Source: Maricaulis maris
GTDB taxonomy: Bacteria; Pseudomonadota; Alphaproteobacteria; Caulobacterales; Maricaulaceae
Length of the DNA: 64,000 nucleotides
Assembly (NCBI RefSeq): GCF_036322705.1
Contig: NZ_AP027270.1
Span: forward strand, 1,985,501-2,049,500
Reading direction: 5' to 3'
Both the position numbers and the translations under genes were made by a program. This document shows positions 1-64,000 of the stretch, piece after piece. The notes under the pieces are model-generated. The model saw only the letters and a list, made by a program, of their open reading frames with translations. It did not search any database and was not told the origin of the DNA. The first letter of the stretch is position 1, and every line of letters starts with the position of its first letter.

Positions 1-89
1 GCGATGAAATGCTAGAGCAATTCCAACTGAGTGAGGATGAATGGGATGAGCTCGTCAGACGGGTCAATACCGGCGGCAAGGGTGGATAA
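1..89 (+). CDS. 3' end of an unidentified upstream gene (partial)
   Basis: The frame beginning at base 3 is open from the window edge to a TAA at 87-89 and reads as an acidic amphipathic helix (EQFQLSEDEWDELVRR) ending in Gly/Lys. The gene would end inside the start of the next gene, with a GTG start at 82 overlapping its stop, which is typical of translational coupling. Only 28 residues are visible, so no family can be assigned. It could be a chance open frame; codon use is less GC3-rich than in the neighbours. Confidence 0.35.
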   Translation, partial: DEMLEQFQLSEDEWDELVRRVNTGGKGG

Positions 90-855
90 TACCGCACTGT
101 CCGGCGTCCGCGCCTTCCTGTTCGACCTCGACGGGACGGTCACCCGCGACGGCCGCGTTCCGGCCAGCAGCCTGGCGGCGATGGAGCGTCTGCAGGCCGC
201 AGGTCTGCTCACTCTTGCGGTCACCGGCCGACCGGCCGGCTGGTGCGACCTGATCGCGCGCTGGTGGCCCGTCGACGCGGTCATTGGCGAGAATGGCGCC
301 TTCTGTTTTGCCCGCCGGGATGACAACCGGATCGACCGCGACTGGTTCTTCGAGACAACGCCGACCGAGCGCGCCACCCTCGTCGCGATTGCCGAGGATA
401 CGCTGCGACTGGCCCCGGGCCTTGCCGCGTCTGCGGACAATGCCTGGCGTGTCTGCGATATCGCGGTCGACTTCACGGAGGACGTTACCGGTCCGACGCT
501 TGATGATGCCGAGCGCGTACGGCGCCATTTCGAAGCGGCCGGCGCCTGCGCCAAGACCAGCTCGATCCACGTCAATGCCTGGTTCGGTGAGCACGACAAG
601 AAGACGACCGCCTGCACCGTCCTGGCCGACCGCTTCGGGATCACCGCCGAGCGCCAGGCGGCAGAGGTCGCCTATATCGGTGACGCGCCCAATGATGAGC
701 CGATGTTTGCCGCGTTCCCGCTCAGCTTCGGGGTCGCCGGCGTGCGCCGCTTCCTGCACCATATGAGGGCCCATCCAGCCGATATCGCGACCGGTGACGG
801 CGCCGATGGCTTTGTCGAGATCGCGCAGCGGCTATTGGAGGCGCGGGCCGCATGA
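82..855 (+). CDS. HAD superfamily (IIB-type) phosphatase
   Basis: A haloacid-dehalogenase phosphatase. Motif I is FDLDGTV near the N-terminus, with the nucleophile Asp and the acid/base Asp. Motif II is TGRP, a Lys-rich stretch (HDKKT) supplies motif III, and motif IV is GDAPNDE. The cap between motifs II and III and the overall length fit the IIB class (Cof, sucrose-phosphate and mannosyl-phosphoglycerate phosphatases). The start is uncertain: GTG 82 puts nine residues before the hydrophobic strand of motif I and overlaps an upstream stop; GTG 31 and ATG 46 are in frame. It overlaps the next gene, a CDP-alcohol phosphotransferase, by 4 bp (ATGA), so the substrate may be a phosphorylated polar head group or lipid intermediate (inference). 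Confidence 0.85.
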   Translation: MDNTALSGVRAFLFDLDGTVTRDGRVPASSLAAMERLQAAGLLTLAVTGRPAGWCDLIARWWPVDAVIGENGAFCFARRDDNRIDRDWFFETTPTERATLVAIAEDTLRLAPGLAASADNAWRVCDIAVDFTEDVTGPTLDDAERVRRHFEAAGACAKTSSIHVNAWFGEHDKKTTACTVLADRFGITAERQAAEVAYIGDAPNDEPMFAAFPLSFGVAGVRRFLHHMRAHPADIATGDGADGFVEIAQRLLEARAA

Positions 856-1421
856 CCACGCGACTGACCCTGCCCAACATCCTCACCGGCTCGCGCATCG
901 CGCTGGTGCCGGCCCTGTTCTGGGCGCTTTCCCTCGGCGGGACGCAAGGCTTTCTGGTCGCGCTCCTGATCGCCATCCTCGCCGAGCTGACCGATCTGCT
1001 GGATGGCGCCATCGCGCGTCGCTTCAACCAGCAGTCGGAGTTCGGTGCCCAGTTCGACCCGCTCGCCGACAGCCTGTACCGGATTGGCGCCTTCACGGCG
1101 CTGGCCGCCTTCGACCTGATTCCGGTCTGGACGATCATCGTCTTTGCCTGGCGCGATGTGCTGGTCAGCTATGCCCGCCTGATGATGCAGGCAAAAGGGC
1201 GTGCGGTCGGCGCGAGGCTGTCGGGCAAGCTGAAGGCCATTGTCCAGGGCGTCGCCATCATCGCCCTGCTCGCCATGCCGCTTGTTCCTGCAGATATTTT
1301 CGATCCGGCAATGGCGTCCCGCGCCGCGCAGGGTGCATTCTGGGTAGCGCTCGCCGTGACCGCCTGGTCAGGCATTGACTACCTCCTGGCTGGCGCGCGT
1401 CCGGCCAGTGGCAAGGCGTAG
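852..1421 (+). CDS. CDP-alcohol phosphatidyltransferase family protein
   Basis: An integral membrane enzyme that joins an alcohol or alcohol phosphate to a CDP-activated lipid. The diagnostic motif DG(x)2AR(x)8G(x)3D(x)3D is intact: DGAIAR, eight residues, GAQFD, then PLAD. All metal-binding Asp residues are therefore present. About five to six hydrophobic segments and 189 residues match PgsA-size members. Which alcohol is used cannot be read from sequence. If it is a glycerol-phosphate transferase, the upstream HAD protein could dephosphorylate its product. It starts within the stop of the HAD gene, so the two are surely co-translated. Confidence 0.85.
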   Translation: MTTRLTLPNILTGSRIALVPALFWALSLGGTQGFLVALLIAILAELTDLLDGAIARRFNQQSEFGAQFDPLADSLYRIGAFTALAAFDLIPVWTIIVFAWRDVLVSYARLMMQAKGRAVGARLSGKLKAIVQGVAIIALLAMPLVPADIFDPAMASRAAQGAFWVALAVTAWSGIDYLLAGARPASGKA

Positions 1422-1428
1422 CCGCGAC

Positions 1429-2226
1429 ATGTCATTGCCGCCGCATGCGCTTCAAATCCTTCAGCACCGCTCGCTCAACAGCCCGCGCGCCTTCGAACGT
1501 GGCCTGAAACTGGCCGAGCGCCTGCCCGAGGCCCGTCACGCCCATGAGGCCGATATCTGCTGGATCGCGGACGGCGATGGCCCACCCCTTCTCTACACCC
1601 ATCATCCCGACCTGATGTTTGACCGGCTTGGGCGCCGGGCCGTGGCAAAGGCCTGTGCGACGGGCAGGATGTGGCGGCTCGAGGACGCGCTGACCGCAGC
1701 CCGCGGGCATGCCGTCATCCTGGAGCTCAAGGTCGGCAAGGGCGACCGCCGCGCCGCGCTGGCCGAGCTGGTCCGCCTGGCGCAGGAGCATGACGCGCCG
1801 GTCCTGATTGACGCCTTCTCGCTCGATCTGTTGCGTCTGACACGGGCGCTCGCCCCGGCGGCCCGGCTCAGCCTGCACACGGGACTGTACCGCCCCGACA
1901 CGACGATGATCACCGCCGCCGGCTGGCCGCTGATCCAGTCGGTGCCGAGCACGACGCTTCCGATCGATGTCATCTCGCTGCGCCTTTATGGCGGCTGGCA
2001 CCGCATGGTGCCGCAGATCGCGGCCGCTCTGGACGCTGGCCTGACACCGCACATGTCGCGCCTGCTGACCCCGGACGAGCTGGTACTCGGTGCCCGGGCC
2101 CCGCTGGCCGCAATCTATGCCGATCCGGAGCCTTACGAGGCCGGTCTGGACGCGCTGCGCGCGGCCTGTTCAGAGCGATTGGAGCCGGGTTGGGCGCCGG
2201 TGGCCGCCTCCGACAAAGCACCTTGA
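1429..2226 (+). CDS. Glycerophosphodiester phosphodiesterase-like protein
   Basis: A divergent member of the PLC-like phosphodiesterase (GDPD) TIM-barrel superfamily. The usual ligands appear in order: His-Arg at residues 13-14 (QHRS), Glu40 and Asp42 (HEAD), His58/His59 after a hydrophobic strand (LYTHH), and Glu-x-Lys in VILELKVG. The canonical HRG and HD motifs are altered, so activity is not certain. There is no signal peptide, so it is probably cytoplasmic. ATG 1429 is chosen because residues before it are Arg-rich and overlap the previous gene; that start leaves a 7-bp gap after the transferase. It is the third gene of the cassette, and such an enzyme would cleave glycerophospho-alcohols. 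Confidence 0.65.
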   Translation: MSLPPHALQILQHRSLNSPRAFERGLKLAERLPEARHAHEADICWIADGDGPPLLYTHHPDLMFDRLGRRAVAKACATGRMWRLEDALTAARGHAVILELKVGKGDRRAALAELVRLAQEHDAPVLIDAFSLDLLRLTRALAPAARLSLHTGLYRPDTTMITAAGWPLIQSVPSTTLPIDVISLRLYGGWHRMVPQIAAALDAGLTPHMSRLLTPDELVLGARAPLAAIYADPEPYEAGLDALRAACSERLEPGWAPVAASDKAP

Positions 2227-2277
2227 GCCGCCCCGCGCCTCACGTCATGATCAGAGCTCGCAAAACGGCAGGACCCG

Positions 2278-2979
2278 ATGGCCCAGACGCATGGTGATGA
2301 CGCGCATATTCTCGTCGTCGATGATGACGATCGCATCCGCAACCTGCTCAAGCGTTTCCTGCAGGAACGCGGCTTTCGGGTGTCGACGGCTCCCAATGCC
2401 GACAAGGCCCTGTCGACCCTGAATTCCCTCGCCTTCGACCTGCTTGTTCTGGATGTGATGATGCCGGGCATGGACGGGTTCGAACTGACCGAAGCCGTCC
2501 GCAAGCGCGGTGAAACCCCGATTCTCCTGCTGACCGCCCGCGGCGACGCGGAAGATCGCATCAAGGGTCTCTCGCTGGGCGCCGACGACTACCTGCCCAA
2601 GCCCTTCGAGCCGGAAGAACTCGTCCTGCGCATCAATGCCATCCTGCGCCGGGCCAAGCCGGTCCAAGCCGCCATCCAGCGCGTCAGCTTCGGGCCCTGG
2701 AGTTTCGATATTGCCCGCGAGAGCCTGACCAATGACGGTGCCCCGGTGCGCCTCACGGGTGGCGAGGCGGCTCTGCTCGGCGCACTGGCAGCCTCGGCCG
2801 GGCAGACCGTGTCACGCCTGACCCTGTCGGAGCGGACCGGTGGCGGCGAACGCGCCGTCGACGTTCAGGTCACCCGCCTGCGCCGCAAGCTGGAAAGCGA
2901 CCCCAAGGAACCGATGCACCTGCAGACCGTGCGCGGCGAAGGCTATCGCCTGCTCGCCGATCCCGTCTTCGAGGATTGA
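2278..2979 (+). CDS. OmpR-family response regulator (CenR/PetR-like)
   Basis: A transcription factor with an N-terminal receiver (about residues 10-125) and a C-terminal winged helix (about 140-230). The acidic cluster DDDD is at residues 15-18, the phospho-acceptor is Asp59 in VLDVMMPG, and the conserved Lys lies in LPKPF. The winged helix shows the usual VDVQVTRLRRKLE and RGEGYRL segments. It is followed 7 bp later by its histidine kinase. The receiver resembles alphaproteobacterial PetR and the cell-envelope regulator CenR (recalled, not searched), so an envelope role is plausible. Target genes are not indicated by the window. Confidence 0.93.
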   Translation: MAQTHGDDAHILVVDDDDRIRNLLKRFLQERGFRVSTAPNADKALSTLNSLAFDLLVLDVMMPGMDGFELTEAVRKRGETPILLLTARGDAEDRIKGLSLGADDYLPKPFEPEELVLRINAILRRAKPVQAAIQRVSFGPWSFDIARESLTNDGAPVRLTGGEAALLGALAASAGQTVSRLTLSERTGGGERAVDVQVTRLRRKLESDPKEPMHLQTVRGEGYRLLADPVFED

Positions 2980-2986
2980 GCCCGGG

Positions 2987-4303
2987 ATGTCGGTCTTCAA
3001 GCGCTTCCTGCCGAAAGGGCTGTTCGCCCGGACCCTGCTGATCATCGTCTTGCCGGTCGGCTTGATGCAGGTCGCCGTGGCCTGGTCCTTCTTCGAGGAA
3101 CACTGGGAGACCGTCACCAGCCGCCTTTCCGAGGGCGTGGCCGGCGAAATCGCGATGGCGACCCGGCTGTATGAGGAGGAAGGCGGAGAGACACCGGCCT
3201 TCCAGCGCCATATCGAGACGGCGCTGGGAACGACCCGCCTTTCCATCGACTTCCGGCCCGGCGACACCCTGCCGACCTCGCGCCGGTCGTCCTTCTTCCG
3301 GACGCTCGACATCACCCTGCGCGAAGCGCTCTCGCAGCAGCTCGACAATGCCGTCTGGTTCGATACCACACGCTATCCCAGCTATGTCGATGTCCGCGTC
3401 CAGGTCGAGGGCGGTGTGCTCCGCTTCATCACGCCGCGCGACCGGGTGTTCGCGACAACGGGCCATATCTTTCTATTGTGGATCATCGGCGCGACGACGC
3501 TGCTGACCGCCGTCTCGGTCGTCTTCATCCGCAACCAGGTCAAGCCGATCCGCCGCCTCGCCGACGCCGCCGAGCAATTCGGCCGCGGTCAGGATGTGGC
3601 CCATTTCAAGCCGGCCGGCGCAACCGAGGTCCGCCAGGCCGCGCATGCCTTCCTCGAGATGCGGGCCCGCATCAAGCGTCACCTCGAACAACGCACCGCC
3701 CTTCTCGCCGGGGTCAGCCACGACCTGCGTACGCCGCTGACCCGGCTCAAGCTGCAGCTCGCCCTGATGCCGCAAACCAGCGAGACCGAGGATGCCCGCC
3801 GCGATCTCGACGAGATGGAAGCCATGCTCGACGAGTATCTCGAATTCGCCCGCGGCGAAGGCAGTGAAGAGACCGCCCGCACCGATCTGGTCGCGCTGAC
3901 CCGCGACGTCGTCGAGGACGCCCGTCGCCAGGGTGGCGACATCCAGTTCGAAGCGAATGGGGAACACGATGCCGAGGTCCGCCCCGGCGCGGTCCGTCGC
4001 GCGCTCGCGAACCTGATTGGCAATGCCCAGAGCTTCGGCGATGTCGTCGCCGTGACGGTCGTACCGGCCGGATCTCGCGTCGAAATCCGGGTCGAGGATA
4101 ACGGCCCGGGCATCCCGGAAGACCAGTATGCCGACGCGGTGAAACCGTTCAATCGCCTCGATGAAAGCCGCAATCAGAACCGCAAGGGCGTCGGCCTCGG
4201 CCTGGCCCTCGCCAGCGACGTCGCCCGCAGCCATGGCGGTGACATCCGGCTGGGCCGGTCGGAGCTGGGTGGGTTGATGGCGGTGATCAGCTTGCCGCGG
4301 TGA
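2987..4303 (+). CDS. EnvZ-like sensor histidine kinase
   Basis: Membrane sensor kinase partner of the preceding regulator. The N-terminus has a cytoplasmic tail and TM1 (TLLIIVLPVGLMQVAVAW), then a periplasmic domain of about 110 residues, TM2 (IFLLWIIGATTLL), a HAMP segment starting at VKPIRRLADAAEQF, the H-box SHDLRTPLTRLK with His245, the N-box RRALANLIGNAQ, the G1 box VEDNGPGIP and the G2 box GVGLGLA. The N-box has the EnvZ-type sequence with Ser-Phe after NAQ instead of Arg/Lys-Tyr. ATG 2987 is the first Met after the regulator stop and precedes the basic tail of TM1. All catalytic boxes are intact. Confidence 0.93.
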   Translation: MSVFKRFLPKGLFARTLLIIVLPVGLMQVAVAWSFFEEHWETVTSRLSEGVAGEIAMATRLYEEEGGETPAFQRHIETALGTTRLSIDFRPGDTLPTSRRSSFFRTLDITLREALSQQLDNAVWFDTTRYPSYVDVRVQVEGGVLRFITPRDRVFATTGHIFLLWIIGATTLLTAVSVVFIRNQVKPIRRLADAAEQFGRGQDVAHFKPAGATEVRQAAHAFLEMRARIKRHLEQRTALLAGVSHDLRTPLTRLKLQLALMPQTSETEDARRDLDEMEAMLDEYLEFARGEGSEETARTDLVALTRDVVEDARRQGGDIQFEANGEHDAEVRPGAVRRALANLIGNAQSFGDVVAVTVVPAGSRVEIRVEDNGPGIPEDQYADAVKPFNRLDESRNQNRKGVGLGLALASDVARSHGGDIRLGRSELGGLMAVISLPR

Positions 4304-4393
4304 CGGGCGGCCGGCATCCACCGCCAGTCCTTCCCATAAATCTCTTGTCTGCCAGCAGGCGAGCTGGGCTTCTTTTCGTTTCCATCACCCTCT

Positions 4394-4513
4394 CATTTTT
4401 CCCGGAGGCGCGCAGCGTCATCCGGGACCGAGGGGAGCCTCATCGCTTGCAGGACGGGTGAGTTGGTCCCGGCTCTCCGCCCCGCTTTTGCGGGGCTCCG
4501 GCCGGGAAAAATG
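4394..4513. repeat. Extragenic inverted-repeat element between convergent genes
   Basis: The gap between the kinase and proC carries a perfect 12-bp inverted repeat, catttttcccgg at 4394-4405 and its complement at 4502-4513. Just inside the right arm is a strong imperfect hairpin at about 4467-4507 whose core is gccccgc-tttt-gcggggc (4479-4496). Both flanking genes read toward it, so it could act as a two-way terminator, but its size and nested palindromes look more like a mobile-style extragenic palindromic repeat. The rest of the 266-bp gap has no gene that I can support. Confidence 0.6.
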
Positions 4514-4569
4514 TGTTTGGGTTTGCTGGGGCTTGGAGCGAAGTGGATGATCCCATCCAGGGGCCGGAC

Positions 4570-5412
4570 CTAGCGCTTGCCCGGTTCCTGGCCCATCTGA
4601 CGCGACCGGCGTTCCGCAGCGGCGACGGCCTGGCGGACCAGCTCTGGCAGTCCGCCTCCGCCCCCCATCAGCACATCGACAGCAGCCTGGGTCGTCCCGC
4701 CCGGCGACGTCACGGAGCGGCGGAGTTCCTGGGGGGATTTGCCGGACTTGGCCAGCAGGGCGCCCGCACCGATAATGGTTTCGCGGGCCAACTTGTCGGC
4801 CAGCTCGCGCGGCAGACCTTCGGCGAAGGCGGCACCGGCCAAGGCTTCGGCCAGCAGGAACACATAGGCCGGCCCCGAGCCGGAGACCGCGGTCACCGCG
4901 CCGATCATGCGCTCATCGCTGACCCATTCCACCGTGCCGGCCACCTTGAGGAGCCGGGTCACGGTTTTTTCCAGCGCTTCGCCGGCATCATTGGCGACAC
5001 ACACCGTCACGCCGGCCCCCACCGCGGCTGCGGTGTTCGGCATGGCGCGGATGATTGGACGGTCGCCAAGCGCCATCGACATGCGGTTGATGGTGACACC
5101 GGCCATGATCGAAATCACGCCGGTCGCCGCGGGAAGCCGGTCGGCAATCACCGCGCAGGCCTGCTCGAAAACCTGTGGCTTGACCGCAAAGACCACGAGG
5201 TCGAGCCCGGCCGCGGCGTCCGCCGTCAGTTCGGGCAGGACCGTGATACCCGACTGCGCCACCAGGTCCTGGACAACATCGCCCGGGTTCGGATCAATCA
5301 CGACCAGATCGTCAGCCGTGATGCCACCGCGCTTGGTGCGCAGCCAGCCGGCCGCGAGCGCGCCCCCCATATTCCCGCCACCAATGAGCGCAATCCGAAA
5401 GCCTTGGGTCAT
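4570..5412 (-). CDS. proC: Pyrroline-5-carboxylate reductase
   Basis: Cytoplasmic enzyme for the last step of proline synthesis, reducing pyrroline-5-carboxylate with NAD(P)H. An N-terminal Rossmann motif reads IALIGGGNMGGALA. The C-terminal dimer domain carries the family signature around SGSGPAYVFLLAEAL and the SVTSPGGTTQAA segment that holds the substrate. At 280 residues it has the usual length. It starts 8 bp downstream of a YbjN-domain gene on the same strand, so the two are likely co-transcribed. Confidence 0.95.
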   Translation of the reverse strand: MTQGFRIALIGGGNMGGALAAGWLRTKRGGITADDLVVIDPNPGDVVQDLVAQSGITVLPELTADAAAGLDLVVFAVKPQVFEQACAVIADRLPAATGVISIMAGVTINRMSMALGDRPIIRAMPNTAAAVGAGVTVCVANDAGEALEKTVTRLLKVAGTVEWVSDERMIGAVTAVSGSGPAYVFLLAEALAGAAFAEGLPRELADKLARETIIGAGALLAKSGKSPQELRRSVTSPGGTTQAAVDVLMGGGGGLPELVRQAVAAAERRSRQMGQEPGKR

Positions 5413-5420
5413 GGACGGTG

Positions 5421-5924
5421 TCAGGCCTCGCCTGCTGTTTCAAACATTGCCGCAGCGGCGGCTTCCTCGACACCCTTGCCGCCCCAGACCAGGAAATGGA
5501 AGGCCGGATAAAAGCGCTCGCCGGCCTCGCGGGCGGCAGAAATCATGGCAGCGGCCTGCGAGGGCGAGACCGCCTCGCCATTGGGCAGGGAGATCGCATG
5601 CCGATAGACGATCGAGCCATCCTCGGCCCAGATGTCGAAATGGCCGAGCCAGAGTTTCTCGTTGAGGCGCGCGACCAGCTGGCAGACATCGGAGAAACGA
5701 TTGGCCGGGACCTTGAGGTCGAGGCTGCCGCAAATGTGCAGCGCTTCCATATCCGGCCGCCAGGCGAACCAGATCTGGTGATCCCGCCAGGCCCCCGTCG
5801 CGGTCAGGTGAATCTCACCCGTCTCGTCGCGATCATAGGGATATTGCTCGGCGATGACCGCCTGTTCGACCGCATCGAGCGGATCGGTCACGGTCGGTGA
5901 AAATTCGTCTGACAGCAGGTCCAT
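5421..5924 (-). CDS. YbjN domain-containing protein
   Basis: A soluble protein of the YbjN family (sensory-transduction regulator-like, no enzymatic role established). Visible landmarks are the strand WFAWRPDMEALHICGSLDL, the helix FSDVCQLVARLNEKLW, the strand GHFDIWAEDGSIVYRH and a C-terminal amphipathic helix. ATG 5924 is preferred over GTG 5957 because GGAG sits seven bases upstream of it. It is the first gene of a pair with proC, an arrangement I recall from Caulobacter relatives. Function in this organism is unknown. Confidence 0.8.
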   Translation of the reverse strand: MDLLSDEFSPTVTDPLDAVEQAVIAEQYPYDRDETGEIHLTATGAWRDHQIWFAWRPDMEALHICGSLDLKVPANRFSDVCQLVARLNEKLWLGHFDIWAEDGSIVYRHAISLPNGEAVSPSQAAAMISAAREAGERFYPAFHFLVWGGKGVEEAAAAAMFETAGEA

Positions 5925-6022
5925 CAAAATGGCTCCATCGTCTGCGCGGCGACTCACACCGTTCAGAGCACGGTATGTCTGCGCCGCGTCAGGCGCAATT
6001 AAAAGCGCGTACGCGCGTTATC

Positions 6023-6343
6023 TCAGGATTTGGCCTTGGCAGCCTTGGCCTTTGCGGCCGTCTTGGAGGCCGTCTTCGAGGCCGCAGTCTTGGCGGCAGT
6101 CTTGGCCGCAGCTTCCAGCGCTGCAAGGCGCTCGGTCAGGGCGGCGATCTCGTCCTGCGAGGCATCAAGCGCAGACTTCACCGCGTCGAATTCCTCGCGT
6201 GTCACCAGATCCATCTCGGCGACCATGCGGTCAGCGCGGGCGCGGAAAACCGAGCGCGCCTCTTCGCCCATCGCTTGTGCCGCGCCGAAGGCGTCGGTCA
6301 TGAGATCAGCAAAATCATTCAGAAGCGGGTTGCGCGTTTGCAT
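6023..6343 (-). CDS. ubiK: UbiK/BMFP-type accessory protein with Ala/Lys tail
   Basis: A small membrane-associated coiled-coil protein of the UbiK (YqiC, BMFP) family, which assists aerobic ubiquinone biosynthesis in other proteobacteria. The N-terminal amphipathic helix (NPLLNDFADLMTDAFG) and the trimeric coiled coil (REEFDAVKSALDASQDEIAALTERLAALE) are clear. The last 25 or so residues are a low-complexity tail of AAKTA/SKTA repeats, longer and more basic than in enterobacterial UbiK. ATG 6343 is chosen over the TTG just before it. It is divergent from lgt. Confidence 0.8.
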   Translation of the reverse strand: MQTRNPLLNDFADLMTDAFGAAQAMGEEARSVFRARADRMVAEMDLVTREEFDAVKSALDASQDEIAALTERLAALEAAAKTAAKTAASKTASKTAAKAKAAKAKS

Positions 6344-6455
6344 CAAAGAAAGCCATTAGAGTGTACAACATCGCCTATATGCGGCCGCAGCCCGGAAAGC
6401 GCAACGCGCCGTTCCGTCACAGCTGCACCTCGCCAGACAATGAGCCGAGTATATC

Positions 6456-7337
6456 ATGGAATACTGTCCGCCAAGCTTTGATCTGATCGACCCCATCCTG
6501 TTCACGATCGGACCGTTCGATCTGTTCGGGCTGGAATTGCGGTTCGACCTGCGCTGGTACGCCCTCGCCTACATCGCCGGACTGATGCTGGGCTGGCGCT
6601 ATATGGTGGCCCTGTCGCGGCGCCCGGCGATGTGGAATCCGATCGGCACAAAGAAGCCGAAGGCACCGTTTACCGAGCCCCAGGTCGACGATCTCCTTAT
6701 CTGGGCAACACTGGGCGTGATCGGCGGCGGACGGCTCGGTTTCGTCCTCTTCTACATGCCCGACATGATCTGGACCCGTCCCCAGGATATCATTCTGGGC
6801 ATCACGGACGGCGGCATGTCCTTCCATGGCGGTCTGATCGGCGTATCGCTGGCACTGTGGTGGTTTGCCCGGGGCCAGAAACTCGACCTGATGCGGATCG
6901 CGGACGCGGCAGCCGTCGTGACCCCGATCGGGCTTTTCTTCGGCCGCCTGGCCAACTTCATCAATGGCGAACTTTGGGGGCGTCCGACCGACGTGCCCTG
7001 GGCGATGCGCTTTACCGGCGACCGTCTGTGCGAGCTGCGCCATCCCAGCCAGCTCTACGAGGCGGCGCTCGAAGGTCTTCTGCTCTTCACCATCATCAAT
7101 GTGGCGACCTGGAAGTTCCGTTCACTGGAGAAACCCGGCTTCAATGCCGGCCTCTTCCTGCTCTTCTACGGCCTGTTCCGGACCTCGCTTGAGCAGGTCC
7201 GCGAGCCTGACCTCTACATGCCGGAAGCGCTGCGGGGCTACATCACCATGGGCATGTTGCTGTCGATCCCGATGATCATTGCCGGTGCCTGGTTGATTCA
7301 CCGCGCCCTGAAAGCCACGACACCCGCCAAGTCATGA
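6456..7337 (+). CDS. lgt: Prolipoprotein diacylglyceryl transferase
   Basis: Inner-membrane enzyme that moves diacylglycerol from phosphatidylglycerol to the lipobox Cys of prolipoproteins. Several transmembrane segments are visible, with the loop SFHGGLIGVSLALWW (essential His), the signature GRLANFINGELWGR, and the HPSQLYEA segment before the last helices. Length (293) is normal. Several lipobox proteins elsewhere in this window would be its substrates. It overlaps the next gene by 4 bp (ATGA). Confidence 0.95.
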   Translation: MEYCPPSFDLIDPILFTIGPFDLFGLELRFDLRWYALAYIAGLMLGWRYMVALSRRPAMWNPIGTKKPKAPFTEPQVDDLLIWATLGVIGGGRLGFVLFYMPDMIWTRPQDIILGITDGGMSFHGGLIGVSLALWWFARGQKLDLMRIADAAAVVTPIGLFFGRLANFINGELWGRPTDVPWAMRFTGDRLCELRHPSQLYEAALEGLLLFTIINVATWKFRSLEKPGFNAGLFLLFYGLFRTSLEQVREPDLYMPEALRGYITMGMLLSIPMIIAGAWLIHRALKATTPAKS

Positions 7338-8428
7338 TTGCCGAGACCCTCCGCGACCGGATCCGCAGTGGCGGACCGATGTCGATTGCCGCCTTCATGA
7401 CGGAAGCGCTGTTTGATCCAAGTCATGGCTTTTACGCCACCAAGGACCCGATCGGGGCCGGTGCGGACTTCATCACGGCGCCGGAGATCAGCCAGATGTT
7501 CGGCGAGCTGATCGGCCTGGTGGCCGCACAGACCTGGCTCGACATGGGTCGCCCCGACGGCGTCAAGCTGATCGAGATGGGGCCGGGCCGTGGCACGATG
7601 ATGGCTGATGCCCTGCGCGCGGCCCGTGCCGTGCCCGGCTTCATCGAGGCTGCCGAAATCGTCCTGATCGAGGCCAGCGCGGCCCTGAAGGCGGTTCAGG
7701 CCCAGACACTGGGCCCGACCGGCGCGCAAATCCGCTGGGTCGACCGGCTCGAGGCCGTTGCCCCAGGCCCGTCCATCATCCTTGGCAATGAATTCCTCGA
7801 CTGTCTGCCGGTACGCCAGGCGGTTCGGCACAAGGGCACCTGGCATGAGCGCCTGGTCGGACTGGACCCGGAGGCGGAGGCGGAGAGCGGCTTCGTCTTC
7901 GTGCTGGGACCACCGCTGGGCGAAGACCTTGCACTGGTTCCCGAGCGGCTTCGGGAAGCGGGGGACGGCGCGCTGGTCGAGCTGCGCCCGGGTGATCGTC
8001 AGGTCGTCGACCAGCTCGCCGCCCGTTTCGCCGCCCATCCCGGCCGCGCACTGTTCATCGATTATGGTCCGGCAACCAGCGAGATCGGCGACACGCTGCA
8101 GGCCATCCGCGCTCATAAGAAACAACCACCCCTGCTTGATCCGGGAACCGCCGACCTGACCGCCCGCGTGGACTTTGAAAGCCTCGTTCTGGCAGCCCGG
8201 TCCGCCGGACTGACCGCCTATGGCCCCGAGCCACAAGGCGCCTGGCTGCTGGGATTGGGCCTTGAGACCCGTGCCGCTGCGCTCAGCCAGGCGCAGCCCG
8301 GCAAACGGTCACAGATCGCCCGCCAAATCTGGCGTCTGACAGATCAGGAGCAGATGGGCGAGCTGTTCAAACTGGTCTGCCTGGACGGTGGCGACCTGCC
8401 AATACCGCCCGGATTCTCCGCAGGCTGA
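7334..8428 (+). CDS. MidA/NDUFAF7-type SAM-dependent methyltransferase
   Basis: A class I methyltransferase of the MidA/NDUFAF7 family (formerly DUF185). The N-terminus has the family hallmarks [19 protein letters not shown] and [19 protein letters not shown]; the SAM site is [14 protein letters not shown], and [12 protein letters not shown] follows. In mitochondria the homologue methylates an Arg of a complex I subunit; the bacterial target is not known. Its coupling to lgt (4-bp overlap) is a commonly seen alphaproteobacterial order, recalled from general knowledge. Confidence 0.88.
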
Positions 8429-8499
8429 TCATTTCAGCTTCAATCACCGCGCGGCCTCTGTTAAGCAGCCCGCGTTTCCAAGACTCAGGGGTCGAAACG

Positions 8500-9432
8500 A
8501 TGAAGCTGATGTCGGGCACCGCCAATCCGGACCTGTCCCGGTCCATCGCTGACTATCTCGACGCTCCGCTGACGGCCAGTCACATCGAGCGCTTTGCCGA
8601 TGGCGAGATATTCGTACGCATCGACGAGAATGTCCGCGGCGAGGACGTTTTCATCCTGCAGTCGACCTCCTACCCGGCCAATGACCATCTGATGGAATTG
8701 CTGATCTGCATTGACGCGCTGGTGCGAGCGAGCGCGCGGCGGATCACGGCTGTCATCCCGTATTTCGGCTATGCCCGACAGGACCGCAAGACCGGCGGCC
8801 GGACGCCGATCTCGGCCAAGCTGGTGGCCAATCTGATCGCCAAGGCCGGCGCCGACCGTGTTCTGACCGTCGACCTCCATGCCGGTCAGATCCAGGGCTT
8901 CTTCGATATCCCGACGGACAACCTCTTCGCCACCAAGGTCATGGAGGCTGACATTCGCCGCCATTACGAGACCGACAACCTGCTGATCGTGTCGCCGGAC
9001 GTCGGCGGCGTGGTGCGGGCGCGGGCGCTTGCCAAGCTGCTCGATGCCGAGATCGCCATTGTCGACAAGCGCCGCCCGAAGGCGGGTGTCGCCGAGGTGA
9101 TGAATATCATCGGTGAAGTGGAAGGCCGTCGCTGCATCCTGTTCGACGACATGTGCGACAGTGGCGGCACACTGGTGAACGCGGCTGACGCCCTGCTCGA
9201 CAAGGGCGCCGTCGAGGTGTCCGCCTATGTCACCCACGGCGTGCTGTCCAAGGACGCCCAGGGCCGGGTCGCCAAGTCTCGCCTGCGCGAGCTGGTGGTC
9301 ACCGACTCGATCGTCCCTCCGCCCGGATCCACCGAGACGCCGAAAGTCCGCCGCCTCTCCGTGGCGCCGCTGCTCGGCGAAGCCATCCGCCGCATTGCCA
9401 ATGACGAGTCGGTGTCGAAGCTGTTCGACTAA
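8500..9432 (+). CDS. prs: Ribose-phosphate pyrophosphokinase
   Basis: Makes PRPP from ribose 5-phosphate and ATP. The ATP-site flap and catalytic region read [13 protein letters not shown], with the metal-binding [12 protein letters not shown] following; the PRPP loop is [11 protein letters not shown]. The 310-residue length is standard. An AGGGG ribosome binding site precedes ATG 8500. PRPP made here is used by apt (26 kb) and by other nucleotide pathways. Confidence 0.96.
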
Positions 9433-9474
9433 GCCGGGCAATATTGACAGTTACACGCCGGCCATGCTGCCTTT

Positions 9475-9512
9475 CCTGCCGGGATAAACGGGGCCTGCCG
9501 GGATAAACGGGG
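9475..9512 (+). repeat. Perfect 19-bp tandem duplication
   Basis: The unit cctgccgggataaacgggg occurs twice with no gap, at 9475-9493 and 9494-9512. The second copy ends five bases before an ATG start at 9518, so its G-run serves as the ribosome binding site of the next gene and the first copy is a duplicate of that leader. It looks like a recent slippage or duplication event. It is not part of a longer array. Confidence 0.9.
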
Positions 9513-9517
9513 GTAGC

Positions 9518-9958
9518 ATGATGCGGCGTGTCTGGATCATTCCAGTCGGCTTGCTGGCGAGCGCGTGCGCGAGCCAGGAGCTTGTTCATTTCGGCGGGAC
9601 ACTGAATCCGGTTGAGCGGCCTTCGCAGACGGTCGCGTGTCGGCAGGCCCAGCCCCGACTGGACGCGATTGAGCGCCGGGGCCCCGATTTCCCATCCGAT
9701 CTCGTCTACTACCTGTTCATCAACCAGGGCACGAATATCCGTGCAGTGGTGATGAGCTACGACGTCACCGAAGACGGCACCACAGGCAATATCCGCTATG
9801 GTGGAGCGATCTCCGACCTCGACAACGGAACCAATCGCGACGCCACCCTGCCGGCGGCAAGGGCCATCGCCGACTGGACATTCGCCTGGTCGGATGGACC
9901 GGGCGCCCGCTTCGCAACCGGCTGTACGGCCCGGTTTGACTTCACCTTGCGCCAATAG
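9518..9958 (+). CDS. Lipoprotein with TonB C-terminal-like fold
   Basis: A 146-residue exported protein. The N-terminus is a short hydrophobic signal ending in LLASACAS, a plausible lipobox with Cys as the lipidated residue. The rest resembles the TonB C-terminal domain: a strand pair VVMSYDVTEDGTTGNIRYGG, then a helix AARAIADWTFAWSDG and a terminal strand ending FDFTLRQ. There is no proline-rich spanner and no full transmembrane anchor, so it is unlikely to be a complete TonB. Its leader contains a 19-bp tandem duplication. Role unknown. Confidence 0.6.
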   Translation: MMRRVWIIPVGLLASACASQELVHFGGTLNPVERPSQTVACRQAQPRLDAIERRGPDFPSDLVYYLFINQGTNIRAVVMSYDVTEDGTTGNIRYGGAISDLDNGTNRDATLPAARAIADWTFAWSDGPGARFATGCTARFDFTLRQ

Positions 9959-10005
9959 GGACTGCGCACCAGGCGACAGGCGCTGCGACTTCCCGTGCAG
10001 CGCTG

Positions 10006-10034
10006 TTGCGTGGGGCGTTTGGATCGGCTATAGC
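10006..10034 (+). promoter_or_regulatory. Putative sigma-70 promoter for rplY
   Basis: TTGCGT at 10006-10011 and TATAGC at 10029-10034 are separated by exactly 17 bp, about 100 bases upstream of the rplY start and 48 bases after the preceding stop. No experimental support is available and the spacing match could be chance. Confidence 0.35.
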
Positions 10035-10131
10035 CCGCCGCTCGAAAGAACACTGTGGCGTAACGCCTGGATAGATCGCCGCCCGCACTTACCCTGCTGG
10101 AGGCGGCGTTTGCATTTAAGGATCTGGACCG

Positions 10132-10779
10132 ATGAGCTCCAACATCGTTCTCACCGTTGACGTTCGTGAAGGCACTGGCAAGGGCGCGGCTCGCGCTGCC
10201 CGCCGCGAAGACCTGGTCCCGGGCGTCGTCTATGGCGGCAAGCTCGGCCCGGTTTCGGTGAACCTGCGCGGCAATGAAATCCGCAAGGCCCTGCTCGGCG
10301 GCAACTTCCTGTCGCACATGATCGAGCTCGATCACGAAGGCAAGCGCCAGACGGTGATCGCCCGTGACATCCACTTCCACCCGGTCTCCGACAAGGCCAT
10401 GCATATCGACCTGTTCCGTGTCGACGAAGACACCAAGATCAAGGTCAATGTGTCGGTGAACTTCATCAATGAAGACGCCTGCCCGGCTCTGAAGCGCGGT
10501 GGCGTGCTCAATATCGTGCGTCACGATGTCGAGCTGCTCTGCCCGGCCGGCTCGATTCCGGAATCGGTCGAAGTTGACCTGACCGGTCTGGATATCGGCG
10601 ACTCGGTCCACATCTCATCGGTCAAGCTGCCCAAGGGCATGAAGCCGACCATCACGGATCGTGACTTCACCATCGCCACCCTGCAGGGTTCGCGCGCGGT
10701 CCTGACGGACGCCGAAGAAGACACCGATGCGACACCGGCCGAGCCGGAAGCCATCAAGCAGAAGGGTGACGAGGCCTAA
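10132..10779 (+). CDS. rplY: 50S ribosomal protein L25 (CTC form)
   Basis: A 5S rRNA-binding ribosomal protein. The N-terminal L25 domain (about residues 1-90) includes VREGTGKGAARAARRE and VVYGGK. The C-terminal TL5/CTC domain (about 95-190) includes GVLNIVRHDVELLCPA and IPESVEVDL. The final acidic tail is low complexity. The 215-residue two-domain form is normal for alphaproteobacteria, unlike the short form of enterobacteria. It is preceded by a candidate promoter and followed by a strong terminator, so it may be a single-gene unit ahead of pth. Confidence 0.95.
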   Translation: MSSNIVLTVDVREGTGKGAARAARREDLVPGVVYGGKLGPVSVNLRGNEIRKALLGGNFLSHMIELDHEGKRQTVIARDIHFHPVSDKAMHIDLFRVDEDTKIKVNVSVNFINEDACPALKRGGVLNIVRHDVELLCPAGSIPESVEVDLTGLDIGDSVHISSVKLPKGMKPTITDRDFTIATLQGSRAVLTDAEEDTDATPAEPEAIKQKGDEA

Positions 10780-10807
10780 GCCTTTTCCCTTTCAGCACTG
10801 GAATTCG

Positions 10808-10846
10808 AATCAGCGAGGCCACACCATGGCTTCGCTGATTTTGTAT
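10808..10846 (+). terminator. Rho-independent terminator after rplY
   Basis: A 14-bp stem, aatcagcgaggcca at 10808-10821 pairing with tggcttcgctgatt at 10827-10840, has a five-base loop and a T-rich tail (ttgtat). One G-T pair interrupts it. It sits 29 bases after the rplY stop and before pth. Confidence 0.8.
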
Positions 10847-10890
10847 CCGGCTTGCCGATGTCCGGCCTTGAGATATGAGGAGCGCGCGCG

Positions 10891-11499
10891 ATGATGATCC
10901 TGGCCGGGCTCGGCAATTACGAGCCGAAATACCTGCGCAACCGGCATAATGTCGGCTTCATGGCCCTCGACATCATCGCCCAGGCCTGGAGCGCCGGGCC
11001 GTGGCGCAAGCGCTTCCAGGGGCTGACGACCGAGATCACCATCGGCTCGAACAAGCTGCTGCTGCTCAAGCCGACCACCTTCTACAACAATGCCGGCCAG
11101 TCGGTCGGCGGCGCCGCGAGCTTCTACAGGGTCAAGCCGGAGGACATTGTGGTCTTCCATGACGAGCTCGACCTCGCACCGGGCAAATTCCGCATGAAGC
11201 TTGGCGGCGGCGCGGCCGGCAATAACGGCATCAAGTCGATCACCAGCCAGCTCGGACCGGACTTTCGCCGCGGCCGAATCGGTATCGGGCATCCCGGCGA
11301 CCGCGGCCGCGTCACCGGCTATGTCCTGTCCGACTTTGCCAAGGCCGAGGAAGTGTGGCTGATCGACCTGCTGGACGCCATCGCCGGCTCGCTCGACCTG
11401 CTCGCCAATCGCGACTACGACGCCTTCCAGACCCGCGTGACGCACAAGGCGCCGGCGCCGGACGCCGTGAAGCGCGGCGGCCCTGACAGCGAGGACTGA
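10891..11499 (+). CDS. pth: Peptidyl-tRNA hydrolase
   Basis: Recycles peptidyl-tRNA released during translation. The catalytic His is in LRNRHNVGFM, and the conserved Asn and Asp residues lie in PTTFYNNAGQSV and VVFHDELDL; the GGGAAGNNGIKSI loop completes the active site. At 202 residues it is typical, with a short divergent Lys/Asp-rich tail. The order rplY-pth-ychF is widespread in bacteria. Confidence 0.96.
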   Translation: MMILAGLGNYEPKYLRNRHNVGFMALDIIAQAWSAGPWRKRFQGLTTEITIGSNKLLLLKPTTFYNNAGQSVGGAASFYRVKPEDIVVFHDELDLAPGKFRMKLGGGAAGNNGIKSITSQLGPDFRRGRIGIGHPGDRGRVTGYVLSDFAKAEEVWLIDLLDAIAGSLDLLANRDYDAFQTRVTHKAPAPDAVKRGGPDSED

Positions 11500-11535
11500 G
11501 ACGGGGTGGCATCGCCGCCTTGCGCTGCCCTCATT

Positions 11536-11566
11536 CTGTCATTCCGGACGGAGGTCAGGATGACAG
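11536..11566. repeat. Extragenic hairpin between pth and ychF
   Basis: ctgtcattcc at 11536-11545 and ggatgacag at 11558-11566 are near-perfect inverted repeats (one-base bulge) around a GC-rich centre. The 274-bp gap between pth and ychF contains no credible gene. A second short GC hairpin, ccccgc/gcgggg, lies at 11674-11687. The pattern matches short extragenic palindromes common in alphaproteobacterial genomes. Confidence 0.45.
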
Positions 11567-11773
11567 CGGCAAACCGAGAAGACGCTCAAATCCCTGAGAC
11601 ACCCAGGTATCGCCCGGAAATCCCTCGCTTTGCTCGCCCCCTTCCACCTGACGCGTGCGCGTCGGCCCACCTCCCCCGCGAGCGGGGCCAGAAAAACCGC
11701 CACTGACTCCACAGTCGACCCCGCGCTGCATTCTTCTTATAAGGCGCGCTCGAACCAGTGAGGAAATCGCGCC

Positions 11774-12871
11774 ATGGGATTCAAATGCGGCATCGTCGGG
11801 CTTCCGAACGTCGGCAAGTCCACCCTGTTCAACGCCCTGACCCAAACGGCTGCGGCGCAGGCGGCGAATTATCCCTTCTGCACGATCGAGCCGAATGTCG
11901 GTGATGTCGCCGTGCCCGAGCCGCGCCTGGCCAAGCTGGCCGAGATCGCCGGCTCGAAGGAAATCCTGCCGGCGCGGATGAATTTCGTCGATATCGCCGG
12001 CCTCGTCGAAGGCGCCTCCAAGGGCGAAGGCCTGGGCAATCAATTCCTCGCCAATATCCGCGAGACCGACGCCATCGCCTATGTGATGCGCTGTTTCGAC
12101 GATGATGACGTCACCCATGTGAACAACAAGATCGACCCGCTCGCCGACCTCGAAACCGTCGAGACCGAACTGATGCTGGCGGATCTGGAAAGCCTGGAAA
12201 AGCGCAAGGCGGGTCTCGAGAAAAAGGCCAAGTCCGGTGACAAGGAAGCCAAGGCCACCCTCGCCCTGATCGAGGTGGCGCTGGAGCAGCTCAATGCCGG
12301 CAAGCCGGCCCGCTTTGCCGAGGTCGCCAAGGATGACCGCAAGGCCTGGCGCGCGCTGCAGCTGTTGACCACCAAGCCGGTCCTCTTCATCGCCAATGTC
12401 GATGAGGCCAGCGCCGGGACCGGCAATGCCTATTCCGAGATCGTCATGAAACGCGCCGCCGAGGAAGGCGCGCAAGCCGTTGTCATCTCGGCCAAGATCG
12501 AGAGCGAACTCGCCCTGCTCGAAAACGAGGAGCGCGACGAATACATGGAGGCGATCGGCCTCGAGGAACCCGGCCTCGACCGCCTGATCCACACCGGCTA
12601 TTCGCTGCTCGGCCTGCAGACCTATTTCACCGCCGGCCCGAAAGAGGCCCGGGCGTGGACGATCCGCGAGGGCTGGACCGCGCCGCAGGCCGCCGGCGTC
12701 ATCCATGGTGATTTCGAGAAGGGCTTCATCCGCGCCGAAACCATCGCCTATGAGGACTATGTCGCCTGCGGCGGTGAAGGCCCGGCCAAGGAAGCCGGCA
12801 AGATGCGGGCGGAAGGCAAGGAGTACATCGTCAAGGACGGCGACGTGCTGCACTTCCGCTTCAACGTCTAG
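11774..12871 (+). CDS. ychF: YchF/OLA1-family P-loop ATPase
   Basis: An Obg-related translation-associated ATPase. The P-loop is GLPNVGKST, switch II is [20 protein letters not shown], and the G4 site is NVDE rather than NKxD, which fits this family's ATP preference. A coiled-coil insertion follows ([18 protein letters not shown]), and the TGS domain forms the last 85 residues ([17 protein letters not shown] to the end). The gene's stop overlaps nothing, but a haemoglobin gene begins one base later. Confidence 0.95.
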
Positions 12872-12872
12872 G

Positions 12873-13310
12873 GTGGTCGACGCCAGTCGCATCAGCCAGG
12901 CCCGCCAGACGGCCCGTTCCGAAGCTGCCGCGATGGGGATCACGCCGGAGCAGATCTCTGATCTGGTGGAAACCTTCTACGGCCATGTCCGGGAAGATGC
13001 GATGCTCGGCCCGGTCTTTGCCGACGCCATCGCGGGCGATTGGGAGCCGCATCTGGCGACCATGAAACGCTTCTGGTCGGCACTGGTCTTTCATGATGGC
13101 GGCTATCAGGGCCGCCCGATGCCAGCCAATGTGAAGCTCAAACCGCAGATCTCGCCCGCTCATTTCGAAAGATGGCTGGCGCTGTTCGGGCAGACGCTTG
13201 ACGAAATCGGCGCCACGCCCGCCGCAAAGACCGCCCTTCTCGAGCGCGCCAACCGCATTGCAGCCAGCTTCCAGGCCCATCTTTTCCACGATCCATACGA
13301 AAACGCCTGA
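12873..13310 (+). CDS. Group III truncated haemoglobin
   Basis: A small haem protein of the trHbIII (trHbP) class. Family landmarks are FYGHVREDAMLGPVF, WEPHLATMKRFWSALVF, and HFERWLALF, in which the His is the likely proximal haem ligand. GTG 12873 is chosen as the start because the helix before Met 12933 (ARQTARSEAAAMGI) fits the family N-terminus and the GTG sits one base after the ychF stop, so it is translationally coupled. A later ATG at 12933 would truncate helix A. Ligand (oxygen, NO, sulfide) cannot be inferred. Confidence 0.85.
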   Translation: MVDASRISQARQTARSEAAAMGITPEQISDLVETFYGHVREDAMLGPVFADAIAGDWEPHLATMKRFWSALVFHDGGYQGRPMPANVKLKPQISPAHFERWLALFGQTLDEIGATPAAKTALLERANRIAASFQAHLFHDPYENA

Positions 13311-13401
13311 ACCGGCATTCAGCCACGAGACTTGCGCTCGAGCCTCCAAAGTCGCATTTCACCCGCTCGGCACCTCTCCGTGCCGGCTCCCGGAGTGACC
13401 C

Positions 13402-14649
13402 ATGTCCCAGCCCCAGGCCCAGCTCAAGCTGGCGAACGGCGACGCGCTGCCGTTATCGCTCAAGGAACTTGTCGCCCTGCTTGTCGCCATGACCGCCGTC
13501 GTGGCCCTGGCCATCGACATGATGCTCCCGGCGCTCGACGATATTGCCGGCGATCTCGGCGTGCTGCACGCCAATGACCAGCAGTTTGTCATCGGCATCT
13601 ATCTGACCGGCTTCGGGGTCGCGCAGCTTCTCTACGGCCCCCTCTCGGACCGCTTCGGACGCAAGCTGGTCATTCAGGCGGCGCTGGCCTTTTTCATCCT
13701 GACCAGCCTGATCTGCACCCTCACCCCGACCTTCGAGCTGCTGCTGGTCGCACGCTTCTTCCAGGGTGCGGCAGCGGCGGCCTGCCGCGTGATTGCCACG
13801 GCGATCGCCCGCGACCTGACCTCCGGTCGCCGGATGGCCGAAGTGATGTCGATGGTGATGACAGCCTTCATGGCGGTCCCGGTGCTGGCACCGATGCTGG
13901 GTCAGGCCATCCTGATGGTCGCGCCCTGGCGCTGGATCTTTGCCTTCCTGATGCTGTTCGGCCTCGGCCTGATGGTGTGGCTGCATGTGCGCCTGCCGGA
14001 GACCCTGCATCCCGAATTCCGCGTCCGTCTGCGCGTGAAGCCCCTGCTGGCCGCATTCCGCGAAACCGTGAGCCATCGCCTGATGCTGGGCTATACGCTC
14101 GCTGGCGCCCCCTTCTTCGGTGGCCTGTACGGTTTCCTCGGCAGTTCACAGCAGATCTTCGTCGGCCATTTCGGCCTGTCCGACGAGGCCTTCCCCTTCG
14201 CCTTTGCCGCCATTGCCGGCGGGATCGGCCTGTCGAGCTATGCCAATTCACGCCTTGTGAGACGCCTCGGCCAGCGCCGCCTGTCGCACGGCGCGCTGAT
14301 CGCCTTCACCACCATCTCTGCTGTCCACGCGGCGGTGCTGATGAGCGGCATGGACAATTTCGTCCTCTTCCTCGTCCTGCTCGCCGCCGCCATGGCCTTC
14401 CTCGGCCTGATCGCCGCCAACTTCTCGGCCCTGGCGCTGGAACCCGTTGGCCACATCGCGGGGACGGCCTCGGCGGTCTATGGCTTTGTCACCGGCGTCG
14501 TCGGCGCAGCCATCGGCAGCTATGTCGGCCAACTCTATAACGGCACCGCGACCCCGCTGATCGTCAGCCAGGCGCTGATGGCCGCGACCGCACTGGTCAT
14601 CGTTATCGTGACCGAGCGCGGCAAGCTCTTCCAGACCGGCGAGGACTGA
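13402..14649 (+). CDS. Bcr/CflA-family MFS drug exporter
   Basis: A proton-coupled multidrug exporter of the DHA1 group. Twelve hydrophobic segments are visible; motif A is GPLSDRFGRK between TM2 and TM3 and the TM4 region reads RFFQGAAAAACRVIATAIARDL, typical of Bcr/CflA. The GGAG ribosome binding site is preceded by a short hairpin (cggcac/gtgccg, 13368-13385). A second MFS gene follows 64 bp later on the same strand. The substrate is unknown. Confidence 0.88.
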   Translation: MSQPQAQLKLANGDALPLSLKELVALLVAMTAVVALAIDMMLPALDDIAGDLGVLHANDQQFVIGIYLTGFGVAQLLYGPLSDRFGRKLVIQAALAFFILTSLICTLTPTFELLLVARFFQGAAAAACRVIATAIARDLTSGRRMAEVMSMVMTAFMAVPVLAPMLGQAILMVAPWRWIFAFLMLFGLGLMVWLHVRLPETLHPEFRVRLRVKPLLAAFRETVSHRLMLGYTLAGAPFFGGLYGFLGSSQQIFVGHFGLSDEAFPFAFAAIAGGIGLSSYANSRLVRRLGQRRLSHGALIAFTTISAVHAAVLMSGMDNFVLFLVLLAAAMAFLGLIAANFSALALEPVGHIAGTASAVYGFVTGVVGAAIGSYVGQLYNGTATPLIVSQALMAATALVIVIVTERGKLFQTGED

Positions 14650-14713
14650 GCGCGACTGGACTTTGCGGCGATCCGCGTCATGTCACACAGTGGTGCGATC
14701 GGGGACAACCGGC

Positions 14714-15877
14714 ATGAACCTTCGCCTTCTCAGCCTTGCCTTCGCGCCCTTCGCCTTTGGAACGAGCGCCTTCGTCTTCGTCGGCCTGATCGATCCGATG
14801 GCGGTTGACCTGCAGGTGGGTGTGCCGATGGTCGGCCAGTTGCAGACCGTATTCGCGGTCGCCTGCGGCCTTGGCGGCCCCATCCTGGCGCGTCTGCTGG
14901 GTGGTTTTGACCGCAAGCGTCTCTTGATGATGGTTCTGGCCGGTCTGGTCCTGCTCAACATCGCCACCGCCCTGGTCAGCGATTTTCAGGCAATTGCCGC
15001 GATCCGCTTTGCCGGTGGCCTGTTCGCCGCACTGACCCTGCCGCTCGCCTCGACCATCGCGGCCACACTGGTCCCCGAGGCGAAGCGACCGGAGGCATTC
15101 GCGACCGTGCTGGCCGGCTATACCCTGGCCTTCCTGGTCGGACTGCCCGCCGGCAGCGTGCTGGGCGATGCCTTTGGCTGGCAGGCGGCGTTCTGGTTTG
15201 GCGCCGTGATCTGCGCTCTGGCCCTGGTCATCATTGCCCTGGTCACGCCGGGCAATATCCAGGCGCCGTCACTCAGCGGTGTCAGCTTCAAGGCAGCGCT
15301 GCGCGGCGACAATGTCCGCCTGATGATGATCACCATGCTGGGCTTCCTCGCGACCTTCAGCACCATTGCCTATATCGGGCCGGTGATCACCGAGACGACC
15401 GGCATTACCGGCGCCGGAATTGGCGGGGTCCAGCTGGCGACCGGGGTGGGCAGCCTGCTCGGCTTGCCCGCCGGGGCGATGTTCGCCCGCCTGCCCGCGC
15501 GGCGCGCGCTGGCCGGCCTGCTCTCGATGACACTGGCCATGCAGGTCCTTTTCAGCCTCGGCATGATGCTCGAGCTGGGCGCCGCGGCGCTCCCCCTCCT
15601 GGTCCTGGTGATGTCGCTGGGCCCTGCGGCGCTGTTCGCCTGCTCCCCGGTCATCCAGACGCGGCTGGCCCGCTCCGCCGGTCCCGCCGCCACCCTTGCC
15701 TTCGCGCTGAACGGCTCGATGATCTTCTTCGGTCAGGGCCTGGGGGCGAGCGCGGGCGGTCTCACAATCGCCCACGCCGGGCTGGCCTGGGTCGGGATCG
15801 CGGGGGCGTGTGCCGCCGCCATCGGGCTGTTGGTGATCTGGAGCCTGCGCCCGCCGGTGCCGGCTGCCGGAAGCTAG
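14714..15877 (+). CDS. MFS transporter (DHA1, arabinose-efflux-like)
   Basis: A second major-facilitator exporter, about 388 residues and 12 TM segments. It resembles the YdhP/AraJ branch (MNLRLLSLAFAPFAFGTSAF, loop GGFDRKRLL, VGLPAGSVLGDAFGWQAAFW). ATG 14714 is preferred because in-frame codons before it encode polar Arg/Thr-rich sequence without membrane character. It lies downstream of the Bcr-type gene and may be co-transcribed. Substrate unknown. Confidence 0.85.
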   Translation: MNLRLLSLAFAPFAFGTSAFVFVGLIDPMAVDLQVGVPMVGQLQTVFAVACGLGGPILARLLGGFDRKRLLMMVLAGLVLLNIATALVSDFQAIAAIRFAGGLFAALTLPLASTIAATLVPEAKRPEAFATVLAGYTLAFLVGLPAGSVLGDAFGWQAAFWFGAVICALALVIIALVTPGNIQAPSLSGVSFKAALRGDNVRLMMITMLGFLATFSTIAYIGPVITETTGITGAGIGGVQLATGVGSLLGLPAGAMFARLPARRALAGLLSMTLAMQVLFSLGMMLELGAAALPLLVLVMSLGPAALFACSPVIQTRLARSAGPAATLAFALNGSMIFFGQGLGASAGGLTIAHAGLAWVGIAGACAAAIGLLVIWSLRPPVPAAGS

Positions 15878-15990
15878 GGCCAGAGCCGGCCCTGCGTCAC
15901 ACCGCCAGCGCTGCCGCGCACCTGCGACTGGCCTCCCCGGGCATTCCACCCCATCATGCCGCAAAAGCCTGACGCATGAGGGGAGCCAGC

Positions 15991-16869
15991 TTGGCCTATT
16001 CGAATATCAAATACGCCGTCGAAGACCGGGTCGCGACGATCACGCTGAACCGGCCGCACCGGCTGAATGCCTTCACCTACGAGATGGGCGACGAGATCAT
16101 TGATGCGCTTGACCATGCAGACGGTGACGACGCGGTCCGGGCGATCATCTTTACCGGTGAGCCACCGGCCTTCTGTGCCGGCGCTGACCTGTCGACCGGA
16201 GCCGAGACTTTCAACATGGTCAGCCAGGCGCAGGAGAGCGGGGCGTTCGACGAGACCGACCCGAAATGGCGCGATCGCGGCGGCATTCTCAACCTGCGCA
16301 TCTGGAACACGCTGAAACCGGTCATCGGCGCGGTGAATGGTGCGGCTGTCGGGATCGGCGCGACGATGATCCTGCCGATGGATATCCGCCTCGCCTCGAT
16401 GGACGCCAAATTCGCCTATCCCTTCGCCAAGCGCGGCATTGTCTGGGATGGCTGTGCGAGCTGGTTCCTGCCGCGCGTGGTGGGCATCTCGACGGCGATG
16501 GACTGGGGCCTGACCGGCCGCACCTTCTCGGCCGCCGAGGCCTTCGAGGCGGGCCTGGTGGCACGGGTGGTACCGGCAGATGACCTGATGGCGGAAGCGC
16601 GCGAGCGGGCCCGCCTCATCGCGGAGCGCTGCGCCCCGGTCTCCGTCGCCATGATGCGGCGCATGGCCTGGCGCATGCAGGGCGCCGCCCACCCGATGGA
16701 GGCCCATCGCGTCGAAAGCCTTGGCATCCTGCATGCCGGCATGGGCGAGGACGCCAAGGAGGGGGTGATGTCCTTCCTCGAGAAACGCGCGCCTGATTTC
16801 CCGATGAAAGTCTCCACCGACCTGCCGGCCTGGCATCCCTGGTGGGACGCATCGGACGACGCCTACTGA
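15991..16869 (+). CDS. Enoyl-CoA hydratase/isomerase (crotonase) family protein
   Basis: A crotonase-fold acyl-CoA enzyme. The oxyanion-hole motifs are FCAGADLSTG and AVNGAAVGIGATMILPMD. The position of the second catalytic acid reads IVWDGCASWFLPRVVG, so an Asp is found where the close family often has Glu. The long C-terminal helical tail is normal. TTG 15991 is preferred because AGGGGAG lies five bases upstream; an in-frame ATG at 15976 has no ribosome binding site. The true reaction (hydratase, isomerase or other) is open. Confidence 0.8.
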   Translation: MAYSNIKYAVEDRVATITLNRPHRLNAFTYEMGDEIIDALDHADGDDAVRAIIFTGEPPAFCAGADLSTGAETFNMVSQAQESGAFDETDPKWRDRGGILNLRIWNTLKPVIGAVNGAAVGIGATMILPMDIRLASMDAKFAYPFAKRGIVWDGCASWFLPRVVGISTAMDWGLTGRTFSAAEAFEAGLVARVVPADDLMAEARERARLIAERCAPVSVAMMRRMAWRMQGAAHPMEAHRVESLGILHAGMGEDAKEGVMSFLEKRAPDFPMKVSTDLPAWHPWWDASDDAY

Positions 16870-16910
16870 GGACTGGCCATGTGGCCACCCGCTGCCGGAG
16901 GAAGACGGTC

Positions 16911-17474
16911 ATGAAGCATGGATCAAAGCCGGGCCCGGGCTATTATCTTGCCTTCATCCTGATCGGGCCGCTGACCTACCTCGCCCATGAGTTCGGGCAT
17001 TGGGCCGGCGGCGAAGCGGTCGGCGTCGACATGTGGATGAGCCTGAACAAGGCGGGCCCCGTCGCGGGCAGCCTGCCGGGCGCGTTCGAGGCCCTGATCA
17101 TCGCCGCCTCCGGTCCCGTGGTCACCCTGATCATTGCGGTTCTGGCCTATATCATGGCCGCGGCGCGACGCTCCCTTTTCGCCTACGGCATCCTCTATTT
17201 CCAGTTCATGTTCCGACTGGCCGCGGGCGGCATCACGCTGGCCGGCAATCACCCCAATGACGAGGCCGCAGTCGGGGTGATGCTGGGTATCGGGCCTTAT
17301 GTGCTGACGCTCGGCGTCAGCCTGGTCCTGCTGGCCATGACCTGGGACATCGCCCGCCGCCTCCGCCCCGGACTGCTGGCCAACATCGCAGGCTATGCGC
17401 TCAGCAGTCTTGTCATCACTGGCTTCGTACTGGGAGATGGGCTGCTCCGCGGCGCCGACCTTCGTCTGCTCTAG
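16911..17474 (+). CDS. Membrane protein with HEFGH zinc-protease motif (M50-like)
   Basis: A 187-residue multi-pass membrane protein with YLAHEFGHWAGG in its first hydrophobic segment, an HExxH motif in a membrane setting as in M50 (site-2) proteases. Further features are SGPVVTLIIAV, resembling the M50 SGP segment, and GNHPNDEAAVG later, where M50 enzymes place the third metal ligand (LDG) region. A clear LDG is not seen, so whether it is an active protease is uncertain. ATG 16911 has GGAGGAAG upstream. Unclassified by me beyond this. Confidence 0.65.
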   Translation: MKHGSKPGPGYYLAFILIGPLTYLAHEFGHWAGGEAVGVDMWMSLNKAGPVAGSLPGAFEALIIAASGPVVTLIIAVLAYIMAAARRSLFAYGILYFQFMFRLAAGGITLAGNHPNDEAAVGVMLGIGPYVLTLGVSLVLLAMTWDIARRLRPGLLANIAGYALSSLVITGFVLGDGLLRGADLRLL

Positions 17475-17567
17475 CGGTCGCCGCTCCACGCCGAAGCGGT
17501 CGCAAGATCCAATCTGTCCAACTCGCGCCTTGAGTGATATTCTCTGGTTCATAAACCGGAGATTGCC

Positions 17568-19046
17568 ATGACGAACCACGTTCTTCTGATCCATGGCTGG
17601 AGCGCCAGCGACAAGTCCATGGCCAAGGTTGGCGAGTTGCTGGCGACTCATGGCTACCAGACGCAGGACGTCTTCCTCGGTGGTTATCCATCAATGGATG
17701 ATGATGTGCGGATCGAGGACTCGGGCCGCCGTCTGCACGTCGTTGTGGCGGAGATGCAGGCCGCCGGGACCCTGCCGGCCAGCTTCCATGTGGTTGTCCA
17801 TTCGACAGGGGCGCTGGTCGCACGCTGGTGGCTGGCGGAGTATTTTCCCGATGGCGACGCACCGGTCGCCAACTTCCTGATGCTGGCCCCGGCCAATTTC
17901 GGCTCGCCCCTGGCCACGATCGGACGCTCGACGCTTGGACGCCTGACCAAGGGCTTCACCAATGGCTTCCAGACCGGGACGAACTTCCTCAACGCACTCG
18001 AGCTCGCCTCGAAATTCCAGGAATCCCTCACCCTGCGCGACCGCCTGAGCGAGGACGGGGCGACCAACAGCCCCTTCTCGGAGGATGGCACCCGTCCCTA
18101 TGTCATCGTCGGCGCAGACCCGATCTTCGGGACGGGCGTCCTCGGCGAGAAAGCCTGGGACGGGACAGTCCGTATCTCCACCGCCAATATCGATCCGCGC
18201 GGGGTCACCGTCGATTTCACCAAGGGCTCGATCCTGGAACCGGAATTCCGCGCCTGGACCCGGCGCGGCCCGGAGGACACGCCCTTCGCCGCGATCCCGG
18301 ATCGCAGCCATCTGACCATCCTCAAACCCGCCGCCAAGGAAAGCGCGTCCAAAGACGCGATTGTCTCGGAACGGCTCGCCAAGCTGATCCTGCAGGCACT
18401 GGCGACCCAGTCGGCCGCCGCCTATCGCGCCGTCGCCGAAGACTGGGCCGAGGTATGTCTGGAGACCCGCAAGCTGGCCCAGGACGGGGAAGTCGCCGAT
18501 GCACTGCGCAAACGCATACTCGGCCGCGCCAGTGCCGACGGCAGCCGGTTCCGCGAATTCTACCAGATCGTTGTCGAGGCGGTGGATGACAGCGGCCTGC
18601 CGGTCGATGATTTCTCGATCTGGCTGACCGCCCCGAAAAAGGCCAAGGAGACCCAGTTCAAGGCGGGGAACAATGTCACCCAGGTCGAGATCGACGCCCA
18701 GCTCTCGCTGATCCAGGACCGGCATGTGAACACCTGCCACAAGAACCGGCTATCGCTGCATGTTGATCGCCGCGAACTGCTCGCCAACTTCCTGCGCGAC
18801 CGTATTCCGCCGAGCTATGAAGCCTCGCTGGCGGCCGGCATCACCGCCGCCTCACCGGGCAAGCGGGTGGGTTATTTCGATATTGACGGCAAGGAACACA
18901 GCGCACTGATCCGGCTGCGCGCCCTCGAGCCGGGGGATGAGGAGAAGGGAAAGCGCTTCCTGCGGCGCTACACCACCCACTTCATCCGCGTGATCCTGCC
19001 GCGCGTGACCAGCGATGATGTGTTCACGGTGCGCACGCTGCGCTAG
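17568..19046 (+). CDS. Lipase-like alpha/beta hydrolase with extra C-terminal domain
   Basis: The first ~280 residues are an alpha/beta hydrolase: HGWSASDKS oxyanion loop, nucleophile elbow VVHSTGALVAR (Ser in H-S-T-G), acid in GTVRISTANID or nearby, and His in RSHLTIL. No signal peptide is visible. Residues from about 280 to 492 form a second, mostly beta domain (VDDFSIWLTAPKK, RLSLHVDRRELLANF, RYTTHFIRVILPRVT) that I do not recognise. The first residue of the elbow is His, not Gly. The gene overlaps the convergent PhzF gene by 4 bp. Confidence 0.75.
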   Translation: MTNHVLLIHGWSASDKSMAKVGELLATHGYQTQDVFLGGYPSMDDDVRIEDSGRRLHVVVAEMQAAGTLPASFHVVVHSTGALVARWWLAEYFPDGDAPVANFLMLAPANFGSPLATIGRSTLGRLTKGFTNGFQTGTNFLNALELASKFQESLTLRDRLSEDGATNSPFSEDGTRPYVIVGADPIFGTGVLGEKAWDGTVRISTANIDPRGVTVDFTKGSILEPEFRAWTRRGPEDTPFAAIPDRSHLTILKPAAKESASKDAIVSERLAKLILQALATQSAAAYRAVAEDWAEVCLETRKLAQDGEVADALRKRILGRASADGSRFREFYQIVVEAVDDSGLPVDDFSIWLTAPKKAKETQFKAGNNVTQVEIDAQLSLIQDRHVNTCHKNRLSLHVDRRELLANFLRDRIPPSYEASLAAGITAASPGKRVGYFDIDGKEHSALIRLRALEPGDEEKGKRFLRRYTTHFIRVILPRVTSDDVFTVRTLR

Positions 19047-19963
19047 CCGAGATCGCCGGTGAAGAGCGTGCCCTCGGCAATCTTCACCGCATCACCGCCC
19101 AGCATGAGATCGGTCAGCTTGCCGGCCTCATGCTTGAGACGGAGCCGGATCAGGCTGGGTCGTCCCATCTCGACGCCCTGGTAGATGTCGACGCCATGCT
19201 CGCCCTCGCCCAGGCCGCCCTGCTCACTGATCAGGCCGGCAAAGGCGGCGGCGGCACTGCCGGTTGCCGGGTCTTCGACAATGCCGAGATGCGGGCCGAA
19301 CATGCGTGCGCGCCAGTCGGTCGTGTGCTCGGTCAGGGTCGCCTTGGCGACCACGAGTGCGCAAACCGGCTCATCGCCGCCAAACACATCCTCGAAAGCC
19401 GCCAGGTCCAGCGTGATCGCGGACAGGCGCGCCGGATCGCGGATCGGCACGATGGCGAAGGGCACGCCCGCCGACCAGACGCCACCGAGGATCGGCGTGT
19501 CCAGCAAGTCTCCGGTCTGCAGCCCCAGCGCCGCGGCGATCGCGGCATAGTCCGGTAATTCCCCGACCTGTTCCGGCAGTTTGGGCGCGAAGAAGCGAGC
19601 CGAGCCGTGGCGCTCCGAATTGGCGCGGCCATCGGCGGTCACATCGCCGACGGTCTCCTCCAGCACGAAGCGCTTGCGCTGGCCGGGCGCGGCACCGCTG
19701 GCCAGGGTCAGCGCGACGGTGGCGCCGATCGTCGGGTGCCCGGCGAAGGGCAATTCCTCGCGCGGGGTGAAGATGCGCAAGCCGTAATCCGCGTCGCGGC
19801 CCCGCGGTTCGGTGATGAAGACCGTCTCGGACAGGTTGAACTCACCGGCGATGGCCTGCATGGAAACCGCATCGAGATCATCCGCGCCAAAGACCACAGC
19901 CAGCGGATTTCCCGCCAGCGCCTGGTCGGTGAAGACGTCGAAAATGGCGTATCGGTGGGTCAT
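19043..19963 (-). CDS. PhzF-family isomerase-like protein
   Basis: A member of the PhzF/diaminopimelate-epimerase-fold family. Hallmarks are GNPLAVVF near the N-terminus, the FTPREELPFAGHPTIGA segment, and DPATGSAAAAFAGL toward the C-terminus. PhzF of phenazine producers isomerises DHHA, but most members are of unknown function and no phenazine genes are nearby. ATG 19963 follows an in-frame TTG. It ends 4 bp inside the lipase gene on the opposite strand and begins just after the ABC permease ends. Confidence 0.85.
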   Translation of the reverse strand: MTHRYAIFDVFTDQALAGNPLAVVFGADDLDAVSMQAIAGEFNLSETVFITEPRGRDADYGLRIFTPREELPFAGHPTIGATVALTLASGAAPGQRKRFVLEETVGDVTADGRANSERHGSARFFAPKLPEQVGELPDYAAIAAALGLQTGDLLDTPILGGVWSAGVPFAIVPIRDPARLSAITLDLAAFEDVFGGDEPVCALVVAKATLTEHTTDWRARMFGPHLGIVEDPATGSAAAAFAGLISEQGGLGEGEHGVDIYQGVEMGRPSLIRLRLKHEAGKLTDLMLGGDAVKIAEGTLFTGDLG

Positions 19964-19972
19964 CAATGGGCC

Positions 19973-20734
19973 TTACGTCTTGAGCCGGTAGCCGGTCTTG
20001 AACATCCGCCAGACGATGAAGAGGCAGAGCGCAAAGAAGCCGACGATCGCCGCAAGCGAGATACCGATATCGACATCGGCGACTCCATAAAAGCTCCAGC
20101 GGAAGCCACTGATCAGATAGACGACCGGGTTGAACAGCGTCACCGTCTGCCAGAAGGGTGGCAGGACGGAGATCGAATAGAAACTGCCACCCAGGAAGGT
20201 CAGCGGCGTCACGATCAGCATCGGCACGATGTTGAGCTGTTCGAAATTATCGGCCCAGATGCCGATGATGAAGCCGAACAGCGAGAAGGTCACCGCCGTC
20301 ATGACCAGGAAGGCCAGCATCACAAAGGGGTGCTGGATTTCAAGCGGCACGAAGAACGAGGCCGTGGTCAAGACGAGCACGCCCAGCACCAGCGACTTGC
20401 TCGCTGCCGCGCCAACGAAGCCGATCACGATCTCGACCGCCGAGATCGGCGCCGACAGAAGCTCGTAGACCGTGCCGTTGAACTTGGGGAAGTAGATGCC
20501 GATGGCCGCATTGGAGACCGACTGCATCAGGATCATCATCATGATCAGGCCGGGCACGATGAAGGCACCATAGCCGACGCCGTCGATCGATTCCATGCGC
20601 GATCCGATGGCGGCCCCGAAGACGACGAAATAGAGCGAGGTCGAGATCACGGGCGCCAGGATGGACTGCATCAGCGTCCGCCCCGTGCGGGCCATTTCGG
20701 CCTTGTAGATGGTCAGTGCGCCGCGCCAGTTCAT
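19973..20734 (-). CDS. ABC-2 type permease (YadH-like)
   Basis: The membrane half of an exporter. It has a cytoplasmic N-terminus ([19 protein letters not shown]) and six hydrophobic segments with ABC-2 signature sequence between TM5 and TM6 ([21 protein letters not shown]). It starts inside the 3' end of the upstream ATPase gene (4-bp overlap), so the two are one unit. The YadGH family is of unknown substrate. It is followed 10 bp later by the PhzF gene. Confidence 0.92.
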
Positions 20735-21687
20735 GATGCGCCTCCCACGAGGTCGACAAAGATTTCCTCGAGCGAGCTCTGCCGCGTCTCGAGATCCCGG
20801 ACCGAGACACCAGCCGCATTGAGATTGCTCAGCAATGTGGTGATCCCGGTACGGCCGGACTGCGTGTCATAGTCGAAATGCAGGGCATGCCCGTCCTCGG
20901 CAAGGCTGAGCCCCTCAACCGCAATGGCCGCGGGCAGGCTCGAGAGCGGTTCGGCGAGCTGCAGGGTGAGCGTCTTGCGACCGAGCTTGGCCATCAGGGT
21001 CGCGGTCTCCTCGACCAGCACGATCTCGCCCTGGCGGATCACGCCGACCCGGTCGGCCATTTCCTCGGCCTCCTGGATGTAGTGCGTGGTGAGGATGATG
21101 GTCTTGCCGCGCTGGCGCAGCTTCTCGACCACCTGCCACATGCCCTGGCGCAGTTCGACATCGACACCGGCGGTCGGCTCGTCGAGGAAGAGAATGTCGG
21201 GATCATGCGACAGCGCCTTGGCAATCATCACCCGGCGCTTCATGCCACCGGACAGGGCCCGCATCTGGCTGTCCCGCTTGTCCCAGAGGGACAGATCCCT
21301 GAGCACCTGCTCGACATAGGCGGGATCGGCCGGCTTGCCGAACAGGCCGCGCGAATAGGCGACCGCATCCTTCACCTTGGTGAACATGTCGATCGACATT
21401 TCCTGCGGCACCAGACCGATGCGCGCGCGGGTGTGGCGGAAGTCACCCTTGATGTCGTGACCGAAGACCCGGACCGAGCCGGAGGAGGCATTGACCAGGC
21501 CGCAAATAATCCCGATCAGCGTCGTCTTGCCGGCACCGTTCGGGCCCAGCAGGGCAAAGATTTCGCCCTTGCGGATGTCGAGATTGACGGTCTTGAGCGC
21601 GGTAAAACCGCCGGCATAGGTCTTGGAGATCCCGTCAATCGACAGGACGACCGGGTCGGCAGCCTCGGACGGTGCGGCGTTTGGCAT
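20731..21687 (-). CDS. ABC transporter ATP-binding protein (YadG-like)
   Basis: Cytoplasmic ATPase of the exporter encoded with the permease. Walker A is [11 protein letters not shown], the signature is [15 protein letters not shown], Walker B is [12 protein letters not shown] and the switch His is in [16 protein letters not shown]-terminal extension of about 90 residues is typical of ABC-2 drug/lipid exporters. ATG 21687 is preferred over TTG 21708. The transported molecule is unknown. Confidence 0.93.
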
Positions 21688-21820
21688 GTCGAGGTCAGCT
21701 TTCTTCAATGGCAGGCACGCGCCCGACGTCAGACCGCAAAAGTGGCGGATCGCCGCGAGAATTCAAGGCGCGGGGCCGCATGAGGCGGTGGGAAACGGCC
21801 GACCGGACCTTGTTCGAACC

Positions 21821-22714
21821 CTATTCCTCGCCCAATTCCTCAAGGTCGTCCTCGGTCAGGCCGCCATCGACGCGCCAGCCATAACCATCGCCCTGGGCCA
21901 GGGTTTCGGCCAGCCAGGGCATGGCCGCGACCAGCTTGTCTTCCAAGGTGAAGGGCGGGTTGATGATGACAACGCCGGCGCCGGCGAGCTTGCCTTCGGA
22001 GGCGAGGTCGCGGATCCACAGATCGGCGCGAAGGATCTTCTCCGGCTCGAAATCCTTCTCCGAGATCAGCCATTCGGCGAGGCCATTGTCAAAGCGGTCG
22101 GCGGCCCAGAGATTTTTCAGCGAGCGCCAGAAGATGAAGGTGCCGGTCGGCCATTTCGCCAGCGCGCCCATCACCGCTTCGGCCATGTGAGCCAGCTCGT
22201 CGCGGTCCTCGAAGGGCGGATCGATCAGCACCAGGCCACGCTTTTCCTTCGGCGGCACCAGGCTCTTGAGTGCCTTGTAACCGTCACGGCGCTCGACCTT
22301 CACCCGGGCATCGCGGCGATAGCGATTGTCCAGCGTCTGGCTGTCGGCCTCGTGCAGCTCGCACAGATGGATGCGGTCGTCCTCGCGGGTCAGGCGCGCC
22401 GCGATCTCCGGCGAGCCCGGATAGGCCCTGATCCCGTCCGGGTTCATGTCGCGCACAATGTCGAGCCAGGGGCCGAGCATGGCCTGGACCGGCTCGGGCA
22501 GGTCGGCCTCCATCAGGCGACCAATCCCGTCCTTCCACTCCGGCGAGCGCTCGGCTTCCGAAGAGGCGAGATCATAGCCACCAATCCCGGCATGGGTGTC
22601 GATCACCCGATAGGGTTTCGGCTTGGCGTTGAGATGTTCAAGGCACAGGGCGAGCACCGAGTGCTTGAGCACATCGGCGAAGTTTCCGGCGTGAAACGCG
22701 TGGCGGTAATTCAT
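21821..22714 (-). CDS. rlmJ: 23S rRNA (adenine-2030-N6)-methyltransferase
   Basis: Methylates A2030 of 23S rRNA in E. coli. The N-terminus is the family hallmark NYRHAFHAGNFADVLKH, the SAM-binding strand is VIDTHAGIGGYDL, and the catalytic N6-adenine motif is IDPPFED. Length (297) is close to E. coli RlmJ (280). The start is ATG 22714; the open frame continues upstream without family resemblance, so the longer reading frame is not used. Confidence 0.93.
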   Translation of the reverse strand: MNYRHAFHAGNFADVLKHSVLALCLEHLNAKPKPYRVIDTHAGIGGYDLASSEAERSPEWKDGIGRLMEADLPEPVQAMLGPWLDIVRDMNPDGIRAYPGSPEIAARLTREDDRIHLCELHEADSQTLDNRYRRDARVKVERRDGYKALKSLVPPKEKRGLVLIDPPFEDRDELAHMAEAVMGALAKWPTGTFIFWRSLKNLWAADRFDNGLAEWLISEKDFEPEKILRADLWIRDLASEGKLAGAGVVIINPPFTLEDKLVAAMPWLAETLAQGDGYGWRVDGGLTEDDLEELGEE

Positions 22715-22858
22715 GGCGGCGCTATAGCGCGGAGCGGGGGTCAAGGCCAATACTCCGTGTTGCAGGGCCTGAGCACCACCTGCAAAACCGCCCTCGCCTC
22801 CGACGCAGCCTTGTCCTAGCTTTCGCGGGGCCGGGACAGCTTTGAGGGACGCCGCCAC

Positions 22859-23635
22859 ATGTTCGTGAAACTTTACCGCCGAATGCAGGACGAGGCCGCC
22901 CATGGCGAGCGTCGGGTGATGAAGGCCGGCTGGTTCCTCAAGGACGAGAAATCGAGCCTGATCTGGGATGCGCCCAAGCCGGTCAGCTTTGACCATGACA
23001 AGCCGGCGACCTCGAAATCCGCCCTGTCCTGCCCGGCGGCGATCGAGTTTGACCGTCGGCACTTTGCGATCAACTGCCCGATCGATGTGCATCTGCGCAT
23101 GGTTCGGAATGCCCAGGGCCAGCTCCAGCTGACCAATATCGAGGGGCCGCAGGCCTCGACCCGCCCGGCCGGCCTGCAACAGATCCTGATGATGTCGCCG
23201 CAGAGTGAATGGCGCCATCCGGCCCGGCCAATGCTGCAACTGGTGACGCCCTATGTCTTCGTCTCGGACGATCCGCTTTACGTCAACCAGTTCCCGCCCT
23301 TCCTGCACTACGAGACCCAGAGCCGCCCCGGCGTCATGCTGTGCGGCCGCTTCCCGGCCGATATCTGGCCGCGCCCGCACATGTGGGCTTTTGAATGGCA
23401 TGACCTGGAAAAGGACCTCATTCTCAAGCGAGGCGAGCCGCTTTTCTATGTCCGCTTCGAGGGAGGCGACCCGGCCTCGCCTCTGCGCCTTGTCGAGGCG
23501 GAAAAGACCGAAGAGCTGATGGGCTTCATGCGCTCGCTCACGGATGTGACCAATTTCGTCAATCAGAGCTTCCAGCTTTTCAAGACCGCGCGGGAGCGCC
23601 GGCCCAAGACCCTGTTGGTCGAAAAGAAGCGCTGA
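22859..23635 (+). CDS. Conserved protein of unknown function
   Basis: A soluble 258-residue protein rich in Trp, Pro and Phe, with no signal peptide or membrane segment. Notable stretches are FAINCPIDVHLRM, LQLVTPYVFVSDDPLYVNQFPPF, CGRFPADIWPRPHMWAFEWHD and RGEPLFYVRFEG. I have seen similar sequences in diverse bacteria but recall no function. It lies between rlmJ (divergent) and the carboxypeptidase gene and reads with the latter. Codon use is like its neighbours, so it is a real gene. Confidence 0.75.
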   Translation: MFVKLYRRMQDEAAHGERRVMKAGWFLKDEKSSLIWDAPKPVSFDHDKPATSKSALSCPAAIEFDRRHFAINCPIDVHLRMVRNAQGQLQLTNIEGPQASTRPAGLQQILMMSPQSEWRHPARPMLQLVTPYVFVSDDPLYVNQFPPFLHYETQSRPGVMLCGRFPADIWPRPHMWAFEWHDLEKDLILKRGEPLFYVRFEGGDPASPLRLVEAEKTEELMGFMRSLTDVTNFVNQSFQLFKTARERRPKTLLVEKKR

Positions 23636-23701
23636 CCCGCACGGCTTGCAGTTTGGCCGTCAGCCCCTAGTCTCCCCGCAATAACCTTGGGGAGTCACAC
23701 C

Positions 23702-25177
23702 ATGTTCCGTCTACTTGCTGCCGCCGCTGCGGTGGTCACCCTCGCCGTACCGGCCTTGGCCCAAGAGGCCGACACGCCTGAACCACGGGTCTGGGAAAGC
23801 CGTGGCCAGGTCACCGTTGCCGGCGAGCGCATCCGCTACGCTGTCACCGCCGGTGAAACCTTCCTGCGCGATAGCGACGGCAATCCGACCGCATCGATCT
23901 TCTCGACCAGCTATATCGCCGACGGCACCAGCGATCCGCGCACCCGCCCGGTCGCGTTCGTGTTCAACGGCGGTCCGGGATCGGCCAGCCTGTGGCTGCA
24001 CATGGGCGTGTTCGGTCCGCAGCGTCTGGTCCTGCCCGATGCCGGCGACGATGGTGCGGCACCGTTTGATCTTGTCGAGAACGCCTATTCCATCCTCGAC
24101 GTCGCCGATCTCGTCTTCGTCGATCCGGTCGGCACGGGCTGGTCGCGGGCGCTTGGCGACAATGAAGGCTCCGACTTCTGGGGCGTCGATGAGGATGGCG
24201 AGAGCCTGGCCCAGTTCATCCGCATCTGGCTGTCGGAGAACCAGCGCTGGAACTCGCCGAAATACCTGCTTGGCGAAAGCTATGGGACGCTGCGCATCGG
24301 CTCGCTGCTGAACCAGCTGGAAGGCGGCTATACCGATGTCGCGATCAATGGCGTGGCCTTGATCTCGACTGTTCTGGACTTCCGCTTTGACGACACGTCC
24401 AACGGCAATGATATCGGTTATGTCGGCCTGATGCCGGGATATGCCGCAACCGCCTGGTATCACGGCAAGGTCGACCGCTCGGCCTGGAATGATGATATCG
24501 AGGCCTTCCTCGCCGCGGCGCGTGAATTCGCGATCGAGGACTACATGCCGGCCCTGATGCGCGGTGTGTCGCTCGACCCGACGCGCGAGGCCGAGGTCAT
24601 CGCCCGGCTCTCTGACTTCACCGGCCTCTCGGAAAGCTTCCTCGACCGGGCCAATATGCGCGTGTCCCTGCAGCGCTTCATGCGCGAGCTGCGCCGGGAT
24701 GAAGGCCTGTCGGTCGGACGTCTCGACAGCCGCTATACCGGTGTCGAGGTCGACGGGATCGGCGACACGCCGGAGACCGATCCGAGCTTCTATGGCATCG
24801 ATGCCAGCTTCACCGCCTCCATGCTCGACTATTTCACCCGCACGCTCGGGGTCGATATCACCGAGTACTACTCCACCATTGGCGGCGTCAGCGGCTGGAA
24901 CTGGGATGTCGGTAGCTCGGGTGCGAACAACTACATCAATGTCGCGCCCTGGATCGCCCGCGCCATGCGTCAGAACTCCGATCTCGAAGTGCTGGTCCAG
25001 CAAGGCTATTACGACCTGGCGACGCCCTTCTTCGCGGCCGAACTGATGTTCAACCAACCCGGCTTCGTGCAGGACCGCGTCCACTTCCGCTACTATGAGG
25101 CCGGTCACATGATGTACATCCACCAGCCCTCGCTGGAGACGATGACGGATGATGTCCGCGCCCTGATCACCGACTAG
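23702..25177 (+). CDS. Secreted S10 family serine carboxypeptidase
   Basis: A periplasmic or secreted peptidase. A cleavable signal peptide (MFRLLAAAAAVVTLAVPALAQ) is followed by the S10 fold: oxyanion segment NGGPGSASLWLHMG, nucleophile elbow LLGESYGTLR, acid near DLATPFFAAE and His in YEAGHMMYIH. At 491 residues it has a usual length. ATG 23702 is chosen because it opens the signal peptide and is preceded by GGGGAG. It would release C-terminal residues from peptides. A strong terminator follows. Confidence 0.93.
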   Translation: MFRLLAAAAAVVTLAVPALAQEADTPEPRVWESRGQVTVAGERIRYAVTAGETFLRDSDGNPTASIFSTSYIADGTSDPRTRPVAFVFNGGPGSASLWLHMGVFGPQRLVLPDAGDDGAAPFDLVENAYSILDVADLVFVDPVGTGWSRALGDNEGSDFWGVDEDGESLAQFIRIWLSENQRWNSPKYLLGESYGTLRIGSLLNQLEGGYTDVAINGVALISTVLDFRFDDTSNGNDIGYVGLMPGYAATAWYHGKVDRSAWNDDIEAFLAAAREFAIEDYMPALMRGVSLDPTREAEVIARLSDFTGLSESFLDRANMRVSLQRFMRELRRDEGLSVGRLDSRYTGVEVDGIGDTPETDPSFYGIDASFTASMLDYFTRTLGVDITEYYSTIGGVSGWNWDVGSSGANNYINVAPWIARAMRQNSDLEVLVQQGYYDLATPFFAAELMFNQPGFVQDRVHFRYYEAGHMMYIHQPSLETMTDDVRALITD

Positions 25178-25200
25178 GGTTCGCGGACAGGCCAGACATG

Positions 25201-25230
25201 AAAGGCCCGGCGCACTGCGTCGGGCCTTTT
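25201..25230 (+). terminator. Rho-independent terminator after the S10 gene
   Basis: aaaggcccg at 25201-25209 pairs with cgggccttt at 25221-25229, with an 11-base loop, and a tttt run follows at 25227-25230. It lies 24 bases after the carboxypeptidase stop and just before the convergent gene's stop. Confidence 0.85.
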
Positions 25231-25242
25231 CTTCGGGGACGC

Positions 25243-25899
25243 CTAGCGGGTCTTGCGGGTGAGGTCACAGATCGCGGCCAGCCCGGTCAGGATGAGGAAG
25301 GTCGCGGCCGCCATATAACCCGCCTGCTGCATCGTCCCGGCCGGCGGCATCGTGTGATTGACGTATTCAGCGGCCGCCAGCAGCGTCAGAAAGATCCACG
25401 GCCACACTCGTCCGAGGAGGCCCTTGGCCGCTGTCATCCGCAGATAAAGCGCGAAGCCGACCAGCAGGACCCCGATCTCGACGGCGAGGGCCAGCGGGTA
25501 GTTGTTCCACAGACCGAAGCCGACCCGCATCCCGCCCGGCCAAAGCTCGAGATCAGGCACATGGACGATCAGGTCGAGCAGCCAGTGTGAAAACACCGCC
25601 AGCGCAATCGCCAGCCCGCCGAGCTTTTTCCGGGTCGGCGACAGGAGCGCCCAGACCAGGCCGGCCAGCACTGACCAGCCCAGCGCACCCGGAAGCGAGT
25701 GGGTGATCGGCATGTCGTAGAGATCAAACGCATTGGCCTCGGTAAAGCCGGGCACGATACGGACATGCTCGATGCCGTTCGCGATGAAGATGCCCCACAG
25801 GACATCCACCAGCTGCACCGCCAGGAAAAAGGCCCAGAGCGGAACCGCCCTGGCGACCGTCTTGCCGGCAAAGGCCGGACCATAGTGACCGATGAACAT
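25243..25899 (-). CDS. Multi-pass membrane protein of unknown function
   Basis: A 218-residue protein with about six hydrophobic segments. Conserved-looking His residues occur at MFIGHYGPAFAGK, DMPITHSLPGALGW and FSHWLLDLIVHVPDLEL, a pattern reminiscent of the YdjM-like membrane metal-dependent hydrolases (DUF457), though I cannot confirm family membership. The gene is monocistronic, convergent with the carboxypeptidase gene and separated from it by a terminator. Confidence 0.7.
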   Translation of the reverse strand: MFIGHYGPAFAGKTVARAVPLWAFFLAVQLVDVLWGIFIANGIEHVRIVPGFTEANAFDLYDMPITHSLPGALGWSVLAGLVWALLSPTRKKLGGLAIALAVFSHWLLDLIVHVPDLELWPGGMRVGFGLWNNYPLALAVEIGVLLVGFALYLRMTAAKGLLGRVWPWIFLTLLAAAEYVNHTMPPAGTMQQAGYMAAATFLILTGLAAICDLTRKTR

Positions 25900-26007
25900 G
25901 TGTGTCCCTCCCCCAATCTGGAGGCCGAGCTTACCCGCTTACCGAACGAGGGAAAGCGCAAGGGCGCAAGCGGGGCCGACGTTCAGACGCGACGCCCTGC
26001 GCGTGCC

Positions 26008-26535
26008 CTAATGCCCCTCGTAGGACACCAGGCTGGAGACCGGTACGCCGAGCGCCTCAATGCGCTTGGCGCCGCCCAGCTCGGGCAGATCGATGATGAA
26101 GGTCGCACCCACCACGGTCGCGCCGGCCCGCTGCAACAGCTTGATCGACGCCTCCGCCGTGCCGCCGGTCGCGATCAGGTCGTCGACCAGCAGGACGCGG
26201 TCGCCCTCGGCAATGGCGTCGACATGGATCTCGATCGCGTCCTGGCCGTATTCCAGCTCGTACTCCTCGATCAGCGTCCGGTGGGGCAGCTTGCCGCGCT
26301 TGCGGACCGGCGTGAAGCCGACCGAGAGCTGGTGGGCAACGGCGCCGCCCAGGATGAAGCCCCGCGCCTCGGTCCCGGCGACCTGGTCGATCTTGGCGCC
26401 GGCCCAGGGCTGCACCATGCGGTCGACAGCGACGCGGAAGGCGCGCGCATCACCGATCAGCGTTGTCACATCGCGAAAGAGGATGCCCGGCTTGGGATAG
26501 TCCGGAATGGTGCGGATGGCGGATTTCAGGTCCAT
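26008..26535 (-). CDS. apt: Adenine phosphoribosyltransferase
   Basis: Converts adenine and PRPP to AMP in the cytoplasm. The PRPP-binding loop is [17 protein letters not shown], preceded by a substrate segment [14 protein letters not shown], with [12 protein letters not shown] near the N-terminus. Length 175 is typical. Together with mtnP on the same strand about 1.5 kb upstream, it can recycle adenine released from methylthioadenosine. Confidence 0.96.
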
Positions 26536-26599
26536 GGCTCAGATCTCGGCGAATATCAGTCGGGTCGGGTTACTCAGGGACAGGTCAGGCGTCCGGCCA

Positions 26600-26666
26600 G
26601 TCAGCGCGTGGCCAAATTGTCAGCGCCTGGGCAAATCGTCAGCGCGTGGCCAGCTCGTCAGCGCGG
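26600..26666. repeat. 3.5 copies of a 19-bp tandem repeat at a gene end
   Basis: Units starting gtcagcgcg lie at 26600-26618, 26619-26637 and 26638-26656, with a partial copy to 26666. They share gtcagcgc then tgg-ca with a few substitutions. The third unit and the partial copy encode the last residues and the stop codon of the LprI-like gene on the minus strand, and units 1-2 repeat that sequence after the stop. The unit length is not a multiple of three. Confidence 0.8.
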
Positions 26667-27061
26667 CGACGGGTCAGGCTGATCTGGCAGTCCAGCGTGA
26701 TCTCCTCACGAGACGCCTCGGACAGGAACATGGCCGCAGACCGGCGCGTGCATTCGGCGTCGCGATAGCCTGTCCAGGCGGTCTGGGCAGCATCGAACGC
26801 GCGCCGCGCCCCGAAGCGTCCGGCAGAATCCGCATCGACCGCGTCCGCCTCTTCACGGGCCGCATCGGCAACGGTATCGAGCCGGTCCTCGGCCTCGGAG
26901 AGCAGGTTGCGCAGGCAATTGCGGCGGGCGCGCCAGTCGGTGAGAAACTCGGCGCACTCGACGGCCGGCCGCGGAGCCGGAAAACGCAGTGGCTCGGGCG
27001 GTCCGTCCTGGATGGCCAGCATGGTGATGAGAAGTCCGGAAATCACGATCATGTCCCACAA
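26639..27061 (-). CDS. LprI-like (DUF1311) exported protein
   Basis: A 140-residue protein with a hydrophobic N-terminus (MIVISGLLITMLAIQ) and two Cys pairs in a helical domain. The segment AAQTAWTGYRDAEC and the downstream LDCQISLTRRRADEL match the LprI/DUF1311 lysozyme-inhibitor-like family, many of whose members are periplasmic. TTG 27061 has GGAGG nine bases upstream; ATG 27052 would place it 18 bases upstream. The family label is not proof of lysozyme inhibition. The 3' end is duplicated in tandem. Confidence 0.7.
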   Translation of the reverse strand: MWDMIVISGLLITMLAIQDGPPEPLRFPAPRPAVECAEFLTDWRARRNCLRNLLSEAEDRLDTVADAAREEADAVDADSAGRFGARRAFDAAQTAWTGYRDAECTRRSAAMFLSEASREEITLDCQISLTRRRADELATR

Positions 27062-27115
27062 TCCGCTGAACCTCCGTTATGGACGAGGCCTGCGGGCGGG
27101 GAAAGGGGGCAGTGG

Positions 27116-27871
27116 TCAGGGCACTGCGGCTGGATCGGGTATGGTTTCAAGGTAGGCGACCAGGGTATCGAGGAAGGTGTCCGACAGGCGCCTGGCCACG
27201 CCGAGGCGCCGCCCCTCCTCATCAAGCAGGATATACTGGCCCACATGCAGACCAACCACGTGCGGCACACCTTTGATCAGGGTCACCATGGGAGATCCCG
27301 ACAGGCCGGGCCGCGCCGGGCAATCGTGAACGATCAGACGGTCATCCGACCAGTTTTCCATGCGCTCGACATGGCAGGCGCGACTGTCGGTGACACGGTT
27401 GAGCATGGACAGCTCGCCCTGCCCGTCGCTCTCCCACCCGGCCGCCTGGAGCCGCGCGATCTCGTCAGGGAGCCGCCCGGCCGTGCGCAGGATTGCCCAG
27501 TCCTCGCCAAACTCATTGTCTTCACGCGGATCCTGCGGGGCGATGACCATGTCGATGATCGCCCCGGCCTCGGTATCCTGGCCGTAAACCTGGCAGTCTC
27601 GCTGGCCGCCGCTCCCAATGACGCCGTGGCGGGCGGTCAGAAGGACGTCGTGATTGTCGTCCGGCGCGGTGACATCGAGCAGGACGGCACGGCTGAGATA
27701 GGAATAGCCATTGGCCGCATCGACGCACAGCAGGCGGACCACGCCATTGCGGCTATCCTCAAAACTGTCAGGGTCGAGCGGCATGAAGCTCACCCGGTCG
27801 GCCGCTTCGGCAGCTCCCGTTGCGAGCCCGGCAAGACTGGCGAGGGCGATAAGGGCTTGGCGCGTGATCAT
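27116..27871 (-). CDS. Secreted trypsin-like serine protease
   Basis: A signal peptide (MITRQALIALASLAGLATGAAEA) precedes a chymotrypsin-fold domain. The triad is visible as His in LLTARHGV, Asp in FGEDWAILR and Ser in GLSGSPMVTL. Two Cys (LLCVD and QRDC) and a later pair (RACHVE, VHDCPA) may form disulfides. ATG 27871 is chosen to open the signal peptide. It is not a PDZ-containing DegP. Probably periplasmic; substrate unknown. Confidence 0.8.
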   Translation of the reverse strand: MITRQALIALASLAGLATGAAEAADRVSFMPLDPDSFEDSRNGVVRLLCVDAANGYSYLSRAVLLDVTAPDDNHDVLLTARHGVIGSGGQRDCQVYGQDTEAGAIIDMVIAPQDPREDNEFGEDWAILRTAGRLPDEIARLQAAGWESDGQGELSMLNRVTDSRACHVERMENWSDDRLIVHDCPARPGLSGSPMVTLIKGVPHVVGLHVGQYILLDEEGRRLGVARRLSDTFLDTLVAYLETIPDPAAVP

Positions 27872-27950
27872 GCCGTCATCCAACCACCCGGCTGACAAGG
27901 CGTCCAGTCACATCGCGGTGAAACCCCGGGGCGGCGCCAGGCACCTCGCC

Positions 27951-28823
27951 TCAGAGCACCCGCCCGGCAATCACGCGCAGCCGCCCGACGACATCGGCGT
28001 CACGGGCCGATGGTGGGGTGATGATCGCCTTATCCAGACAGGTCTCGATCCCGTCGGGTGACGGGGTCCGTTCGACCCCGGCCAGCCGGGTCGTCAAACG
28101 GTCCAGCAGCTGTCTGGCCCCGACCGTGTTGGACGTCATGACGGCCAGCACCGCGGCCACATCGACGCTGTCACCCTCGTCGCGCCAGCAATCATAGTCG
28201 GTGACCATGGCGATGCCGGCATAGGGCAGCTCGGCCTCCCGGGCGAGACGGGCTTCGGGCATGTTGGTCATGCCGATCACATCCATGCCCCATTGCCGGT
28301 AGAGTTCGCTCTCGGCGCGGGTGGAGAATTGCGGTCCCTCCATCGCCAGATAGGTCCCGCCGCGCGTCACCGGCAGGCCGACCGCCTCGCCGGCCGTAGC
28401 GACCAGGCCGGCGAGCCGGGAACAGACCGGTCGGGCCAACGGGACATGGGCGACGCAGCCGGTCCCGAAAAACGACCGCTCGCGTCCCATGGTCCGATCC
28501 ACATACTGGTCGACCATCACGAACCGGCCCGGCGGCAGGTCCTCGCGCAGCGAGCCACAGGCGGAGACCGAGAGGATGTCGGTACAGCCCGCCATCTTGA
28601 GCGCCGCGATATTGGCGCGGAAGGGAATGTCGGAAGGCGGAATGGCGTGGCCGCTGCCATGCCGCGGCAGGAAGACCAGCTCGATGCCGTTGAGCCGACC
28701 GCGGGTCAGCGGCGCCGAGGGCGCGCCCCAGGGCGTGTCGACAACCTGCTCGCTCACATCGGTGAGCCCGTCCAGCGCGTACAGGCCGGAGCCGCCGATG
28801 ATGCCGAGGGTCCAGTGGGTCAT
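27951..28823 (-). CDS. mtnP: S-methyl-5'-thioadenosine phosphorylase
   Basis: Splits methylthioadenosine with phosphate into adenine and methylthioribose 1-phosphate. Landmarks are the phosphate site HGSGHAIPPSDIPFRANI, SVSACGSLREDL, and the purine/ribose site EGPQFSTRAESEL with GMTNMPEARLAREAEL and TDYDCW. The adenine product fits apt nearby. It starts just after the terminator of the pet operon on the same strand, so it has its own promoter or relies on read-through. Confidence 0.95.
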   Translation of the reverse strand: MTHWTLGIIGGSGLYALDGLTDVSEQVVDTPWGAPSAPLTRGRLNGIELVFLPRHGSGHAIPPSDIPFRANIAALKMAGCTDILSVSACGSLREDLPPGRFVMVDQYVDRTMGRERSFFGTGCVAHVPLARPVCSRLAGLVATAGEAVGLPVTRGGTYLAMEGPQFSTRAESELYRQWGMDVIGMTNMPEARLAREAELPYAGIAMVTDYDCWRDEGDSVDVAAVLAVMTSNTVGARQLLDRLTTRLAGVERTPSPDGIETCLDKAIITPPSARDADVVGRLRVIAGRVL

Positions 28824-28842
28824 GTCGAACTCCCAAACAAAA

Positions 28843-28867
28843 GGGCCGCAGACAATGTCCGCGGCCC
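28843..28867 (-). terminator. Rho-independent terminator after the petABC operon
   Basis: On the minus strand gggccgcggac pairs with gtctgcggccc around a short loop, followed by TTTTGTTT. It lies about 30 bases after the petC stop and 20 bases before mtnP. Strong stem with one G-T pair. Confidence 0.85.
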
Positions 28868-28895
28868 TCTCTCACGTCTCATCAGACAAGGAAGC

Positions 28896-29705
28896 CTAGT
28901 GCTTCACATTGGCCCAGACCTGGCGGTAGGCCAGATAGACCAGGATGGCGAAGATCAGCAGGTAGATCAGAACCATCACACCCATCTGCTTGCGCGCTTC
29001 CATGTGCGGATCACCGGCCCAGCTGAGGAAGGTGGTGACGTCCTCGGCCATTTGCTCGGCGGTGGCTTCGGTCCCGTCCGCATACTCGAGGATGCCATCA
29101 GCCAGCGGCGCGGCCATGGCCAGCTTACCACCCGGGAAATACGGGTTGTAATGCTGTCCGGGTGACAGCGTCACATCGGCCGGCGGCTCCTCGTAACCGG
29201 TCAGGAGCGAATAGATGTAGTTCTCGCCATGGCTACGGGCCTTGACGATCAGGGTCAGGTCCGGCGGCATGGCGCCGCCGTTCGAGGCCCGGGCCATCTG
29301 GTCATTGGGAAACGGTGCCGGGAAAGGATCCGACGGCACACCGGCGCGTTCGACCGGATCGCCATCATCATTGAATTCGTCATCGCTCCAGACGCGCGTA
29401 TAGCTCTGCGCGATCTGCATCACGATCGGATTGTCATTCGGGTTCGGGAAGGCCTCGGACTCGAACGGACCGCCCCGCTGGCCCAGATTGCGGAAACGCA
29501 TCAGGTCCATCGAGTGACAGGACGCACAGACTTCCTGGTAGACCTGGTAGCCACGCTGCAGCGCCTGCCGGTCATAGGTTCCGAACGGACCATCATGGTG
29601 CCAGTGGTGCTCGTGCGGCGCGTGCTGCTCGCCCTCGAAGGCGGCCGCCGTGCCGGCGAAACCAAGGGCCGCGATGGCGGCGGCGAAAATGCGGGTCATC
29701 TTCAT
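28896..29705 (-). CDS. petC: Cytochrome c1 of the bc1 complex
   Basis: Periplasmic haem-c subunit of ubiquinol-cytochrome c reductase. It has a signal peptide (ending GTAAAFEG), a CASCH haem-binding motif, a Met-ligand region in the second half, and a C-terminal anchor helix (VMVLIYLLIFAILVYLAYRQVW). ATG 29705 has GGGGAG eight bases upstream. It is the last gene of petA-petB-petC, 14 bp after petB, and is followed by a strong terminator. Confidence 0.96.
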   Translation of the reverse strand: MKMTRIFAAAIAALGFAGTAAAFEGEQHAPHEHHWHHDGPFGTYDRQALQRGYQVYQEVCASCHSMDLMRFRNLGQRGGPFESEAFPNPNDNPIVMQIAQSYTRVWSDDEFNDDGDPVERAGVPSDPFPAPFPNDQMARASNGGAMPPDLTLIVKARSHGENYIYSLLTGYEEPPADVTLSPGQHYNPYFPGGKLAMAAPLADGILEYADGTEATAEQMAEDVTTFLSWAGDPHMEARKQMGVMVLIYLLIFAILVYLAYRQVWANVKH

Positions 29706-29719
29706 GATCGTCGCTCCCC

Positions 29720-30994
29720 TCAGGCCTTTGCCGTGCCAAGAACCGCGGCTTCGATCGAGGCCGGACGCTCCTTGGGTTTTTCAATGATGCCCAACACCGG
29801 CAGGACGACGATGAAGTAGGCGAAGTAGTAGAGCGTCAGGAACTGGCCGAGATAGAGGAATTTGAAGCCCTCGATCCCGAGCACGAAATCATCCGGGTTT
29901 TTCGCCCCGCACCAGCCGAGGCCAAGCGCAGCAAGCACGAAGAAGATGAAGAACCAGCGCGTCAGCGGACGGTAGCGCATGGAGCGCACCTTGGAGGTAT
30001 CCAGCCACGGCAGGACGAACAGGATGGCGATGGCGCCGAACATGGCCAGAACACCGCCCAGCTTGGCGTCGATCGGACCAATGTCGAAGGTGATGGCCCG
30101 CAGGATCGCGTAGAAGGGCAGGTAATACCATTCCGGCACGATGTGGGCCGGAGTCACCAGCGGGTTGGCCTCGATATAGTTGTCGGCGTGGCCCAGAACC
30201 GTCGGCAGGAAGAAGACGAAGGTGGCGAAGACCATCAGGTAGACGATGATCGCGAAGCCGTCCTTCACCGTGTAGTACGGGTGGAAGGGCAGCGTGTCCT
30301 TCTTCGACTTGACGTCGAGACCGACCGGATTGCCATTGCCCGGCACGTGAAGCGCCCAGATGTGCAGGCCGACAACGGCGGCAATCACGAAGGGCAGCAG
30401 GTAGTGCAGGGAGAAGAAGCGGTTCAGCGTGGACTGGCCGACAGAGAAGCCGCCCCACAGCCATTCGCGCAGCGCATCACCGACGAAGGGCAGCGCCCCG
30501 ATCAGGTTGGTGATGACCATCGCGCCCCAGTAGGACATCTGGCCCCAGGGCAGCACATAGCCCATGAAACCGGTCGCCATCATGAGCAGGTAGATCACGA
30601 CACCGAGGATCCAGAGAACCTCGCGCGGCGCCTTGTACGATCCGTAGTAGAGGCCCCGGAACATGTGCAGGTAGACGGCGATGAAGAAGAAGCTGGCGCC
30701 GTTGGCATGCATTGACTGAAGCAGCCAGCCGAACGGCACGTCGCGGGTAATCCGCTGCACGCTGTCGAAGGCGTAATCCTCGTGCGCGACATAGTGCATC
30801 GCCAGCACGATGCCGGACATGATCTGGATCATCAGGAAGACGGCAAGGATACCGCCGAATGTCCACCAGTAGTTCAGGTTCCGCGGGGTCGGGAAATCGA
30901 CAAAGCTGTCATAGCCAAGGCGGATGATGGGGAGACGGGAGTCGAGCCATTTCTCGACGCCGCTTCCCGGATTGTAGGTCGAAGGTCCGCTCAT
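29720..30994 (-). CDS. petB: Cytochrome b of the bc1 complex
   Basis: Eight-helix membrane subunit carrying two b haems and both quinol sites. The Qo-site motif is [14 protein letters not shown] (PEWY), the helix C region reads [18 protein letters not shown], and His ligands occur in [20 protein letters not shown] and [24 protein letters not shown] 30994 overlaps the petA stop by 4 bp. Length 424 is normal for alphaproteobacteria. Confidence 0.97.
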
Positions 30995-31614
30995 GATACA
31001 GCCCACCCGGAGTTTGACGCTTCCTCAGGCGAGATACCGATTTTCACCGTGGTCTCGCTCTCGAAATAGTAGTCCGGGACCGGCAGGTTTTCCGGCGCCG
31101 GTCCGCGACGAATGCGCGCGGCGGTGTCGTAGTGCGACCCGTGGCAGGGGCAGTACCAGCCGTCATAGTCGCCGGTGTTGGCGCCCAGGCCAAGCGGCAC
31201 ACAGCCAAGGTGGGTACAATTGCCCTTCACGATCAGGAACTCCGGGCGCAGGACGCGGTTCGCGTCCGTACCCGGCGTTCCCGGCGGCAGGTTGTCATTG
31301 CGGGCGTCCTCATCCGGCAGGGCGCTGAGCTCTACCTCACGGGCCTCGGCAATCTCTGCTTCCGTACGGTGACGGATGAAGACCGGACCACCGCGCCACA
31401 TGACGGTGATTTCCGAGCCTACCGGCACCACGGAGACATCGACCCGGATGGATCCCAGCGCGAGCGTATCCGCTGCGGGATTCATCTGATCGATGAACGG
31501 CCAGACCACGAGACCGCCACCGACAGCGGCCGCGCCGCCTGCAGCGATATAGATGAAGTCGCGGCGGGACGGTTCCTGACCGTCTGCACCGGGCGCGCCG
31601 TTCTCTTCCGTCAC
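30991..31614 (-). CDS. petA: Rieske iron-sulfur subunit of the bc1 complex
   Basis: Carries the 2Fe-2S cluster that takes electrons from quinol. The cluster-binding loops are CTHLGC and CPCHGSHY; an N-terminal [17 protein letters not shown] is the twin-arginine signal-anchor. GTG 31614 is chosen because AGAGG lies seven bases upstream; the longer open frame adds an Arg-rich stretch without homology. It opens the petABC operon and is divergent from trmL with a 189-bp shared region containing a cccgca/tgcggg palindrome at 31695-31708. Confidence 0.96.
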
Positions 31615-31803
31615 GAGCCGACCTCTTCTCTTATCCAATACGGGACCGCGGGATGCGGGCCCTGCCCCAGAAAAACCACGTCTCACTTGACGTGCCCGCA
31701 CATGCGGGGTTTGACGCGGTATAAACTACTCCCGGACGCACTGACCAGTAGGTGGCGCAATGCCGCATGCAGACAGTTGGGTCCAGTCTCAGCGCGGCTT
31801 AGA

Positions 31804-32259
31804 ATGCGGATCGTATTTTTTCAACCGGATATTCCGCAAAACCTTGGGGCCGCGATGCGCGTTGCAGCCTGTTTCGGGGCGGAACTCGACATCATCGAAC
31901 CCTGTGCCTTTCCCCTGACAGACAAGGGCATTCGGCGCGCTGCCATGGACTATCAGGCGGCGATTTCGCCGGTCCGGCATGCCTCGTGGAATGCTTACCA
32001 GGCAAGTGCACAAGCGGCCGTCGGCCGGCTCGTCCTGTTCACCACCAAGGGTGCAGGAAAGCTGTGGAATTTTTCATTCAGACCCGATGACCGGCTGTTG
32101 TTCGGACGCGAAAGTGCGGGTGTCCCGGACGATGTCCATGACGCGGCGGAATGTCGCGTCCGGATTCCGATTCGCGACGGCATGCGCTCGCTCAATGTCA
32201 CGGTATCGGCGGGAATAGCCCTGGCCGAGGCCTCGCGGCAGCTCGATCTCACGAGCTAG
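31804..32259 (+). CDS. trmL: tRNA (cytidine/uridine-2'-O-)-methyltransferase
   Basis: A SPOUT-fold enzyme that methylates the ribose of the wobble base (C34/U34) of certain tRNALeu in E. coli. Motif 1 is FFQPDIPQNLGAAMRVAACFGA, motif 2 FGRESAGVPDDVH and motif 3 PIRDGMRSLNVTVSAGIALAEA, which makes the knot. It has 151 residues, as in TrmL. The 3' end overlaps the convergent membrane-protein gene by 11 bp. Confidence 0.93.
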   Translation: MRIVFFQPDIPQNLGAAMRVAACFGAELDIIEPCAFPLTDKGIRRAAMDYQAAISPVRHASWNAYQASAQAAVGRLVLFTTKGAGKLWNFSFRPDDRLLFGRESAGVPDDVHDAAECRVRIPIRDGMRSLNVTVSAGIALAEASRQLDLTS

Positions 32260-32689
32260 CGGGCCAGTTCGCCTGGATCGGACGGAACAGCAGATAGACG
32301 GCCACCAGTTCCAGCGCGATGTTCAGATAGCCCAGCTCGCCGTCATAATAGGGATTGGAGCCGAGCTGCGTGAACACGGCGACATGGGCCGGCACGGCCA
32401 GCGCAATCCAGAAGAAGGCTTGGAGGCGGCCCATCCACGCGGCCACCGTCCCGGCGATCATCAGGCCGGACCAGACGAAAATCAGCACGCGCGCCCAGAC
32501 CGGCAGATAAGCCATGGCGTTTTCAAGCTCGAGATCCAGCACGCGCTCCGGTGACAGGCCTGCCCACGCCAACGCAACGAGGGCGGCCCAGAAGGTCGCG
32601 TACATGGCGAGACCGGTGAGAAAGACGCAGACCCCCCGACCGGGTCCGGTCCCGGCGGTCTTTCGCGCGGCAAGGTCGCGCTGAAGCAT
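32249..32689 (-). CDS. Small four-helix membrane protein
   Basis: A 146-residue protein with four hydrophobic segments (GVCVFLTGLAMYATFWAALVALAW, VLIFVWSGLMIAGTVAAWM, FFWIALAVPAHVAVF, LNIALELVAVYLLF) after a polar N-terminus. I do not recognise a family. It is convergent with trmL and overlaps it. Codon use resembles other genes here. Confidence 0.65.
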   Translation of the reverse strand: MLQRDLAARKTAGTGPGRGVCVFLTGLAMYATFWAALVALAWAGLSPERVLDLELENAMAYLPVWARVLIFVWSGLMIAGTVAAWMGRLQAFFWIALAVPAHVAVFTQLGSNPYYDGELGYLNIALELVAVYLLFRPIQANWPASS

Positions 32690-33181
32690 GATCGTGTACC
32701 TGATTGCTGAGGCTCATGGTCTCATAACGCGACCGGAAAATCCAACCGGCGAACATCGTGTTGATCCCGAACCTTTTGGAAAGCCGCACAAATGCTGGCC
32801 GGGCGACTGATGAGAGGCGGACGCCCCGCCTTCCTCCCCAGCCCACAGGGCGGTGAATTGCCGCCTGGGCGGCAAGACAGACGGGTGGCGCCGCAGGCGG
32901 CACCAGGCCGACGCGAAGAGAAGGGTGGAGACAGCCCGGGAAATCTCCGCGAACGGGATGTCGGCGATGTCACGTTATCAAATCAACCGGTTATCGGCCT
33001 TGGCCGACATCCTGTTCCCCTCCCATCCTTCGGCGCGAATGCGTGCGAAGACGACAATCCGTGCCCCGGCGCACAGGGGCATGGTCTAGGTCATTCTCCG
33101 ACGCGCCACCGACGCGGCGCTTTGCAGGGACCGCTCGCCTGCCATCTTGCCCTCGTCTGTCACTGCGCTAAACATCGCCCC
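32690..33181 (+). other. 492-bp gene-poor region upstream of hemF
   Basis: No credible gene is seen. The sequence has a GC-rich first half and, at 32957-32965 and 33003-33011, a 9-bp inverted repeat (gatgtcggc / gccgacatc) around an AT-rich centre that includes aaccggtt. It may hold the hemF promoter and operators, but no sigma or FNR site matches well. A short frame at 32853-33089 has no convincing features. Confidence 0.4.
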
Positions 33182-34081
33182 ATGACCCACCCACCTGCTC
33201 CCGCCACCGCCGCCACCGACATCCAGTGCGAATCCGCCAAATGCTGGTTTGAGGACCTGCGCGACCAGATCTGCGCTGAATTTGAAGCCCTCGAGCGAGA
33301 GGCGCCCGAAGCGCTCTATCCGCGCGAGGCCGGCACGTTCGAACGCGAAGCCTGGACCCGCGGCGACGGGTCGAAGGATGAAGGCGGCGGGACAATGGCG
33401 ATCATGCGCGGCCGCCTGTTCGAAAAGGTCGGCGTGCATGTCTCCGCCGTGAAGGGCGAGTTCTCCGAGCAATTCCGCAAGCAGATCCCCGGCGCGTCCG
33501 AGGACCCCCGCTTTTTCGCCACCGGCATCTCGCTGATCGCCCATATGTGGTCGCCCAAGGTTCCCGCGGTGCACATGAATACGCGTTTCATAACCACGAC
33601 GGAGTGGTGGTTTGGCGGCGGCATGGACCTGACCCCGGTGCTCGACATCGCCCGCACCCAAGACCATCCCGACGCGATCGACTTCCACGCGGCCTGCCAG
33701 GCAGCCTGCGACGCCCATGGCGATGATTTCCACGCCCGGTTCAAGAAGTGGTGCGACGAGTATTTCTACCTGCCGCATCGCGACGAGCCGCGCGGCATTG
33801 GCGGGATTTTCTACGACCGCCACAATACCGGCGACTGGGACACGGATTTCGCCTTCACCCGCGATGTCGGAAAAGCCTTCCTCGATATCTATCCGCAGAT
33901 CGTCCGCCGCCGGATGAGCGAGAGCTGGACCGCCGAGGACCGCGAGGAACAACTCATCCGTCGTGGCCGCTATGCCGAATTCAACCTGCTGCACGATCGC
34001 GGCACCAAGTTCGGCCTTGAGACGGGTGGCAATGTGAAGTCGATCCTGTCGTCGATGCCGCCGGAAGCGAAATGGCCGTAG
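33182..34081 (+). CDS. hemF: Oxygen-dependent coproporphyrinogen III oxidase
   Basis: Decarboxylates coproporphyrinogen III to protoporphyrinogen IX with O2. Signature segments are [53 protein letters not shown] and the C-terminal [13 protein letters not shown]. The first Met of the recognisable protein is at 33182; the open frame extends 390 bases further up without homology. Length 299 is normal. Confidence 0.95.
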
Positions 34082-34156
34082 GCCCCACTGCGCATGGGCT
34101 GCATCCAATCACGCTCCGGGACGCATCCGTGTTGCGAGCGACCCAAGGGTAATCCT

Positions 34157-34942
34157 GTGACCGAGACCGAGTGCCGCCCCTTCCAGCGCTTTCACGCCGA
34201 CTTGGTGGACACCGCCTTCTCGCCGCATCGACACGACACCTATACCTTCGCCCTGACCACGCGCGGTGTGCAGGATTTTGACTATCGCGGCGCAACGCGG
34301 CGCTCTCGCCCCGGTGCTGTGGTCGTGCTGCATCCGGACGAGTTGCACGATGGTCGACCCGGCGCTGAAGGCGGGTTCGGCTATACCGGCCTCACCGTTC
34401 TGCCCGAAACGCTCGCCCGATACCGGCCGGGGCGTAGCCTGCCCTTTCTCGCCAGCGGGGTGAGCCGCGACCGGGCGCTGATCTCGGCCATCCGGTCCGC
34501 CCTCGCACTCGACGAGCAGGCCAGCGGGTTGGAACTGGACAGCGCCCTGATCGACCTCGCCCTGGCACTCGACGCGGTCAGCGATGCGCCGGCAAGCGTC
34601 AGCCCGGTCACCCGCGCCGTCGTGGATGCCGCCTGCGCGCTGATCCGGGACAAGCTGGAAGACGGGATTTCCCTCGCCGAGCTGGAGACAGTGACGGGCC
34701 AGGACCGCTGGCAGCTCTGCCGCGACTTCCGCACCCTGCGCGGAACCAGCCCGGCCCGCTATCTCACCCAGCGCCGCCTGGACGTGGTCCGCCAGGGCCT
34801 CATCCGACGCCAGCCGCTGGCCGAGCTGGCCGATGCTGCCGGCTTTGCCGACCAGGCTCACATGAGCCGTCAGTTCAAGGCGGCCTATGGCATTTCGCCC
34901 GGCCGCTATGCCCGCACGATCGTTCAAGACCGGGCCGCCTGA
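34157..34942 (+). CDS. AraC-family transcriptional regulator
   Basis: N-terminal cupin ligand domain (HRHDTYTFALTTRG, VVVLHPDELHDG) and C-terminal double helix-turn-helix (about residues 160-255: VTGQDRWQLCRDFRTLRGTSPARYL, ADAAGFADQAHMSRQFKAAYGISPGRYA). GTG 34157 has AAGGGT six bases upstream; an ATG at 34094 lacks one. A short intergenic stretch separates it from a CPBP protease gene on the same strand, so the two may be linked. Ligand unknown. Confidence 0.88.
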   Translation: MTETECRPFQRFHADLVDTAFSPHRHDTYTFALTTRGVQDFDYRGATRRSRPGAVVVLHPDELHDGRPGAEGGFGYTGLTVLPETLARYRPGRSLPFLASGVSRDRALISAIRSALALDEQASGLELDSALIDLALALDAVSDAPASVSPVTRAVVDAACALIRDKLEDGISLAELETVTGQDRWQLCRDFRTLRGTSPARYLTQRRLDVVRQGLIRRQPLAELADAAGFADQAHMSRQFKAAYGISPGRYARTIVQDRAA

Positions 34943-34999
34943 CTGCTTCACCCTGCCCTCAACTGACCGCGCCTGCGGTTCACATTTGAGGATATCTGC

Positions 35000-35710
35000 A
35001 TGACCGACACACCCACCCGGCGCGCACCCGGCCTGATCATCGAGCTCGCCATCGTGATGGTGGTTCTGGTGAGCACCAAACTCATCTTCGACCAGATCGC
35101 CTGGCGCTTTGCCGGTCCGATTTCGCTGACCTTCACCCTCGCCGCCATCGCCGGTTTCACCATCCGGCACCGGGAAAGCTGGTCAAGCTTCGGCCTGCGT
35201 CGGCTGAAGCGCTGGTGGTCCGTCCCGCTGGTCCTGCCACAGGCCCTGCTCGGTGTCGTCGCCATTCTCGCCATTGGTGCCGGGACCGCGCTCGCCGGCG
35301 AGGCGCTCGGTTTCTGGACCACGGAAGGCACCCAGACCGGGGTTGAGGCCCGGTGGGGCAATATCGAGGGCAACCTGCCCGTCTATCTGATGTGGATGGC
35401 GATCGGCTGGACCAGTGCCGCGTTCGGCGAGGAAATCTTCTTCCGCGGCTATCTGATCGACCGGATCGGCAAGCTGCTGCCGAGCGCTCGCTGGGCGACC
35501 GCCGTCGCCGTCTTCATTCCGGCCCTGATCTTCGGGATCGCCCACGCCTATTATCAGGGCGTTCGCGGCCTGATCGTCACCGGTCTGATCGGACTGGCCC
35601 TGGGCACACTCTATCTCGTCAACAAGCGCAATCTCTGGCCCAATATCATCGCCCACGGTGTCGTCGACAGCCTCGCCTTCACCGCGATGTATCTCGATCT
35701 GGACATCTGA
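35000..35710 (+). CDS. CPBP-family intramembrane protease
   Basis: A CAAX-prenyl-protease-2/bacteriocin-processing (Rce1, CPBP) family membrane protein. The catalytic Glu motif EEIFFRGYLI, the FGIAHAYYQG motif and the NIIAHGVVDS motif are all present, so an active glutamic-type endopeptidase is plausible. About seven transmembrane helices in 236 residues. A second, shorter CPBP protein occurs at 62.6 kb. Substrates are unknown. Confidence 0.88.
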   Translation: MTDTPTRRAPGLIIELAIVMVVLVSTKLIFDQIAWRFAGPISLTFTLAAIAGFTIRHRESWSSFGLRRLKRWWSVPLVLPQALLGVVAILAIGAGTALAGEALGFWTTEGTQTGVEARWGNIEGNLPVYLMWMAIGWTSAAFGEEIFFRGYLIDRIGKLLPSARWATAVAVFIPALIFGIAHAYYQGVRGLIVTGLIGLALGTLYLVNKRNLWPNIIAHGVVDSLAFTAMYLDLDI

Positions 35711-35741
35711 TCGGGACCGAGAGGTGACGTCGATCCGCTTG

Positions 35742-35960
35742 TCACCTATCGCCCGGGCCCGACCTGCGGAGCGCTTCAAAGCGTTCCATTGCGTCTTGCA
35801 CTTCATGCCCCGACTGATCAGCCACCGCGATCTTCGCGCGACACTGCGGGCAGTCGAATGACTGCCCCAAAAGCATGGCCTGGAGGTCGATGGTGATCGC
35901 GGTACTGCATTCCGGACAGGGAATGCTGGTTGTTCCATACGCGTGGGTCCTGGTCGTCAC
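35742..35960 (-). CDS. Small zinc-ribbon protein
   Basis: A 72-residue protein with two CPxC knuckles: CPECSTAITIDLQAMLLGQSF then CPQCRAKI, which would bind one zinc. The last 30 residues form a helix (VQDAMERFEALRR). Short zinc-ribbon proteins like this occur in many bacteria without known role. The start is GTG 35960 and no strong ribosome binding site is visible, which lowers confidence slightly. It is convergent with the CPBP gene. Confidence 0.65.
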   Translation of the reverse strand: MTTRTHAYGTTSIPCPECSTAITIDLQAMLLGQSFDCPQCRAKIAVADQSGHEVQDAMERFEALRRSGPGDR

Positions 35961-36042
35961 CTTCGGATTGCGATCAAGTCCGGAAAGCTAAGCACGCGCG
36001 ACCTCCCCATGCACGCAAACAGGCGCATCCGGGCAAGAAAAA

Positions 36043-36064
36043 ACCCCGGCTGATTGGCCGGGGT
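36043..36064 (-). terminator. Rho-independent terminator after cca
   Basis: On the minus strand accccggc pairs with gccggggt around a six-base loop, followed by TTTTTT. It lies about 28 bases beyond the cca stop and closes the four-gene minus-strand block. Confidence 0.9.
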
Positions 36065-36091
36065 CTTGTCCGTGTCGTCTGGTGACGCGGC

Positions 36092-37333
36092 CTAGTGCTG
36101 GGTCAGCCGGGCGATCAGTTCTTCCTTTGTCGGCTCGAAACGGTCCGCAATCCAGAGCGCCTTGAGTTCGTCGAGCGCGTCACCGAGCATCGGGCCGGGT
36201 TCATAGCCCAGCAGGATGAGGTCGCCACCCTTGACCGGAAATTCCGGCTCTTTCCACTCGCGGGCAAATTTGGCGAGCAGTTGCCAGTCGCGCGGCGGCG
36301 GTGCGGTTTCACCGGCGGCCTCGAGGCGGACCTGGTCTTCAAAGGCGCGGGCGCCGAGCGCCATGATGGCGCGCTCGGCAGCGGCCCGGTCGGTGAAGGC
36401 CTCGTGGACATCCTCACGGGCGGCGGGATTGACCGCGCCCTCGAGCCGGCGGGTTTCCGCGTTCGACATTTTCAACTTGGCTGCCATGGTCCTGATCCTT
36501 TCCGGTCCGCCATCGGCGAGCGCCGCAAATCTGAGCATCGAATCGGGCGCTAATCCGTAGTCTACATCTTGCGCTATGATACCGCCGAGGACTCTTAATG
36601 ATCCGTTCACTCCGAGGATCAAATCCAGTAGGCCGAAATCGCGCATCAGCTTAACGGCCGCCAGCGGATCAGGCGCGGCCAGCAGTTTCTTGAGCTCGGA
36701 CCAGACCCGTTCGGCGGATAATTTATTCAGGCCTTCGGCGTGTTTTCGCACGGCCGCGAGGGCCTCCGGGTCCGGTGAACCCCCGCCATACCAGGCTTCG
36801 AAACGAAACAGGCGCAGGATGCGAAGATAGTCCTCGCGGATCCGCGCCTCGGCATTGCCGACAAAGACGAAACGGCGTGCCGCGACGTCGTCCAGCCCGC
36901 CCGTCGGATCATGGATGACCCCGTCGGTGTCGGCATAAAGCGCATTGAGGCGGAAATCCCGGCGCCGGGCATCCTCGGCCCAGTCCTGCGTGAAGGCGAC
37001 CACGGCGCGGCGCCCGTCGGTCGCCACATCGCGACGCAGGCTGGTCACCTCGAAAGGCTTTCCATCACAGACAATGGTGATCGTCCCGTGCGCCTTGCCG
37101 GTCGGCACCGGCTTGAGCCCGGCCACACGGGCGGCAGCGATCACCTGATCGGGATCAAGCTGGGTCGCAATGTCGATATCGGCGACGGGCTTGCCCAGCA
37201 GGGTGTTGCGAATGGCGCCGCCGACAAAGCGGGACTCGCCCTGCCCGGCGGCCTTGAGCGCCGCCATGACCTTGCGGGTCGCCGGCGCCGTCATCCAGTC
37301 ATGCTGCGCCGGATCAAGCCTCGACGCGGTCAT
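36092..37333 (-). CDS. cca: CCA tRNA nucleotidyltransferase/poly(A) polymerase family protein
   Basis: Adds or repairs the 3' CCA of tRNA. The nucleotidyltransferase motif is RFVGGAIRNTLLGKPVADIDIAT with the catalytic DxD; ARRDFRLNALYAD and EARIREDYLRILRLFRFEAWYG follow, and helical tRNA-binding segments fill the C-terminal half. About 413 residues. It overlaps the DUF6111 gene by 4 bp at its start, so it is translationally coupled. Confidence 0.93.
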   Translation of the reverse strand: MTASRLDPAQHDWMTAPATRKVMAALKAAGQGESRFVGGAIRNTLLGKPVADIDIATQLDPDQVIAAARVAGLKPVPTGKAHGTITIVCDGKPFEVTSLRRDVATDGRRAVVAFTQDWAEDARRRDFRLNALYADTDGVIHDPTGGLDDVAARRFVFVGNAEARIREDYLRILRLFRFEAWYGGGSPDPEALAAVRKHAEGLNKLSAERVWSELKKLLAAPDPLAAVKLMRDFGLLDLILGVNGSLRVLGGIIAQDVDYGLAPDSMLRFAALADGGPERIRTMAAKLKMSNAETRRLEGAVNPAAREDVHEAFTDRAAAERAIMALGARAFEDQVRLEAAGETAPPPRDWQLLAKFAREWKEPEFPVKGGDLILLGYEPGPMLGDALDELKALWIADRFEPTKEELIARLTQH

Positions 37334-37644
37334 TGCGGTTCGACGGCCTCGCCTTCGCCGGCTTCGGCCTCGTTTTCATCAATCGGCACGAAATGGCCCG
37401 GAATGATGCGGCCGTCGATATTCTGCGGCGGGACATAGCGTTCGCCCTCATGGCCGGCCTTGTTGGAGTCGATGACCACGAGGACCACCATCACCACGAT
37501 GGCCAGCCCGGCTCCCGCTGCTGCGAGACGCAGCGTCGGCATCTGGCCAGCCTCCGGCGCCCGGTTCGACAGCCGACTCCAGATCAGGAACAGCGCGAAG
37601 GGCAGCAGGAAGGAGGCAATTTCGAGGATGGTGATGCGGATCAT
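37330..37644 (-). CDS. DUF6111-type small membrane protein
   Basis: A 104-residue protein with two hydrophobic helices (ITILEIASFLLPFALFLIW and GAGLAIVVMVVLVV) and a Gly/Pro-rich tail (YVPPQNIDGRIIPGHFVPID) that is likely periplasmic. I recognise it as DUF6111, found next to cca and a Nudix gene in alphaproteobacteria. It has no known function. The short gap and overlap with both neighbours indicate an operon. Confidence 0.8.
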   Translation of the reverse strand: MIRITILEIASFLLPFALFLIWSRLSNRAPEAGQMPTLRLAAAGAGLAIVVMVVLVVIDSNKAGHEGERYVPPQNIDGRIIPGHFVPIDENEAEAGEGEAVEPQ

Positions 37645-37647
37645 GTT

Positions 37648-38280
37648 CTAACCATATAGCCGGTCGTGGAGGGATTTCAGCATGCCGGCGGTTGCGCCCC
37701 AGATATAGCGCTCCTCCCAAGGCATCGCATAATAGTGCCGGATATGCCCCTGCCACTCACGCGAATGACGCTGGTGGTTGAGCGGATCCATCAGGAAATC
37801 GAACGGGGTCTCGAACACGTCGGCGACCTCTCCCGGGTCCGCCTGGACCGTATAGCCCGGCTTCAGCACCCCGACAAAGGGCGTGACATGATAGCCGGTG
37901 ACAGTGGCGTAGCTGTCGAATCGGCCGATCAGTTCGACGTGTTGACGACCGATCCCGACCTCCTCTTCCAGCTCGCGCACGGCGGCCTCGGCCGCGGTCT
38001 CGCCGCCGGCATCGATACGTCCGCCGGGAAAGCTGATCTGTCCGGCATGACGCGGCAGGTGCGAGGCCCGTTCGGTCAGCAGAAGACGCGGCGGTCCGTC
38101 GTGCAGGATCAGCGGAGCGATCACCGCCGCAGCCCGGATCTCGACATCGGCAAAATCCGGCGAGGCTGGCGGGGCCTCTCCGTCGAGATAGCCGTCACCG
38201 AAGCGCGGGTGGTCCGGGGCGCTGTCGACCGGGTCGAGCCGCTCCCGCAGGCGCGCCACCAGCGCGGCGCCGTCAAGCAT
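37648..38280 (-). CDS. CoA-type Nudix hydrolase
   Basis: A Nudix pyrophosphatase of the CoA subgroup (YeaB/NudL-like). The Nudix box GGRIDAGGETAAEAAVRELEEEVGIG is intact, preceded by the CoA-family segment LLLTERASHLPRHAGQISFPGG. Such enzymes hydrolyse CoA to phosphopantetheine derivatives and adenosine 3',5'-bisphosphate. ATG 38280 overlaps the DUF1285 stop by 8 bp; a longer open frame exists but lacks similarity. Confidence 0.9.
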   Translation of the reverse strand: MLDGAALVARLRERLDPVDSAPDHPRFGDGYLDGEAPPASPDFADVEIRAAAVIAPLILHDGPPRLLLTERASHLPRHAGQISFPGGRIDAGGETAAEAAVRELEEEVGIGRQHVELIGRFDSYATVTGYHVTPFVGVLKPGYTVQADPGEVADVFETPFDFLMDPLNHQRHSREWQGHIRHYYAMPWEERYIWGATAGMLKSLHDRLYG

Positions 38281-38842
38281 TGCCGCTCCCCAGCGCAAAG
38301 AACTGACCGCCACTCCATACGCCGAGCACACCGTCCTCCTCGACCGCCAGCGCGGCCAGTTCGTAGAAGACCGGACGCGTCATCAGCGCGTCGAGATTGC
38401 CGCGCACATGGACGAGCGGGGTGGGCTCGCCGGTCTCGGGGTCGACCGACACGGAAATCGGGTGATCCGGGCCGGCTTCGGCCAGCTCGTCCATATTTGT
38501 GTGGAAGACCAGCGACTGCGCACGGCCCTCACCCACCGCATCGACGCGCACGGCCAGGAAGGGCGCGACCTCGACCTGGATGGCGATCTTCTCGACCGGC
38601 GTCACGAGATAATGAATGCCGTCGTCATCTTTCCGCAAGATTGTCGCAAACAGCCGTACGAGACGGTCACGCGTGATGCGCGTTCCCTCATGCCACCACG
38701 ATCCGTCCCGCTTGATGACGAGGTCCATCTCGCCGCAATACTCGGGATGCCAGCGCTCGACAGGGGGCAGCCCGCTGCCAGCCTCGCGGGCCGCCTTCAG
38801 CAAGGACTGCATCGGATCAGGGCTTTGGGTCGTAGAGGGCAT
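38273..38842 (-). CDS. DUF1285 domain protein
   Basis: A soluble ~190-residue protein of the DUF1285 family, whose members often neighbour a Nudix gene and cca. It has a conserved N-terminal segment LPPVERWHPEYCGEMDLVIKRDGSWWHEG and later PFLAVRVDAVGEG and LVFHTNMDEL. Function unknown. ATG 38842 is preferred over GTG 38848. It is the first gene of the four-gene minus-strand operon ending in cca and is divergent from the MoxR gene. Confidence 0.8.
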   Translation of the reverse strand: MPSTTQSPDPMQSLLKAAREAGSGLPPVERWHPEYCGEMDLVIKRDGSWWHEGTRITRDRLVRLFATILRKDDDGIHYLVTPVEKIAIQVEVAPFLAVRVDAVGEGRAQSLVFHTNMDELAEAGPDHPISVSVDPETGEPTPLVHVRGNLDALMTRPVFYELAALAVEEDGVLGVWSGGQFFALGSGNA

Positions 38843-38922
38843 GGACACCTTATCTGCGCATCGCCATGCTGCGACGCGCCACTTGGCCTATATGGGTCTG
38901 TATCGGAGAGGAATGTAGGACG

Positions 38923-39921
<999 letters not shown>

Positions 39922-39923
39922 TC

Positions 39924-40820
39924 ATGAGCCAGGGTGGCAATCGTCAGGACGAGGCGCGCGTCGTCTCACTCCGCCATGGCGGTGAAGATGCGGCAGCCAG
40001 CCTGCCAGCGCTCCTCGCCGAGGCTGATCGCATTGCCGCGACGGTCGCCCAGGGCGTGCATGGACGTCGCCGCTCGGGCATTGGCGAGACTTTCTGGCAA
40101 TACCGCCACCACCGTCCGGAAGATGGCCGCCAGGCCATCGACTGGCGCCAGTCGGCCCGTTCCGATCAGCTCTTCGTGCGTCAGAACGAGTGGGAAGCCG
40201 CCAGCACGGTCTGGCTGTGGCGCGATGGCTCGGCGTCGATGCGCTATACATCAAGCCGCAACCACGCCCCCAAGATCGACCGTGCCGCGATCTGCCAGAT
40301 CGCCATTGCCGCCCTGCTGACCCAGGGCGGGGAGCGCGTCAGCGTGCTTGGCGAATCGGCCATTGCCCGCACCGGAGCGCTGGGACTGGAGCGGGCCTCG
40401 CGTCGCCTTGCGCTCGGGCCTGGCGATGCAGCCTCGGTCGAAGCGCCGGAGATCTCCCGCTTCGGCCGCGTTGTCCTTGCCAGTGATTTTCTTGACCCGA
40501 TGGAGACCTGGACTGCCCGCTTGTCGCGCTTCGCTGCCATGGAGGCGCAGGGCGTGATGTTGCGTATCGTGGATCCGGCCGAGGAAGATTTCCCCTATGC
40601 CGGCCGCACCCGCTTTGAGACCCCCGGCGGCGGTGAGAGTCTTCTGTTTGGCCGCGCCGAGGAAGCGCGAACCGCCTATCGCCAGCGCTGGGCTGAACAC
40701 GGCGCCCGGCTGGCCGAGCTCGCCCGCCAGTATGGCTGGACTCTCGTGACCCACCGGACCGACCGCCCGGCTACCAGCGCCGTACTCGCCCTTTACCGCG
40801 CCCTGGCGCGAGAAGTCTGA
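39924..40820 (+). CDS. DUF58 protein with intact MIDAS
   Basis: A cytoplasmic DUF58 protein, the usual partner of a MoxR ATPase. The core segment is GETFWQYRHHRPEDGRQAI then DWRQSARSDQLFVRQNEWE, and the next strand ends WRDGSAS at about residue 101, giving the DxSxS metal-ion (MIDAS) motif of von Willebrand A domains. No transmembrane helix is seen. It starts 2 bp after moxR and ends 4 bp before the next gene. Confidence 0.9.
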   Translation: MSQGGNRQDEARVVSLRHGGEDAAASLPALLAEADRIAATVAQGVHGRRRSGIGETFWQYRHHRPEDGRQAIDWRQSARSDQLFVRQNEWEAASTVWLWRDGSASMRYTSSRNHAPKIDRAAICQIAIAALLTQGGERVSVLGESAIARTGALGLERASRRLALGPGDAASVEAPEISRFGRVVLASDFLDPMETWTARLSRFAAMEAQGVMLRIVDPAEEDFPYAGRTRFETPGGGESLLFGRAEEARTAYRQRWAEHGARLAELARQYGWTLVTHRTDRPATSAVLALYRALAREV

Positions 40821-40824
40821 CATC

Positions 40825-43560
40825 ATGTTCGCACTCGGCCCCCTCTCTTTCGGCGCGCCCCTCGCGCTTGCCGGCCTTCTGACCCTTCCGGTCCTGTGGC
40901 TGCTGCTGCGGGCGACCCCGCCGGCACCCAAACGCGCCGTGTTTCCGCCACTGCGCCTTCTCCTGGGCGCTCCGGACGACGCCGAGACGCCGCAACATGC
41001 ACCGTGGTGGCTGATCCTGTTCCGTCTGCTGATCGCGGCCCTCATCATCATCGCCCTTGCCCGGCCGGTCTGGACCCCGCCGAGCGTCGAGGAAGAAACC
41101 CGCCCGGCGCTGATCGTAATGGACAATGGCTGGGCCGCCGCAGCCGCCTGGCCGGACATGCGGCAGGAAGCCGAGCGTCTCATTGATACTGCCGAACGTG
41201 ACGGCCGCGCGGTCGCCCTGGTCACCACGGCTCCGACCGGGCAAGCCGCCCCGGCGCTGCGTCTGGGCAATCCTGACGAGGCCCGTCGCCTGCTTGAGAG
41301 TGCTGCGCCGCAAGCCTGGCCCGCAGATCGCGGCGCGACCGCTGACCGGATCGCCGACGCCCGCAGCAATGACGCGCTGGGCGGAGAGCTGGCCATTACC
41401 TGGCTCAGCGATGGCGTCGACAGCCGGGACGCGGTGGCGCTGTCCCGCACCCTGGACGGTTTGGGCGCACTGACCGTGATCGAACCCGACGCCGGACGGG
41501 CGCCGCTCGGTCTTGCCGCGCCGGAAGCGGCCGCAGACGGTCTCACGATCTCGGTCCGGCGCGCCGGGCGCGACTTCCCCCGGACAGTGGCTGTGACCGC
41601 GCTGGGCAATGATGGTCGCGCGATCGCGCGCAGCGATGTGACGTTCGCAGCGGGTGAAGGCGTGGCCACCACCAACATCTCGCTGCCGCTCGATCTTCGG
41701 AACCGGATTGCCAGCCTTCGCCTCGACGGAACCGCCTCGGCCGCCTCGGTTCGTCTCTTGGGTGACCAGTGGCAAAGGCCGCGGGTCGGCCTGATCACGC
41801 TGGAGAGCGATGAGGGTCAGCCGCTCCTGTCCGACCTGCACTATGTCCGTGCCGCGCTCGGTCCGCATGCCCAGCTGTCCAATGGCGATCTTGATGCCCT
41901 GCTGGCCGAGGACGTCTCGATCCTGGTGATGACGGACAACGCCCGCACGGACGACCAGCGCATTGTCGATTTCATCAATGAGGGCGGCGTGCTGATCCGG
42001 TTTGCCGGCCCCCGCCTGGCAGCCCATGGCGATGATCTCCTGCCGGTTGTCCTGCGCGAGGGCGGTCGCCTGTTCGGCGGCTCGCTGAACTGGGATGAAC
42101 CCCAGCGCATTGCCGCCTTCCCGGATACCTCGCCCTTTGCCGGCCTGCCCAGCGACAGTACCGCCACCATCGACCGCCAGGTTCTGGCACAGCCCGGCAG
42201 CGCGACACCGGACAGGGTCTGGGCGCGGCTGGAGGATGGCACCCCGCTGGTCACCGCCGAGCGCCGGGCGCGCGGCTGGATCGTACTCTTCCACGTCACG
42301 GCCAGCCCGGACTGGTCCGACCTGCCCCTGTCCGGTCTCTTCCCGCGCATGCTCCAGCGTCTGACCGGCCTTGCCCAGGGCGGTACAGCCACGATTCCCG
42401 GAAACGGCGCCTGGGTGCTCGACCGTGCCCTCGACGCCAGCGGCCAGCTGATCGCAGCGCCGGTCACCGCCCGTCCGGTGCCGTCAGCGACGTTCGACAC
42501 GACCGTGGTCTCGCCGGTCGCCCCCCCCGGCCTCTATCGACTGGGTTCGGCCGCCAGCGCGCTCAACATCATTGGACCGGATACCCGCATGGATCCCCTT
42601 CCCCGCGACCTGCCCGGCGCCAGCTTTGCCGGCCTGGACGGGCCGCGCGCCCGTCATTTCGATGCGCCGCTCCTGGCTGCCGCGCTGATCATGCTGATCC
42701 TCGATGTGGTGATCGCGCTCGGTCTCGCCGGACGTCTGCCGATGCGCTTCGGCACAGCCAGCGCCGCAATCCTGCTCGCGCTTGTTGTCCTGCCGATGGC
42801 GCCTCCGGCCCATGCCCAGGACAGCTCGGGCCGGCCCGTCGAGCTCAGCGACGAGATGATGCAGGCCGCCCTGACGCTGCGCTTCGGCTATGTCACCACG
42901 GGCGACGCCACGATCGACAATCGCAGCCGGGCCGGCCTGACCGGCCTGTCGCAGGAGATCTTCCGCCGCAGCGCCATGGAGCCGGAACCGCCGCTGGCCG
43001 TGAATGTGAACTCGGACGAGTTGATCTTCTTCCCGATGCTGTACTGGCCCGTAACCCGCGATGCCGGACCGCTGGGCGAGGAAGCCTCGCGCCGGGTCTC
43101 GGCCTATCTGGCAGCCGGCGGGCTGATCGTGTTCGATACCCAGGACGCCGACATCGCCATGCTGCGTGCCGGTGCGCCACATCCCGGCCTGGTCAATGTG
43201 CTCGACAGCATCGACGTTCCGGCCCTGTCGCAGATCCCCAGCGATCATGTCCTGACCCGCACCTTCTATCTGCTGCAGGAATTCCCCGGCCGCTATACGG
43301 GGTCGCCGGTCTGGGTAGAGGCCAATCCGGACGGCGCATCACGGGACGGTACCTCCGGCGTGATCATCGGCTCGCATGACTGGGCCACGGCCTGGGCGCG
43401 CGGCGAGAGCGGTGGCGCAGCAGCCCCGATCGAAGGTGGCGAGCGCCAGCGTGAGATGGCGATCCGCTTCGGGGTCAATATCGCGATGTACGCGCTGACC
43501 GGTAACTACAAGGCGGATCAGGTCCATGTGCCTGATATCCTGGAAAGGCTCGGCCAATGA
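40825..43560 (+). CDS. BatA/VWA-like N-terminus fused to DUF4159
   Basis: A 911-residue membrane protein. The N-terminal 'aerotolerance regulator' (BatA) pair of helices is SFGAPLALAGLLTLPVLWLL and WWLILFRLLIAALIIIALAR. The VWA-type domain that follows has a degenerate MIDAS (VMDNGWA). A further helix pair lies near residues 615-655, and the final ~230 residues are DUF4159 (LTLRFGYVTTGDATID, ELIFFPMLYWPV, GGLIVFDTQDADI, FYLLQEFPGRY). It begins 4 bp after the DUF58 gene and its stop overlaps the next start. Confidence 0.88.
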   Translation: MFALGPLSFGAPLALAGLLTLPVLWLLLRATPPAPKRAVFPPLRLLLGAPDDAETPQHAPWWLILFRLLIAALIIIALARPVWTPPSVEEETRPALIVMDNGWAAAAAWPDMRQEAERLIDTAERDGRAVALVTTAPTGQAAPALRLGNPDEARRLLESAAPQAWPADRGATADRIADARSNDALGGELAITWLSDGVDSRDAVALSRTLDGLGALTVIEPDAGRAPLGLAAPEAAADGLTISVRRAGRDFPRTVAVTALGNDGRAIARSDVTFAAGEGVATTNISLPLDLRNRIASLRLDGTASAASVRLLGDQWQRPRVGLITLESDEGQPLLSDLHYVRAALGPHAQLSNGDLDALLAEDVSILVMTDNARTDDQRIVDFINEGGVLIRFAGPRLAAHGDDLLPVVLREGGRLFGGSLNWDEPQRIAAFPDTSPFAGLPSDSTATIDRQVLAQPGSATPDRVWARLEDGTPLVTAERRARGWIVLFHVTASPDWSDLPLSGLFPRMLQRLTGLAQGGTATIPGNGAWVLDRALDASGQLIAAPVTARPVPSATFDTTVVSPVAPPGLYRLGSAASALNIIGPDTRMDPLPRDLPGASFAGLDGPRARHFDAPLLAAALIMLILDVVIALGLAGRLPMRFGTASAAILLALVVLPMAPPAHAQDSSGRPVELSDEMMQAALTLRFGYVTTGDATIDNRSRAGLTGLSQEIFRRSAMEPEPPLAVNVNSDELIFFPMLYWPVTRDAGPLGEEASRRVSAYLAAGGLIVFDTQDADIAMLRAGAPHPGLVNVLDSIDVPALSQIPSDHVLTRTFYLLQEFPGRYTGSPVWVEANPDGASRDGTSGVIIGSHDWATAWARGESGGAAAPIEGGERQREMAIRFGVNIAMYALTGNYKADQVHVPDILERLGQ

Positions 43561-45641
43561 GTGTGCCTCAAAGCCTGCCCCTCGGCGCCACGGTTTCGGC
43601 GCTCGACTTTGCCCCGCTCCTGCCCTGGCCGGTCATTGGCGGACTGGCCGGCCTCGCCTTGCTGGCAGTCGCTGTCGGCGGCCTGCAGAAAATGTCCGGC
43701 TGGGTCTGGCGGGCGCTGGGCGTCATCCTGGTCACCCTGATCCTCGCCAATCCGTCGCTGGTCGAGGAAGAGCGCGACCCGCTGCCCGATGTCGCCGTTC
43801 TGGTCACCGATACATCCGCCTCGATGACCGTCGGCGGCCGCCGCGAGGCGGCCGAGGAGATGGCCGCGGCGCTGCGCCGTGAAGCCGAGAGCGATCCTCT
43901 GCTCGACCTGATCGAGGTTGAAGCCGGCGAGACGCCCGATGGCACCATGCTGTTCGACGGCCTCAACGCTGCACTTGCCAGTGCGCCGCCGGATCGTCTG
44001 GCCGGGGTGATCCTGACCACGGACGGGCAGGTGCATGACGCCCCGCTCGACCCCGGCGGGCTCAATATCGACGCCCCGATCCATCATGTCATGACCGGCG
44101 ACCGCGCCGCCGGGGATCGCCGCCTCGTGATCGAGGAAGCGCCCCGCTACGGCATTGTCGGCCAAACCGTCTCCTTCACGATCCGCGTCGAGGATGACGC
44201 GATGCAGGGAACGGCCTCGGTCGCCTTCCGCTTTGAGGGCGGCGAACCGCAGACCTTCCCGATCCCGATCGGCCGCTCGACCCGCGTCGATGTGCCGGTT
44301 GAGCGCCGCGGCCAGAATGTCATCGAGGCCGAAGTCGAACCCGGTCCGCAGGAATTGTCGCTGATCAATAACCGCGCTGCCGTCTCGGTGAGCGGCGTGC
44401 GCGACCGCTTGCGCGTCCTCCTGGTCACGGGCGAGCCGCACAATGGCGCCCGCGCCTGGCGGGACCTGCTGAAGTCCGACCCCTCGGTCGATCTCGTCCA
44501 TTTCACCATTCTGCGGCCAATGGATCGTCGCGATGCCACCCCGGTCGATGAACTCGCGCTGATCGGTTTTCCGGTCCAGGAGCTGTTTGTCGAGCGTCTG
44601 AGCGAATTTGATCTGGTGATTTTTGATCGCTATCGCCGGCGCAATATCATGCCGCCGCTCTATTTCGACTATATCGCCCGCTATGTCGAAAATGGCGGCG
44701 CGCTGCTGGTCACCGCCGGCCCCCCCTTTGCCGGGGCGCCGAGCCTGTACCGGACGCCGCTGGCGGCCGTTCTGCCGGTTCGCCCGACGGGCTACATCAC
44801 CGAAACCCCCTTCACGCCGGAGCCGACCGAAACCGGTCTGCGTCACCCGGTGACCGCCGGGCTGGCGGGCGGTGGCGAGACGCCGGAATGGGGCCGCTGG
44901 CTGCGATATATCCATGGTGACGCTTTGGGCGGGGAAACCCTGTTGCAGACACCGGACGGCGATCCGCTCCTGGTTGTCCAGCGCTCGGGCGAGGGCCGCG
45001 CGGCGATCGTGATGTCGGACCAGACCTGGCTGTGGTCGCGCGGCTTTGAGGGCGGCGGGCCCTATGCCGAGATGTTCCGGCGCGTTGCCCACTGGCTGAT
45101 GCGCGAACCGGAACTCGACGAGGAACGCCTGACCGCCTTCGCCACCAATGGTGAACTCCAGGTCGACCGGGTCACCCTCGCCGACACGCCGCCACCGCTG
45201 CAACTGACCTGGCCGGATGGTCGTCAGGATGTGGTGAGCATGACCGAAGGCGAACCCGGGCATTTTGCGGCCCGCGTCCCGGCCACCGGCTCCGGTCTTG
45301 TCCGGCTGCGCTCCGGTGATCTGACAACGGTCGCCGCGCTCGGACCGATCAATCCGATGGAATATGCCGACCTTCGCCCCACGCCCGACGTGCTCGATCC
45401 CTTTGTCGATGCCACCAATGGCGGCCTGTTCGCGATCGGTGACGGCCCTGGTGCCGCTCTGCCCACCCTGCGCCGGACCCGGTCCAATGCTGACCAGTCC
45501 GGCCGGTCCTGGCTCGGCTTGCAGCGCAATGAACGTTATGTCGTGCGCGCCTCGACCCGAATACCGCTCCTGCCCGGCCTGCTGATGGTGCTGTTGATCA
45601 TGACCATGCTGGGACTGGGCTGGTGGCGCGAGGGGCGGTAG
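43557..45641 (+). CDS. VWA-like membrane protein with GATase-type region
   Basis: A 694-residue protein with two N-terminal helices (LPWPVIGGLAGLALLAVAV and VWRALGVILVTLILA), a VWA-like domain with an intact MIDAS motif DTSAS, then a central region with a class I glutamine-amidotransferase-like fold (FILLVTGEPHNG-type strand turns; YIARYVENGGALLVTAGPPF), and a C-terminal anchor helix (LLPGLLMVLLIMTMLGLGWW). Overlaps the upstream gene by 4 bp (ATGA). It is the last gene of the MoxR operon. Confidence 0.85.
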   Translation: MSVPQSLPLGATVSALDFAPLLPWPVIGGLAGLALLAVAVGGLQKMSGWVWRALGVILVTLILANPSLVEEERDPLPDVAVLVTDTSASMTVGGRREAAEEMAAALRREAESDPLLDLIEVEAGETPDGTMLFDGLNAALASAPPDRLAGVILTTDGQVHDAPLDPGGLNIDAPIHHVMTGDRAAGDRRLVIEEAPRYGIVGQTVSFTIRVEDDAMQGTASVAFRFEGGEPQTFPIPIGRSTRVDVPVERRGQNVIEAEVEPGPQELSLINNRAAVSVSGVRDRLRVLLVTGEPHNGARAWRDLLKSDPSVDLVHFTILRPMDRRDATPVDELALIGFPVQELFVERLSEFDLVIFDRYRRRNIMPPLYFDYIARYVENGGALLVTAGPPFAGAPSLYRTPLAAVLPVRPTGYITETPFTPEPTETGLRHPVTAGLAGGGETPEWGRWLRYIHGDALGGETLLQTPDGDPLLVVQRSGEGRAAIVMSDQTWLWSRGFEGGGPYAEMFRRVAHWLMREPELDEERLTAFATNGELQVDRVTLADTPPPLQLTWPDGRQDVVSMTEGEPGHFAARVPATGSGLVRLRSGDLTTVAALGPINPMEYADLRPTPDVLDPFVDATNGGLFAIGDGPGAALPTLRRTRSNADQSGRSWLGLQRNERYVVRASTRIPLLPGLLMVLLIMTMLGLGWWREGR

Positions 45642-45744
45642 GCGGACCACTCATCTCGCGCGAGAACGGCATGACGCCCCCTCGCGTTCACCATGCAGAA
45701 ACACCTGATGGGGCATGAAGGCCTGCATTGAACCGGAGATCGAC

Positions 45745-45951
45745 ATGCGCCGCATCCTGACCCTGATTGCCGTTCTCGGCCTCGCCCCGGCCCTGTCCGG
45801 CTGCATCGTGATCGGCGCCACCGCCCTCGCCGCCGATGTCGCAATCGGCACCACCGGGGCTGCGGTCCGGACCGCAGGCGCGGTCGGCGGGGCCGCCATC
45901 GATGTCATCATCCCGGGCGATAGCGATGATGATGACGGTGATGACCGCTAG
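45745..45951 (+). CDS. Small lipoprotein
   Basis: A 68-residue protein with a signal sequence and lipobox LSGC, then an Ala/Gly-rich hydrophobic stretch (VIGATALAADVAIGTTGAAV) and an Asp-rich tail (GDSDDDDGDDR). GGAG lies upstream of ATG 45745. It is too short to assign. Its codon use and lipobox support a real gene. Confidence 0.65.
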   Translation: MRRILTLIAVLGLAPALSGCIVIGATALAADVAIGTTGAAVRTAGAVGGAAIDVIIPGDSDDDDGDDR

Positions 45952-46056
45952 GAAGACCACCAGGAAGACAGCGCCAAGACGCCGCTTCTAACCCCCTTGC
46001 GAACCTGCTACCTTGTCGTTGAGGGACGATAGGCAGTTTTATCAAGGAGGCGCGAC

Positions 46057-46560
46057 ATGTTGCGCACTATGACGGCAATTCTGGCATTCGGTGCCCTGGC
46101 GACACCTGCCATGGCCAATGAGCCTGTGGCTCTGGGCGAAATCGCCTATGGCCCCGAGCTGATTGAACATGCCGAGGACTTCGGCGAGCGGGAGCTCGAT
46201 CGCCTTGCCGGTTATCTGCGGACCGCCCTGGAACGTGAGCTCGCAGGCGAGCTTGGCGAAGGCGGCTATACGCTCAATGTCACCATTCTCGATGCCCAGC
46301 CCAATCGCCCGACCATGGCGCAAATGGGAGGCACGCGGGCCCTGCATTCATCCTCGATCTCGATCGGTGGCGCCGATGTTGAGGCCGAACTGGTCGCCCA
46401 GGATGGTCAGGTCATCGAGACCTACAGCTATGGCTGGCGCAGCATGAATATCAGCGATGTGGTCGGCTACGCCCAGTGGACCGACGCCCGCCGGACCTTC
46501 GCGCGTTTCGCGGACCAGGTGTCCGACAGCCTCGATGAGCGGGCCGGCAGCGGCTCCTGA
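46057..46560 (+). CDS. Secreted hypothetical protein
   Basis: A 167-residue protein with a cleavable signal peptide (ILAFGALATPAMANEP). The remainder has no transmembrane segment and is mixed alpha/beta (FGERELDRLAGYLRTALEREL, GGYTLNVTILDAQPNRPT, SISIGGADVEAELVAQDG). No family is recognised with certainty; it is similar in outline to DUF3313-like periplasmic proteins. It is followed by a strong terminator. Confidence 0.65.
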   Translation: MLRTMTAILAFGALATPAMANEPVALGEIAYGPELIEHAEDFGERELDRLAGYLRTALERELAGELGEGGYTLNVTILDAQPNRPTMAQMGGTRALHSSSISIGGADVEAELVAQDGQVIETYSYGWRSMNISDVVGYAQWTDARRTFARFADQVSDSLDERAGSGS

Positions 46561-46602
46561 GGGGCCGGGACCCCACACGTCGAGGACTGAACCACACAAA
46601 CA

Positions 46603-46634
46603 GCGGGCGCGCCTTCACCGGCGCGCCCGCTTTT
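46603..46634 (+). terminator. Strong Rho-independent terminator
   Basis: An 11-bp perfect GC stem, gcgggcgcgcc at 46603-46613 and ggcgcgcccgc at 46620-46630, with a six-base loop and tttt following. It closes the small-gene block and stands before the convergent queE gene. Confidence 0.92.
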
Positions 46635-46689
46635 CTCTTAATGGCCGGGCAGAGCTTCATCCGCCGGCCCGCTTGACGCCGCCTCGGCC

Positions 46690-47319
46690 TCAAGGCGCGC
46701 CGATCCATTTGTGCGTCTGCAGCGACAGCGACCATTTGGGATGGGCGAGACAGTAGTCGAAGGCCGCCTGGGCATTCTCCATCATCTGCGGCCCGTCCAT
46801 CGGCTGCAGGGAGAAACGCTGAAACGCCCAGCCTTCGAAGGCAGCCGGATCGAGCTCCGGCTGCGGGAAGACAAGCTTGAGCTCGTGGCCAGACGTCTGG
46901 ACCATCGGTGCCCGCCCCTTTGGACTGACCGTGATCCAGTCGATCCCGTCCGGTGCCGCGATCGTCCCATTGGTCTCCACAGCGATCTCGAAGCCGCGCT
47001 GGTGCAGGGCATCAATCAGCGGCGCATCGAGCTGGAGCAACGGCTCACCGCCTGTACACACGACCAGCGGACGCCCACCGCCCGGCCACAGTGCCTCAAC
47101 AGCCTCGGCCAGGGCGGCGGGTGTCTTGAACCGGCCGCCGCCGGGACCATCCATGCCGACAAAGTCGGTGTCGCAGAAATTGCACACCGCCGACGCCCGG
47201 TCCTGCTCGCGACCGGACCAGAGATTACAGCCGGCAAATCGCAAGAAGACCGCCGGCCGGCCCGCCTGCGCGCCCTCACCCTGAACGGTGAGGAAGCGTT
47301 CCTTGACCGAATAAGTCAT
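46690..47319 (-). CDS. queE: 7-carboxy-7-deazaguanine synthase (long-loop type)
   Basis: Radical SAM enzyme converting 6-carboxytetrahydropterin to CDG in the queuosine/preQ0 pathway. The cluster motif is CX14CX2C ([19 protein letters not shown]), the expanded form seen in Burkholderia-type QueE, rather than CX3CX2C. SAM-binding GGEPLLQ and VETNGT follow. ATG 47319 overlaps the queC stop by 4 bp. The order queC-queE is thus a translationally coupled unit. Confidence 0.95.
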
Positions 47320-48044
47320 GCCGAACCTGCCTTCCATTCCGCATGCCCGCGGGCCCTCAGCTCGCAGGCCGGACAATCACCGCAGCCATAGCCCCAGTCA
47401 TGGCGCTGACCGCGCTCACCGCGATAACAGGTATGACTGTCTTCCTCGATCAGTCCGGTCAGCACCGGACCACCCAGCCTGTCGGCCAGCGCCCAGGTCT
47501 GCGCCTTGTCGAGCTGCATGAGCGGTGTGGCAATCTCCAACCGCGTATCAAGACCAAGGCCAAGCGCGGTCTGCATGGCGTCAATCGTCTCCCGCCGGCA
47601 GTCCGGATAGCCGGAATAGTCCGTCTCGCACATGCCCCCGACAAGAACCCCATGCCCGGCCCGGTAAGCGAGAGCCGAAGCAACCGTCAGGAACACCAGA
47701 TTGCGTCCGGGAACGAACGTGCTGGGCAGACCGCTGGCCTCCATCTCGATCGCCCGATCGCTGGTCAGGGCGCTGTCGGCGATGGCGCCATAGCCGAACA
47801 GGTCAATGACACTGTCAGCCCCCAGCTTGTCGCCCCAGGACGGGAAGTGCCGCCGAATGCCGTCCCGGACCCGCTCGCGGGCCTGCATCTCGACATGATG
47901 GCGCTGGCCATAATCAAAGCCGACGGTCTCGACACGGTCATACCGGTCAAGCGCCCAGGCAAGGCAGGTCGCTGAATCCTGACCACCGGAAAATAGGACC
48001 AAGGCGGAGCGTGTCGCGGGGATGGGGGTGGAGGTGTCTGTCAT
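47316..48044 (-). CDS. queC: 7-cyano-7-deazaguanine synthase
   Basis: ATP-dependent enzyme converting CDG and ammonia to preQ0, the precursor of queuosine. The PP-loop is [17 protein letters not shown]. The zinc site is [16 protein letters not shown] at the C-terminus, preceded by a conserved Cys (THTCYRGE). ATG 48044 is chosen because the upstream frame is unrelated. It starts 35 bp from divergent cutA. Confidence 0.95.
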
Positions 48045-48079
48045 GCGGGGCTTATATACCGGGGAGGAGAATTTTGACC

Positions 48080-48436
48080 ATGCAGAGCGTCTGTCTTGTC
48101 TACACAACCTGGCCCGACCGGGAGAGCGCAAAGAACGCGGCCTGCCAGCTTGTCGAAGAAGGCCTGTGCGCCTGCGCCAATCTCCTGCCCGGCATGACCA
48201 GCGTCTATCGTTGGCAGGGCGCGATCGAGACGGCGGCGGAATGCGTCGCGCTCTTCAAAACCAGCACGGTCGCGGCGGGCGCCCTGCGCGACCGGCTCAT
48301 GACCCTCCACCCGTATGACGAGCCGGCAATTATCGCTCTGCCGGTTGACGGGGAAGCCAGCTCGACCGGCTTTCTCGACTGGATCACGGCCCAGGTCGTT
48401 GCGAGCCCGACCTCGCCGACAGACCGCAAGGCCTGA
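48080..48436 (+). CDS. cutA: CutA1 divalent-cation tolerance protein
   Basis: A small trimeric ferredoxin-like protein linked to copper tolerance and found in most bacteria. The family signature includes [29 protein letters not shown] and [23 protein letters not shown] 48080 has GGGAGGAG upstream. It is divergent from queC and convergent with a small membrane-protein gene. Confidence 0.93.
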
Positions 48437-48467
48437 CGATCGACAAGCGCCAAGCAGGCGTCGCCTG

Positions 48468-48719
48468 TCAGTCCGGTTCGCTGTGACGAAAGACTTCATG
48501 GGCAGCCTCATCAAAGCCGCGGCGGCGAGAAATGACGAGCACGGTCGTCAGCGTGCCGCCGAGGGCGACACTGAAGACGACGCCCAGACCCAGTGCGATC
48601 CAGCCATGCATGCTCATGGTTACATCGGCGAGCTGGATCATGCCGAACACCATGAAGGCGCCACACATCAGAAGAACGATGGCGAGCACCAGGATGGAGA
48701 GCAGGTTGGGACGTGACAT
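48468..48719 (-). CDS. Small membrane protein
   Basis: An 83-residue protein with two hydrophobic helices (LLSILVLAIVLLMCGAFMVFGMI and WIALGLGVVFSVALGGTLTTVLV) and a basic linker RRRGF. It lies between cutA and the tRNA gene. No family recognised. Supported by hydrophobic pattern and codon use only. Confidence 0.55.
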   Translation of the reverse strand: MSRPNLLSILVLAIVLLMCGAFMVFGMIQLADVTMSMHGWIALGLGVVFSVALGGTLTTVLVISRRRGFDEAAHEVFRHSEPD

Positions 48720-48850
48720 GGCCGAGGCCTCCGGGACAGCAATTCCCCTATATGAGCCTCAATGCGCGAGGACGCCACACGCACACCTGATACCGGCGCA
48801 ATTGTCGCAGGCGGTAGTGTCTGGTTTGACTGACAGGTTCAGGAGAAAAG

Positions 48851-48927
48851 TGGTGGCGAGGGAGAGACTTGAACTCTCGACCTCACGATTATGAGTCGTG
48901 CGCTCTAACCAGCTGAGCTACCTCGCC
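48851..48927 (-). tRNA. tRNA-Met (CAU), elongator type
   Basis: The minus-strand sequence folds as a full cloverleaf: acceptor GGCGAGG/CTCGCC, D-loop AGCTCAGCTGGTTAGAGC, anticodon stem CACGA/TCGTG with loop CTCATAA (anticodon CAT), T-loop GTTCAAGTC, and an encoded CCA end. The start GGC, not CGC, and the lack of a mispaired first base exclude initiator tRNA. It could be a CAU tRNA for Ile2 that is modified to lysidine, but the acceptor resembles elongator Met. Confidence 0.95.
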
Positions 48928-48967
48928 ACACAGGCCCTCCGCAAGGAGGAGGGACGGCATATACGCG

Positions 48968-48999
48968 CAGCGCCCACGACTGGCAAGCCGTGGGCGCTG
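48968..48999. repeat. Perfect 11-bp hairpin between tRNA-Met and the chemoreceptor gene
   Basis: cagcgcccacg at 48968-48978 pairs with cgtgggcgctg at 48989-48999, loop ten bases. The chemoreceptor gene ends 23 bases beyond it on the minus strand, so it may terminate that transcript, though no T-run follows. It is also just upstream of the tRNA 5' end. Confidence 0.55.
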
Positions 49000-49021
49000 G
49001 CAGAATTCAGTTCGTTTGCAG

Positions 49022-51079
49022 TTAGGCTGCACGAACCTCCTGGAGGAATTGCTCGACCGCTGCCTTGAGCGATTCCGACTGGCGGGAAACGGCCAGCGAC
49101 GCCTCGAGCACTTCGCCTGCGCTCTCACCGGTTTCCGAGGTCGACTGGTCGACTTCCTGGATGTTGGTGAAGACATCACGTGTGCCGTCCGCGGCTTCCT
49201 GGGCCGAGCGGGTGATCTCTCCGGCAGCAGCACGCTGCTCTTCCATCGCGGCCGCAATGGCGGTGGCGATCTCGCTCATTTCGTGGATCGTGCCACCAAT
49301 GGAGGACATCGCCTCGACGGCCTTGGCGGTCGCGCCCTGAATCCCCGAAATGTGCTCGGAGATGTTCTGGGTCGCAGCGCCGGTCTGGCTGGCCAGGGCC
49401 TTGACCTCTGAGGCCACGACCGCGAAGCCCTTGCCGGCTTCGCCGGCGCGCGCGGCCTCGATCGTCGCGTTCAGGGCCAGCAGGTTGGTCTGCTCGGCAA
49501 TGTCGTTGATCAGGCTGACAATGTTGTCGATCGACTTGGCGGCATCATCAAGACGCTGCACATCGCCATTGGTCTGCTCAACCTGGTCGACTGCGGAGCC
49601 GGCGATTTCGGTCGAACGCGAGATCTGTTGCGAGATCTCGCCGATCGAGGACACCATTTCCTCGGCTGCAGCGGCCACGGTCTGGACGTTCTGCGACGCA
49701 CCTTCGGAGGCCTGGGCCACAGCGGCGGACTTGCCGGTTGTCGCTGCCGCCGTCGAGCTCATCGCCCGCGCTGCCGTTTCCATCCGGATCGCTGCTTCGC
49801 CGACCTGACCCAGCGCGTCGCTGGAGGCCTGCTCGAAGACCTGGATGAGGCTTTCCACAGCGGCGGAACGCTTCTCCTTCATGCGGCGTTCTTCTTCGGT
49901 CTCCGCTTCGAGACGAGCCCGCTCGATCGCGTTCTGACGGAAGACGTCCACCGACCGGGCCATGTCGCCAATCTCGTCCTTGCCCGGCGTGAAGCCGAGA
50001 TTGACGTCGCTATTACCCTCGGCAAGCGCGCTCATGGTGCGGGCCATGGCGCTCAGACGCTTGAGCAGCATGTTGTTGACGTAGAACCAGGCAATCGCGG
50101 TGGCGACAACGATGCCGATCGCGGCAATCGCGATCAACAGGATGCGTCCGGTGATCACGGCGGCGTCAGCGGCCGACGTGGATGCGGCAACGCGGTCGGC
50201 GACCTCGGCCTTGAAGATATGGACGCTCGACAGCAGGGCCTCGGCGGAGAGGCGCGCTTCCTCGGCGACGACTTCAGCGGCGGCGACGGCAGCCAGTTCG
50301 TCCTTGCGGAGCTGGAAGACACCATTATTGCCTTCGCCAAAATTGATCAGGGTTTCGGCCTGGGTCTGCATCACCTCGGTGACCACATCGCCGAGGATCG
50401 CGAAATTGACGTCCAGCTCACCGGCATTCTCGTCGAAGCGATCGAAAATCGAGTCGACTTCGCCGGTCGAGGTTGCCGTATCCACCTCATTGAACTGGAT
50501 CATGATCTGGTTGGCGGCCAGCAGTGCGCGCAGCAGGCTTTCAATATCGGCCTCATCGCTGGCATCAAGGGCCCCCTCAACGCTGGCCGCGAGGTCGGCG
50601 CGTGCATCGCGCGCCTCGCTGGTGACAGACCCGCGGCGATCGCGGATCTGCAGCCGGCGCTCGACCACCTCATTCATGCTTTCGACGAGTTCGTTGAGAT
50701 CGGTCGCGGCCTCTCGCAGGTCAGCGGTCTCGGCTTCACCGGCAAGGGCCTGAAGCGCCTCGAGGTCACGAACCAGCGCGTCGCGATAGTTGGCGACGCG
50801 GTTGTAGTTTTCGAGGCGGGCCTCGACCGAGGTCGATCCGGCAAACACGATCAGTGTCTCGCTCAGGCCGACACTCTCTTCCGAGATGGCGTCAACAAGC
50901 TGGGTTTCCGGGACCGCGCGATTGGCGATCTCTCCCACCGCATTGTTGGCAGAATTGAAGCCGGTCACACCAACAATCGCTGCGACCAGGGTCATGACCG
51001 TCGTCAGGCCGAAAGCGGCCAACAGCCGCACCCGGATACTGGTGGTTTTCTCGAGGAAATTGGCAAGCACAGAATTCAT
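49022..51079 (-). CDS. Methyl-accepting chemotaxis protein
   Basis: A 685-residue chemoreceptor. TM1 lies near residues 17-43 ([20 protein letters not shown]), a large periplasmic helical sensor follows, TM2 reads [21 protein letters not shown], then HAMP ([15 protein letters not shown]) and a signalling hairpin whose tip contains [21 protein letters not shown]. No C-terminal CheR-tethering pentapeptide is seen. ATG 51079 is preferred over an upstream Met. The sensed signal is unknown and no other chemotaxis gene is nearby. Confidence 0.93.
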
Positions 51080-51208
51080 CGCTCGGCCCCTAGGGTTAAT
51101 GGCCCGGTACAAAAGGATACGGCGACGCTACCGCGTCGCCGTAAATGAATTCTTATGATGGTAAACGCTTTTCAGTTCTTTTGCTGATTAGCGTTGTATC
51201 TCGGCTGG

Positions 51209-51547
51209 TTAGCCGCCGAGATTGAAGTCGAAGCGCTGCTGAACACCGGCGGTCGCCGACGCGGCCGGCGCATAAGACCAGCCTTCGATGGCGCGGAGGA
51301 CGGCGCGATCGAACACACCTTCCGGCTGCGCTTCAACGACCGTGGCCTCAGCAACAGTGCCGTCTTCCGCGACCGTGTACTCGACCACAGCGTAGCCTTC
51401 GATGCCGCGACGCTCTGCGCCCCGCGGATATTCCGGCGCTTCCACTGCCGTACGCTCCCGCTCCTGGTCTTGCGCCAGTGCCGGAACTGCCGTGAAAGCC
51501 ATGGCAGACATCGCAGCCGCCAGAATCATGGTTCCCGTCTTTTTCAT
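51209..51547 (-). CDS. Stand-alone periplasmic TonB C-terminal domain
   Basis: A 112-residue protein with a cleavable signal peptide (LAAAMSAMAFTAVPALAQ) and a TonB-C domain (EYPRGAERRGIEGYAVVEYTV, DGTVAEATVVEAQPEGVFDRA, AIEGWSYAPA, FDFNLGG). There is no membrane anchor or proline-rich spanner, so it cannot link to ExbBD in the usual way. Either a soluble regulator/competitor of TonB or a repurposed domain. It lies beside a chemoreceptor gene. Confidence 0.8.
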   Translation of the reverse strand: MKKTGTMILAAAMSAMAFTAVPALAQDQERERTAVEAPEYPRGAERRGIEGYAVVEYTVAEDGTVAEATVVEAQPEGVFDRAVLRAIEGWSYAPAASATAGVQQRFDFNLGG

Positions 51548-51886
51548 GACTTACCCTTCATCCAATTTACGTTGTTGACGCGCCCGGGCTTCTTCCCCGT
51601 GTTCGAACGCCGAGTTGAATTCATGCGGGTCGTTTGTTGCCCGACGAGTTGGATAATGCAGAAGAGCGGTTGCCAAACATTTAAGCCGGACAGGAAAACG
51701 CCACCTCGGCGACCAATTTTTTTCCTCGATAAATCAATGCACTATATCGTAGACACGCCGAAATTCATGTTTTTGTGCCAAAAAATGACAGATCGAAATC
51801 TGAGCTATGCCTAATAAACCCCTAATGGGTAACCACAAATCTTATGCATCACGCCGGTTTACTGTAACAGGAATGTTGACCCCACA
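51548..51886 (+). other. AT-rich 339-bp gap without a gene
   Basis: The stretch is visibly richer in A+T than the surrounding genes (long T and A runs near 51716-51790). It contains two small palindromes, cagatcgaaatctg at 51789-51802 and acccctaatgggt at 51818-51830, and the start regions of the divergent TonB-like and dehydrogenase genes. The frame that crosses it shows no coding features. Confidence 0.5.
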
Positions 51887-52954
51887 ATGAGCATGCCAGA
51901 ACGCCGTCTCGAGCCCGCCGCGCTGCGGACCTTTATTGCCACTGCACTCGTTGGCGCAGGGGCGCGCCAGACAGACGCTGACGCCGTGGCGACCCATCTC
52001 GTCGACGCCAACCTGAAAGGCCATGACAGCCACGGCGCCGGGAGACTGCCGGCCTATGTCGACCAGGCCCGTCGCGAGCTGATCAACCTGCAGGCCAGCC
52101 CGCGAGAGCTGACCGACACCGCCGTCCTGATCCGCGTCGATGCGGATGGTGGCTGGGGTGCGCCTGCCGCCCATGGGCTGATTGGCCGGGCGGCCGCCAA
52201 GGCCCGAGCGCACGGCCTGGCCGCAGCCACGATCGGGAATGTCCACCACCTCGGACGGATCGGCGCCTATGGTGAACAGGCTGCCGCGGCCGGGCTCGTG
52301 TCGATGCACTTTGTGAACATGACAGGCGAGCCGCCGGTCGTCGCGCCCTATCGCGGATCCGATGCCCGCTTCGGGACCAACCCGGTCTGCATCAGCTTTC
52401 CCGCCACACAGCGACGCCCGGCCTTCCTGCTCGACATGGCGACCAGTCAGATTGCACTCGGCAAGGTGCGCGTCGCGGCCAACAAGGGACTACAGGTCCC
52501 TGCCGGCTCGCTGATCGACAAGCAAGGCAGGCCAACGACAGACCCCAGCGGCATGGCGCAGGCCGAAATGGAGGGCGCCCTCACCCCGCTCGGCAAGCAC
52601 AAGGGTTATGGCCTCGCCTTCGCCTGCGAGCTTCTGGCGGGCGTGCTGGGCGGCGCGGGGACGATCCAGCCAGGCAATGCGCGCAAGGGTGGCCTCCAGA
52701 ACTCGATGTTCTCGATCCTCGTCGATCCCGACGCCTTCGGTGATCGCGCCTGGATGGAGGCCGAGACCGACGCCATGGCCCAATACGCCCTCGCCTCGCC
52801 GCCGATGGATTGGGACAGCCCGGTGCTCTATCCGGGCGATCCGGAGCGCGCGATCGCCGGCAAGCGCGCCAGGGAAGGGATACCGATGGATGAGGTGACG
52901 ATTGGCCAGCTCAACGCAGTGGCTGAAAACCTGGGCCTGGCGGCGCGGCTCTGA
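51887..52954 (+). CDS. Malate/lactate-type (Ldh2) dehydrogenase
   Basis: A member of the Ldh2/MDH2 NAD(P)-dependent oxidoreductases (malate, lactate, ureidoglycolate and related substrates). Signature segments are NLKGHDSHGAGRLP, GNVHHLGRIGAYGEQAAAAG and GTNPVCISFP, and DMATSQIALGKVRVAA. The catalytic His-Asp pair is in HDSHG/GNVHH. Length 355 is normal. Substrate cannot be fixed from sequence. The gene has no operon partner on its strand. Confidence 0.88.
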   Translation: MSMPERRLEPAALRTFIATALVGAGARQTDADAVATHLVDANLKGHDSHGAGRLPAYVDQARRELINLQASPRELTDTAVLIRVDADGGWGAPAAHGLIGRAAAKARAHGLAAATIGNVHHLGRIGAYGEQAAAAGLVSMHFVNMTGEPPVVAPYRGSDARFGTNPVCISFPATQRRPAFLLDMATSQIALGKVRVAANKGLQVPAGSLIDKQGRPTTDPSGMAQAEMEGALTPLGKHKGYGLAFACELLAGVLGGAGTIQPGNARKGGLQNSMFSILVDPDAFGDRAWMEAETDAMAQYALASPPMDWDSPVLYPGDPERAIAGKRAREGIPMDEVTIGQLNAVAENLGLAARL

Positions 52955-52957
52955 GCC

Positions 52958-53452
52958 CTAGGCCAGGTCGAGCCCGACGATCCCGAACGCGACCATCACA
53001 TCATCACCAATCCGCATCGGCCGGCGGGTCTCGCGATTGATGCGGCACCATTCGGTGGTGGCGCGGGCCGAGAAGCGCTTGGCGCCGGGCTTGCGGATAT
53101 CGACATGGCGGTCAAAGCGCGGCCCGCGGGACTGGCCGAGCCAGGTCCGGATTTCCGCAGTCTCGCCGGGCAGGATCGGGTCGCGATATTCGATTGTGTG
53201 CTTGAGCGCGATCCAGACCTCGCCATTGACCATGTCGCCCGGCGCGATGGCGTGCCAATGCGTGATGGCGATATCCTGGACCCAGCGCAGATAGACGACA
53301 TTGTTGACGTGACCGAGCTCGTCGATATCGGCCGGACCCGGTTCGATCCGGCGCAGGAAGGCGGTCTCGAAAGAGACACAGCCCAAGCCTTCGCCGGCGA
53401 CCGCCTGGTCGGCGCCGATGATGCCGGAGAGAAAACTGCCCTTGTCGTCCAT
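52958..53452 (-). CDS. 4HBT-type acyl-CoA thioesterase
   Basis: A 164-residue hot-dog-fold protein of the acyl-ACP/acyl-CoA thioesterase group. The motif DIDELGHVNNVVYLRWVQD holds the catalytic residues, followed by YRDPILPGETAEIRTWL and SARATTEWCRIN. It begins in a 24-bp interval upstream of the lpdA stop and is probably co-transcribed after lpdA. Substrate unknown. Confidence 0.85.
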   Translation of the reverse strand: MDDKGSFLSGIIGADQAVAGEGLGCVSFETAFLRRIEPGPADIDELGHVNNVVYLRWVQDIAITHWHAIAPGDMVNGEVWIALKHTIEYRDPILPGETAEIRTWLGQSRGPRFDRHVDIRKPGAKRFSARATTEWCRINRETRRPMRIGDDVMVAFGIVGLDLA

Positions 53453-53476
53453 GATGCCCGCCCCCGATGCGCTCGC

Positions 53477-54910
53477 CTACTTCTTCGGCGCAGAGATGTG
53501 GATCGGGTGGCCCAGCGCGGTCAGTGCCGCTTCGGCGAAGCCTTCGGTCAGGGTCGGATGGACGTGGATCGTGCCGGCAATGTCGTCGAGGCGCGCGCCC
53601 ATCTCGACCGCCAGGGCGAACTCGCCGGACAGTTCCGAGACATGAGTGCCGACGGCATGGATACCGAGGATGACATGGTCGTCCTTGCGGGCCGTAACCC
53701 GCACGAAGCCGCCATCGGCCCCCGCTTCCATCGACAGGTAGCGCCCCGAGGCGGCAAGCGGGAATTTGCCGGTGATGATCTCTTCACCCTTCGCCTTGGC
53801 CTCGTCCGGCGTCAGGCCGACACCGACGACTTCCGGCTCGGTGAAGCAGACGGCGGCAATGGAGACCGGGTCATGAACGCGGCGATGACCGGCAATGATC
53901 TCGGCGACCATTTCGCCCTGGGCGGTCGCCTTGTGGGCCAGCAGCGGCTCGCCGACGACATCGCCGATGGCATAGACGCCGCGCATGCCGGTGCGGCACT
54001 GATTGTCGACCTTGATGAATTTCCCGCCCTCGAGGTCGAGACCCATGTTTTCCAGACCCCAGCCGTCAAGGCAGGCCTTGCGACCGACCGCTACGAGGAT
54101 CTTGTCGGCGGAAATGGTCTGCTCCGCACCCTTGGCGTCTTCATAGGCGAGAACGGCCTTGCCGCCCTTTTCCGTGACGCCCTTGGCCTTGCAGGAGAGG
54201 TTCACATCGACCTTGTGCTTCTTCAGCCACATCGTGATCGGACGGGTGATCTCCTTGTCATAGAGCGGCAGGATGCCGTCCGAGGCTTCGATGAAGGTGA
54301 CCTTGGAGCCCAGCTTGCGGAAGGCGATGCCCAGTTCGAGGCCGATATAGCCGGCACCGACAACGACCAGCTCCTGCGGCAGCTCGGACAGGTCAAGCGC
54401 ATCGGTCGAGCCGATCACCGTGTCGCTGAACGGCAGGAAGGGCAGCTCGACCTCGACCGAGCCGGTGGCCAGGATGACATTCTCGGCCGTTATCTCGACC
54501 TTTTCGCCATTGTCCTGTGTGACGACACAGGTCTTGGCGTTGGAGAATTCGGCCCAGCCGGCAATATGCTCGGCGCCGGCAGCCTTGATCAGCTGGCCGA
54601 CCCCGCCGGTCAGCTTGGCGACGATCCCGTCTTTCCAGCCGACCAACTTGCCCATGTCCAGCTTCGGCGCCTCGGCGAGCGAGATGCCCAGCTCATCGCC
54701 GGTCGCATGCTTTGACATGTCCTCGAACTTGGTCGCAGCATGGATCATCGCCTTGGAGGGGATGCAGCCGCGATTGAGGCAGGTTCCGCCCAGACCGTGC
54801 TTGTCGACAATGATGGTGTCGAGGCCCAGCTGGCCGGCGCGAATGGCGGCCGGATAGCCGCCCGGGCCACCACCGACAATGAGAACCTGGCAGGTACGGG
54901 TCTGGGTCAT
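53477..54910 (-). CDS. lpdA: Dihydrolipoamide dehydrogenase (E3)
   Basis: FAD-dependent E3 that reoxidises lipoyl groups of 2-oxoacid dehydrogenases. FAD motif LIVGGGPGGYPAAIRAG, redox pair GGTCLNRGCIPSKA, NAD motif VVVGAGYIGLELG and the C-terminal HVHPTLTEGFAEAA with the catalytic His-Glu pair are all present. ATG 54910 is preferred (AGGAG eight bases upstream). It lies 2 kb from the bkd operon, on the same strand, and is the likely E3 for it. Confidence 0.95.
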   Translation of the reverse strand: MTQTRTCQVLIVGGGPGGYPAAIRAGQLGLDTIIVDKHGLGGTCLNRGCIPSKAMIHAATKFEDMSKHATGDELGISLAEAPKLDMGKLVGWKDGIVAKLTGGVGQLIKAAGAEHIAGWAEFSNAKTCVVTQDNGEKVEITAENVILATGSVEVELPFLPFSDTVIGSTDALDLSELPQELVVVGAGYIGLELGIAFRKLGSKVTFIEASDGILPLYDKEITRPITMWLKKHKVDVNLSCKAKGVTEKGGKAVLAYEDAKGAEQTISADKILVAVGRKACLDGWGLENMGLDLEGGKFIKVDNQCRTGMRGVYAIGDVVGEPLLAHKATAQGEMVAEIIAGHRRVHDPVSIAAVCFTEPEVVGVGLTPDEAKAKGEEIITGKFPLAASGRYLSMEAGADGGFVRVTARKDDHVILGIHAVGTHVSELSGEFALAVEMGARLDDIAGTIHVHPTLTEGFAEAALTALGHPIHISAPKK

Positions 54911-55084
54911 GAAAGGCACTCCTGATACTGGCGCGGCTCAAGTGAACGGTGGTTTAGACCGGCACGGCGTCGGCGGAAAGGGGGCGGGTGCGCCTGGAAG
55001 GCCCGACGAATTGGCAGGTTGAATGTCTGCCTCAAGTTTCTACGATGGACTCTCGGCATTTGTGCACTTGAAAAAGGGATCACA

Positions 55085-55735
55085 ATGCGCGCTGCATGGA
55101 TCGTCATGGCTTGTCTGCTGACAGGAGCAGCCAATGCTCAAAGTGAATGTGTCCAGATCCAGTCCACACAGGGCTGGCAGGCGGTGCAATTTCTCGAGGC
55201 ACCGGTCGATATTGCCAGCATCAGCGGGAGCTGGACAGTGGATACAGCGATCAGCCGGAGCAGCTATGCGGGCCATCAAGGCGCCGATGCCCAGCGGCTC
55301 GAACCCTTTTCTGCCTACAAGTACGACCAGAATTACGCCTTCGGACAGCTCCTCCTCCGGGCACAAGGCCGCGACCAGGTTATTGCGCCCCGTCCGTCAA
55401 TCGGGAACGGGCAGGTCACGCGGATCTGGGGGAGCGGCCCGGTTGAGTTCAGGATCAATGACGCGGATGCCGCGCTCGGCGATAATGCGGGTGTCCTGAC
55501 GGTCTGCGTCAGCCCCGTCGGCAGCGAGGCCGCCACATCGCCCGCGTCGTCCGCTGCGTCGGCGGGCAACGGGGCCGCAAGCGCTTCTTCCTCCACGACG
55601 GCGGCGCCTGCCGAGCGGGCAGCGGGCCGGAGCGAATGGATGGCCTGCTTCAATGACTCCCGTGAAAGCGATGCCGAGTCCAATCGGCTCCGTCGCTGGC
55701 GATCGGAGATCCGCAGCGCCGAGCGGGCACTTTAG
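55085..55735 (+). CDS. Secreted protein, amber-truncated coiled-coil region (5' part)
   Basis: The protein starts with a signal peptide (MRAAWIVMACLLTGAANAQ) and continues through a beta-rich globular part (SGSWTVDTAISRSSY, RIWGSGPVEFRINDAD), a low-complexity Ala/Ser stretch, and the beginning of a charged helix (ESDAESNRLRRWRSEIRSAERAL). A TAG at 55733-55735 ends this frame, but the same frame stays open to 56053 and continues the helix. ATG 55085 is chosen over an upstream Met because it opens the signal peptide. Not recognised as a known family. Confidence 0.65.
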   Translation: MRAAWIVMACLLTGAANAQSECVQIQSTQGWQAVQFLEAPVDIASISGSWTVDTAISRSSYAGHQGADAQRLEPFSAYKYDQNYAFGQLLLRAQGRDQVIAPRPSIGNGQVTRIWGSGPVEFRINDADAALGDNAGVLTVCVSPVGSEAATSPASSAASAGNGAASASSSTTAAPAERAAGRSEWMACFNDSRESDAESNRLRRWRSEIRSAERAL

Positions 55736-56053
55736 CGACGCGCCGACGGACTACAGGATGAGCGCAATCACCTCAGCTATTCCTTCAATAGCGATGCCTA
55801 CGGTGTTGCGGACCGGGCCCGCGCCAATCAGGTGCGCATGCACCAGGATCGGGTCGATGCCTATAATGACGACGTGGACGATTTGCAGGACGAGCTGGAC
55901 GATTATAACCGGGACGCCGCCGACCATGACGCCCGGGATGATGCCTGGCGCGCCCGCTGCGGCGGGGTGCTGTTCGACAACCCGCGGGAATGGGCGCGAC
56001 AATATTGTGTCGGCAATGCTGCGAGCACCTCGTTCTGCGAGGCGTTCGACTAG
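55736..56053 (+). pseudogene. Same-frame continuation after the TAG (3' part)
   Basis: In phase with the preceding gene, the frame runs 106 codons past the TAG and ends at a TAG at 56051-56053. It encodes a charged helix (DRVDAYNDDVDDLQDELDDYNRD then DARDDAWRARCGG) and a Cys-rich end (ARQYCVGNAASTSFCEAF), with GC-rich codon use like a real gene. This is best explained as a single nonsense change in a ~320-residue gene, or as programmed amber read-through. An in-frame GTG at 55832 could allow separate translation. Confidence 0.6.
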
Positions 56054-56154
56054 CGTAACACCGGCACGGGAACCCGCAGACGTCTAGGCACGATAACGGG
56101 GTTCCAAGCCGGGTTTGGCGGCTCGGCGAATAAGGGGAAAGAGCCGGACTCAGG

Positions 56155-56364
56155 CTAGGTGCGCCGGATCACCCGGCGCCAGAGCAGCGAACCGACCGGT
56201 GCCAGCACCAGGACCACGAGGCAGCTGCCGAACACGATCTGCGGCATCCACTCGGACGGCATGCCCATCTTCTTGTGATAGAACATCAGCACAAACACGC
56301 CGCCGCCCCAGACCGCAAGGGCTGAGACGAGGTCGGACCAAGTTTGTTTCAGGACTGACGGCAT
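56155..56364 (-). CDS. Small membrane protein
   Basis: A 69-residue protein with two hydrophobic segments (LVSALAVWGGGVFVLMFY and FGSCLVVLVLAPVGSLLW) and a basic end. ATG 56364 has GGGAG seven bases upstream. It lies beside a similar small membrane gene on the same strand. No family recognised. Confidence 0.5.
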   Translation of the reverse strand: MPSVLKQTWSDLVSALAVWGGGVFVLMFYHKKMGMPSEWMPQIVFGSCLVVLVLAPVGSLLWRRVIRRT

Positions 56365-56411
56365 GGCAAAGCTCCCCTGCCCCTCGTTTTGCCGCTCACC
56401 CGATGTCCGGG

Positions 56412-56654
56412 TCAAGCCCTGTCACGCGCCGATCGACGACGGAAGGGTGGCCGTTTCGGTGCCATGGAAAGCCAGGCAGACCGTATGGCGACGTAGAGCA
56501 GTAATCCGAAAAAGGTCAGAACCTGACCGATCACGCTGGCAATAGATGGCCACCCCCAAAGCATCGGTCCGAGAAACAGGGTGACTGAAATCGCGACACA
56601 GACGGACAAGGCAAGCCCAAACCGGTCCAACATCCAATCCCATGGCCGAAACAT
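56412..56654 (-). CDS. Small membrane protein
   Basis: An 80-residue protein with two helices (LALSVCVAISVTLFLGPMLW, VIGQVLTFFGLLLYVAIRSAW) and an Arg-rich C-terminus. ATG 56654 has GGAGG five bases upstream. It may be co-transcribed with the next small gene downstream on the same strand. Function unknown. Confidence 0.5.
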   Translation of the reverse strand: MFRPWDWMLDRFGLALSVCVAISVTLFLGPMLWGWPSIASVIGQVLTFFGLLLYVAIRSAWLSMAPKRPPFRRRSARDRA

Positions 56655-56837
56655 CGGGTCCTCCACGACTCCTTTGCTCAGGCTAGCCAAGCAGGGCGCC
56701 AAAGCAAAGCGGGACGCCCTGCACAACAATCCTGATCAGGCAGGTCCTCGCCCAGACAAGGCACGGGAGGCCGCAAAGCGGTGGAGTGGGTGATGGCCGA
56801 TAGGAGCCGGAACGCTTGCGCGTCTCACCCTTTCCGA

Positions 56838-56880
56838 GCCGAGGCTTAGCCTCGGCCCACCTTCCCCATCAAGGGGAAGG
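56838..56880. repeat. Two adjacent hairpins after the bkd operon
   Basis: gccgaggc-tta-gcctcggc (56838-56856) and ccttcccc-atcaa-ggggaagg (56860-56880) are perfect 8-bp stems separated by three bases. The bkdB stop is at 56894 on the minus strand, so the pair lies just beyond it. They may act together as a terminator, but no T-run is present on the minus strand. The remaining 240-bp gap shows no gene. Confidence 0.55.
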
Positions 56881-56893
56881 ACCTGACCGAGAT

Positions 56894-58153
56894 TTACATG
56901 AACAGCGTCGACGGATTTTCCAGATAGCCCTTCACGGCCTGGATCAGCATGGCGGCCTCATAGCCGTCGACGATGCGGTGATCGAAACAGCTCGACAGGT
57001 TCATCAGCTTGCGCGGCACGACCAGTCCTTCGGCATTGTAGCGCGGCAGGGTCTGCATCTTGTTGACGCCGATGATGGCGGTTTCCGGGGCGTTGAGGAT
57101 CGGCGTCGTGACCAGGCCGCCGATCGCGCCCAGCGAGGTGATGGTGATGGTCGAGCCGGTCAGCTCGTCCTTGCTGGCCTTGCCGTCCTTGGCAGCGGCC
57201 GCGAGGCGTTTCAGCTCGGCGGCGATCTGCCAGATATCGAGGCTTTCGGCGTGCTTGATGACCGGCACCATGAGACCGCTCGGAGTCGCCGCAGCGACCC
57301 CGCAATGCACGGCGTCATACTTGGTCAGCAGCATGGCCTCGCCATCGAAATGGGCATTGGCCTGCGGCGTTTTCGGCAGGGCCTTGGTCAGCGCCAGGAC
57401 GAGGAAGGGGATGAAGGTCAGCTTGGTCTGGTCATCCGACTTGGTCGCATTGAGATGCGCGCGCAGCTCTTCCAGCGCCGTGACATCGATTTCCTCGACA
57501 TAGGCGATATCCGGAATGGTGCGCTGGGCGTGGGACATGTTGTCAGAGATGCGGCGGCGCAGGCCGATCACCTTCTCCTCGGTGACACCGGTGCGCGGCG
57601 CCCGAACGGAGGAACTGCCCGACCCGGAGCGGGCGACAAGGCGGCCGCCCGACTTGATGAAGTCATCGAGGTCATCATGCGTGATCCGGCCCGCCGGACC
57701 GCTGCCCGGGACATTGGCGAGATCGATGCCTGCGTCGAGGGCGCGCTTGCGCACCGCCGGGCTGGTCAGCGGGCGCTCGCCACCGGTGCGGCTGGCAATC
57801 GCCGGCGCCTCAGCCGCGGCCACCGGTTCGGTCGCCTTGGGCGTCGTCGGCTTGGCCGGTTCGGCGGGCTTGGCGTCTTCGGCGGCAACCTCATCCTCGG
57901 CCGGGACGGCCCCATCGACGGCGATGAACATGATCTCGGTTCCGACCGCGATCACGTCGCCCGGCGCGCCGACCAGCTTGGTCACCGTGCCATTGACCGC
58001 ACAGGGGATCTCGACGGTGGCCTTGTCCGTCATCACATCGAGAACATGCTGGTCCTCGGTGACGGTATCGCCTTCCTTGACGTGCCACTCAACGATCTCG
58101 GCCTCGACAATCCCTTCGCCGACATCAGGCATTTTATAGCGGTATTCGCTCAT
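56894..58153 (-). CDS. bkdB: Branched-chain 2-oxoacid dehydrogenase E2
   Basis: Lipoyl acyltransferase of the branched-chain 2-oxoacid complex. The lipoyl domain (DVMTDKATVEIP, Lys in DKA), a peripheral subunit-binding domain (SPAVRKRALDAGIDLANVPG, GRITHDDLDDF) and the catalytic core with SSCFDHRIVDG are in order. It uses acyl groups from the E1 genes just upstream. Linker segments are Ala/Glu/Pro-rich. Its E3 is likely the nearby lpdA. Confidence 0.94.
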   Translation of the reverse strand: MSEYRYKMPDVGEGIVEAEIVEWHVKEGDTVTEDQHVLDVMTDKATVEIPCAVNGTVTKLVGAPGDVIAVGTEIMFIAVDGAVPAEDEVAAEDAKPAEPAKPTTPKATEPVAAAEAPAIASRTGGERPLTSPAVRKRALDAGIDLANVPGSGPAGRITHDDLDDFIKSGGRLVARSGSGSSSVRAPRTGVTEEKVIGLRRRISDNMSHAQRTIPDIAYVEEIDVTALEELRAHLNATKSDDQTKLTFIPFLVLALTKALPKTPQANAHFDGEAMLLTKYDAVHCGVAAATPSGLMVPVIKHAESLDIWQIAAELKRLAAAAKDGKASKDELTGSTITITSLGAIGGLVTTPILNAPETAIIGVNKMQTLPRYNAEGLVVPRKLMNLSSCFDHRIVDGYEAAMLIQAVKGYLENPSTLFM

Positions 58154-58156
58154 CGA

Positions 58157-59170
58157 TCAGGCCTCCAGAACGGCGTTCATGGCGTTGATGAAACGGTCAG
58201 GGCCCGGGAAGTAGGACCACTCATGGGCATGCGGGTAAGGCGTGTCCCAGCCGGTGACGCGCTGGATCGGCGCTTCGAGGGCGTAGAAGCACTCTTCCTG
58301 GATCTGCGCGGCCAGCTCGGCGGCAAAGCCGGAGGTGCGCGGCGCTTCCTGGGCGACGATGCAGCGGCCGGTCTTGTTGACCGAACGGGCAATCGTCTCG
58401 ATGTCGTAGGGCACCAGGGTTTTCAGATCGATCACTTCGGCATCAATGCCGGCCTTCTCGACTGCGGCCTGGGCGACCAGCACCAGCGTACCGTAGGCGA
58501 TGATGGTCAGCTCCGAACCCTCGCGGACGACTTCCGCCTTGCCGATCGGCAGCGAGTAATGATCCTCCGGCACCTCACCCTTGGGATGCTTGCCCCAGGA
58601 TGACAGCGCACCGCCGGAATGGCCGTCGAACGGACCATTATACAGGCGCTTCGGCTCGAAGAAGATGACCGGATCCGGGCTCTCGATCGCGGCGATCAGG
58701 AGCCCCTTGGCGTCATAGGGATTGGACGGCATCACGACCTGGATACCCGGCACCTGGGTGAAAAAGGCTTCCGGGCTCATCGAGTGGGTCTGGCCACCGC
58801 GGATTCCCCCGCCGCAAGGCGTGCGGACAACGACCGGCGTGGTGAACTGGCCGGCCGAGCGGTAACGGATGCGCGACATCTCAGAGACGATCTGGTCGAT
58901 GCCGGGGAAGATGTAGTCGGCGAACTGGATCTCGGCGACGGGCTTGAGTCCCTTTGCCGCCATGCCGATCGCCATGCCCATGATGGCCGCCTCATTGATC
59001 GGCGCATCAAAGGAGCGATCAAGGCCGTATTTGGCCTGCAGGTTCGCGGTGACCCGGAAGACACCGCCGAAATAGCCGGCGTCCTCGCCGAAGCTGATCA
59101 CATCGGGGTCACGTTCCATCATGTTGTCCAGGGCCGAATTGAGGGCCTGGATCATGTTCATCTTGGCCAT
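58157..59170 (-). CDS. bkdA2: Branched-chain 2-oxoacid dehydrogenase E1 beta
   Basis: Beta subunit of the E1 decarboxylase. Features are the N-terminal MNMIQALNSALDNMMERDPDVISFGED segment and the transketolase C-terminal region (GSELTIIAYGTLVLVAQAAVE, VIDLKTLVPYD). It lies 3 bp from the E2 gene and 3 bp from the E1 alpha gene on the same strand, so the three form one operon. Confidence 0.95.
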   Translation of the reverse strand: MAKMNMIQALNSALDNMMERDPDVISFGEDAGYFGGVFRVTANLQAKYGLDRSFDAPINEAAIMGMAIGMAAKGLKPVAEIQFADYIFPGIDQIVSEMSRIRYRSAGQFTTPVVVRTPCGGGIRGGQTHSMSPEAFFTQVPGIQVVMPSNPYDAKGLLIAAIESPDPVIFFEPKRLYNGPFDGHSGGALSSWGKHPKGEVPEDHYSLPIGKAEVVREGSELTIIAYGTLVLVAQAAVEKAGIDAEVIDLKTLVPYDIETIARSVNKTGRCIVAQEAPRTSGFAAELAAQIQEECFYALEAPIQRVTGWDTPYPHAHEWSYFPGPDRFINAMNAVLEA

Positions 59171-59173
59171 GCT

Positions 59174-60403
59174 CTAGACTCCCAAGTCCTGGCGCTGGCG
59201 ACGCAGGCGCCAGTCCGGTTCGGCATAGACATCCTCGAAGATCGAGTTGACCGGCGAGAGCGGGCCGTCATGCAGCGTGCCGTGGCTTTCCGCTTCCTTG
59301 TAGGAAGCGATGACCATCTCGTTCAGTTCCTTCTCGAGCACGAGGTGACGCTCCTCGTCCCACTCGCCCAGACCGATCAGGTGCTGTTTGAGACGCTCGA
59401 TCGGATCGCCAAGCGGCCAGATCGTGTTCTCGCCCTTGGGGCGATAGCCGGACGGATCATCGGAGGTGGAGTGTGCATCGGCGCGGTAGGTGAAGGTCTC
59501 GATCACCGTCGCGCCATGCCCGTCACGGGCCCGCTTGGCCGCCCACTGGGTGGCGGCGTAGACGGCGAGGAAGTCATTGCCGTCGACGCGCAGCGACGCG
59601 ATGCCATAGCCGATGCCCTTGTTGGCGAAGGTTGGTGCATCACCGGCCGCCATGCCCTGGAAGGTCGAGATCGCCCACTGGTTATTGACCACATTGAGGA
59701 TGACCGGTGCCTTGTAGGTCGAGGCCAGCACCAGCGCACCGTGGAAATCGCCCTCGGCGGTCGAGCCTTCGCCGATCCAGGTCGAGGCAATCGAGCCGTC
59801 ACCGCGATACTGGCAGGCCATGGCATAACCGACAGCCTGCGGGAATTGCGTCGCGAGATTGCCCGAGATCGAGAAGAAATTGCCGTCGGCCCAGGTGTAG
59901 TGGACCGGCAGCTGGCGCCCCTTGAGATTGTCGCGGCTGTTCGAGATGCAGTGGCACATCATGTCGACGATGTCGCGGCCACGGGCGAACAGGATGCCCT
60001 GCTGGCGATAGGACGGGAAGACCATGTCGCCGCTGTCGATCGCCATCGCGCCGGCCACGGCCACCGCCTCTTCGCCGGTCGACTTCATGTAGAAGCTCAT
60101 CTTGCCCTGGCGCTGCAGCTTCAGCATGCGTTCGTCATAGACGCGGGTCAGCACCATGTGGCGCAGCCCTTCACGCAGGACCCCGGCATCCAGCTTGGGA
60201 TCCCACTCGCCGACCGCCTGATGATTGTGGTCGAGCACGCGGACGAGGCCGAGCGCGAGATCGCGGGTCTCCATTCCCGGCACCGACGGGTCAGGCCGCT
60301 TGGCCTCGCCGGCCGGCGGAATGTCGATATGGGAAAAATCAGGCGTATCACCGGGCCGCACATGCGGCGCAGGGACGTGGAAGCGGGGTTCAGTGTGTGC
60401 CAT
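59174..60403 (-). CDS. bkdA1: Branched-chain 2-oxoacid dehydrogenase E1 alpha
   Basis: Alpha subunit that binds thiamine diphosphate with Mg. The TPP motif is GEGSTAEGDFHGALVLASTYKAPVILNVVNN in two parts, and the phosphorylation-loop-like TFTYRADAHSTSDDPSGYR follows. First gene of the operon, divergent from the Lrp regulator with 182 bp between. Together with bkdA2 and bkdB it oxidises the keto acids of valine, leucine and isoleucine. Confidence 0.95.
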   Translation of the reverse strand: MAHTEPRFHVPAPHVRPGDTPDFSHIDIPPAGEAKRPDPSVPGMETRDLALGLVRVLDHNHQAVGEWDPKLDAGVLREGLRHMVLTRVYDERMLKLQRQGKMSFYMKSTGEEAVAVAGAMAIDSGDMVFPSYRQQGILFARGRDIVDMMCHCISNSRDNLKGRQLPVHYTWADGNFFSISGNLATQFPQAVGYAMACQYRGDGSIASTWIGEGSTAEGDFHGALVLASTYKAPVILNVVNNQWAISTFQGMAAGDAPTFANKGIGYGIASLRVDGNDFLAVYAATQWAAKRARDGHGATVIETFTYRADAHSTSDDPSGYRPKGENTIWPLGDPIERLKQHLIGLGEWDEERHLVLEKELNEMVIASYKEAESHGTLHDGPLSPVNSIFEDVYAEPDWRLRRQRQDLGV

Positions 60404-60550
60404 GGGCTCTCGCTGAAAACTTCGGCAGGATGTGCCACTTAAAGGGTCTCCGCCAGTGCGGATACGCGACGCGCTCTAGCGCGGAAGAGCAGGTCTTGTC
60501 CAGCATAGCAATGCGGTGCCATTTCGGGGTTCGCAATTGCGGAAAGTTGA

Positions 60551-60587
60551 ATTATTTTCCCTCAAAATGAAGATTTGAGGAAATAAT
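60551..60587 (+). promoter_or_regulatory. Inverted repeat over the ribosome binding site of the Lrp gene
   Basis: attattttccctcaaa at 60551-60566 and tttgaggaaataat at 60574-60587 form an AT-rich inverted repeat with a small bulge. The right arm contains the GAGG ribosome binding site and reaches the start codon at 60586. A second perfect palindrome, cgcaattgcg, lies at 60532-60541. Such AT-rich symmetry is typical of Lrp/AsnC operators, and its place suggests autorepression. It is also within reach of the bkd promoter. Confidence 0.6.
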
Positions 60588-61065
60588 GACCGTCACCCTG
60601 GACACGATCGATGTACGCATTCTTGAAGCCCTGCAGGAGGATGCGGGCCGGTCCGTCGCCGACATTGCCGAAATCGTCGGCCTGACCCCCTCCCCCTGCT
60701 GGCGCCGGATTCGCCGCCTCGAGACCGAGGGCATCATCAAGCGGCGCTCGATCCAGCTCGACCGGCGCATGATCGGACTGATGTTCACCGCCTATCTGGA
60801 AGTGAAGATCCAGCCCGCCCGCAAGGCCAATTACGAGAAGTTCGAGAAGGCCATCCAGAGCTTCGAGGAAATCACCGAGGCCTGCACCATGACCGGGCCC
60901 TATGATTATCTCCTCAAGGTCGTGACCCCGGACATCGACGCCTACAACGACTTCATGTCCGACAAGATGATCCCGCTCGACGTGGTCGGCGACTTCCGCA
61001 CCTCGGTCCAGATCCGCAACGTCAAGGAAGGCCGCGGCCTGCCATTGGGGCATATTGACGGCTGA
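60586..61065 (+). CDS. Lrp/AsnC-family regulator of the bkd operon
   Basis: A 159-residue feast/famine regulator. The N-terminal helix-turn-helix reads RILEALQEDAGRSVADIAEIV and PSPCWRRIRRLETEGIIKRR, and the C-terminal RAM ligand domain follows (MTGPYDYLLKVVTPDIDAYNDF). Its divergent position to bkdA1 matches the BkdR arrangement of Pseudomonas, so branched-chain amino acids are the likely effectors (inference). GAGG lies five bases before the start. Confidence 0.9.
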   Translation: MTVTLDTIDVRILEALQEDAGRSVADIAEIVGLTPSPCWRRIRRLETEGIIKRRSIQLDRRMIGLMFTAYLEVKIQPARKANYEKFEKAIQSFEEITEACTMTGPYDYLLKVVTPDIDAYNDFMSDKMIPLDVVGDFRTSVQIRNVKEGRGLPLGHIDG

Positions 61066-61143
61066 GGCTGGCGGCTGATTTTCGCCAGTGCAGCATAGGG
61101 GACGGGAAGTTTTCGGGCGTTCGTGCATCAGCATGGAATGCGT

Positions 61144-61270
61144 CATTGATGACTTGCCGAGAGAGGGCCTCATCGACTTCTTGCGGTCAAGGGTAACAAC
61201 CGCGAAGCGGCCCTGCGGGCCCTTGACCGCAAGAAGTCGATGAGGCGGACTGGCTTGCAAGACATCAATG
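61144..61270. repeat. 127-bp element with 27-bp perfect inverted arms
   Basis: gcctcatcgacttcttgcgg and seven more bases at 61167-61193 are exactly complementary to 61220-61246. Outer arms cattgatg (61144-61151) and catcaatg (61263-61270) are also complementary, and a small hairpin (ccgc-gaa-gcgg, 61200-61210) fills the loop. The element lies in the 348-bp gap between the convergent Lrp and thiolase genes, which has no gene. It could form a long RNA hairpin or a DNA cruciform. No transposase or flanking duplication is seen. Confidence 0.9.
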
Positions 61271-61363
61271 GATGGTTGGGCGGCTGAGCCGCATTTCGTT
61301 GAACATCTGCGTTCCACAAACACGGTATTGAAAACCCAAACCGGGTCTGACGTTACAAGAAAA

Positions 61364-61386
61364 GGGCGCAGCCATCGGCCGCGCCC
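61364..61386 (-). terminator. Terminator after the thiolase gene
   Basis: On the minus strand gggcgc pairs with gcgccc, with an inner stem ggc/gcc-like continuation and a TTTTCTTGT tail. It lies 28 bases beyond the thiolase stop. Confidence 0.8.
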
Positions 61387-61413
61387 CCTTCATGTCAGCC
61401 TGTGCGACGCCGC

Positions 61414-62604
<1,191 letters not shown>

Positions 62605-62646
62605 TTTGTCTCTCCTCTGGGATCAGTCTTGTTTAGTCTGGCGCGC

Positions 62647-63153
62647 ATGATCGAATTATGCGGCACAGCGTCAAGTTTTTTCGCAGATGCAAAACGGGCG
62701 GTCCGGAAATGCCCGACATTGTCCGATTGGGGGCAATCACTTCTAATCCTTGCCCTATTTGCCCTCGCCGCTGGCGTGGTGAACGCAGTTGAGCCCCTGT
62801 TCAAGTTTTCCGTGACCCCTGACCCGAGCGGCCTGTTAGCGATAGCAGCAGTGGCATTTCTTGTTCCGGCCCTCGCTGAAGAGCTGGTCTTTCGAGTCGT
62901 CCTCGGCGGCCGGACCGGCCGGATCCGGGCCGGCCTGGCGATCCTCGCTTTCATGCTCTGGCACCCGCTCCAGGTCTGGCTGGGCCTGCCGATGGCGCAG
63001 CCTGTCTTTGTCGAGCCGGGCTTCCTCGCGATCACCGCCCTGCTGGGCCTGACCTGCACAGTCCTCTACCGGCGTTCCGGCTCGATCTGGCCGGCAATCC
63101 TGTTTCACTGGCTGCTTGTGGTCGCCTGGAAAGGCCTGACACTCCCCGCCTGA
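62647..63153 (+). CDS. Short CPBP-family intramembrane protease
   Basis: A 168-residue membrane protein with the CPBP motifs EELVFRVVLGGR and WHPLQVWLGL and the final HWLLVVAWK region. It is shorter than most CPBP proteins, which usually have seven or eight helices; here about five are visible. ATG 62647 is the first Met after the thiolase start region. It starts 42 bp beyond the divergent thiolase gene start. Confidence 0.75.
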   Translation: MIELCGTASSFFADAKRAVRKCPTLSDWGQSLLILALFALAAGVVNAVEPLFKFSVTPDPSGLLAIAAVAFLVPALAEELVFRVVLGGRTGRIRAGLAILAFMLWHPLQVWLGLPMAQPVFVEPGFLAITALLGLTCTVLYRRSGSIWPAILFHWLLVVAWKGLTLPA

Positions 63154-63194
63154 TCATGGCGACCCGGTATTGCGACCTGGCACAGGCGAACCGC

Positions 63195-63929
63195 CTAGCG
63201 CTCGCAGGCCTCAACCTGACCCAGCTCGCAAGCCTGAGCGAAACGCCGTTGCGCCTGTTGGGCATCGCGGCGCATGGTCTGGGCGCCATCACGGCCACGC
63301 TCGAACATCAGGGCAAGCTCGAAACAGGCCCGGCCACTGCCCGCCTCGCAGGCCGCCGTGCAGTCGTCCTGCTTGCGCATGCGGCCCGGGAAGTTGCCAA
63401 AACACGCGGCCTGCGAGGCCTGCAGGCTATCGCGCCCCATGCCGGCGAGAATGTCGGCCAGTCGCGCACACCCGTCCGAGAACCCGCCCTCACAGGATTG
63501 CCGCGACAATTCCAGTGCCTGCTCACGCTCGCCCGCATTGCCCTCCTCGAAGAAACCGGCCGCCTGCCAGCACGCCATATTGCTGCCATTGCGGCAGCCC
63601 GACAGGGCGACCGGAAGGTAGACGTCCCGGTCATAGCGCGGACCGATATACGGGTTGGGCGTATTGATCCGCTCGAACAGCCAGCACGAGCGGTCCGAGC
63701 CCAGCGAGCAGCCGCGCAAATGCAGCTCAACCGCCTCATCGGTCAGCCAGTAACCGGAATCGCGGCGCTGCAGCACACCACTGGCATAATTGCAGGCGAA
63801 CGCCTCGCCCGCCTCGCAGGCCTCCAGCCAGGGCTCAACGTCCGGCTCCGGCGGCTGGGCACGCGCCGCCCCGTTCATCAGCAGGCCGGTCATCACCAAG
63901 CCGGTCAGGAGGATCAGGAGAAAACGCAT
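63195..63929 (-). CDS. Secreted Cys-rich Sel1-like repeat protein
   Basis: A signal peptide (LLILLTGLVMTGLLMNGAARA) is followed by about six short repeats of the form CxxGxxxxC: CEAGEAFAC, CSLGSDRSC, CRNGSNMAC, CEGGFSDGC, CEAGSGRAC and CELGQVEAC. Each is followed by a helix (such as FELALMFERGRD), which fits the Cys-stapled Sel1-like repeats of Helicobacter Hcp proteins. It is likely a periplasmic binding or scaffolding protein. ATG 63929 is preferred over a longer upstream start. Confidence 0.8.
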   Translation of the reverse strand: MRFLLILLTGLVMTGLLMNGAARAQPPEPDVEPWLEACEAGEAFACNYASGVLQRRDSGYWLTDEAVELHLRGCSLGSDRSCWLFERINTPNPYIGPRYDRDVYLPVALSGCRNGSNMACWQAAGFFEEGNAGEREQALELSRQSCEGGFSDGCARLADILAGMGRDSLQASQAACFGNFPGRMRKQDDCTAACEAGSGRACFELALMFERGRDGAQTMRRDAQQAQRRFAQACELGQVEACER

Positions 63930-64000
63930 CAGGCCTCGCAAGGTTCGAGCACAGGATAGGCGGCGCCCACCGGGCCCGGCAAGCACCGAGATCGCCACGA
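63929..64000 (-). CDS. Possible 3' end of a gene running off the window
   Basis: On the minus strand the frame from base 64000 is open for 23 codons to a TGA at 63931-63929 and reads with a Pro/Cys/Glu-rich end (PVGAAYPVLEPCEA). The TGA overlaps the ATG of the Sel1-like gene by one base, as in coupled genes. Too short to identify and may be chance. Confidence 0.3.
   Translation of the reverse strand, partial: SWRSRCLPGPVGAAYPVLEPCEA

Follow-up and report, generated by a model that had tools for sequence, protein, structure and literature searches.

The 64,000-base stretch of the Maricaulis maris genome analyzed here (the window) carries a plus-strand reading frame at 55085-56053 whose sole internal stop is a TAG at codon 217. 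Past this TAG, 105 sense codons lead to a terminal TAG at 56051-56053, and no frameshift is needed to read through both halves. A preliminary description of this DNA had reported a lone in-frame TAG at codon 217 without a frameshift, which our reading of the frame confirmed; it had also given 106 codons beyond the TAG, where the frame is indeed open and the count is 105 sense codons, or 106 including the stop. The 12 bases spanning the codon-217 TAG occur once in the 64-kb window, which has no bearing on the readings discussed below. The interrupted gene lies between a dihydrolipoamide dehydrogenase-like gene, which we take to be lpdA, and a small ORF for which no Pfam match was found (Table 1).

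Table 1 Features of the interrupted gene and its neighbors in the window
Feature	Coordinates	Strand	Remarks
216 codons before the stop	55085..55732	+	Signal-peptide-like start (by eye), fast-evolving N-terminal part, Ala/Ser-rich linker, start of conserved C-terminal module
In-frame TAG, codon 217	55733..55735	+	Column holds a charged sense residue in 3/3 accepted relatives
105 codons and terminal TAG	55736..56053	+	Remainder of conserved module: end of helix 1, helix 2, three conserved cysteines
Dihydrolipoamide dehydrogenase-like gene, synteny anchor	53477..54919	-	First 200 codons matched in 19/19 genus genomes
Small membrane-protein-like ORF	56155..56415	-	Judged by eye

The product of the gene is probably an exported two-part protein, in which an N-terminal domain is joined by a linker to a helical-hairpin module with conserved cysteines. 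Pfam and NCBIfam scans, which took the window's two pieces and left out the relatives, gave no match for either piece at E values up to 1, apart from one sub-threshold Pfam match of the piece after the TAG to Zn_ribbon_NUD (E = 0.16). The word "secreted" in the preliminary description goes back to the signal-peptide-like N terminus, judged by eye, and "coiled-coil" is compatible with two long helices predicted, at modest confidence, for the closest relative.

This relative was found in a family search of 137 genomes, in which the gene was present in two, the window's own genome included; the other copy (locus L004, contig NZ_JADFAJ010000012) belongs to a Maricaulis MAG, G068. A match 21 residues long in a Lachnospiraceae MAG (locus L005) was taken as due to chance. 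The G068 protein is encoded by a single uninterrupted frame of 323 residues that also terminates in TAG. Its similarity to the window gene is unevenly distributed: while identity is 27.5% over 142 aligned codons of residues 1-148, it reaches 81% over residues 181-216 and 82% over residues 218-322, and the alignment runs gapless through the stop site. A structure model of the G068 protein (with the first methionine missing) contains helices at residues 176-237 and 243-297, and the stop column falls in the former. The mean pLDDT of the model is low (53.7), with ten-residue block means mostly between 56 and 78 across both helices. The G068 protein had no match in plasmid and phage records, and a PDB sequence search returned a sole match with an E value of 0.74.

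The 2 genomes with a strong match among the 19 surveyed in the genus indicate that the gene is dispensable there. Its surroundings were compared using lpdA as the anchor. Among the 18 other genus genomes, 9 have the small ORF no more than about 105 bases from lpdA (L062, L063, L064, L065, L070, L071, L074, L075, and L076), and two have it further away, with other ORFs between (L067 and L068); in the remaining 7/18, the stretch read yielded no such ORF. The window has the interrupted gene flanked by lpdA and the small ORF, whereas in G068 the small ORF separates the gene from lpdA. As the slot differs between the two genomes and both slots are near lpdA, the gene behaves as a sporadic accessory gene, and the spot near lpdA (window 54919-56155; L004 5524-6972) may be an insertion hotspot.

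The preliminary description had stated that coding potential persists past the TAG, with GC-rich codon use. Third-position G+C is indeed 0.72 before the TAG and 0.73 after it. A codon-usage score trained on 22 window ORFs gave +31 bits for the 105 codons after the TAG, where the antisense frame scored +20, and only +5.8 bits for the 216 codons before it; codon usage by itself is thus weak evidence for coding past the TAG. A scan of the window for same-frame tandem coding pairs returned 10 other pairs, the interrupted gene not being among them. Such adjacency says little because these pairs are common in the window and include neighboring separate genes. At the level of sequence, it is homology that settles the coding nature of the stretch after the TAG, in that G068 aligns without a gap through the site and is about as similar after it as before. 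Likewise, dN/dS relative to G068 is 0.13 for residues 177-216 (bootstrap 0.037-0.336; 0.154 when the stretch before the site is begun at residue 181) and 0.125 for residues 218-322 (bootstrap 0.056-0.23), so that constraint, as measured on these aligned codons, shows no sign of ending at the TAG. Because dN/dS integrates the whole divergence from G068, these values neither date the stop nor rule out continued selection. When residue changes beyond the site are polarized, 6 fall to the window, 2 to G068, and 11 to neither, numbers too small to decide anything. We also considered a separate second gene after the TAG and rejected it, as no in-frame start precedes a GTG at 55832, 32 codons past the TAG, and in the relative both parts form one frame.

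More distant relatives were sought with a profile of the C-terminal module over a sample of 398 genomes of the order. Besides the window genome and G068, seven weak matches were obtained, one of which, G301, was accepted after its frames had been read; the others (G184, G013, G212, G291, G433, and G410) were rejected as relatives on frames read by eye, as were the weak genus-level matches in G071 and G079, and seven further weak genus-level matches (G078, G077, G075 twice, G073, G076, and G074) were dropped on E value. G301 has an open stretch of 425 residues that begins with a different N-terminal part and closes with the module, and its identity is 28%. A profile including G301, run over 105 genomes of the G301 family, recovered G301 and one more copy, G449 (E = 4.4e-36), from a genome that is 74% complete. 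At class level, sampling 385 genomes brought up two more weak matches, G496 (E = 2.5e-4) and G790 (E = 6.5e-4), neither of which we counted; G496, which is an exported-looking helical protein, may be remotely related.

Residues 177-322 of the window gene align with the helical cysteine module of these exported-looking proteins, with gaps of 7, 16, and 3 residues in G301 and G449, and three cysteines near the end are common to all four rows (window, G068, G301, and G449). Unlike the other three copies, the window copy of the module is cut by a TAG. The TAG column holds a charged sense residue in G068, G301, and G449, the last two being distant, so that their residue at this column hinges on the alignment. 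On these comparisons, the TAG is private to the source genome among those examined.

The preliminary description had left three options, a recent nonsense mutation, a sequencing error, and amber read-through. The homologue comparison supports the first, with a sense codon at the site in 3/3 relatives, and lends no support to read-through, as the conserved TAG that would have favored it was seen in 0/3. Nor do the homologues end at residue 217; their similarity extends beyond it. As in a gene interrupted by a nonsense mutation, the uninterrupted relatives are similar on both sides of the stop, no further lesion is present, and constraint continues beyond it. We therefore consider it probable that a single recent, lineage-specific nonsense mutation struck a rare accessory gene in the sequenced strain or its lineage. 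Translation would end after residue 216, leaving a product that lacks helix 2 and the final three conserved cysteines and would probably be non-functional. The mutation appears recent because no second lesion is seen, an argument drawn from one genome per species and one close relative. If this is correct, the locus is one more recently broken accessory gene and of little significance in itself. It does illustrate how a simple comparison of homologues can tell a private stop apart from a recoding stop that is conserved.

Single-stop interruptions of this kind have been surveyed by Belinky et al. 2021 (PMC7918605). In that paper, many bacterial in-frame stops are argued not to make pseudogenes, in-frame stops with dN/dS below 1 are described as widespread, and such stops tend to be short-lived, on the scale of population polymorphism. 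The window gene likewise has one TAG, an open frame past it, and low dN/dS across it, and to this extent fits the pattern described there. However, the large-scale study retained stops found in orthologues of at least two species, whereas here the stop is in one genome.

It is unlikely that the TAG is a base-calling or assembly error, with a sense codon at the site in the living organism. An error, too, would show up as one lone substitution within a frame that is conserved elsewhere. However, the source genome is a single contig of 3,142,398 bases (3.14 Mb), rated 100% complete, in which the DNA of the interrupted gene matches once, and finished assemblies seldom contain substitution errors. 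Moreover, a partial check for further split genes in the window found none: five of the ten tandem pairs were scanned against Pfam, of which two had different families on each side and three had no hits and were uninformative.

Leaky amber read-through, in which a little full-length protein would be made beside the 216-residue form, seems quite unlikely. Preservation downstream of the TAG equals that of the conserved stretch immediately upstream, and PMC7918605, where bacterial in-frame stops with dN/dS below 1 are described as widespread, also speaks for read-through. On the other side, the TAG is missing from all three accepted relatives, and the terminator of the gene itself is likewise TAG. 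In the window, TAG terminates 9 of the 22 long ORFs, as well as the interrupted gene and its G068 relative; judged on these window ORFs rather than the whole genome, TAG is an ordinary stop and is not reassigned. The 100 nt 3' of the stop fold no better than chance (z = 0.35; fold equaled or bettered by 123 of 200 shuffles). A suppressor or recoding tRNA is one route to read-through, although one is not always needed. A CUA anticodon was found in none of the 43 Rfam tRNA matches of the genome (42 named by ARAGORN and the remaining one read from its loop), a set that is perhaps incomplete, having neither a tRNA-Ala(TGC) nor an ARAGORN-called tRNA-Ile(GAT). Programmed read-through is thus unlikely. 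One form of it, a UAG leaky by design, whereby the majority of chains would terminate behind the N-terminal domain, a minority would extend through the helical cysteine module, and two exported isoforms would arise without a suppressor tRNA, is highly improbable; were read-through real, the gene would be a bacterial case of two exported isoforms made from one gene.

The tRNA set itself has two peculiarities. The absence of tRNA-Ala(TGC) and of an ordinary tRNA-Ile(GAT) from the 43 matches perhaps reflects masked rRNA operons, which is a guess. In addition, a tRNA-like gene (L059 101-208, minus strand; G000:C1:2810999-2811106) scores 51 bits against the Rfam tRNA model and is the one match uncalled by ARAGORN. 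Its variable region is long (the Rfam alignment shows 37 inserted letters), and its anticodon loop, CUGAUAC, has GAU at the anticodon. Its body looks serine-type, which would make an odd pairing with an isoleucine-type anticodon.

We regard it as very unlikely that the TAG yields a shortened functional protein made up of the N-terminal domain, the linker, and part of one helix. The Ala/Ser-rich linker separates the N-terminal part from the module, so the former might fold alone, and G301 and G449 pair the module with a different N-terminal part, which implies that the two parts are separable in evolution. However, the stop lies inside helix 1 of the conserved module rather than at the linker, and the N-terminal part is the less conserved of the two (27.5% versus 82%).

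Apart from the nonsense mutation that we favor for the window copy, the module deserves mention in its own right, being small, C-terminal, and carried by exported-looking proteins of the order, with no Pfam or NCBIfam family assigned to its window copy. Across the order, this helical cysteine module is found behind differing N-terminal parts in exported-looking proteins; in G301 (L088) and G449 (L089), it sits behind an N-terminal part that, by eye, looks unrelated.
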